The notes beneath the pieces are model-generated. The model did no database searches, was not told the origin of the DNA, and saw only the letters and a list, made by a program, of their open reading frames with translations. From a virus, in IMG/VR virus record IMGVR_UViG_3300035162_002197, positions 1 to 27,480 of that record: a stretch of 27,480 nt of DNA; one strand, given 5' to 3'. Of this stretch, positions 1-27,480 are shown piece after piece. A program made the translations under genes and the position numbers. The first letter of the stretch is position 1. Every line of letters begins with the position of its first letter.

Positions 1-432
1 AAAAACAAGAACCGGCATCCGCTCGCCAGGGATCGACAGATCACGGCCAAGGAATTGAGGCTTCTTGTCACGGAGGGCTGCAATCAAACCCGTCGAAAAC
101 GAACTCTTGCCCACTTTCGGTTGGCCGATTATGACATTTGCCTCCGACATCTTCACCATGCCATCAAGCAGAAAGACGGACTCAGTGGCCTGTAGCTTTT
201 CACCTGCGCGGTAAACCTTGCCTTTGTGAACCCTGCGCTCTGCTGCGTCTAAATAAGCTTGAAGTTCAGGATCGCGTGCGTCGTCGTGGGCGCCTAGCTC
301 GAAAGCTTTGTTTCGCATCAAAGGCATCCAGTCCCTCTCCCTCTCCGCCTGGATCACTTTCTCGGCGTGGAGGGCTAGAGCTGTTAATGACTCTTGGAGC
401 GCGGGTTTTGAGTTGTTCGGAATAGGCTTCAT
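1..432 (-). CDS. RepA-like P-loop ATPase (probable replicative helicase or loader), C-terminus off the window
   Basis: The leftward frame from the ATG at 432 stays open to the window edge, so only the first 144 residues are visible. Near residue 105 there is a Walker A P-loop, IIGQPKVGKSS, in the form typical of RepA/AAA_25 and DnaB-like phage ATPases. This suggests an ATP-driven DNA helicase or helicase loader acting at the replication fork. The stretch before the P-loop is charged and helical (ALHAEKVIQAERERDW). The frame overlaps the leftward ORF 266..691 by 167 bases. Removing one base near 400 would join the two frames smoothly, so the true protein may begin at 691. The P-loop is clear; helicase rather than another P-loop role is inferred. 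Confidence 0.7.
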   Translation of the reverse strand, partial: MKPIPNNSKPALQESLTALALHAEKVIQAERERDWMPLMRNKAFELGAHDDARDPELQAYLDAAERRVHKGKVYRAGEKLQATESVFLLDGMVKMSEANVIIGQPKVGKSSFSTGLIAALRDKKPQFLGRDLSIPGERMPVLVF

Positions 433-691
433 CTTTTGCTTTTGAAGGGGAATAGAAATCTGAATCTGAATAGACGCCAAGGCGCTCTAACTCTTTGAAG
501 GCCATCAGCTCAGAACTGCTGACGAAAGGATGATCATCATCCCAAGCCTTGAGGGCAGCATCTGACTTTTGGGTTTGAATCTCTGTGTATTGACCGATGA
601 CAGCTAAATCATCGTCAAAGAAACCAGGCAAGCTGTAGGGCACCCACTGAAGCAAGTCATAGGCCCGTTGCTCTTGGTATAGATCAGTCAC
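266..691 (-). CDS. N-terminal half of the ATPase in another frame, or a separate small protein
   Basis: This 141-residue leftward ORF starts at 691, overlapping the stop of the RHH gene (684..848) by 8 bases, which supports translational coupling. Residues 1 to about 97 look like real protein, with an acidic mix of aromatics and helices. After the stretch SEQLKT the composition becomes rich in Arg, Pro, Ser and Gly, as expected for a shadow frame. In the neighbouring frame the same DNA reads as ordinary helical protein leading into the P-loop ATPase. One base fewer at the AAAACCC run near 400 gives SEQLKTALQESLTALALHAE without interruption. It may be the N-terminal domain of the ATPase, split by a frameshift, a sequencing error or programmed slippage. 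No function is recognised for the N-terminal part alone. Confidence 0.45.
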   Translation of the reverse strand: MTDLYQEQRAYDLLQWVPYSLPGFFDDDLAVIGQYTEIQTQKSDAALKAWDDDHPFVSSSELMAFKELERLGVYSDSDFYSPSKAKDEAYSEQLKTRAPRVINSSSPPRRESDPGGEGEGLDAFDAKQSFRARRPRRRTRS

Positions 692-848
692 GGGCTAAAG
701 GCTCAGGCTCTAAGGCGATGGCACGTTGAAGGAGCAGGTTGACCCAGCCGGTGCGAGAAACGCCGATGGGCTTCTTTCTGTCAACCTCGGCAATGACCCT
801 TGGATCAATCTGAACGCGGACATCTTGGAACAAATCTGTTTCTGGCAT
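684..848 (-). CDS. Ribbon-helix-helix DNA-binding protein, 54 aa
   Basis: Starting at the ATG at 848, the product has the ribbon-helix-helix layout: a beta strand (DVRVQI), a first helix (DPRVIAEVDRK), a turn, and a second helix (SRTGWVNLLLQRAIAL). Such proteins dimerise and insert the paired strands into the DNA major groove. They are common phage repressors of the Arc/MetJ type. A longer version from the ATG at 908 would cover the divergent promoter region and add a non-homologous leader, so the shorter start is preferred. Its gene faces away from the nuclease gene at 907, with a perfect palindrome between them at 872-886, a natural place for autorepression. The operator link is inferred. 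Confidence 0.65.
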   Translation of the reverse strand: MPETDLFQDVRVQIDPRVIAEVDRKKPIGVSRTGWVNLLLQRAIALEPEPLARD

Positions 849-857
849 GTTGTGGGG

Positions 858-900
858 TTGATTCAGGTCTGAATATGGTGCATATTGGCCGAGCACGCAA
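858..900. promoter_or_regulatory. Overlapping divergent promoters built around a palindrome
   Basis: The perfect inverted repeat AATATG-GTG-CATATT lies at 872-886. Read rightward, TTGATT (858-863), a 17-base spacer and CATATT (881-886) form a sigma70-like promoter for the nuclease gene at 907. Read leftward, TTGCGT (900-895), a 17-base spacer and CATATT (877-872) form a promoter for the RHH gene. Each arm of the palindrome therefore serves as the -10 of one strand, so a protein bound there could shut both directions. The bases are as described; promoter activity is inferred. Confidence 0.45.
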
Positions 901-906
901 GCAACC

Positions 907-1542
907 ATGTTAGATCCAATCCCTGAACTGTCTTTCGACAGCAAGCGCCATCTTTACTCCTACAAGGGTGAATGGCTGGCTCACTCCGTTTCTGCCGTTA
1001 CGGGCGTAGACATTACGCCTCAGCAACGTGCTGGCTTCGAGAAGTACAAGCACGGCCCTGATGGCTGGGCTATTCGAGGCCAAACGATTCACGATTGCCT
1101 TGCAAAACATCTGAACGGCGATTGTCAAATTTATGATGAAAAGTGGGCGCCGTGGGTTGAGACGCTGCTTGAAGACGATTTGTTCAAGAACGTCAACCTG
1201 ATGGCTAGCGAGTATTCCTTATGTCTTCGCAACAGCTCCCATTCGATCGGTGGCACCTTAGATTTTTTGATTTCTTACTCGGACGACGATTTCTGTATTC
1301 TGGGAGATTTGAAAACTGTCTCAAGTAAAAAAGCCGTATCAAGCCGAAAAGCAGCGGCTTCTCAGCTTGGCGGCTACTTAGCCATGCTGAATCAGCATTG
1401 GCCCAAGATCTACATCAGCCAATGCGTCACGGTGGTCTCTGGCCCTGGCAAGGTAAAAGTGATCAAGCAAGAGCCTGACGAATGCCTTGAGGCATGGCGT
1501 GGAGCCTTGACCCGCTTTGATGCGCTGCAACCTGATTTCTGA
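907..1542 (+). CDS. PD-(D/E)XK exonuclease (Cas4/RecB-like)
   Basis: A 211-residue protein with the core of the PD-(D/E)XK nuclease fold. It has GGTLDFL at about residue 115 (metal-binding Asp), then CILGDLKTV at about 133-140 (the D-x-K strand), then a helix with QLGGYLAML matching the QxxxY motif of RecB and Cas4 nucleases. Such enzymes resect double-stranded ends or process DNA during recombination. The setting fits: RusA resolvase, a putative annealing protein and SSB follow in the same direction. The ATG at 907 lies just downstream of the divergent promoter at 858-886, leaving only a very short leader. The next gene overlaps its stop (TGAATG at 1540-1545). Confidence 0.75.
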   Translation: MLDPIPELSFDSKRHLYSYKGEWLAHSVSAVTGVDITPQQRAGFEKYKHGPDGWAIRGQTIHDCLAKHLNGDCQIYDEKWAPWVETLLEDDLFKNVNLMASEYSLCLRNSSHSIGGTLDFLISYSDDDFCILGDLKTVSSKKAVSSRKAAASQLGGYLAMLNQHWPKIYISQCVTVVSGPGKVKVIKQEPDECLEAWRGALTRFDALQPDF

Positions 1543-1665
1543 ATGAACTGGACCGAACTCCTGAAGCAAGGGCAGATCGAAGAACCGCCCGGATACAAAG
1601 AGACGGTCGAGGTCATCAAGGCTGACCCATACCAAAAGCCAAAGAAGAAGCAGAAGAAGCGTTGA
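1543..1665 (+). CDS. Small basic-tailed protein, 40 aa
   Basis: A 40-residue ORF begins directly after the nuclease stop codon. The N-terminal half is ordinary (MNWTELLKQGQIEEPPGYKE) and the last third is almost all Lys, Gln and Arg (PKKKQKKR). The clean start-stop junction and the ordered composition support a real gene. The basic tail suggests nucleic acid binding, possibly as a partner of the nuclease, but no family function is known to me. Its final codons overlap the -35 element of a promoter-like sequence for the next gene. Confidence 0.55.
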   Translation: MNWTELLKQGQIEEPPGYKETVEVIKADPYQKPKKKQKKR

Positions 1666-1690
1666 CAATCAATTGATGGTATGCCATCAT
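1662..1690 (+). promoter_or_regulatory. Sigma70-like promoter with an operator-like palindrome
   Basis: A consensus TTGACA lies at 1662-1667, followed after 17 bases by CATCAT (1685-1690), a 4 of 6 match to the -10. Overlapping the spacer and -10 is a perfect inverted repeat TGATGG-TATG-CCATCA (1674-1689), typical of an operator. It would drive the gene at 1731 and those behind it. The core TGGTATGCCA recurs inside rusA at 2656-2665. Promoter function is inferred from sequence only. Confidence 0.5.
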
Positions 1691-1730
1691 TCCCGCATGA
1701 GCGCAAAGCCGCTCTCCCGACTTCAGCAAA

Positions 1731-1934
1731 ATGACTTCCTATCAATCACAAAAGCTTCACTCAGGCTTTTACGGCAACAAGCGCCAGGTCAGCCTTGCGG
1801 CCCCTGTCGTCAGCGTTTTATTTGCTGCCTTGCTTTCAGGCGCTGCCTTTCTTTGTTTGACTCAAACGCTTGATGACATGACCCAGCGCGATTGCGACGC
1901 TGGCATTCAGAAAGCTTGCAAGGCTCTTAAGTGA
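1731..1934 (+). CDS. Small single-pass membrane protein, 67 aa
   Basis: The protein has a basic N-terminus (about residues 8-18), one hydrophobic segment at roughly 22-47 (SLAAPVVSVLFAALLSGAAF), and a short tail with two cysteines (RDCDAGIQKACKALK). I recall similar tails in small membrane proteins of marine cyanophages, but this is unverified. A competing frame from 1673 covers the same DNA but lacks a coherent hydrophobic segment and is rejected. The next gene starts at a GTG at 1931 that overlaps this stop codon, so the two are probably translated together. Function unknown. Confidence 0.6.
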   Translation: MTSYQSQKLHSGFYGNKRQVSLAAPVVSVLFAALLSGAAFLCLTQTLDDMTQRDCDAGIQKACKALK

Positions 1935-2209
1935 ACCTTCCTAGCAAAACAGTAAACGAGTTTCAGCTTGCGCAAGCATTGTTTCAAGTCAACAGTCTTG
2001 TAGGGCAAATGTTATCTTGCGAAGTTCGGCAAGAAGTCAATCATTGCATCATGGAAATTGTTGTTCAGTGGGTCATGCAGCAGTCGTCAACGGATGAAGA
2101 GGCTAAATGTCTTTACGATGCCATTAAAAAAAACGGTCCAATAACAGTGGCGGCAGCTAAAGGATTGCAGCTTCGGGCGGAGGGATTGCTAGCAAATGAA
2201 CGTCCTTAG
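1931..2209 (+). CDS. Hypothetical helical protein, 92 aa
   Basis: Translation appears to start at the GTG at 1931, embedded in the stop of the upstream membrane-protein gene (GTGA overlap). The product is predicted soluble and mostly helical, with an N-terminal stretch rich in Gln and hydrophobic residues (EFQLAQALFQVNSLVGQML) and an acidic middle. No catalytic or binding motif is recognised. Its 3' end overlaps the next gene by 14 bases. It sits within the recombination module, but nothing in the protein itself shows a role there. Confidence 0.65.
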   Translation: MNLPSKTVNEFQLAQALFQVNSLVGQMLSCEVRQEVNHCIMEIVVQWVMQQSSTDEEAKCLYDAIKKNGPITVAAAKGLQLRAEGLLANERP

Positions 2210-2507
2210 TAAACTTGAACTTCAATGGCAACAATGCAAAGCTAAAAACCCTAGCCTTTTGCCACAGCTTGCAAGTCTTGCGCGAGAGCTAAAGCTTGCA
2301 GGCCATAACCGCTATTCCATGGACGGTTTGTTTCACATCCTTCGGTGGGAGACGCGTTCAACAACAGGTGATCTTGGGCTAAAGGTCAACAACAATCACA
2401 CAGCTTTTGCAGCGCGTGACCTAATGGCTCAGTTTCCTGATTTGCAAGGCTTCTTTGCTCTCCGCGAGCAAAAACCACGGCCAAACAATTGGGGGCAAAT
2501 TCATTAG
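2196..2507 (+). CDS. Phage hypothetical protein of the FHILRWE type, 103 aa
   Basis: A 103-residue soluble protein with the block LFHILRWETRSTTGD, then LKVNNNHTAFAARDLMAQFPDL and FFALREQK. From memory, this pattern recurs in small phage proteins beside recombination genes, and its function is not established. The start at 2196 overlaps the upstream gene by 14 bases. The stop TAG at 2505-2507 overlaps the putative ATT start of rusA. That suggests coupled translation through the 1731-2940 block. No catalytic residues can be assigned. Confidence 0.7.
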   Translation: MNVLSKLELQWQQCKAKNPSLLPQLASLARELKLAGHNRYSMDGLFHILRWETRSTTGDLGLKVNNNHTAFAARDLMAQFPDLQGFFALREQKPRPNNWGQIH

Positions 2508-2940
2508 TAGTTTTACCTTTGTAGTGCTTGGCAAACCAGCCCCACAGGGCAGCAAGCGACACGTTGGCAAAGGCATCCTTTTGGAGTCTTCAAAACGTTG
2601 TAAGCCGTGGCGACAAGCTGTTGCTTTAGCCGCGCAAGAGTCGTTACCTGATGACTGGTATGCCATAATGGATAGGCCGATGAGTGCATCAATCACCTTT
2701 GCTTTCGATCGGCCAAAATCCCAGTACAAAGCAAACGGCGAACTGAAATTATCAGCCCCTGCTCACTGTGCCAAACGGATTGGAGACCTCGACAAACTTT
2801 GTCGAGCTGTCTTTGATTCGCTCGACATTGCAAACGTTGTCAATGACGATTCTCAATTTGTAAGCCTTTATGCCCACCGACGTTTCACCGTTAAACATGA
2901 ACACCCCTGCGCCATCATCAGCGTCACAGCCTTTTCCTAA
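2455..2940 (+). CDS. rusA: RusA-like Holliday junction resolvase
   Basis: RusA endonucleases are small dimers that cut four-way junctions made during recombination. This protein has the expected pattern: an N-terminal strand and basic motif (FVVLGKPAPQGSKRH), and a central DLDKLCRAVFDSLD block that supplies the acidic metal-binding residues, followed by VVNDDSQF with the remaining Asp pair. The start is uncertain. The given TTG at 2455 adds about 16 residues and overlaps the upstream gene by 53 bases. RusA proteins usually begin just before the first strand, which here would be an ATT at 2503 overlapping the upstream TAG stop. The GTG at 2524 would remove part of that strand. Neighbouring nuclease, annealing and SSB genes fit a recombination role. 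Confidence 0.85.
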   Translation: MLSASKNHGQTIGGKFISSFTFVVLGKPAPQGSKRHVGKGILLESSKRCKPWRQAVALAAQESLPDDWYAIMDRPMSASITFAFDRPKSQYKANGELKLSAPAHCAKRIGDLDKLCRAVFDSLDIANVVNDDSQFVSLYAHRRFTVKHEHPCAIISVTAFS

Positions 2941-3598
2941 TCTTGGCAACGTCATCACAACCGATGACGTAAGCCAAAAGGGAACAGGCAGTTATAAGGC
3001 CGATTACGTGAACTGGTGCCGCACTATGCACTTGTTGCATGAGTACGCTCCAGGCTGGCAATTCTGCCTCGCTCACTACGCTGACGCTAGTCATGCGTGG
3101 AAAGCCCCAAACGGTACGGCCTACGTTGTTGGCTATTTTACCGGCCCTAACGGCGAACGAACGCCTGACTTTCCTCAGGCGATCATGGACAACCGAAACA
3201 ACGCAGTTGCGTACGAAAAGGTCAGCGCACGAGACCTTACGGATTCCCACAGAAGATGCCTATGTACCGCAGCCGCTGCACAATTTGGCCTTGCTTGGCA
3301 GCTATGGGCACGCGAAGAAGTTGAGAACCCCCACCGGGGAGAATCAACACCAACCGCCAAACCTGCCGCAAAGGTTGAAGGTGTAAGTGATAGCGATCAG
3401 CCTCTTTCTGAGAACGATCGCAATCTTTGCCTTGGCCTAATTAAAGAGCTAACACCGGAGGGCCTTGCGTCCTTTTGTGAAAGCTTTCGACGGGACTTTA
3501 ATTTGAAACCCGATGCTAAAGTGGCTCCTGCTCTTACAAGCAAAAAGCACCAAGATTGGATGAATGCCAATCTAATTAAGTTTGCCGTCAATGTCTGA
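2897..3598 (+). CDS. Putative single-strand annealing protein (Sak3/DUF1071-like)
   Basis: A 233-residue protein placed between RusA and SSB. Residues about 25-150 hold a conserved-looking core: a Tyr/Trp-rich segment (YKADYVNWCRTMHLLHEYAPGW), a strand with VVGYFTG, then a helix after RRCLCTAAAAQFGLAWQLW. The last resembles the helix in DUF1071/Sak3 phage recombinases where a small-residue run precedes a Gly and Leu. The C-terminal 80 residues look like a separate helical domain. Such proteins anneal complementary strands with a partner exonuclease, here possibly 907..1542. The start at 2897 (MNTPAPSS) is chosen over the ATG at 2870, which overlaps rusA more deeply. Assignment rests on weak motif similarity plus location. 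Confidence 0.5.
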   Translation: MNTPAPSSASQPFPNLGNVITTDDVSQKGTGSYKADYVNWCRTMHLLHEYAPGWQFCLAHYADASHAWKAPNGTAYVVGYFTGPNGERTPDFPQAIMDNRNNAVAYEKVSARDLTDSHRRCLCTAAAAQFGLAWQLWAREEVENPHRGESTPTAKPAAKVEGVSDSDQPLSENDRNLCLGLIKELTPEGLASFCESFRRDFNLKPDAKVAPALTSKKHQDWMNANLIKFAVNV

Positions 3599-3785
3599 AG
3601 ACAACAAGCCAAAGACTCGCTCTGAACGACAGGCTGAACAAGACGACAAACGTGTTCACAACCTCTTTCAAGTTCGTCTTGACGAAGACCTAGGCAACAA
3701 GCTCCGCGACTACATGAGACAGCGTGATTACAACTGTAATCAAGCACTCAAGAACATCATCTCTCGTTTTTTCACAGGAAAGTAA
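3591..3785 (+). CDS. Small RHH-like DNA-binding protein, 64 aa
   Basis: From the ATG at 3591, which overlaps the upstream stop by eight bases, the product has a charged N-terminus. It then shows strand LFQVRL, helix DEDLGNKLRDYMRQRD, a short turn, and helix CNQALKNIISRFF. This is the ribbon-helix-helix order. It is the second such protein in the window, the first being at 684..848, and it sits directly upstream of ssb with no gap. It may regulate the early operon or bind DNA during replication. The RHH call is from secondary-structure pattern only. Confidence 0.6.
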   Translation: MSEDNKPKTRSERQAEQDDKRVHNLFQVRLDEDLGNKLRDYMRQRDYNCNQALKNIISRFFTGK

Positions 3786-4097
3786 ATGCTTAACATCACA
3801 GCTCACGGCAACCTTGGCAAAGACCCAGAAATCAAAAAAGTCAATGACACTCAAGTTGCTTCTTTCAGCCTTGCTGCCCGCACCGGCAAAGACGAAACAA
3901 CCTGGATTGATTGCACTGTTTGGGGCAAACGCGCTGAAACCGTAGTCAACTATTTGCACAAAGGCGACAAGATCACTGTTGCCGGAAACGGCAAGGTTCG
4001 TGTTTATGAGCACAACGGCAAAGAAGGTCGGTCTCTCGACCTAAACGTCTCTGATTTCACTCTTCCAGCCAAGAAAGAAAACACTGCTGACTTCTGA
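3786..4097 (+). CDS. ssb: Single-stranded DNA-binding protein
   Basis: A 103-residue OB-fold protein recognisable as bacterial-type SSB. It has MLNITAHGNLGKDPEI at the start, VASFSLAAR, then WIDCTVWGKRAETVVNYLHKGDKITVAGNG and RSLDLNVSDF. It coats single-stranded DNA during replication and recombination as a tetramer in the known family. It is short: the flexible linker and acidic C-terminal tip that recruit host partners are nearly absent, and it ends in ENTADF. Translation starts directly after the upstream TAA (TAAATG). A strongly foldable RNA follows its stop codon. Confidence 0.93.
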   Translation: MLNITAHGNLGKDPEIKKVNDTQVASFSLAARTGKDETTWIDCTVWGKRAETVVNYLHKGDKITVAGNGKVRVYEHNGKEGRSLDLNVSDFTLPAKKENTADF

Positions 4098-4183
4098 TGT
4101 ATGGGGGCATCAAGCGGGCCAGGACCGAAAGGACTGGCGGGGGTGGATCCCAGTTGACCGCTTCGTATAAGTCCCCCACCACC
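4098..4183 (+). ncRNA. Predicted structured RNA between ssb and a 50-aa gene
   Basis: By hand folding, 4103-4107 (GGGGG) pairs with 4173-4177 (CCCCC), and 4112-4117 (AAGCGG) pairs with 4158-4163 (CCGCTT). A hairpin at 4118-4138 pairs GCCAG with CTGGC and closes a CC-GAAA-GG tetraloop, and a small GGG/CCC hairpin lies at 4141-4151. A second G-run (4139-4143) competes for the same CCCCC segment, so two alternative folds are possible, as in a riboswitch or attenuator. The 3' side reads CCCCCACCA, like a tRNA end, but the inner arms do not form a tRNA. No known class is recognised. Confidence 0.4.
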
Positions 4184-4199
4184 GACCTAACTTGAGAAG

Positions 4200-4352
4200 A
4201 TGTCAGAACCAACCCTCAAGCGCGTGTCAAAGAATGGTAAATGGGTTTGGGAAGTTGCCTATGGCGGCACCGTTCGCTATCACGCTCAGGATTGGCAAGC
4301 CCGCTGGATATACGAGGAAGCCCTACGGGTTTATTCCGAGCAAGCAAGCTGA
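4200..4352 (+). CDS. Small hypothetical protein, 50 aa
   Basis: This frame from the ATG at 4200 has a Shine-Dalgarno-like GAGAAG directly upstream. It encodes a compact sequence rich in Trp and Tyr (GKWVWEVAYGGTVRYHAQDW), ending in a short helix. A longer competing ORF in another frame (4192-4377) has a less protein-like composition and is rejected. The gene lies just behind the structured RNA and could be its regulatory target. Its last 22 bases overlap, tail to tail, the leftward gene 4331..4546. Function unknown. Confidence 0.55.
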   Translation: MSEPTLKRVSKNGKWVWEVAYGGTVRYHAQDWQARWIYEEALRVYSEQAS

Positions 4353-4546
4353 GCATCCATTTCTGAAATCCGATTGACTGCCTGACATAGCAACTTGCGT
4401 TGATGCCAGTTCTGACGTACCAAAGCAGCACATAAGCCTTGGACTTCTTCAATGTCCTCAGTGTTGTGAATAGAACGAACCGATCGCTCCATCATTAGCT
4501 CTTTATGGAGCGTCAATTCTGCGATCATCCATTGCATGTCGTCCAT
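4331..4546 (-). CDS. Hypothetical helical protein, 71 aa
   Basis: Starting at the ATG at 4546 (MDDMQWMIAEL), the protein is helical throughout, with regularly spaced hydrophobics and many charged residues and no membrane segment. The upstream extension to 4609 is Arg/Ser-rich and lies in the overlap with the preceding gene, so the internal start is preferred. It overlaps the 76-residue membrane-protein gene by 44 bases and is the last gene of the leftward block that begins near 6609. It meets the rightward gene 4200..4352 tail to tail. Function not recognised. Confidence 0.6.
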   Translation of the reverse strand: MDDMQWMIAELTLHKELMMERSVRSIHNTEDIEEVQGLCAALVRQNWHQRKLLCQAVNRISEMDAQLACSE

Positions 4547-4733
4547 TGCTCTGCTCCAGGATCTTGCGCTCCTCAGAGTAAGGAGGCTGCCTAGCCCGAA
4601 TGTAGTCATGGAACGTAGGAACTAGCCACTCCTGTGGCGGCCAACAGTTATCCCAATTCACCGGCTTGGCGCAATTGACAACAACTGTTGACCAGAAAGC
4701 AATTAGATATGACCAAAGCCAATACAGACCCAT
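4503..4733 (-). CDS. Small membrane protein with soluble tail, 76 aa
   Basis: An N-terminal hydrophobic segment (LYWLWSYLIAFWSTVVVNC, about residues 3-21) is followed by a Pro- and Trp-rich stretch and a charged C-terminal tail. The layout suggests one membrane pass or an uncleaved signal anchor. The start codon overlaps the dCTP deaminase stop by one base (TGATG). In this block of small membrane proteins plus a secreted peptidase it could belong to a lysis or envelope function, but no holin or spanin family is recognised. Confidence 0.65.
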   Translation of the reverse strand: MGLYWLWSYLIAFWSTVVVNCAKPVNWDNCWPPQEWLVPTFHDYIRARQPPYSEERKILEQSNGRHAMDDRRIDAP

Positions 4734-5254
4734 CAGGCAGCAACAGACGGCATAACCCGCAAATGATTGTTGTAATTGCCTGTCACCGCATAACTGAGGG
4801 CTGGAACGTTGCTCATGCGATGAAAAACCATCTGACCAATTTTTAGATTGGGATACAGATGCAAGCCGTGATAACGACGTTCATTCTTTAGCTCAAGTGT
4901 TAAACGGCTCCCATGCCAGCCGGGGTCACACCAACCAGCTAAGGCATGATTTAGCCCCGACCTTGCACGGCTTGACTTCAAAACGAACTGAGCCGAAATA
5001 TCGTCAGGCAGATTAAACACCTCAATCGTTTCGGCTAGTACAAACTCACTAGGCGCTAAATAATAAGGGTCTTCCTCTGTTCGGTCTGAAATATCAATCT
5101 CAATCAGCTCTCGCCGATCAGAAACCTCAATCATCAGGCGATGACCTAAGCGAAGATCCAAGCTTGCTGGATTTAATAGCTCTGGGACGAAAGGCCAAAC
5201 CATCTGATGGCTATCGCAAAGAGACCGAATTTCCCAATCGCACAGAACCGCCAT
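4733..5254 (-). CDS. dcd: dCTP deaminase-like protein (dUTPase/Dcd fold)
   Basis: The 173-residue protein carries family landmarks in order: NPASLDLRLG (28-37), a central PSEFVLAET (69-76), KSSRARSGL (93-101), and AGWCDPGWHGSRLTLELKN (106-124). The Glu near 121 corresponds to the catalytic residue of dCTP deaminase. These enzymes make dUTP or dUMP from dCTP and feed thymidylate synthesis for phage DNA replication. Length is close to that of bacterial Dcd. Without alignment it cannot be decided whether it is a deaminase, a dUTPase or bifunctional. It is oddly placed between small membrane proteins and the secreted peptidase rather than with the replication genes. Confidence 0.85.
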   Translation of the reverse strand: MAVLCDWEIRSLCDSHQMVWPFVPELLNPASLDLRLGHRLMIEVSDRRELIEIDISDRTEEDPYYLAPSEFVLAETIEVFNLPDDISAQFVLKSSRARSGLNHALAGWCDPGWHGSRLTLELKNERRYHGLHLYPNLKIGQMVFHRMSNVPALSYAVTGNYNNHLRVMPSVAA

Positions 5255-5276
5255 ACAAGCTAATCAAAGAGTCAGC

Positions 5277-5984
5277 TTACTCATCGTCGACCAAGATGAG
5301 CCAACCCGTCCCAGCGCCTTCAACCTCCCAACGCTGCTTGAATGCTTGACGTGACACTTTTACATTCCTTCCACCGTATCTTGAATGCCCTCCACGCTCC
5401 ATAAGCGGGGTTCCCCGTGGGTCGTTCATAATCCAATCGTCCTTGTCAAAACCAACAATGACGCTCCAATGACCACAACCGTAGGAATCGCACATAGGTG
5501 GCTCACCTCTGCTCATATCGCCACGGTGGAGCCAGCCAACTGCAACAGGGCGACCAGCTGCAATCTCTGCCTCAATCAAACTGTCATCCCCGTCCTGGCG
5601 AAATTCTGCATGAAGCCCCAATGACCTTAAGGTATTCACTTGGGCTGAAATGCTTGTTGTATCGCCAAATCTGCTTCTGATTCGGTTGTATTGATCATCA
5701 GTCTTTACTTTCCCGTAAAACGCTGAAATCATTGCCATCGAGCTGGAAAAACACTCGCGATAACCCTGGCCTGATTTGTTATCTAGTTGATGAAAATATG
5801 GAACCACAACTTGCTGAGCAATCCCGCTAGCCTTCCAAGCCTCAAACCAAGCCGCATCCTCTCTCAGCAGCTCCTCAGGCAACGAATCTTCCAGCTCGGA
5901 AATTGCTGCTAGCTGGTGCGGGGTTCCGCGAAAATGGCTAAAAAATGGGAGAAGACTAAGCACTAAGAAGGAAAAACGATTCAT
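5277..5984 (-). CDS. Secreted C39-like (papain-fold) cysteine peptidase
   Basis: A 235-residue protein with an N-terminal hydrophobic export signal (NRFSFLVLSLLPFFSHF). It continues with the C39-peptidase pattern: YFHQLDN (63-69), the putative catalytic Cys at 78 in YRECFSSSMAM, the His at 172 in GCGHWSVIVGFD, and Asp at 188 in IMNDPRG. Enzymes of this fold cut peptide bonds, often after Gly-Gly or in cell-wall peptides. No other endolysin-like gene is visible, so a role in breaking the cell wall is possible, though protein processing in the periplasm is equally compatible. Its start overlaps the stop of the 52-residue membrane-protein gene (ATGA). Confidence 0.75.
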   Translation of the reverse strand: MNRFSFLVLSLLPFFSHFRGTPHQLAAISELEDSLPEELLREDAAWFEAWKASGIAQQVVVPYFHQLDNKSGQGYRECFSSSMAMISAFYGKVKTDDQYNRIRSRFGDTTSISAQVNTLRSLGLHAEFRQDGDDSLIEAEIAAGRPVAVGWLHRGDMSRGEPPMCDSYGCGHWSVIVGFDKDDWIMNDPRGTPLMERGGHSRYGGRNVKVSRQAFKQRWEVEGAGTGWLILVDDE

Positions 5985-6139
5985 TTCCTCAACACCTGTT
6001 TAGGGCATTCAGGTCTGGACAAAGCTCCTGCGTGGAAACCACTAAGGAACAAAAAACCACCGCCTCCAATAACGACGGCAACTAAGGTTCCAAGAATAAA
6101 GAACCCGCTGACTAAGACCCAAGCCGGGTCAGCTTTCAT
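5981..6139 (-). CDS. Small membrane protein, 52 aa
   Basis: A 52-residue ORF fits exactly between its neighbours with ATGA overlaps at both ends. After MKADPAW comes one long hydrophobic stretch with a Gly cluster (VLVSGFFILGTLVAVVIGGG and on to about residue 37), then a short polar tail with one Cys and several Lys/Arg. This looks like a single-pass or hairpin membrane protein. Small proteins of this kind beside a peptidase are often holins or holin partners, but no family is recognised. Confidence 0.6.
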   Translation of the reverse strand: MKADPAWVLVSGFFILGTLVAVVIGGGGFLFLSGFHAGALSRPECPKQVLRK

Positions 6140-6330
6140 TTTTCTACCCTGCTTTCAGGAAACAAGTTTTTTTCAACAAAAACAACAACCTGATCATCAA
6201 CAGTGTTGTCAGTTGTCTTTGCGTAAGCCCTCAGCAGGTCGACAATTAGCTTTTTAACCGCCTTGCTCTTAAGGAACGAGAACAAGATTGGACGAACGAG
6301 AAACACCATGGGATTTCTGCTATTGGCCAA
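6136..6330 (-). CDS. Hypothetical phage protein, 64 aa (holin-associated type?)
   Basis: The product has a moderately hydrophobic N-terminus (MVFLVRPILFSFL), then a basic, amphipathic helical part (KSKAVKKLIVDLLRAYAKTT), and an acidic end with VDDQVVVFVEKNLF. The segment resembling DNTVDDxxVxFV recalls small proteins often found next to phage lysis genes, from memory only. It overlaps the 52-residue membrane-protein gene by 4 bases. A clear membrane segment is doubtful, so calling it a holin would be premature. Confidence 0.55.
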   Translation of the reverse strand: MANSRNPMVFLVRPILFSFLKSKAVKKLIVDLLRAYAKTTDNTVDDQVVVFVEKNLFPESRVEK

Positions 6331-6333
6331 AGT

Positions 6334-6609
6334 CTAGTGAAGGTCGCTATGACCTTCCAACCTGGCGACTGACCGTTCCAGATCACTAAGCCGCCCAAAG
6401 ATTTCACGGTCTCTTGCCATCAAGTCACTGTGAAGCACATCCATTCGTGTGGCTAGATTATCTACAGCTGAGGTTAACTTTATCAACGACTCTCGACTCG
6501 TCTGACTTTGACTGTTAGCCCGAACAATTCCTAGGCCAGCTACACCGACCGATGCTCCTGCTACAGCTGCTAAGACCTCGATCACCGCTCGACTAAACGC
6601 TTGACCCAA
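6334..6609 (-). CDS. Membrane-anchored coiled-coil protein, 91 aa
   Basis: An N-terminal hydrophobic helix (VIEVLAAVAGASVGVAGLGIV) is followed by about 60 residues with heptad spacing (IKLTSAVDNLATRMDVLHSD, then REIFGRLSDLERSVARLE), typical of a coiled coil. The layout is one of the forms taken by inner-membrane spanin subunits, but many other proteins share it. The start is either TTG at 6609 or GTG at 6585; no ATG is available. With the TTG start, only two bases separate it from the ATG of the opposite-strand gene at 6612. Confidence 0.6.
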   Translation of the reverse strand: MGQAFSRAVIEVLAAVAGASVGVAGLGIVRANSQSQTSRESLIKLTSAVDNLATRMDVLHSDLMARDREIFGRLSDLERSVARLEGHSDLH

Positions 6610-6611
6610 TC

Positions 6612-6872
6612 ATGGCAGATCCACAAGAAAATCAAGAAAAGGAAGGAGTATCGACCGCAGACCTTGTCAAATGCGGTGTATTGGTTTGGAGCGCAACATT
6701 GCTGACCGTTTCATATCTGGGCTTTTTCCCCCAAATGAAAATGGACAATACGTTCGTAGCGAGCCTTTTGACCGGTGCAATGGCAAGTTTTGGTATAGAA
6801 CGTAAATCCGCTAATCAACAGAAGAAGACACCACCTAAAGTCGAAACACCTACTAGCACGCCTCCGAAATGA
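6612..6872 (+). CDS. Small membrane protein with two hydrophobic segments, 86 aa
   Basis: After an acidic N-terminus, the protein has a hydrophobic segment (VKCGVLVWSATLLTVSYLGF), a short polar loop, and a weaker second one (NTFVASLLTGAMASFGI), then a Lys/Thr/Pro-rich tail. The two-segment layout with a charged tail is compatible with a holin-like protein, and I recall relatives in marine cyanophages of unknown function. It is the first gene of a rightward set of four and overlaps the next by ATGA. Promoter sequence must lie within the opposing gene. Confidence 0.6.
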   Translation: MADPQENQEKEGVSTADLVKCGVLVWSATLLTVSYLGFFPQMKMDNTFVASLLTGAMASFGIERKSANQQKKTPPKVETPTSTPPK

Positions 6873-7363
6873 AACGGTTTGCTCTCTTAGCGATTGCGCT
6901 TTCATTAGCTCCAGCAGCCCACGCTGACATCACAAGCAAGATTCAATCCAGCATTCAGCTGACTGTTGACGGGGCTGCCTCAGCTGCTCAAAAGATTGGG
7001 TCAACTTATTCGATTCAAGGCTCAAACGTCACACTGGACACAGCAGGTGGCCTATCAGCTTTGTCCGCTGGTTCTGCTGTTGGATACACCCCAGCTGACT
7101 ACAGTATCACAACTGCCGGTGATGCCTTCTCTTTTACGGAAACATTTCTGGAAGGTGATGACCTTTTGGGCGCTTCAAACGTCACGACAACGACCGGCAA
7201 CGTTGATAGCTTGCCAATGTATGGCTTAACCACCACAACCTCAGGCGGTGTTGCTGGATCGCTTTCTGGAACAATTGACTCTAGTCATGCTCTAACTATT
7301 AACCCTGGAGGTGCTGGAACTTCTGCTATTGGTCAAATTATTACTGAGCTAAAAATCGACTGA
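6869..7363 (+). CDS. Exported Thr/Ser/Gly-rich protein, 164 aa
   Basis: A typical signal peptide (MKRFALLAIALSLAPAAHA) with an Ala-x-Ala cleavage site near residue 19 precedes a Ser-, Thr- and Gly-rich, probably beta-structured domain. Recognisable segments are ITTAGDAFSFTETFLEGD and, near the end, GTSAIGQIITELK. I recall closely similar small exported proteins in marine T4-like cyanophages; none has an assigned function to my knowledge. It could be a virion decoration or an envelope protein made during infection. It overlaps both neighbours (ATGA upstream, TGATG downstream). Confidence 0.65.
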   Translation: MKRFALLAIALSLAPAAHADITSKIQSSIQLTVDGAASAAQKIGSTYSIQGSNVTLDTAGGLSALSAGSAVGYTPADYSITTAGDAFSFTETFLEGDDLLGASNVTTTTGNVDSLPMYGLTTTTSGGVAGSLSGTIDSSHALTINPGGAGTSAIGQIITELKID

Positions 7364-7761
7364 TGAAAGCGTTGCTCTTGTTTTTGATTCTGGCCCCAGC
7401 TGCTAACGCGGTTCCAGTCGTGCCAAATTTCACTACTGGATCGATGAGCAGCCACACAGAAACTACCTCGAAAGTAACTGAAACCATAGTTTCAGAAAGT
7501 TATGGGACTGGATGGGAGTACACCGCGAGTGGCGTAAACGTTCAGCATGACGGCAGCTCTCTAACCCCTGGCACAACATCGGTTAATTCATGGACAGGCT
7601 TAGACACAACCGCAAAGCCCAATTGGACAATCGTCAATCCTGGCCAAGCGTTTCAGTTTTCAGAAACTTACTCTGCCCCTGGCCTTTCAAATATAACGAC
7701 CGTGCAAAAATTGACCGAAATAAATCAAATCACCGATACTATCTCTACTTTCTCGCAATAG
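7363..7761 (+). CDS. Exported beta-rich protein, 132 aa
   Basis: The signal peptide MKALLLFLILAPAANA is followed by a domain with a Thr-rich lead, YGTGWEYTASGVNV, and FQFSETYSAPGLSN, ending in a repetitive TVQKLTEINQITDTISTF. The phrase on aromatic FxFxET resembles the AFSFTETF of the preceding protein, so the two may be distant paralogs. Similar proteins recur in marine cyanophages as I remember them, with no function assigned. The start overlaps the upstream stop by one base. The following exported protein overlaps its 3' end in another frame. Confidence 0.65.
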   Translation: MKALLLFLILAPAANAVPVVPNFTTGSMSSHTETTSKVTETIVSESYGTGWEYTASGVNVQHDGSSLTPGTTSVNSWTGLDTTAKPNWTIVNPGQAFQFSETYSAPGLSNITTVQKLTEINQITDTISTFSQ

Positions 7762-8444
7762 TCCTAGCCGCTCCAGCAAATGCAGAGACAATTGGTGGTG
7801 TTTCAGCTACTGCCGCGCCAACAGCAACCAGCTCGGGAAGCGTTACAAATCAGGCGGTGATGATTGCACCGTCTCAACACCTAACCAACTCTTATGGCAA
7901 TGGCATTCAATGCCAAGGCCCAATTCTTACGGTCACCCCTTATGTCAATCGATCCAAATCCTGGCAGCTGCCGTATGAAAGTAGCTTTGGGTCTGATGTA
8001 TACGATCTCACTGATACTAATGGTGATGGGGTACTCGATAATCCTGGCGCCATCTTATACACAATGCCAACAAGAACGGCTCAAAAAGATTCACACAACT
8101 GGAGCGGCGGACTTTCGATGCAAGTAACCATCCCCTTAGATGGTGGTCTACAAGCACGATGCAAAGCAATGGCTGATGCCAACATCAAACTGCATCAGCA
8201 AAACGTACAAACGCGAAGATTAGAGTATGAATTAGCGCGGCTAAAAGCATGTGCTGATCAAAAACTAAGAGGTGTAGAATTTCACCGCAAAAGTCCTTAT
8301 TTTGCAATATGTGCAGATGTAGTAATCAAGCCCAAGCCAGGGCAAGTCCTACAGCACAAACACGCTATCCCTTCCGCTTTGCCCGTTGAGCTTTCCGGCG
8401 CTCCAACACCGATACAGGTAAAGCCTTTTTCCCAAAAGCCTTAG
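7710..8444 (+). CDS. Exported protein of the NQAV/YGNGIQCQG type, start uncertain
   Basis: This frame carries a clear signal peptide (HRYYLYFLAIVLAAPANA) and then a family-like core: SGSVTNQAVMIAPSQHLTNS and YGNGIQCQGPILTVTPYV. A later coiled segment with three Cys and a Pro-rich tail follow. Similar proteins occur in marine cyanophages, from memory. No ATG, GTG or TTG lies at a sensible place before the signal peptide. An ATT at 7710 would give a well-shaped 25-residue leader (charged Asp-Arg-Asn-Lys, then hydrophobic). The alternatives, ATG 7590 and TTG 7623, add long non-signal extensions overlapping the upstream gene by more than 130 bases. The 3' end overlaps the opposite gene by 80 bases. 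Confidence 0.6.
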   Translation: MDRNKSNHRYYLYFLAIVLAAPANAETIGGVSATAAPTATSSGSVTNQAVMIAPSQHLTNSYGNGIQCQGPILTVTPYVNRSKSWQLPYESSFGSDVYDLTDTNGDGVLDNPGAILYTMPTRTAQKDSHNWSGGLSMQVTIPLDGGLQARCKAMADANIKLHQQNVQTRRLEYELARLKACADQKLRGVEFHRKSPYFAICADVVIKPKPGQVLQHKHAIPSALPVELSGAPTPIQVKPFSQKP

Positions 8445-8985
8445 AGACCTTAGTCAATCCTTTCTTGACCGCAGGCTTAATCAGCTTCAACAAAAATGGC
8501 GTCGCTAGACCTGCCGCAACACCAACTGAAGCCGTAAGCGCAACAGTCGTTGCAGCCGGTAATGACGGAACAGCGTTTATCATCTGTTCAGGCAACTTGA
8601 TCTCTTCATACAAGACGACGCATTTACCGTCCTGTATCTCGTAGCTCGCAATTCTTTTTGACCCATTTTGAACAAGAACTCCGACCCCCTTGGCCCTCAA
8701 GGGAGGGCACCTAGGATCTTCGTCAATTGCCGCTTTCGGCTTGGGAAGGTTCGGCGTGGCTGGCGTTGGCGCTTGTGGTGTTTCAGGCGTCGAGGGCTTT
8801 GGAGTCGGAGCAACTGGGTCAAAAACTAGCTTCTCCGGCCTGTAGTCCATCGCATTGAAACTAGGCAGGTCAATGATTGGCGTACCAATGTTTACCGTCA
8901 CTGGTGGCGCGGTTGGCACCGACAGCGGAGCTGGTCCGTTCCAACTCCGAATCTCGCTGATCCCAATAGTGCGAATTTCAGGCAT
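8365..8985 (-). CDS. Pro-rich protein with C-terminal membrane-like segment, 206 aa
   Basis: The N-terminal 90 residues are Pro-rich (TPKPSTPETPQAPTPATPNL). A small folded-looking part follows (RAKGVGVLVQNGSKRIASYE, with Cys), then a hydrophobic stretch of about 30 residues (PAATTVALTASVGVAAGLAT). The end is very basic (KKGLTKVSKAFGKKALPV, then RRKAQRAKRKG). This could be a membrane-anchored protein with a basic cytoplasmic tail, or a virion protein that meets DNA. Its start overlaps the DUF3310 stop by eight bases. The basic tail is encoded opposite the end of the rightward exported-protein gene. Function unknown. Confidence 0.65.
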   Translation of the reverse strand: MPEIRTIGISEIRSWNGPAPLSVPTAPPVTVNIGTPIIDLPSFNAMDYRPEKLVFDPVAPTPKPSTPETPQAPTPATPNLPKPKAAIDEDPRCPPLRAKGVGVLVQNGSKRIASYEIQDGKCVVLYEEIKLPEQMINAVPSLPAATTVALTASVGVAAGLATPFLLKLIKPAVKKGLTKVSKAFGKKALPVSVLERRKAQRAKRKG

Positions 8986-9208
8986 TCCCCTGCAACCTGG
9001 CGATCAACCGATCCAGATACCAACTGGCCTTGCCTGCATCCTGGAGCGCATTGCCCTTATGCCACATCCTTAGCAGATACTTGAGTGTTTGGCCAAGCAG
9101 ATAACCGCTCACAACGTCGTCAGCGTCATTAACGGCATCCTCAATCACCTCAATAGTCTCAATGCGCCCTTGGTTGTAATGGGACGGAGAGTTGATCAGA
9201 TCTGACAT
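8978..9208 (-). CDS. DUF3310 family protein, 76 aa
   Basis: The small protein shows the DUF3310 pattern from end to end: SPSHYNQGRIETIEVIED at the N-terminus, GYLLGQTLKYLLRMWHKGN in the middle, and DAGKASWYLDRLIARLQG at the end. The family is widespread in phages of many hosts. Its function is not settled, though it has been linked to nucleotide or DNA metabolism. It overlaps the previous gene by one base (TAATG) and the next by eight, as part of a leftward operon. Confidence 0.85.
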   Translation of the reverse strand: MSDLINSPSHYNQGRIETIEVIEDAVNDADDVVSGYLLGQTLKYLLRMWHKGNALQDAGKASWYLDRLIARLQGNA

Positions 9209-9444
9209 TAAAAAGGCAAAGCAGGACCGGTCTCAGTTGGCAACGCCGGAATCAGCTCTTTGACCTGACTGGGCATTGCATCTGTCACCGCTCCAGAAAC
9301 TAACTCACCGACAAGAGCTTTAGCTTCATCTATTGCCTGTTGTTTCAGTTCTGGCAACTTGCTGAAAGCGTAATAGCTGCCGCCAGCCAACGCTCCAGAC
9401 ATCGCAAATGACAAGGCAGCAAGTGCGTTAAAAAATTTCTGCAT
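9208..9444 (-). CDS. Small exported or membrane-anchored protein, 78 aa
   Basis: The N-terminus MQKFFNALAALSFAMSGALAGG is a hydrophobic anchor or signal. It is followed by an amphipathic helix (LPELKQQAIDEAKALVGELV) and a Pro-rich end. Proteins with this ALSFxMSGxxxGGxYY type of start recur in marine cyanophages as I remember, without known function. The ATG lies directly behind the T-tract of a terminator-like hairpin (9446-9478), whose 3' arm carries the only Shine-Dalgarno-like sequence (AGGGG). Its translation may therefore depend on whether that hairpin forms. Confidence 0.65.
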   Translation of the reverse strand: MQKFFNALAALSFAMSGALAGGSYYAFSKLPELKQQAIDEAKALVGELVSGAVTDAMPSQVKELIPALPTETGPALPF

Positions 9445-9445
9445 G

Positions 9446-9478
9446 AAAAACCCCTAATAGTGTGAGGCTATCAGGGGT
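9446..9478 (-). terminator. Rho-independent terminator abutting the next start codon
   Basis: On the leftward strand, ACCCCTGATAG and CTATTAGGGGT pair over 11 positions with one G-U, around a 7-base loop (9450-9478). The stem is followed by TTTTT (9450-9446) and then C-ATG of the 78-residue gene. It would end transcripts from the beta-barrel-like gene. The 3' arm also contains AGGGG, a likely ribosome-binding sequence for the next gene, so the same hairpin could hide it. Confidence 0.75.
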
Positions 9479-9528
9479 GATCTCCATCGTCTGACTAAGC
9501 CCGACACTCAGTCAGTCATGATTCTAGA

Positions 9529-9888
9529 TCAGAAGTTGTACTTGGCACCAAGCTTGCCGCCGTAGCTGTTGTTCAAGTCGCCAGTGATACCGGCAAGCTC
9601 TGCATAAACAGAAACCTTGTCAGAAGCCTGAACAGACCCGCCAATCTTGCCGGAAAATTCCATCTCTGAATCCATGCCATCAACAGACACGAAACTAGGT
9701 CCGCCCTGCAAATAGACACTGTAAGGGCCTTCGCTGTACTCATAACCCAAATGCAGGTCAGTCACGTTGCCGGAATAATCAGAACCGACCCAACCGGCAT
9801 TTGCCTCAACGTTGGCATAAGGACCGGCAACAGCAGCAGACGCTCCAAAAGCAAGAGCAGCCGCAGCGCAAGATAAAGATTTGATCAT
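9529..9888 (-). CDS. Outer-membrane beta-barrel-like exported protein, 119 aa
   Basis: A signal peptide (MIKSLSCAAAALAFGASAAV, with AVAG cleavage) leads into GPYANVEANAGWVGSDYSGN and a series of alternating hydrophobic strands (LHLGYEYSEGPYSVYLQGGP, KIGGSVQASDKVSVYAELAG). It ends in GAKYNF, the C-terminal Phe typical of outer-membrane barrels. Small proteins of this type are, as I recall, frequent in marine cyanophages. At about 119 residues it could form only a small barrel, so oligomerisation or a non-barrel role is possible. The start at 9888 is chosen because it begins the signal peptide properly; the ATG-like start at 9906 adds six residues. A terminator follows its gene. Confidence 0.7.
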   Translation of the reverse strand: MIKSLSCAAAALAFGASAAVAGPYANVEANAGWVGSDYSGNVTDLHLGYEYSEGPYSVYLQGGPSFVSVDGMDSEMEFSGKIGGSVQASDKVSVYAELAGITGDLNNSYGGKLGAKYNF

Positions 9889-9913
9889 GAAACTAAGCAA
9901 AACCACTCAGAGT

Positions 9914-10042
9914 TTACTTGCCTTGGCCCTTAAGTGGCTTCCTTCCGTGGGACGGTTTGGAATGCTTCCCATTGCCTTGGCGGGTTTTTTTTGGCTTGCC
10001 CTTCACAAAATCAACCTCAGATGAACCCTTAGGTTTCGTCAT
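9914..10042 (-). CDS. Conserved-looking small basic peptide, 42 aa
   Basis: A 42-residue ORF overlaps the end of the 64-residue gene by 14 bases. About a third of its residues are Lys or Arg, with segments VKGKPKKTRQGNGKHSK and GRKPLKGQGK. From memory, small peptides with the KPKKTRQGNGKHSK pattern are strikingly common in marine cyanophage genomes, which supports it as a real gene despite its size. Strongly basic, it may bind RNA or DNA. No function is known to me. Confidence 0.65.
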   Translation of the reverse strand: MTKPKGSSEVDFVKGKPKKTRQGNGKHSKPSHGRKPLKGQGK

Positions 10043-10223
10043 TGACGCTCATCGTGTTGTAATGCTTCTTTGCTAACCCTGTATAAAGACCGTGCATCGG
10101 ATGATCCTTATCATCACGGCCTTCGTACTTGTAAAGGGCTTCGATCCACGCGGACCTATTCCGCATTGCTACTTGATCTTCCGCTCCAGGCTTACTGGGA
10201 ATCATTGGGTCAGGTCGTTGCAT
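10029..10223 (-). CDS. Small cyanophage-type hypothetical protein, 64 aa
   Basis: The protein has an N-terminal Pro-rich lead, then RNRSAWIEALYKYEGRDD and HPMHGLYTGLAKKH. I recall this combination in small proteins of marine cyanophages, usually of unknown function. It is predicted soluble and partly helical. The gene follows the fibre-assembly-like gene by 29 bases and overlaps the basic peptide gene at its 3' end. A later start at the second Met (MIPSKPG) cannot be excluded. Confidence 0.7.
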   Translation of the reverse strand: MQRPDPMIPSKPGAEDQVAMRNRSAWIEALYKYEGRDDKDHPMHGLYTGLAKKHYNTMSVNDET

Positions 10224-10252
10224 TTTGAAAAGCGATGTTTGGTCGTCTTGAA

Positions 10253-10666
10253 CTAGCCAAGAGCAGTTTTGATCTCGGCAACTGTAGTAGCCGCGTCGAT
10301 GTCTGACTGCAACGTTTCATACTTGACGCGAATAGCTGCACGTAATGCTTCAGCGGCATCAGTATCTGAACCAGGGATCTGTTTAGAGATCAGGTCGTCA
10401 TAAGGACTAAACTCTTCAGCACGCTTGGCGCGTCGCATTTCGTGTGCAATTACTTTGGACTTAGCAAGGTCTTCGACAACTGTTGCTCCAGTCTTAACCC
10501 AGGCATCGCGGAAAAGGCGATCTTCAGGAAGTGCCTCTCGCTCGATAATTTCGTAATCAGTAAGTTTAAGCTGTGCAGCAAACTCTGTGATAGAAACCTT
10601 ATCTGTTGGCATTCCAACTGCAACACCTCCAGAGGAGTTCGTGTAGATAATCAATTTGTTAGTCAT
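10253..10666 (-). CDS. Putative tail-fibre assembly protein or fibre chaperone, 137 aa
   Basis: The gene lies directly behind the tail fibre gene, where phages usually keep a fibre chaperone. The protein starts with a strand (NKLIIYTNSSGGVAVGMP). It then has an LPEDRLFRDAWVKTG segment, and a helical block KSKVIAHEMRRAKRAEEFSP. The pattern of FRDAW followed by a helix with RRxKR recurs in phage proteins behind fibres. The C-terminal part (RAAIRVKYETLQSDID) is helical. Role is inferred from position and pattern, not from a firm family match. Confidence 0.55.
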   Translation of the reverse strand: MTNKLIIYTNSSGGVAVGMPTDKVSITEFAAQLKLTDYEIIEREALPEDRLFRDAWVKTGATVVEDLAKSKVIAHEMRRAKRAEEFSPYDDLISKQIPGSDTDAAEALRAAIRVKYETLQSDIDAATTVAEIKTALG

Positions 10667-10687
10667 AATGCTTGTAAAAATTACAGG

Positions 10688-12196
10688 TTAGCGGAAAATC
10701 GCAATGGCGATCTGCTCTTCGCTACTTGCTGCGGCACCATTAGAAGATTCAGCTCTAAAGGTCAGTGATGATGAGGTGCTGCTTTCAAAACTTAAAGCTC
10801 TGACGGTATTGGTGTGGTTACCATCTCCAACAGAGCAGACGTAGGCAAAGCTTGCATCTTCCAGTGCATTTGAAAAACTAATTTGATATATGGCGCTGGA
10901 AGTTTCAACAACACCGCTAACGTTAAAAGAAGCCCTTATCGTATTGGCGCTTCCGTTAAAGTTTACCCACACCTTGGCGCGACCATCGTAGATCTCTTCG
11001 GCTGTGCTTTGATGACCTGAACTTGTATCTTTTAGTACGCCTCCAAGTAGTAAGTCATCAGTAACAGTAAGATCATCACCAACATTAAGGTCTGCTGGAA
11101 TAGTAACAAGTCTATTGTGATTAACACTGAGGAAAATTGTACTGCTGGGTAACCCTGTCTCATACGCACTCGAGCCAGAATTTACTCTAAATTCCATCCC
11201 CCCGTCATAGTCATCACTAGTACCGTCGTGATACACTTCAATTTCGCCAAGCGTACCAGACTCTCCACCAGACTTTACGCCTTGAAATCTGATAATAGAT
11301 TCCCTTGCTTCATCACCGTCTTCAGCAGTAGAGTTCTTTAACGTAAGTAATGGATCAGCATTTGTTATAGAAACATCAGTTGTGAAATCTGGTCCAACAC
11401 CGCCTCCCGTACCACTAGCTGCGGCGGTTATTCTTCCCTGAGCGTCAACTGTGATGTCTGCGGTTGTATAACTTCCAGCAGTGACAGCTGTATTGGCAAG
11501 TTTGTCGGCAGTGACCGCATCATCTGCAATGTAAGCAGAAGCAATCGCAGTACCGTTCCAAACACCAGTCGCAATCGTTCCAACGCTGGTAAGGCTGGAG
11601 CCAACAACAGCAGTTCCCAGGCTAGTTGCATCTAAAACTTTTGTACCGGCAATCCGGTATTCTTTGGCGCTAGCAATATTTACATGCTCGCTAAGTGTCC
11701 AAGCATCAGTAGAATCTACCCAATTAATTGTTTTATCAGTTGTGCCTTTTAAGGTAATACCGCCACCATCAGCTGTCACATCAGTGGGAGTCGATACCGA
11801 CCCCATCTCGATATTTTTGTCCTCAACCACAAGTGTGGTCGTATCAATTGTCGTTGTTGTGCCGTTGACCGTTAGGTCACCTTCAATCGTTACGTTATTG
11901 TCGAATGTTGCAGCACTTGTTACGTCTAAAGTTCCTGCAATGTCAATATTATTAGCCAGCTTGGCGCCGGTCACTGCATCATCTGCAATGTTGGCTGTCG
12001 CTATAGGGTAAGAAATCTGGGACCACGCCGTATATCCCAGCGAAGTCCAAGCCGTTGAACCGTCCCCTATCTTCCACTTGCTGGTATCTGTTTCGTAACC
12101 CAGCTCACCATTGAGCAATGTTGGGTTTGCGCTAGTCCAGCCCGACGCGGTGTCGCGTCGTTGCTGCATTTGAACCCTTACATTTGTCGCCGTCAT
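10688..12196 (-). CDS. Tail fibre protein, 502 aa
   Basis: The N-terminal segment RVQMQQRRDTASGWTSANPT and LLNGELGYETDTSKWKIGDG is the familiar start of cyanophage fibres and of the major-tropism-determinant type. The body contains Thr/Val-rich fibre repeats, including two copies of an ADDAVTxxKLAN motif near residues 70 and 225, and TLDVTSAATFDNNVTIEGDL. The C-terminal domain (from about 410, RAKVWVNFNGSANTIRASFN) resembles host-facing tips of other marine phage fibres. It probably binds the cyanobacterial surface. The start overlaps the upstream stop by ATGA. The adjacent fibre-assembly-like gene supports the role. Confidence 0.9.
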   Translation of the reverse strand: MTATNVRVQMQQRRDTASGWTSANPTLLNGELGYETDTSKWKIGDGSTAWTSLGYTAWSQISYPIATANIADDAVTGAKLANNIDIAGTLDVTSAATFDNNVTIEGDLTVNGTTTTIDTTTLVVEDKNIEMGSVSTPTDVTADGGGITLKGTTDKTINWVDSTDAWTLSEHVNIASAKEYRIAGTKVLDATSLGTAVVGSSLTSVGTIATGVWNGTAIASAYIADDAVTADKLANTAVTAGSYTTADITVDAQGRITAAASGTGGGVGPDFTTDVSITNADPLLTLKNSTAEDGDEARESIIRFQGVKSGGESGTLGEIEVYHDGTSDDYDGGMEFRVNSGSSAYETGLPSSTIFLSVNHNRLVTIPADLNVGDDLTVTDDLLLGGVLKDTSSGHQSTAEEIYDGRAKVWVNFNGSANTIRASFNVSGVVETSSAIYQISFSNALEDASFAYVCSVGDGNHTNTVRALSFESSTSSSLTFRAESSNGAAASSEEQIAIAIFR

Positions 12197-12729
12197 GATC
12201 CTGCGCTTCCTGCGTTGAGTATAAGGCTTGTAGCCACCGCAGGACTCGCGACGTCCGCATCCAAAACGAAAGGCGCTGTCCCTGTAAAAGCGTAACTTGT
12301 AAAAGAGGCTAGAGCACCTAGCTGAGCAGGTTCCCCCACAAGGTTAAAAACGCCAATCTCACCAGACGCGCCAGCCGTAACAAGCAGAGAAACAGTTATG
12401 TCGTTGTAAACCCCAAAATGCTCCTCATCTGGAGGCTCCCTGTATCGATATGTTGAATCATTTGGGACAACTGCAAGAGATCCCCAGAAAGAAGGAATAT
12501 CTACCGCAAAAGGCAAAGAAGCCCCCCCTTGGGCGTCGTAATGATCTCGAATCTCTTTTACTTTTGAACTCAAAATATTGGTGAATTTTGCCGTGCAAAT
12601 AATATTGTCAGTTTTCAGACTATGCCTAAACAAAACATCCCCCACTGATTTGGCTGGAGCATCTGAGACGTTCATCCCTCCTAAGCTGAAAGAGATTGAA
12701 TCAGGGGATGTACTTGGGAAAGCGGCCAT
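12193..12729 (-). CDS. Tail protein, paralog of the following gene, 178 aa
   Basis: The protein begins FPSTSPDSISFSLGGM. Around residues 30-110 it has LFRHSLKTDNIICTAKFTNI and STYRYREPPDEEH, which line up by eye with the corresponding parts of the next upstream gene (12735..13103). The second half adds a hydrophobic, beta-rich domain absent from the paralog. It lies between the hub and the fibre, so it is probably a minor tail or tip component linking the two. The start at 12729 follows the upstream stop by five bases. Confidence 0.65.
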   Translation of the reverse strand: MAAFPSTSPDSISFSLGGMNVSDAPAKSVGDVLFRHSLKTDNIICTAKFTNILSSKVKEIRDHYDAQGGASLPFAVDIPSFWGSLAVVPNDSTYRYREPPDEEHFGVYNDITVSLLVTAGASGEIGVFNLVGEPAQLGALASFTSYAFTGTAPFVLDADVASPAVATSLILNAGSAGS

Positions 12730-12734
12730 GGTTG

Positions 12735-13103
12735 TCAGGTTAGGCTTGGGGGCATTAAAACAAGATCAACAGACAAAGAGGTTGACGTTGATGCGCTTTC
12801 GCATTCTGGAGCCGTTGCATACCTCCACAGATAACCCGTCGGGATGTTTATTGTGATTCCTTTTACCGCCTCGGAAGGCAAGTCAAACCCATAGAAAACA
12901 CCATACAAAATATAATGACTAACAAAGGCGTAAACCTCCAAAGGGGTCAGTGCCGCATAGCTTAGACTCAAAGAGTGTCTGACCGTTGCATTGCTTTGCC
13001 TTACCAAGTGCTGGTCTCCATTTAGCATTTGAAGTTGAGAACTTGCAATCTCGCCAGGAATAAAAGTTCGCTGAGAAGGAGCAATAGCAGGGAAAGTTGT
13101 CAT
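12735..13103 (-). CDS. Tail protein, paralog of the 12193 gene, 122 aa
   Basis: Starting at the ATG at 13103, three bases after the hub stop codon, the protein opens with TTFPAIAPSQRTFIPGEI. It has a central helical stretch (LTPLEVYAFVSHYILYG), then YLWRYATAPECE and SLSVDLVLMPP. These landmarks appear in the same order in the following gene, so the pair probably arose by duplication. The upstream extension to 13136 lies inside the hub gene and is not used. It is likely a small tail-tip component; no known domain is recognised. Confidence 0.65.
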   Translation of the reverse strand: MTTFPAIAPSQRTFIPGEIASSQLQMLNGDQHLVRQSNATVRHSLSLSYAALTPLEVYAFVSHYILYGVFYGFDLPSEAVKGITINIPTGYLWRYATAPECESASTSTSLSVDLVLMPPSLT

Positions 13104-13105
13104 AA

Positions 13106-15454
13106 TCAGGAAGCGCAGCCAACGGAATAGTTCCACGCCGTGCCTGACGTAGGGGCAAAAACAGTCACCGTAATAAGACTGCCAGCACTTGTTTTTGGTA
13201 CGGTTACGGTGGCACTACCGCCTACAAATCCAGTGTCTAACGATGCTGCACCTGAAATGACAAAACGATCCTGAACCGTAAAAGCTTCATAACTAAACGA
13301 AAACGACCCAGGGAACGCACTGCCAACATTGATAACCTTAGTGAACGTGCCCTGATTGCCAGAATCGCCGCCGCCAGGACAATCAATGATTTCGTCAAAA
13401 ACATCAACAGTGTCTGACTTGACGCAAACTCCGTAACCGCCAGGGGCTCCAGGATCGGGACAACAGCCCTCGGCATATACTTGAACGCCCGCCTGCTGCG
13501 CCGCCTCTGTCACAATGTAAGTTTCAGCAACTCCGCTTGATACTTGCGTCACGGCGTTTGTGTTTATATCAATCAAATACCATTTAATGATTGGATTAGC
13601 ACATCCAGGGTTAAAGGTCAAAGTGTCTCCAGCCTCTGGGGTGCCGGTATACCCTGCAATCGCGGCAGTCGGCTCCTGGTCGTAAGGGTCTGCGGGATTG
13701 TCTATTGATCCTTGAGGGGAAGACCCCCCTTCGTTAAAATTAGCATCCCCAGAAGGAGTTACCACCTCATTAACGTCTGAGTCGGACGGCGTTACGGGAG
13801 AATCTCCGCTTCCATCAAAAGGGCTTCCTCCAACATTAGGCAGATCAGTTGATGCCGTGTTTTCGTCACAATCAAAATTTTCGCGGCCTGAATCTATAAC
13901 TATTCCCGGCCCAGTTGCCCCATTCACGTCCAAAGCAACTACGCTTCTTCCTTGTGAATCAATTGGGAAATGCGTTAAATCGTATGAAATAGGACCAGTG
14001 CTGGTCTTTTCAATCCTATCAATCTCATAAAGAAAATCATGAAACTCAACTTGATCAACAGCTGTTTCACGTCTTAGCCTTACCCTTGCAATATCGCCAA
14101 CAGACAAGACGCTTGAATGGCTGCCGGGCCGAACAGTGATACGCAAGTTATGAGTAATGTTTCGTCTGCGAGAAAGCATGTAAGTTCCAACTTTTACCGC
14201 GTGGTTTTCGTTAGTACAGAAAAGGCTTAAATCATGTTGTTCAAAGGGCCCATCAGAAGACGTGCCAGTGAATTTAACGTTTGTTGTTCTTGCAAAACCA
14301 ATGTCGCCGCTTGGCTGCTCTCTCCACATCATCTGCATAATCACCGCATTCCTTTCGCTTAAAGGTATGTATTCAATCTCAAACCCGTCGGGCAACAAGT
14401 CAGATTCAGTGAATCCATATTCGTAAGAAATCGCTGTCGTCTTGATTGTGTTATTTGCGTTTACGGGCAAGGTTGGCCTAAAAGCATATTTGCCATTAAC
14501 CTTTGAAAATCTTAAAAGGAACAGATGAGCATAAGACTGTAACCAATCACTTAGATTCCCAGACTCTTCAATTTTGCCGTTAAAAAAGAAGCCGTTAGTC
14601 TCACAGAAATTTGCGGCAGAAGTTAAAAGGGTATTATCAATTAAATCATCTGGAACAGCAGAGCTTTTAGCTATCAAGTATTTGGCAAGGTCTACAAAAT
14701 TGTCACTCGCTCCTAATGTGCTGTCTATCAACCTTGTAACCTTCATGCCCTCCCTTACAAAAGCGTGGATTTGAAGATTCCAGTTATCAAAGCTATAGAT
14801 CCTATGCTCAAAGCTCAGAGTTGTCATGTTGCTATAACTGCCAGAGGTTCCGCAGTATTGGGGGCAGTCATGCTTGACGTGCTCGTTGAACACGTAGGCA
14901 AGAGTGCCCGAAGCCGTGAAAAAGGTATAAACCTTTCCCGTGTCTTTTAAATAGTAAGATTCCCCAGTCGCAGCACCTGTCGGGACAGTTGTGCCACTGA
15001 TAGTGCCTTGAAGATACGAATCAATGTGATTGCCAGGAATCCAAGTGCCCGCACGCTGGTTGTAAGCTTGTTTGTATGTTCCGCGCTTGCATTCGCCCAG
15101 GAACATGTCATTAAGCTTTAAAGGCTCCATTTCTCCCTCGCTCAAAACAAGGCAAAGCTTTATGTCTAAATGTTCTTGCCCTGAATAAGTGCTAGATGAC
15201 GCTGTTTCGGCTATTAAGCTGACCGTCACATCGTTTTCGTATCTTGCTTCTGTTGCCTTAGGGCTTACAAAAACACCGCCGTTATCGTTCTTCCTTCGAC
15301 AAAAAACAATAGGGACGGCCTCTCCTATTTTTGCCGCTTTCTGAGGAACCGCAAGGCTTGGAGAAGCGTTCGCCGCGCTTTCCTCCCCTGGAGAAGTAAT
15401 GCCCCCCGATTGATAAGGCAAAAGCTGCAAAGGATCAGAGACTTGAATTGTCAT
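13106..15454 (-). CDS. Tail hub / tip protein with C-terminal beta domains, 782 aa
   Basis: By position behind the tape measure and minor tail genes, and by the segment KIGEAVPIVFCRRKNDNGGV near residue 40, this is the central tail hub or J-like tip protein. Residues 1 to about 500 form the hub part. A Pro/Ser/Asp-rich linker follows. From about 600 there is an Ig-like segment with several Cys (GCCPDPG, IDCPGGG). The last 75 residues form a beta domain with SFSYEAFTVQDRFVISG and APTSGTAWNYSVGC, a pattern I recall from bacterial surface and adhesin proteins. The C-terminal domains may touch the host. Both start and stop are tightly coupled to neighbours (ATGA at the start). Confidence 0.8.
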   Translation of the reverse strand: MTIQVSDPLQLLPYQSGGITSPGEESAANASPSLAVPQKAAKIGEAVPIVFCRRKNDNGGVFVSPKATEARYENDVTVSLIAETASSSTYSGQEHLDIKLCLVLSEGEMEPLKLNDMFLGECKRGTYKQAYNQRAGTWIPGNHIDSYLQGTISGTTVPTGAATGESYYLKDTGKVYTFFTASGTLAYVFNEHVKHDCPQYCGTSGSYSNMTTLSFEHRIYSFDNWNLQIHAFVREGMKVTRLIDSTLGASDNFVDLAKYLIAKSSAVPDDLIDNTLLTSAANFCETNGFFFNGKIEESGNLSDWLQSYAHLFLLRFSKVNGKYAFRPTLPVNANNTIKTTAISYEYGFTESDLLPDGFEIEYIPLSERNAVIMQMMWREQPSGDIGFARTTNVKFTGTSSDGPFEQHDLSLFCTNENHAVKVGTYMLSRRRNITHNLRITVRPGSHSSVLSVGDIARVRLRRETAVDQVEFHDFLYEIDRIEKTSTGPISYDLTHFPIDSQGRSVVALDVNGATGPGIVIDSGRENFDCDENTASTDLPNVGGSPFDGSGDSPVTPSDSDVNEVVTPSGDANFNEGGSSPQGSIDNPADPYDQEPTAAIAGYTGTPEAGDTLTFNPGCANPIIKWYLIDINTNAVTQVSSGVAETYIVTEAAQQAGVQVYAEGCCPDPGAPGGYGVCVKSDTVDVFDEIIDCPGGGDSGNQGTFTKVINVGSAFPGSFSFSYEAFTVQDRFVISGAASLDTGFVGGSATVTVPKTSAGSLITVTVFAPTSGTAWNYSVGCAS

Positions 15455-15912
15455 TGTCTTAAAGGCGCGCCGATTAAGGCTGTGCTGTAAGTCCTAGGGG
15501 GGACTTGAGATCCAACAGGTGATAACACCGTGCCTAACCCTACTTGAAGCTGAGTAAACGATCCGCCAAGGTTCAAAACCTGCCCCAAATGCGTTGCCAC
15601 AACTGTAAAGGTTGAAGGGGCTGCGCTTTGCGATAGGTACGCGCTGAACTCGTACAAATTAATTTCACAAATCATTAAATCTGCCTGAGCTTTTGAAAAT
15701 TCGCTAACCGCTGAGCTGGTCGCGGGGAGAGCAATTGTCAGCTCATTCCCTCCAGGCGCAGCACTTTCGGCAATGCCATCAAACTCAAACGGGAAGAACT
15801 CCCACGTTTGTGACAAAAAACTCAAAGAGGTGTTGACGTAGTAATTTTGCCAACGCAAGTAAGTAGTAGAACCACTGTAAAGGCGAAGCGTTGCCATTTG
15901 AGATCTGCTCAT
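15451..15912 (-). CDS. Minor tail protein, 153 aa
   Basis: A beta-rich protein located between the tape measure and hub, where lambda-like phages carry distal tail proteins such as L, M and K. The C-terminal part (LGTVLSPVGSQVPPRTYSTA) has a pattern seen in distal tail proteins of related siphoviruses, as I recall. No Cys cluster of the lambda L type is evident. The start overlaps the tape-measure stop by ATGA; an internal Met at residue 6 is a possible alternative. It probably helps join the tube end to the hub. Confidence 0.65.
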   Translation of the reverse strand: MSRSQMATLRLYSGSTTYLRWQNYYVNTSLSFLSQTWEFFPFEFDGIAESAAPGGNELTIALPATSSAVSEFSKAQADLMICEINLYEFSAYLSQSAAPSTFTVVATHLGQVLNLGGSFTQLQVGLGTVLSPVGSQVPPRTYSTALIGAPLRQ

Positions 15913-17714
15913 CCTGCCACCCCCTGGAAGCGCCGCCCGCCATAGCTTCGTTGGTTTCTGTATATCTGGGTGCTTAGTTGTTTCAATGCGCCTTCAAGGT
16001 CTCTCACTGTTACATAATTCTTGCCCTCTTGCTGCAAGACCGGGCCGGTTGTAACTTGAACGGTGGTGTTCCCTGCACCGCTACTGCCGCCGCCTGCATT
16101 TACGACCCCGCCCTCAGCGAAGCCAGGAATCGCGCCAATACCGCGACGGCCTGCCATCCAATTCTTTGCGAACCCAGACGCCTTGCTTTGAGGAACGATG
16201 TATTCAGATTCTCCACCTTCTCCGACCATTGCAAGCGTTGGCCCATTAACAACGCCACCCTTCGCAAACTGCGGCACAGTCATTTGCGGAATCAAGGGAA
16301 TGTCTGGCGTTGGCAATCGGTTAAAGCCAGAAATCAAGCGGTTGACGATGCCAATCGCGCCGTTGACGCCGTTACCAATTGTTGAAAGAACATTGTTAAA
16401 GATCCCTTTGATGAAGTTGACAACCGCTAGAAAAGGAGCCTTGATAACGTCTGCAATTTTTGTGAATAAACTAACGAACCCATCAAATAACTTTTGGCCA
16501 AACTCAAGCACAGGAGTTACATAGAAATCCATATAGAATTTTGCCGCTGCTTCTAGAATGTTTCCAACGACTTCAAAGCCTGCTTTGAAGAAATTGCCAA
16601 TGGCTTTAAGTGCGTCGCCTATCTGATCCCGAAAAGCATAGATTGCCACGCCAGCTCCTATAAGCAAAGCAATCCAACCGACTGGACCCGTAAAAATCCC
16701 TGCAAGAATTGGCAGCAATCCGCCTAAGGCTGAGCCAATAGAAGCAACAATAGGGACTAATGCCGCTAATTTTGCGCCTAGTCCTAATGCCCCTATAGCT
16801 GCAAATGCAGGGCCAACAGCAGCGACAGCAGGAGCAAGAACAACAAAGGCAGCCCCTAAAGCGACAACCCCAGCGACTAAAGTTTTCACCGGACCAGGCA
16901 GCTGCAAAAATACTCCCAGTAGTGAGTTTGTGAGATCAATTAACGGTGTCAAAGCTGGCAAAAGCTGCGTTCCGATCGTCGCGCTAAGGTCGGCCAGTGA
17001 AGCTTGGAACTGTTTATAGGCGTCAACCTCTGGAGGCGGCTGGGATGCCAAATCTTCCAGAGCTTTAATTATTACGTCAGTGGTAATTTTGCCATCACTG
17101 CTTAACTTTTTCAATTCAGATACTTGTACGTTCATTGAGTTCGCCACCGCCTGACCAATGGCTGGCAGCCGTTCCATGATGCTCCTAAATTCATCGCCTT
17201 GCAGCACGCCTGAACCCAACGCTTGGCTGAGCTGCAACATAACCCCTTCGGTGTCAGCTGTGGTCAGATTCATTCTGCCAGCTGCTGTGTTCACCCCTTT
17301 GAAGACAGTTTCAATCTCTTTAAGAGAAATATTCATTGGCCGCAATCTTCCAAACAAATCAGAAACAGAATTGGCAGCTTGCACCTGTGAAAGGCCATAA
17401 CGGGTGGCCATGTCTGCCGCAAAAGTTTGGACTTTTGCTGTCTCCCCAAATTCTTTGGTCAGATTGACAAGTCTTTTTGATGTCCTGTCGGCCTCAATGC
17501 CAGACCTAATGAAATTGCCAGCAGCCGCAGCAACACCAACACGGGCAAGGACTCCAGTTAATGAATTGCCAGCACTCGCAAGCCTTTTAAGACCTCCAGT
17601 AGCACGGTCAGAGCTTTTCTCGACAGTGCCTAAAGACTTGCCAAACTTATCAACCTTTTGCTGACCCACCACATTGGCTTTAATCGTGAGCGCGGTTGTC
17701 ATATCCAACGCCAT
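15909..17714 (-). CDS. Tape-measure protein, 601 aa
   Basis: Residues about 65-225 match the tape-measure N-terminal domain pattern (SDLFGRLRP, ETVFKGVNTAAG, QLSQALGSGVLQGDEFRSIM, SSDGKITTDVIIKAL). A long hydrophobic region spans about 255-360. Repeated FAKGGVVNGPTLAMVGEGGE and PGFAEGGVVN motifs near residues 480-540 are usual in these proteins. It sets tail length and may enter the membrane during DNA delivery. At 601 residues it predicts a fairly short tail by the usual 1.5 angstrom per residue rule. It directly follows the tail chaperone genes, as expected. Confidence 0.95.
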   Translation of the reverse strand: MALDMTTALTIKANVVGQQKVDKFGKSLGTVEKSSDRATGGLKRLASAGNSLTGVLARVGVAAAAGNFIRSGIEADRTSKRLVNLTKEFGETAKVQTFAADMATRYGLSQVQAANSVSDLFGRLRPMNISLKEIETVFKGVNTAAGRMNLTTADTEGVMLQLSQALGSGVLQGDEFRSIMERLPAIGQAVANSMNVQVSELKKLSSDGKITTDVIIKALEDLASQPPPEVDAYKQFQASLADLSATIGTQLLPALTPLIDLTNSLLGVFLQLPGPVKTLVAGVVALGAAFVVLAPAVAAVGPAFAAIGALGLGAKLAALVPIVASIGSALGGLLPILAGIFTGPVGWIALLIGAGVAIYAFRDQIGDALKAIGNFFKAGFEVVGNILEAAAKFYMDFYVTPVLEFGQKLFDGFVSLFTKIADVIKAPFLAVVNFIKGIFNNVLSTIGNGVNGAIGIVNRLISGFNRLPTPDIPLIPQMTVPQFAKGGVVNGPTLAMVGEGGESEYIVPQSKASGFAKNWMAGRRGIGAIPGFAEGGVVNAGGGSSGAGNTTVQVTTGPVLQQEGKNYVTVRDLEGALKQLSTQIYRNQRSYGGRRFQGVAG

Positions 17715-17716
17715 CG

Positions 17717-18043
17717 CTACTTCTCGCCCTTGTTCAGTGTCTCGATCAGTCTACCTTCAATCACCTGCAAGTCCTCCAGAACCCCTAAGGGATCATCGAA
17801 GTCCATCAATTCAACGCACCAACGCACTGCCGAATAATCAAACCCAATCAACGCGCCCATGGCTGTGCGCCATTGAGTCTGAACTTTAAGGAACAAAGAA
17901 ACCGCAGGCCATGCCGATGGAATCACTTCAAAGTGTTCAACCGGCGCAGCCTCATCAAGAATCTCAATGCCCAGAGCTTTGGCGTGCTCTGCTGTTTCGT
18001 CAACAACTGCGCCCCCGGCCCAATAGTCAGCGGCGCCAATTAG
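17717..18043 (-). CDS. gpT-like extension of tail chaperone, reached by -1 frameshift (DUF1799-like)
   Basis: This frame has no start at its upstream end but is open from the slippery site at 18043-18049. It encodes 108 residues, beginning LIGAADYWAGG and continuing through FLKVQTQWRTAMGALIGFDY, the DUF1799-like part, to the tape-measure gene. A GTG start at 17926 would make only the last 69 residues and drop the LIGAADYWAGG segment. Fusion to the upstream chaperone gives about 229 residues, in the way lambda makes GT from G and T. In lambda the two forms help load tail-tube subunits onto the tape measure. The frameshift is inferred from sequence. Confidence 0.75.
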   Translation of the reverse strand, partial: LIGAADYWAGGAVVDETAEHAKALGIEILDEAAPVEHFEVIPSAWPAVSLFLKVQTQWRTAMGALIGFDYSAVRWCVELMDFDDPLGVLEDLQVIEGRLIETLNKGEK

Positions 18044-18405
18044 TTTTTTCTTTTCTCGTCAACTAACGATAAGAAATAGGATTCAATAATCGTTGACGCC
18101 AGCATAGGCACGTCAAGTAACTTGGCTTTCGTCGCAGAGCTGTAGGGCACCTCCTCACCATCGCCGTCTTGGATTCCTTCCCATCCGACAAGCACTTCAT
18201 CAGCGACCGAAATGTCGCTGATTAGTTGGCTTTCATCCCCCTCGGAACGCTTCTGAGCTTGCTCTTGAATTTCGGCAATTCTTGTTTGAGATAAACGTGC
18301 AAACTCAGCAACGAAATCAGACTTGACCCGTTTGCCTCCATTCCCCGGCTGCCGAAAAACGACTGGCCAGGTATACGAATCAGAGGCTTCAAGGACAAAG
18401 GCCAT
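18040..18405 (-). CDS. Tail assembly chaperone (lambda gpG-like position), 121 aa
   Basis: The gene lies between the tail tube and tape measure, the standard place for tail assembly chaperones. The product is acidic and helical (ETLSRIAEIQEQ-type pattern around SQTRIAEIQEQAQKRSEGDE), with a C-terminal helix SYFLSLVDEKRKN just before the stop. It begins with a strand-rich part (SYTWPVVFRQPGNGGKRVKS). Chaperones of this kind hold tube subunits before assembly and are usually not part of the virion. Ribosomes that slip at its last two codons would add the 108-residue T-like extension. Confidence 0.75.
   Translation of the reverse strand: MAFVLEASDSYTWPVVFRQPGNGGKRVKSDFVAEFARLSQTRIAEIQEQAQKRSEGDESQLISDISVADEVLVGWEGIQDGDGEEVPYSSATKAKLLDVPMLASTIIESYFLSLVDEKRKN
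18043..18049 (-). other. -1 ribosomal frameshift slippery site A AAA AAC
   Basis: Leftward, the zero frame reads AGA AAA AAC TAA. The heptamer A-AAA-AAC is a textbook -1 slippery sequence, because both tRNAs can re-pair one base back. It is placed directly before the zero-frame stop (18042-18040). Six bases beyond it a GC-only 5-bp stem can form (18036-18032 with 18013-18009), at the spacing typical of a stimulatory structure. The -1 frame stays open for 108 codons. Confidence 0.8.
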
Positions 18406-19337
18406 TAGGTATAAGCGAGTGAAACCTCATCATTGCCTGAGCTGCCTGGAATTGCAACATAAGGGAGGTTGAGCATCATGATACCGTCTGAGTCGCTATA
18501 CGAAGGGTTCCCAATATCACAAGTGGACGCAGTGAAGGTAATGATGTTGCCTGCGTCTTGTCCGTGCTGGAATGAGATCGAACCCGTTGCATCAGTGTTG
18601 GCGATGCTGAAGTAATCCTTTTGCGCGAGTGTTGGAGCTTCGATCACGCACTCACCAGCTGGAGCACGGTTGGTGATGTTGACGGACTTGGTGCTGCCAA
18701 CCAACTCACGAAAGACAACTTCATTTGCAATGTCAAAACTAAAAGACTCCAGTGAAGCCGCATAACCCAGCACAGAGAGGCTAGTTGTATTGCCAGCCTT
18801 GAAAATATCAGGGGTCTCCTGATTGCTATATGTGGTGCTTGGTGACGCCGTATCAGTCGGCGCAACATAGTTTCCAGTCATCGTGAAACTGATGAACGGG
18901 ATCTCGCCAACGCTTGCATTTAGGTTGAACGTTCCGCGACATCCAGTCATTTTGTGGCGAATGCCATCAGCGAAAACATAGATTGTGCTGCTTCCAAAAG
19001 ACGTTGAAACAGGCGCATAGGTGACGCTGGTTGAGGCCACAACAGTGGAAGCAAGCCCGCAAGACTTCAAGAGGGCATCGTATTTTGGAGCGGTGCCAGC
19101 TGTTCCAGAACCGGCAAACTCAACCTCAAAAGTAAGCTCAACCCTGCTGTTTCCTAAGAGCTGATCGCTATTGCCTAGATAGTCTCGGATCAAGTCACGA
19201 CTAACGGTATCGGCTTGAATTGGCGTAAAATCAATGTTTCGCACCAAAACCGCGTCAGTCCCGGCAGGCGTTGCATCGGTGTTGTAGGTAGATTCGGCAG
19301 CCACCACTATGAGCTGCCTCCGGGTGAGCTTTGCCAT
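18405..19337 (-). CDS. Tail tube (major tail) protein, 310 aa
   Basis: The start MAKLTRRQLIVVAAESTYNT and the NIDFTPIQADTVSRDLIRDY segment are characteristic of siphovirus tail tube proteins. A FEVEFAGSGTAGTAPKYDAL block and two further beta domains follow, consistent with the family. It polymerises into the hollow tail tube around the tape measure. At 310 residues it is longer than lambda gpV but within the range of related phages. It ends one base into the chaperone start (TAATG), so the two genes are tightly linked. Confidence 0.9.
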   Translation of the reverse strand: MAKLTRRQLIVVAAESTYNTDATPAGTDAVLVRNIDFTPIQADTVSRDLIRDYLGNSDQLLGNSRVELTFEVEFAGSGTAGTAPKYDALLKSCGLASTVVASTSVTYAPVSTSFGSSTIYVFADGIRHKMTGCRGTFNLNASVGEIPFISFTMTGNYVAPTDTASPSTTYSNQETPDIFKAGNTTSLSVLGYAASLESFSFDIANEVVFRELVGSTKSVNITNRAPAGECVIEAPTLAQKDYFSIANTDATGSISFQHGQDAGNIITFTASTCDIGNPSYSDSDGIMMLNLPYVAIPGSSGNDEVSLAYT

Positions 19338-19348
19338 CAGAAGTCAAG

Positions 19349-19365
19349 TAAAAGCAATGCTTTTA
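19349..19365. promoter_or_regulatory. Short perfect hairpin before the tail tube gene
   Basis: TAAAAGC-AAT-GCTTTTA is a perfect 7-bp inverted repeat with a 3-base loop, in the 39-base gap between the tail terminator and tail tube genes. There is no T-tract on the leftward strand, so it is not a normal terminator. It may be an RNA processing or stability signal that lets tail tube mRNA accumulate to higher level. Function is speculative. Confidence 0.3.
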
Positions 19366-19376
19366 TTTTAGCCTCC

Positions 19377-19805
19377 CTAGCCAGCCGACAAGTCTGTAAC
19401 AGTTGTTCGATACTTAATCAGATAGTTCATTGAGATCACGCCAGCAGGCTGATCAGCTTCAATAATTTCAAACCCAACCGTTTTCGGCTCAACATCCAGC
19501 GCATAGCCGCCAAGAGTGTTGTCGGCTGTGATTTTGCTGTGTATGTCCTCAACAATTAGATCAGCAGCTTGATCAGGGATAGAAGACCTGACAATGACAG
19601 AAATTTTGACCGATAAACGCCAGTCAAGACGATCAAGCCTCAGGCTAAATTCAGGATCGTCACTGATTGGTTCAATGACAATGGCGGGGCTTTCCGCTCT
19701 AGCGATTGCCTCAACGCGGCTTCTGTAAATGCGCGAGCCAACCTGAACAGTTCCGGCAAGGCTTGCAGCAATGTCAGCCAGGATTGATTCACGCTTAGTT
19801 GTCAT
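19377..19805 (-). CDS. Tail terminator protein (lambda gpU-like), 142 aa
   Basis: Directly before the tail tube gene, as gpU is in lambda. The protein opens with a helix (RESILADIAASLAG), then a strand segment (RIYRSRVEAIARAESPAIVI). A mid-part follows with LSVKISVIVRSS, and an end with VISMNYLIKYRTT; this is the pattern of alternating strands seen in tail terminators. They form a ring that ends tube growth and joins the head. The start overlaps the upstream stop by ATGA. The call rests on order and pattern. Confidence 0.7.
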   Translation of the reverse strand: MTTKRESILADIAASLAGTVQVGSRIYRSRVEAIARAESPAIVIEPISDDPEFSLRLDRLDWRLSVKISVIVRSSIPDQAADLIVEDIHSKITADNTLGGYALDVEPKTVGFEIIEADQPAGVISMNYLIKYRTTVTDLSAG

Positions 19806-20095
19806 GTCTTCTGAAGTGAAATTTCCACCAATAAACCATCATCTATTGGCCTAACCTCACGGACTGTGTAAGCCACCGAATCAACCGTGATTGAATCGCC
19901 TCTTAGTAGCGACCCAAAATCTGTGGCTTTTGCTGTGGCTGTGTAATCAGTGCTGAGAACCATTCCATCTGCCAAAACCTCTCCAGGCTGATCAAGGATC
20001 ACTTTTGCAGTGGTTGCCCCTGACGTTGCAGACACTGCGAAAGGATCATCGAGAAAAACGCCGAGATCAGTTGAAATAAAATCAGCTAATGCCAT
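19802..20095 (-). CDS. Head-tail joining protein (lambda gpFII-like), 97 aa
   Basis: From the ATG at 20095, overlapping the upstream stop by one base (TGATGG). A TTG at 20098 is an alternative and would add one residue. The short beta-rich protein contains DFGSLLRGDSITVDSVAYTV and VREVRPIDDGLLVEISL, the layout of FII-type head completion proteins, with DDGLL near the end. Such proteins cap the connector so that the tail can attach. Position between head and tail genes supports the call. Confidence 0.65.
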   Translation of the reverse strand: MALADFISTDLGVFLDDPFAVSATSGATTAKVILDQPGEVLADGMVLSTDYTATAKATDFGSLLRGDSITVDSVAYTVREVRPIDDGLLVEISLQKT

Positions 20096-20472
20096 CAACC
20101 GTATTTAGGAAAAACAACACCTTTGACGCTTACCGCTCCGGCCCCAGTGCCACCCGCAACAGTGATAACGGCTCGGATGTAACGCCTAGCATCGTCAATG
20201 TTGACAGAAAGCTTTTGAACTGATGCTGTGTTGGCTGCGGTTGTACTAAAAGCCACGCCAGACAAATCAGTGAATGTGCTGTTGTCGGCTGAATCTTGAA
20301 GTTTTACCGCGTAAGTGATGCCACTCCCACCAGCCTCTGCATCCAGAGTGCAAAGCATTTTTCCTTCATAAGGGAGCAAATCAACTCCCGTTGAATTTGC
20401 GGTTGCTGTTGAAACATCGTTTGGGACGAGATCCAAAATGGCCGCACGATCTGGAACATTACGGCTAGTCAT
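20095..20472 (-). CDS. Hypothetical virion protein, 125 aa (head decoration or completion)
   Basis: The gene lies in the head-completion region. After a short lead (RNVPDRAAILDLVPNDVSTA) come beta strands with GVDLLPYEGKMLCTLDAEAG, TYAVKLQDSADNSTF and SVNIDDARRYIRAVITVAGG. It ends in VKGVVFPKYG. The Ig-like, single-domain look would suit a head decoration or completion protein. No family is named with confidence. Its start overlaps the upstream small gene by eight bases, and its stop overlaps the FII-like start. Confidence 0.65.
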   Translation of the reverse strand: MTSRNVPDRAAILDLVPNDVSTATANSTGVDLLPYEGKMLCTLDAEAGGSGITYAVKLQDSADNSTFTDLSGVAFSTTAANTASVQKLSVNIDDARRYIRAVITVAGGTGAGAVSVKGVVFPKYG

Positions 20473-20644
20473 TGGTTGCGCTCCTTGGTTTCTTTGCTTT
20501 TGGCTTTGGGGCTTCTTCAGAGGCTTTGACGGCTTTCCCGATGCGAATCAGTAAATCACCGTCTGCATTGGTTAAGTCATAGCTTTGGCCAGCCTCAAGG
20601 GCTTGGCCGCTGGCCATAACTGCTTTGGTGCAAGTGACTTTCAT
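20465..20644 (-). CDS. Small head-region protein, 59 aa
   Basis: A 59-residue ORF follows the capsid gene's terminator. The first 40 residues look like a small beta domain (MKVTCTKAVMASGQALEAGQ, then GDLLIRIGKAV). The tail is Lys/Pro-rich (PKPKAKKPRS). Similar short proteins with a strand-rich start and a basic tail occur between capsid and head-completion genes in many siphoviruses. The ATG directly abuts the terminator's T-tract, so it must be read from transcripts that pass the terminator. It overlaps the next gene by eight bases. Confidence 0.65.
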   Translation of the reverse strand: MKVTCTKAVMASGQALEAGQSYDLTNADGDLLIRIGKAVKASEEAPKPKAKKPRSATND

Positions 20645-20668
20645 AAAAAAAAGGGCCGTTCCCGGCCC
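20645..20668 (-). terminator. Rho-independent terminator after the capsid gene
   Basis: On the leftward strand GGGCCG-GGAA-CGGCCC forms a perfect 6-bp GC stem with a tetraloop, followed by eight T. It lies nine bases after the capsid stop codon and would end most capsid transcripts. The T-tract runs straight into the ATG of the 59-residue gene, leaving no room for a separate promoter or ribosome site, so tail genes depend on read-through or antitermination. Confidence 0.85.
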
Positions 20669-20677
20669 CTGTGATTA

Positions 20678-22855
20678 TCAAGCGGTAAGGATGTCTTCGA
20701 TTGATGCAAAAGCAGAAGCCTGGCGCACAGCAACATCAAACGAGACGATGCCACGGACAGAAGTCAATGCTTTGCTGAAGTCATCAGAGTCAGTGCCAAC
20801 GGTGATTTCAAGGCCGTTGCCATAGAAACCAATCATGGCCTGGCTGAAGTCGCCAGCAACCAAGGCAGAACAAACGCTAGAACTAGAGCCCTTCGTCAAG
20901 TTAGAAGGAACAGCGTTGGTCATTGCCAAGGGGTAACCGTTAAGGGTCAAAGGCGTTGGGCCGCGACCGATAGCGGAAAGATCCGAGTTGTAAAGGAAAG
21001 CACCGTCACCAGTAGTTGAACCACCGGCGCGAAGCTTTTTCAAGCCCCCAATCACCTTGCCGTTGGTGATGTAACCCATGTTGGGGCCAAAGGCGTTGTC
21101 CTCAGTAATGGCAGTTTCAAGATCAACCACTTTTTCAAGGGTCAATGCAGCTCCATTAGTTCCCATCGCAACCGATCCAATACCGGAAGTGCTGCGAATG
21201 CCTGTTGGCTGACCAGAAGAACCAGAACCGTTAAGAACGGCAGAGTCAATTGCAGCGTTAATTCCGTCTGTCAGGTCACGACGTACCAGCTCTTCAATGC
21301 CAGGAGTGGATTGAAGCAAGGTCTGGCGGCTGTACTTAGACAAAGCTGCCAGATTCTTGGGGCTCATCGTGATCTGATCGAAAGTCGATTCAGATTGAGT
21401 GATGGCGCCTGTCTCAGAAGACAAGTAATAGACGCTGGAAACACCCGAGCGACGAGGAATCGCAACATCACCAACTAGGCCGGTCAGGGTGCGAACGCCC
21501 AGGCCGACTACAGGTGAAGCATTCCGCAGAGCTTCGATGAAGTCATCAGCCAGCAAATCGGTCGCGACAAGGTTGCCGCCGGTCGTTGCGCCAGAAGTGA
21601 CGTATGTTGCGCGTTGTGACAGCGCAGAGAAAGGAACGAAAAAGCTCCGCTCGCCTGTGGCGCTAAGGCCAGAAGAGCGAATGACCTCTTGACTCAGCTC
21701 ACGGCAAAGACCAGCGCCATGAGAAGACCAATCGCCAGTGATCAAGGCGCGAACGCCATCCATTAACTGATAACGCTCTTGGGTCCGTTGGCCAAGATCA
21801 ACAGGAGCGACAGCCTCAACAGGCTTCGATCCCATCTTTTCTAAAACAGCTGCACGAGCAACATCAATGCTGCTGCCGTTGTCAATTAGCTGCTCAGCTA
21901 AGCCGCCCATTTCATGCTTACCGCAAAGCTCTTGGATGTTTTTAATGCGGGTACGCTCAGAGGAAGCAGCCTTTTTGGAAGCCTCTTCGCGCACCACGCT
22001 GATTTCGGGTGCTGTAGACATTTGATTCTCTGAATCTGTTGGTGTAGGTGGTGCGACGCGAGCCGCAGAATCAACCTCAGGGGCTGTTTCTTTGTTCATT
22101 GTAGTGTCTGAAAGCAAAGATCTTCCCACGCCAATATTTGGATCAGCGGGGACGCTTACAACGCTGATTTCGTATGGTTCCCATGACGTTGCGATAAATT
22201 CGCTGCCGCGTTCTACCATCTCTTTAATTCGATAACCGAAAGAAATATTTCTCATTATTCCGTCCTTAACGTCTGCTAAAACCTCTTGTGCAAAAGAGTT
22301 GCGACTAAAGCGAACGCGGCTAACGCCTTTCTTTTTGTCGTCGTCAAGATAGGCGCGTTCAACAACGCCAATGGGCCGGTCCATGTCGTGATTAAACAAA
22401 AGCGGTGCGCCGTCGTTCAATCTGCTCAAATCTGCCGCGCCTTCGTCATGACTCAGCACCTCTGAACCAAAAGAACGCTCAACCGGATATTCAGAACTAA
22501 AACTGAACTCCATTACTCGGTCATCTTGCTCTTTGAATTGAGTTTCCCCAGCTCTCTTAAGCAAAGAAGGCGCAGAGCGCAAAGCTTCAATTTTGGTAAG
22601 CGTTGAGAACCGATGCCCAGCTTTAACGTCTGTTGCTTCAAACCCTTCGTCTGTTTCGCGGTAAACAGTGATCAACGCAGCCGGATCATCCTCGTCACTA
22701 TTAATAGTGAACTCAGAGCCGGGAACGTTGATTGTTCCATCTCGTTCGATGCTGTCAATCTTGCCCTTGGCGGTGCCGCCTGAACTGTCCCACTGGACAA
22801 AATCACCAACGCTCAGTTCATCAGGCTCTGCCCTTTTTGCAAGATCGTCAACCAT
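20678..22855 (-). CDS. Fused prohead protease and HK97-fold major capsid protein, 725 aa
   Basis: Three parts follow in one frame. Residues about 13-90 form a Tudor-like domain of the DUF2945/HVA1 type (LSVGDFVQWDSSGGTAKGKI, with DEDDPAALITVY). Residues about 112-246 are an HK97-family prohead protease, with His156 in LLFNHD, Ser205 in MRNISFGYRI and EISVVSVPADPNIGV. After a Pro-rich linker and coiled delta-like segment (about 280-345), the capsid domain runs from about 360 to 725 (NLVATDLLADDFIEALRNAS, MSPKNLAALSKYSRQTLLQS). The protease should cut within the linker to free the shell subunit. Internal Met253 or Met279 could start a capsid-only product. A terminator follows. Confidence 0.95.
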   Translation of the reverse strand: MVDDLAKRAEPDELSVGDFVQWDSSGGTAKGKIDSIERDGTINVPGSEFTINSDEDDPAALITVYRETDEGFEATDVKAGHRFSTLTKIEALRSAPSLLKRAGETQFKEQDDRVMEFSFSSEYPVERSFGSEVLSHDEGAADLSRLNDGAPLLFNHDMDRPIGVVERAYLDDDKKKGVSRVRFSRNSFAQEVLADVKDGIMRNISFGYRIKEMVERGSEFIATSWEPYEISVVSVPADPNIGVGRSLLSDTTMNKETAPEVDSAARVAPPTPTDSENQMSTAPEISVVREEASKKAASSERTRIKNIQELCGKHEMGGLAEQLIDNGSSIDVARAAVLEKMGSKPVEAVAPVDLGQRTQERYQLMDGVRALITGDWSSHGAGLCRELSQEVIRSSGLSATGERSFFVPFSALSQRATYVTSGATTGGNLVATDLLADDFIEALRNASPVVGLGVRTLTGLVGDVAIPRRSGVSSVYYLSSETGAITQSESTFDQITMSPKNLAALSKYSRQTLLQSTPGIEELVRRDLTDGINAAIDSAVLNGSGSSGQPTGIRSTSGIGSVAMGTNGAALTLEKVVDLETAITEDNAFGPNMGYITNGKVIGGLKKLRAGGSTTGDGAFLYNSDLSAIGRGPTPLTLNGYPLAMTNAVPSNLTKGSSSSVCSALVAGDFSQAMIGFYGNGLEITVGTDSDDFSKALTSVRGIVSFDVAVRQASAFASIEDILTA

Positions 22856-22880
22856 TGTTTGATCCCAAATATTTTTTATT

Positions 22881-24464
22881 CTAATAGTTGCCGCTTTCTT
22901 CCTCCCCTACGTTTTCAGCATCATCGTCTGACGGGGGCGGAGTGTCGCCAAAAGCATCAACCGTATTGACTGGTTTGTACTGGCTAGCCCCAGAACCGTT
23001 AACCGCTGAGGGGTCTGTGTCAGTAATGATGTTCATCTCGTCAAGCTTGGCTAGCTCTGCCTGACGGGCAACAAGCAATTCATCCAGATCGCCGCCATTT
23101 TCCGCGACACAATCAGCAAGAGTTTTGAACCCGCTGCGGACTGCATCCTTTTGAGCTTTGATCTCTTTCTGTGGGTCAACGTATGAATACCCACGGAACA
23201 CCCAGCGAACGGCTTCATACCGTTCAGGCTCGGTTTCATAGGTAGGCAGGTTTAACGCCCCGCTAAGCACCGCCATCTCAAGCCAAGCCTCATAAATGGG
23301 CTGGTAGAACTGTTCACGCATCAACTGCTGAATCGACCGCCAGTTGTCGCGATCCTGCAACAAGGCGAGCCGTGAAGAGCTGTAATTACTTTGTGAATAA
23401 TCGTTACTAATTGTTTCGTAGCTGCACCCAACCCCAGAAGCAAGGGCTCTCAACTGCGCCCTGAGAAATGGTTCATACTCTCCAGAAGGCGAATCCATGT
23501 CTGGAATACTGACGCTTTCACCTGGCTGCAAATACTTAAATTGTCCAGGCTCAAAGCCTGAAACGCGTTCATTGTCATAAACCTCACCGCCCGCATCAAG
23601 CTCACCCTCTGGCGATGTAATAAAACCCATCAATGCAGAGCTAGCGCGAGCACGCACAACGCTGGCTTGCTCCCATCCATCTAGGTGGTGCATACGCTGC
23701 ATTCCACTTGCTAGCCAAGGCACACCACGCGTTTGACCTGGCCTGCCAGATGCACGGTCAAATAAATGAACAACATCTTTGGCCGGAACAATAATGTGTT
23801 GACGTTCTTTTGCCTGCGTTGGGAATGCAGTATCCCCAGGATGACGGCTTAGAAACGCATAATTAAGGGCTCGACCAAACTTATCAATCTCAATACCCAT
23901 CCTCCAAACAGAGCCAGCCGTTCGAGCCGGACTTTGATAATCCTCATCTAGCTGATCGGCTTCCAACACCTCAAGCGCAAAGTTGACTTTGCTGCGCCCA
24001 AACTTTTTGCGAACAATGCGAATGAAGACTTCCCCGCTTTCGCACATTGACGAAACAGCAAGCTTTTCAATATCAGCAAAACAGAGCTGCCCTGCTGTGT
24101 TGCAACTGTCTTTACGGCCCCAGCCCGACCAAGCCTTTTCAATTTGTTCATTCAATCTGGTGTCAAGCTTGCCGCCCCGCTGCCTTCTAATTTGAGCTTG
24201 CAACCTGACGCCGGTCCCAACAACAGAATTACGGACAACGCGTACGGTCGCTTTTGCGTAGTCGTTATCACGCACAAGCTGCCGCGAACGAGAGCGCAAA
24301 CGCTTCAAACTGCCTTTTATCTCTTGGTCGGCTGAAGTCACAGAAGTGACCCAATCGCTTGTAAGCCGATTGGCTTGCGCGCCGCCAAACATTCGCGCCT
24401 TTGGGCGAAGCATTGGTTCAGGATTTAAGCGCCAAAGCTCACGCCATGCAGATCGAACGCCCAT
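22881..24464 (-). CDS. Portal protein, lambda family, 527 aa
   Basis: The N-terminal half has the lambda-type portal pattern: RLRSRSRQLVRDNDYAKATV, VVGTGVRLQAQ, SMCESGEVFIRIVRKKFGRS, and LEVLEADQLDEDYQSP. Later there is RASGRPGQTRGVPWLASGMQ and LRALASGVGCSYETISNDYS. Twelve copies form the ring at one head vertex through which DNA is packaged and the tail attaches. The C-terminus is acidic and disordered (EESGNY). Gene order terL, gpW-like, portal, protease-capsid is that of lambda. It follows the upstream gene by one base. Confidence 0.95.
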   Translation of the reverse strand: MGVRSAWRELWRLNPEPMLRPKARMFGGAQANRLTSDWVTSVTSADQEIKGSLKRLRSRSRQLVRDNDYAKATVRVVRNSVVGTGVRLQAQIRRQRGGKLDTRLNEQIEKAWSGWGRKDSCNTAGQLCFADIEKLAVSSMCESGEVFIRIVRKKFGRSKVNFALEVLEADQLDEDYQSPARTAGSVWRMGIEIDKFGRALNYAFLSRHPGDTAFPTQAKERQHIIVPAKDVVHLFDRASGRPGQTRGVPWLASGMQRMHHLDGWEQASVVRARASSALMGFITSPEGELDAGGEVYDNERVSGFEPGQFKYLQPGESVSIPDMDSPSGEYEPFLRAQLRALASGVGCSYETISNDYSQSNYSSSRLALLQDRDNWRSIQQLMREQFYQPIYEAWLEMAVLSGALNLPTYETEPERYEAVRWVFRGYSYVDPQKEIKAQKDAVRSGFKTLADCVAENGGDLDELLVARQAELAKLDEMNIITDTDPSAVNGSGASQYKPVNTVDAFGDTPPPSDDDAENVGEEESGNY

Positions 24465-24465
24465 G

Positions 24466-25038
24466 TCAGAACCTCACGTAAAGAGAATGTGGATCGCCCA
24501 AACCGTTTGCAATCATTGCAGCCTTGCGCTCTCGAACAACAATAGCTTTTAACTGGCTTTCTCTAACCACAAGGTCGGGAATATCGATCTTCGTAAAAGA
24601 TCGGCCAGCGATTGTGTATGACTTCGCTTTCGCTGAAACAATCTCACGGATTGCAGTGGTCACCGCGTCAAGGTCTTGCTCTGCCTGTGTGCGGCCATCA
24701 AATGCTCCAGGCTGCCCCGTATAGGCAAGGCTTGCGAAAACCTCTAACCTTCCGCTGCCAAGGGTAAACTTTTCTGAGCCCTTAGATGCTTCAGCGTAAA
24801 AATACCAATCCCCGGCATCAAAACCAGCACTATCAGTCGCACTAACAGAAAACTCCCAACCCGTGCCGTAAGAAGTGCCAGTGACCGCATGGCCCTCATG
24901 ATTGGTGTTAGTTCGCAGGTAGTAAACAAGAGAATAATTACCAACGCCGCTTGTGATGCTTTCGTCTAACGGTCCTGTTGCCGCGTCATCCCTCCACTTG
25001 ACCGTAGTCCCTGCATAAATCTGTTTTGGTATGTTCAC
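24466..25038 (-). CDS. Protein at the gpW position with N-terminal beta domain, 190 aa
   Basis: Located between terL and portal, where lambda has W. The C-terminal 70 residues are helical with RSFTKIDIPDLVVRESQLKA and IVVRERKAAMIANGL, a pattern like gpW-type head-tail joining proteins. The first 105 residues are a separate beta domain (TVKWRDDAATGPLDESITSG, YSLVYYLRTNTNHEGHAVTG) of Ig-like look. The start is GTG at 25038, one base beyond the terL stop. It may stabilise packaged DNA at the portal, as gpW does, with the beta domain decorating the complex. Confidence 0.6.
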   Translation of the reverse strand: MNIPKQIYAGTTVKWRDDAATGPLDESITSGVGNYSLVYYLRTNTNHEGHAVTGTSYGTGWEFSVSATDSAGFDAGDWYFYAEASKGSEKFTLGSGRLEVFASLAYTGQPGAFDGRTQAEQDLDAVTTAIREIVSAKAKSYTIAGRSFTKIDIPDLVVRESQLKAIVVRERKAAMIANGLGDPHSLYVRF

Positions 25039-25039
25039 G

Positions 25040-26890
25040 TCACCAATGATTCACGAACGACTTGACCGGCTTAACCGACTTATTGCTTGATTTTAGCGGC
25101 TTAGTGTCCCCTTCTTCCAATTTCTCGCGCAAGTTTTCCCACATTGTCAACTTAGGCAGCCGCCTGGAATACAGCAGCATTGCTCCATAAGCGTAAACAA
25201 AACAGTCAAGCGCCTCGTTTCTTGCTGAAGCCTTCTTCACGTATTCCCTGATGGGAAAGCCTCTGTGAAAGCGTAAACGCATTTTTTCGCTTGTTAGCTG
25301 CTGAAAATACTCATGATCAGCAGCTAATCCAAAGTTAATGCCCCCCAATCCTTCTTTATGCCTCATACGGCCAAACAACGTGGTTTTGATTGTGTCAGTG
25401 CCGAGCATGTACAAAATTACGCCTTTCTTGACGATGCGACCGCGCCAATTAACGTCAACCTTGCTGCCCTTGCCTAGCGCCGCGCTGTTCCGCTTGCTGC
25501 TGCCCTTGATTGGAATAACGCCTTGGCGGATCCTGTCGCGGCAATAGTTATAAGTCTCATGCGTTGCATGGCCGCCGGAGTCAATCGCCATTTGAGCAAT
25601 CGTCAGATGTTTCCCTCCGTCTGTATCCCATTCAGTCTTAAGAACTTGGTCCAACTGACCCCAAACCTCAACAGAAGTAGGGTCTCCCATCAACTTGGAA
25701 TGCCAGATCAACCAAGCCGTTTCGCCTGCGCCCCATCCCCATATAGAAACCTCAAGTCGATCATCCTGAACGTCACATCCAGCCGTTAGCAACACAACGC
25801 CTTCAGGGCAGGTGCCCGGCTTGTATTCCAAACGCTTCGCCATCAAACCATCAGCATTCACCTGAGCCGCGTAATCCTCAGAGAACGTTTCTGCCAACCT
25901 TGTATTGACAAAGGTTCGCAACGCTGCTGGGTCAGTCTTAGCCCGCAAAAAATCCTCAGTGAGCTGGCTCCAGCTCGCCCAGCCCAAAGGGCTATACAAG
26001 CCATTCAATTGAAAGCCTGCCGTCTTCCCGTCAAACGGTGCATGGTTCCGCCACTCACCTTGTGGCAAAAATCGCGTTTTATGGTGCTCCTCAAAACGCT
26101 CCTTACAGTGCTCGCACTCATATTTCGCCGTCTCAGGCTTGCCCTTGTCCCACTTCAGCCGCGGCCACTGCAAATGTTGAAACTTTCCACAAGCTGGACA
26201 AGGCACGTAATAGTAACGCCGATCAGAATTAAGAAACTCAGTCTCAATTCGGCTGAAGTCTTTGACGGTCGGCGTTGACGTCAACAAAATCTTGCGTCGA
26301 GCAAATGTCGTCGTCCTTCTCTCCGCAAGGCTCACAGGATCACCCTCCCCCTGGATCTCCTGCATCGCGTCAATCTCATCCATAAACAAGAATCGACAAG
26401 GCGCAGACCTGAGACCCGTCGCAGAATTGGCACCCGTCAGCAGCATGATTCCGCCAGGAAACTCCTTAGCAAACATCGTGTTCCCGCTATCCCTTGACCT
26501 AGCCGGTGCAATCTTCCGAGCCAGTCTTGGCGTGTCCTGGATCATGCTTTCCAGCCTCTGCTTTGACAGGCGCTTGGCCATTTCAATCGTTGGTTGCACG
26601 CACAACATCGGCCCCGGAGCATGGTCGATTACATAGCCCAGAAAATTGCTCCCCGCTTCAGTCTTTCCAGACTGTGCGCTAAACATCATTACCACACGCT
26701 GAACAGGATTGTCACTAGACAGACAATCCATCGGCTCGCGTAGATACGGCGTTCGATCCGTTCGCCACAACCCAGGCTCTGCACTTGCCTTGCTGCTCAG
26801 CCTTCGATACTTATCAGACCATTCAGAAACAGTTAGCGGTTGTTCAGGTCTCAACCCTTCTAGAAATCCTTCACGGTACGGGCTAAGCAT
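25040..26890 (-). CDS. terL: Terminase large subunit, GpA type
   Basis: ATPase and nuclease of the DNA packaging motor. From the N-terminus: a Walker A-like SAQSGKT (about 72-78), Walker B FLFMDEID (168-175), coupling motif LTSTPT (204-209), and four Cys in PCPACG and ECEHC (about 232-263). This is a zinc-binding insert common in GpA terminases. The RNase-H-like nuclease follows with AGCDVQDD (371-378) and MAIDSGGHAT. The start is ATG at 26890, inside the terS stop overlap; a GTG at 26893 is one codon earlier. GpA-type terminases usually act at cos sites, suggesting cohesive ends. Confidence 0.97.
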   Translation of the reverse strand: MLSPYREGFLEGLRPEQPLTVSEWSDKYRRLSSKASAEPGLWRTDRTPYLREPMDCLSSDNPVQRVVMMFSAQSGKTEAGSNFLGYVIDHAPGPMLCVQPTIEMAKRLSKQRLESMIQDTPRLARKIAPARSRDSGNTMFAKEFPGGIMLLTGANSATGLRSAPCRFLFMDEIDAMQEIQGEGDPVSLAERRTTTFARRKILLTSTPTVKDFSRIETEFLNSDRRYYYVPCPACGKFQHLQWPRLKWDKGKPETAKYECEHCKERFEEHHKTRFLPQGEWRNHAPFDGKTAGFQLNGLYSPLGWASWSQLTEDFLRAKTDPAALRTFVNTRLAETFSEDYAAQVNADGLMAKRLEYKPGTCPEGVVLLTAGCDVQDDRLEVSIWGWGAGETAWLIWHSKLMGDPTSVEVWGQLDQVLKTEWDTDGGKHLTIAQMAIDSGGHATHETYNYCRDRIRQGVIPIKGSSKRNSAALGKGSKVDVNWRGRIVKKGVILYMLGTDTIKTTLFGRMRHKEGLGGINFGLAADHEYFQQLTSEKMRLRFHRGFPIREYVKKASARNEALDCFVYAYGAMLLYSRRLPKLTMWENLREKLEEGDTKPLKSSNKSVKPVKSFVNHW

Positions 26891-27380
26891 CACAAAGCTC
26901 CATCAAGCATTGCCTGTGCTCTTGCACCAACATCTGATGGATTCGCGATGGATCACTCTCCCCGGCCAGCTCATTGCTCAAACGATCGGCAAGGTTGGCC
27001 AATGACTCGCGCACCGCACGCGCCATTGCAAAGCTTTCTTTCTGCACGAGATCAGCAGGAACCAAATCCTTCAGCTGCTGATCCATTTTTATCTTTGCCA
27101 ACTCAGCGTCATAAAACTCTTTTCTTGCTCGGCTCACATTCAGCAACGGAATATCGTCTTCTTGCATTTTTTCAACCTGCGGAAGCACCGCAGGCTTTTG
27201 GATCCCTTTTGTGTCTTGCGAGTTGAGAACCCACAACTCAAGAGCCATTTTATCGTCGATCATCCGGCGCCCGTTAACCTCCTTAACAGCTCCGTCAAGC
27301 CTTCCAGATTTCACGGCGTTTGTGACCGCTGGCCTTGATACGCCTTTGATCTCGGCAAACTTTGCGAACGTCACCAGCAT
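26883..27380 (-). CDS. terS: Terminase small subunit, Nu1-like
   Basis: The N-terminus holds a winged-helix/helix-turn-helix motif (FAKFAEIKGVSRPAVTNAVK, SGRLDGAVKEVNGRRMID) as in lambda Nu1, which binds cosB. A coiled-coil region follows (VSRARKEFYDAELAKIKMDQ) and a C-terminal helix that should bind the large subunit. The ATG at 27380 is preferred because AGAGGA lies six bases upstream; 27386 and a GTG at 27407 are alternatives. Four GTTAAC motifs lie just upstream at 27396-27443. The gene overlaps terL by eight bases. Confidence 0.9.
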   Translation of the reverse strand: MLVTFAKFAEIKGVSRPAVTNAVKSGRLDGAVKEVNGRRMIDDKMALELWVLNSQDTKGIQKPAVLPQVEKMQEDDIPLLNVSRARKEFYDAELAKIKMDQQLKDLVPADLVQKESFAMARAVRESLANLADRLSNELAGESDPSRIHQMLVQEHRQCLMELCDA

Positions 27381-27395
27381 CAACATTCCTCTCTT

Positions 27396-27443
27396 GTTAA
27401 CTTGCACGTTAACTCTATTGGCCTCAGGTTAACAGCCGTTAAC
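27396..27443. repeat. Four phased GTTAAC sites upstream of terS
   Basis: The palindrome GTTAAC occurs at 27396, 27408, 27428 and 27438, giving spacings of 12, 20 and 10 bases, close to one, two and one helical turns. A fifth lies inside terS at 27273. The cluster sits directly upstream of a Nu1-type terS, where lambda carries cosB with its R sites. A repressor operator is the main alternative. Confidence 0.45.
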
Positions 27444-27480
27444 TTCTGGCGCTAAATAAAAAACGAGCGTATGAACGACC

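Follow-up and report, generated by a model that had tools for sequence, protein, structure and literature searches.

The RNA encoded directly 3' of the ssb gene in this virus record (27,480 bases, the whole stretch analyzed and referred to below as the window) is almost certainly a genuine folded RNA that had not been catalogued before and that reappears, with matching base changes, in several unrelated kinds of cyanophage. We propose, with a probability of roughly 0.4, that this element acts in cis as an intercistronic punctuation mark in cyanophage transcripts, serving RNA processing or the protection of RNA ends.

Structure and conservation of the element

The window carries lambda-type terminase and portal genes, a capsid gene, and genes for a Sak-like annealing protein and for ssb; the last of these (103 aa, SSB family; ORF list, Pfam PF00436, E = 4e-19) occupies positions 3786 to 4097 of the plus strand, on which all features described here lie. 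Its TGA stop codon (4095 to 4097) is 5 nt 5' of helix P1, in which GGGGG at 4103 to 4107 pairs with CCCCC at 4173 to 4177, as read from the letters and predicted folding. Helix P2, likewise seen in the letters and folding and supported by covariation, joins AAGCGG (4112 to 4117) to CCGCUU (4158 to 4163). Between the two helices lies the core, recognized by comparison of copies, with CAUC at 4108 to 4111 on the 5' side and CGUAUAAGU at 4164 to 4172 on the 3' side (family consensus GYGUAAGU); the window copy deviates at 4167, where it has an A and nearly all other copies have a G. The top consists of P3, a GCCAG..CUGGC hairpin with a GAAA loop (4118 to 4138), which comparison of relatives finds in the long (type-1) copies and which minimal copies lack, and of a P4 region (4139 to 4157) that varies in sequence and length between relatives. 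The 3' side of P1 is followed by ACCACCGACC, and we rejected an intrinsic terminator for the window copy because no U-tract follows P1. The next gene (4200 to 4352; ORF list, PHROG 36325, no endonuclease match) encodes 50 aa.

A sequence-only reading of the window had drawn both helices and the GAAA-capped hairpin at these coordinates, and folding predicts all three, with pair probabilities given in brackets (about 0.7 for P1, 0.9 to 0.98 for P2, and 1.0 for the GAAA hairpin). It had also placed the element just 5' of a 50-residue gene, which indeed begins 22 nt past the element's end. A further small hairpin drawn at 4141 to 4151 is weak in the window (p = 0.11), although a variable helix at that place covaries in relatives. 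The suggestion of two alternative folds, in which a G-run at 4139 to 4143 within the P4 region would compete for the same C-run, has to be given up. This pairing has a predicted probability of 0.000 and, when forced, costs 9.6 kcal/mol (−24.2 versus −33.8), and a 5-mer able to compete in the same way occurs in only 8 of 44 longer relatives; the rival fold is thus energetically worse and mostly unconserved. Folding energy, which had been named as a check, does not set the element apart from shuffled controls (z = −0.84; 37 of 200 shuffles fold equally well).

The compensating changes that the same reading had looked for in related phages are present. In the window-type alignment (27 sequences), 92.8% of cells are paired, versus 37.6 to 60.8% in slid versions, and double-change cells number 56 versus 16.5 ± 3.5 after shuffling; one P1 pair appears as GC 15 times, as AU 10 times, and as GU twice. 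The alignment of the minimal form (R3) has 97.4% of its cells paired and 43 double changes versus 11.3 ± 2.5 (0/500), and a P1 pair that lies outside most search patterns is UA in 19 sequences, GC in 7, UG in 2, and CG in 1. In alignment A1, the search patterns account for part of the variation in P1 and for none of that in P2; where the pattern did not require P1, 23 of 29 distinct matches have a P1 of at least 4 bp.

Covariance models built from separate subsets find one another's members. Model R1, made from 17 endonuclease-type copies of T4-like phages and one copy behind another gene, contains no ssb-locus sequence; it nevertheless recovers the window spot (4099 to 4181; 17.8 bits, E = 6.4e-4 in 27 kb) and most ssb copies. 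Model R2, made from long copies only with the endonuclease copies left out, matches many endonuclease copies (E of about 2e-5 to 0.2), and the R3 model matches the window at 4100 to 4180 (E = 0.0076); the E-values of these home-made models are rough. Given the cross-detection by R1 and R2, the forms are best read as one family. Together, covariation and recovery by an independently built model strongly support the earlier assignment of an unassigned structured RNA.

The invariant part comprises P1 (4 to 7 bp), an asymmetric internal loop (5' CA[U/G] facing 3' GYGUAAGU), and P2, while the top above P2 is interchangeable and ranges from a 26-nt hairpin up to about 118 nt. The recurring core reads GGGGCA[U/G]CA..G[U/C]GUAAGUCCCC, and CA[U/G]C shows no variation among the pattern-collected copies and the ssb relatives; the copies were gathered with core-containing patterns, which in part dictate this invariance, although not for the ssb-locus set or the model-found copies.

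No known riboswitch or tRNA had seemed to fit, and database searches bear this out: Rfam and ARAGORN are empty at this spot. The Rfam 15 covariance models (riboswitches, ribozymes) gave no acceptable match to the window or to sampled relatives, permissive thresholds included, and ARAGORN predicted no tRNA or tmRNA gene anywhere in the window. The C4 family (RF01695, RF02944) was rejected, with no match in the window and a best relative (contig L018) reaching 30.6 bits with c4-2 over a partial model, against a cutoff of 41; moreover, the c4 RNA of phage P1 lacks the core sequence, and the phage P1 genome has no R1 match. A literature search for the core strings returned only unrelated work.

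Distribution and genomic contexts

We collected 80 viral contigs with a related ssb without reference to the RNA, and 78 of the loci were readable. On the 3' side of ssb, 31 loci carry the motif, 21 a U-tract terminator, none both, and 26 neither; the loci are mutually related, so these counts are not independent. Pattern scans enlarged the set to 66 distinct copies, and the core pattern alone matched at least 120 stretches. In nearly all copies P1 begins a few nucleotides after a stop codon, on the coding strand, and 51 of 69 minimal copies have their conserved GGG starting 4 to 11 nt past the stop of an open frame, ORF limits around metagenomic copies being mechanical and uncurated. Stop-codon read-through was rejected as an explanation, since a second stop codon (TGATAA) stands 5' of P1 in many siphovirus copies.

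Siphovirus-like contigs carry the element 3' of ssb, before an approximately 50-aa gene or before convergent genes, and several ssb loci are followed by a convergent gene or by none. Tandem pairs follow ssb in two contigs (L018, 5332 to 5408 and 5423 to 5538; L124, 680 to 756 and 775 to 849), and contig L155 has the element plus a separate terminator. Contigs L004 to L014 have a different hairpin directly 3' of ssb, whose loop reads AGATCTATGAC, a sequence present again in the start region of the approximately 50-aa gene that follows (AGATCTATGAC); AGATCT is self-complementary, so the hairpin loop and the gene start region could pair.

Other copies flank tRNA genes. Phage Bellamy and contig L207 have the element between tRNA-Arg and tRNA-Gly, with only a few nucleotides separating it from tRNA-Gly, and contig L202 has it between an ORF and tRNA-Thr. 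These three copies (Bellamy 155484 to 155539, L207 3923 to 3968, and L202 1632 to 1675), each from a different phage, share the loop sequence ACCACCACCAC, which in Bellamy runs on into CUCCU, resembling the 16S rRNA tail.

The S-EIV1-like contig L197 has seven copies within 4 kb, each at a gene boundary and all on the coding strand. Across the S-EIV1-like set, P1 lies 24 to 34 nt from the next AUG for 31 of 34 genes; all 34 lack a Shine-Dalgarno sequence, and their leaders are poor in G (0.9 versus 3.9 G per 24 nt, p = 7e-7). Almost G-free leaders of about 30 nt, often ending in CAACTCAACC-ATG, follow the element in L197, L208, L215, L225, L247, and their relatives.

In T4-like phages, the element stands directly 5' of homing-endonuclease genes of the GIY-YIG or HNH type, usually with the late-promoter sequence TATAAATA between element and gene. 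The loop is antisense to the endonuclease leader in 16 of 17 copies (p ≤ 0.03; mean z = −4.3), the pairing falls just before the AUG, and the two sides covary between cassettes, as in GUAUGUCUGGGG/CCCCAGACAUAC and GUGUCUUGGCG/CGCCAAGACAC. The 49 non-endonuclease copies, including that of the window, show no loop-leader complementarity (mean z = −0.13; window p = 0.65 with the downstream 95 nt as target). We therefore discarded the antisense loop as a general property, as it is confined to endonuclease copies. In phages B23, S-B68, S-CREM2, and MC09, an intrinsic terminator takes the place of the element at the endonuclease loci and precedes the late promoter. Loci L168, L172, L173, and L174, which lack the element, carry a lock of another kind, in which a 5' arm complementary to the leader is followed by an intrinsic terminator, a TATAAATA-like late promoter, and the leader. 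Two GIY-YIG homing endonucleases, at L169 (Sf-CH5 156271 to 156693) and L168 (B23 41542 to 42165), are labelled "translation initiation factor 2" and are apparently misannotated.

The cultured carriers, S-SRM01, Sf-CH5, Bellamy, and S-EIV1, are all Synechococcus phages; the set is dominated by metagenomic contigs, and hosts are assigned from these few isolates. The cultured ssb relatives KBS-S-2A, S-H1, and S-CBS3 do not carry the element. A blastn search with the element gave no match in isolate phages, where model and pattern searches did find copies. Among bacterial and archaeal genomes (84,980 species), a scan for the form with GGGG/CCCC and a 20- to 50-nt gap only gave three hits, which we judged to be chance matches, as their flanks have no known context.

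Function of the element

The contexts have nothing in common beyond the core and the intercistronic position. As a punctuation mark, the hairpin would fold at a cistron boundary within a polycistronic RNA and be recognized; because unrelated phages share the element, its most likely reader would be an RNase or RNA-binding factor of the host, and recognition would separate the upstream and downstream RNAs or protect their ends. Cyanobacterial RNases are distinctive, comprising RNase E and RNase J and, frequently, several genes for RNase III (PMC10989914), which makes host-specific recognition plausible; we identified no nuclease with this recognition sequence. Endonuclease cassettes would put the element to a secondary use, in which loop-leader pairing blocks translation of read-through transcripts, while the late promoter between the element and the gene would give rise to a message without the loop, allowing translation to escape. 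This antisense lock, supported by covariation, would be an add-on to the common role.

Whether taken as a switch for one particular gene, as an antisense RNA, or as a terminator, the element fits one context and fails in another, whereas a host-read mark fits all of them. Some considerations weigh against punctuation: the AUG spacing and G-poor leaders of the S-EIV1-like set would equally suit a 5' translation module, proximity to both genes says less where intergenic regions are compact, and L155 combines the element with a separate terminator. Polycistronic cyanophage RNAs need dividing and timing, and their hosts degrade RNA with machinery unlike that of model bacteria. A short sequence-specific mark in T4-like, S-EIV1-like, and siphovirus-like cyanophages, with up to seven copies within 4 kb, points to a single shared mechanism. 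The cultured phages S-EIV1, Bellamy, S-SRM01, and Sf-CH5 make such a mechanism directly testable, and the covariance model could serve to annotate many unannotated cyanophage intergenic regions. We put forward more tentatively that unrelated cyanophages have in common a new class of functional RNA module, either a small self-cleaving ribozyme or the specific target of a host factor. It would serve generally to separate messages and tRNAs, and homing endonucleases would have co-opted it for use as an antisense lock.

A translational control element or riboswitch in the 5' untranslated region, whose structure, by itself or together with a ligand or protein, would govern how ribosomes reach the following start codon, appears unlikely. 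It would account for the covarying loop-leader pairing just before the endonuclease AUG and for the P1-to-AUG distance of 24 to 34 nt with a G-poor leader lacking a Shine-Dalgarno sequence, but copies outside endonuclease cassettes have no apical complementarity, others precede convergent genes or lie between tRNA genes, and the downstream genes have no evident theme. For the window copy, the proposal of a cis-regulatory switch made from the sequence alone finds no support, given an apical part without complementarity to the downstream gene, next genes that are convergent or absent at several ssb loci, and the motif's occurrence between tRNA genes. The alternative named there, a small RNA, is a possibility.

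We regard as rather improbable a trans-acting antisense small RNA of the C4-like kind, in which processing would free the element and a variable top on a constant scaffold would pair with target leaders. The scaffold is indeed constant while the top varies, the endonuclease loops are antisense to the leader, and in tRNA contexts the loops share one sequence and processing of the flanking tRNAs would free the element; however, many minimal copies have loops of 3 to 8 nt, which are too short, and no target of the window copy was found in the 95 nt downstream of it.

It is similarly doubtful that the element is an unusual transcription terminator standing in place of U-tract terminators. Element and intrinsic terminator are mutually exclusive at 52 ssb loci, the element lies at or near the end of the ssb operon, and the endonuclease loci of the four phages named above carry an intrinsic terminator instead. 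Nevertheless, a U-tract is absent from the window and from most siphovirus copies, and the L155 locus has its own terminator after the element, so that end formation alone is not the element's role everywhere. We rejected a strict terminator in view of the few nucleotides to tRNA-Gly in Bellamy and L207, which leave no room for a promoter, and of the seven copies within 4 kb of co-directional genes.

A new small self-cleaving ribozyme that separates cistrons would suit the small, strongly conserved asymmetric core with its free top and the intercistronic and tRNA-flanking positions across unrelated phages. We give this reading a low probability: Rfam yields no match to known ribozyme families, and to our knowledge the core resembles no catalytic core that can be named with confidence.

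A protein-coding or chance origin, with a 32-codon ORF at 4097 to 4195 and the structure as its by-product, can be dismissed almost entirely: although its ATG overlaps the ssb stop (TGATG) and 32 codons are open, it has no homologue, the frame is broken in relatives by stops immediately 3' of ssb and by indels that are not multiples of three, and conservation lies in base pairs rather than codons, as the covariation attests.

Comparison with known systems

The early genes of phage T7 offer a precedent for the proposed punctuation mark: within one polycistronic RNA, on the gene strand, intercistronic hairpins with internal loops serve as RNase III processing sites, and their sequence conservation is small. 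Both systems place several hairpins between cistrons, but the internal loop of the present element is nearly invariant. The C4 antisense RNA of phages P1 and P7 is likewise a structured phage RNA between genes with loops able to pair with a leader.

In plastids, the intercistronic expression element, IEE, is a short intercistronic RNA element that is reported to yield stable translatable units from an operon (PMC2230500); its likeness to the phage element lies in the proposed role only. The closest counterparts of the cassette copies are the T4-type homing-endonuclease hairpins of I-TevI, segB, and mobE, which sequester the ribosome site and likewise combine loop-leader pairing with a late promoter in between (PMC2988022). 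Those hairpins are simple and have no conserved core, whereas here a conserved core recurs also where no endonuclease gene is present.
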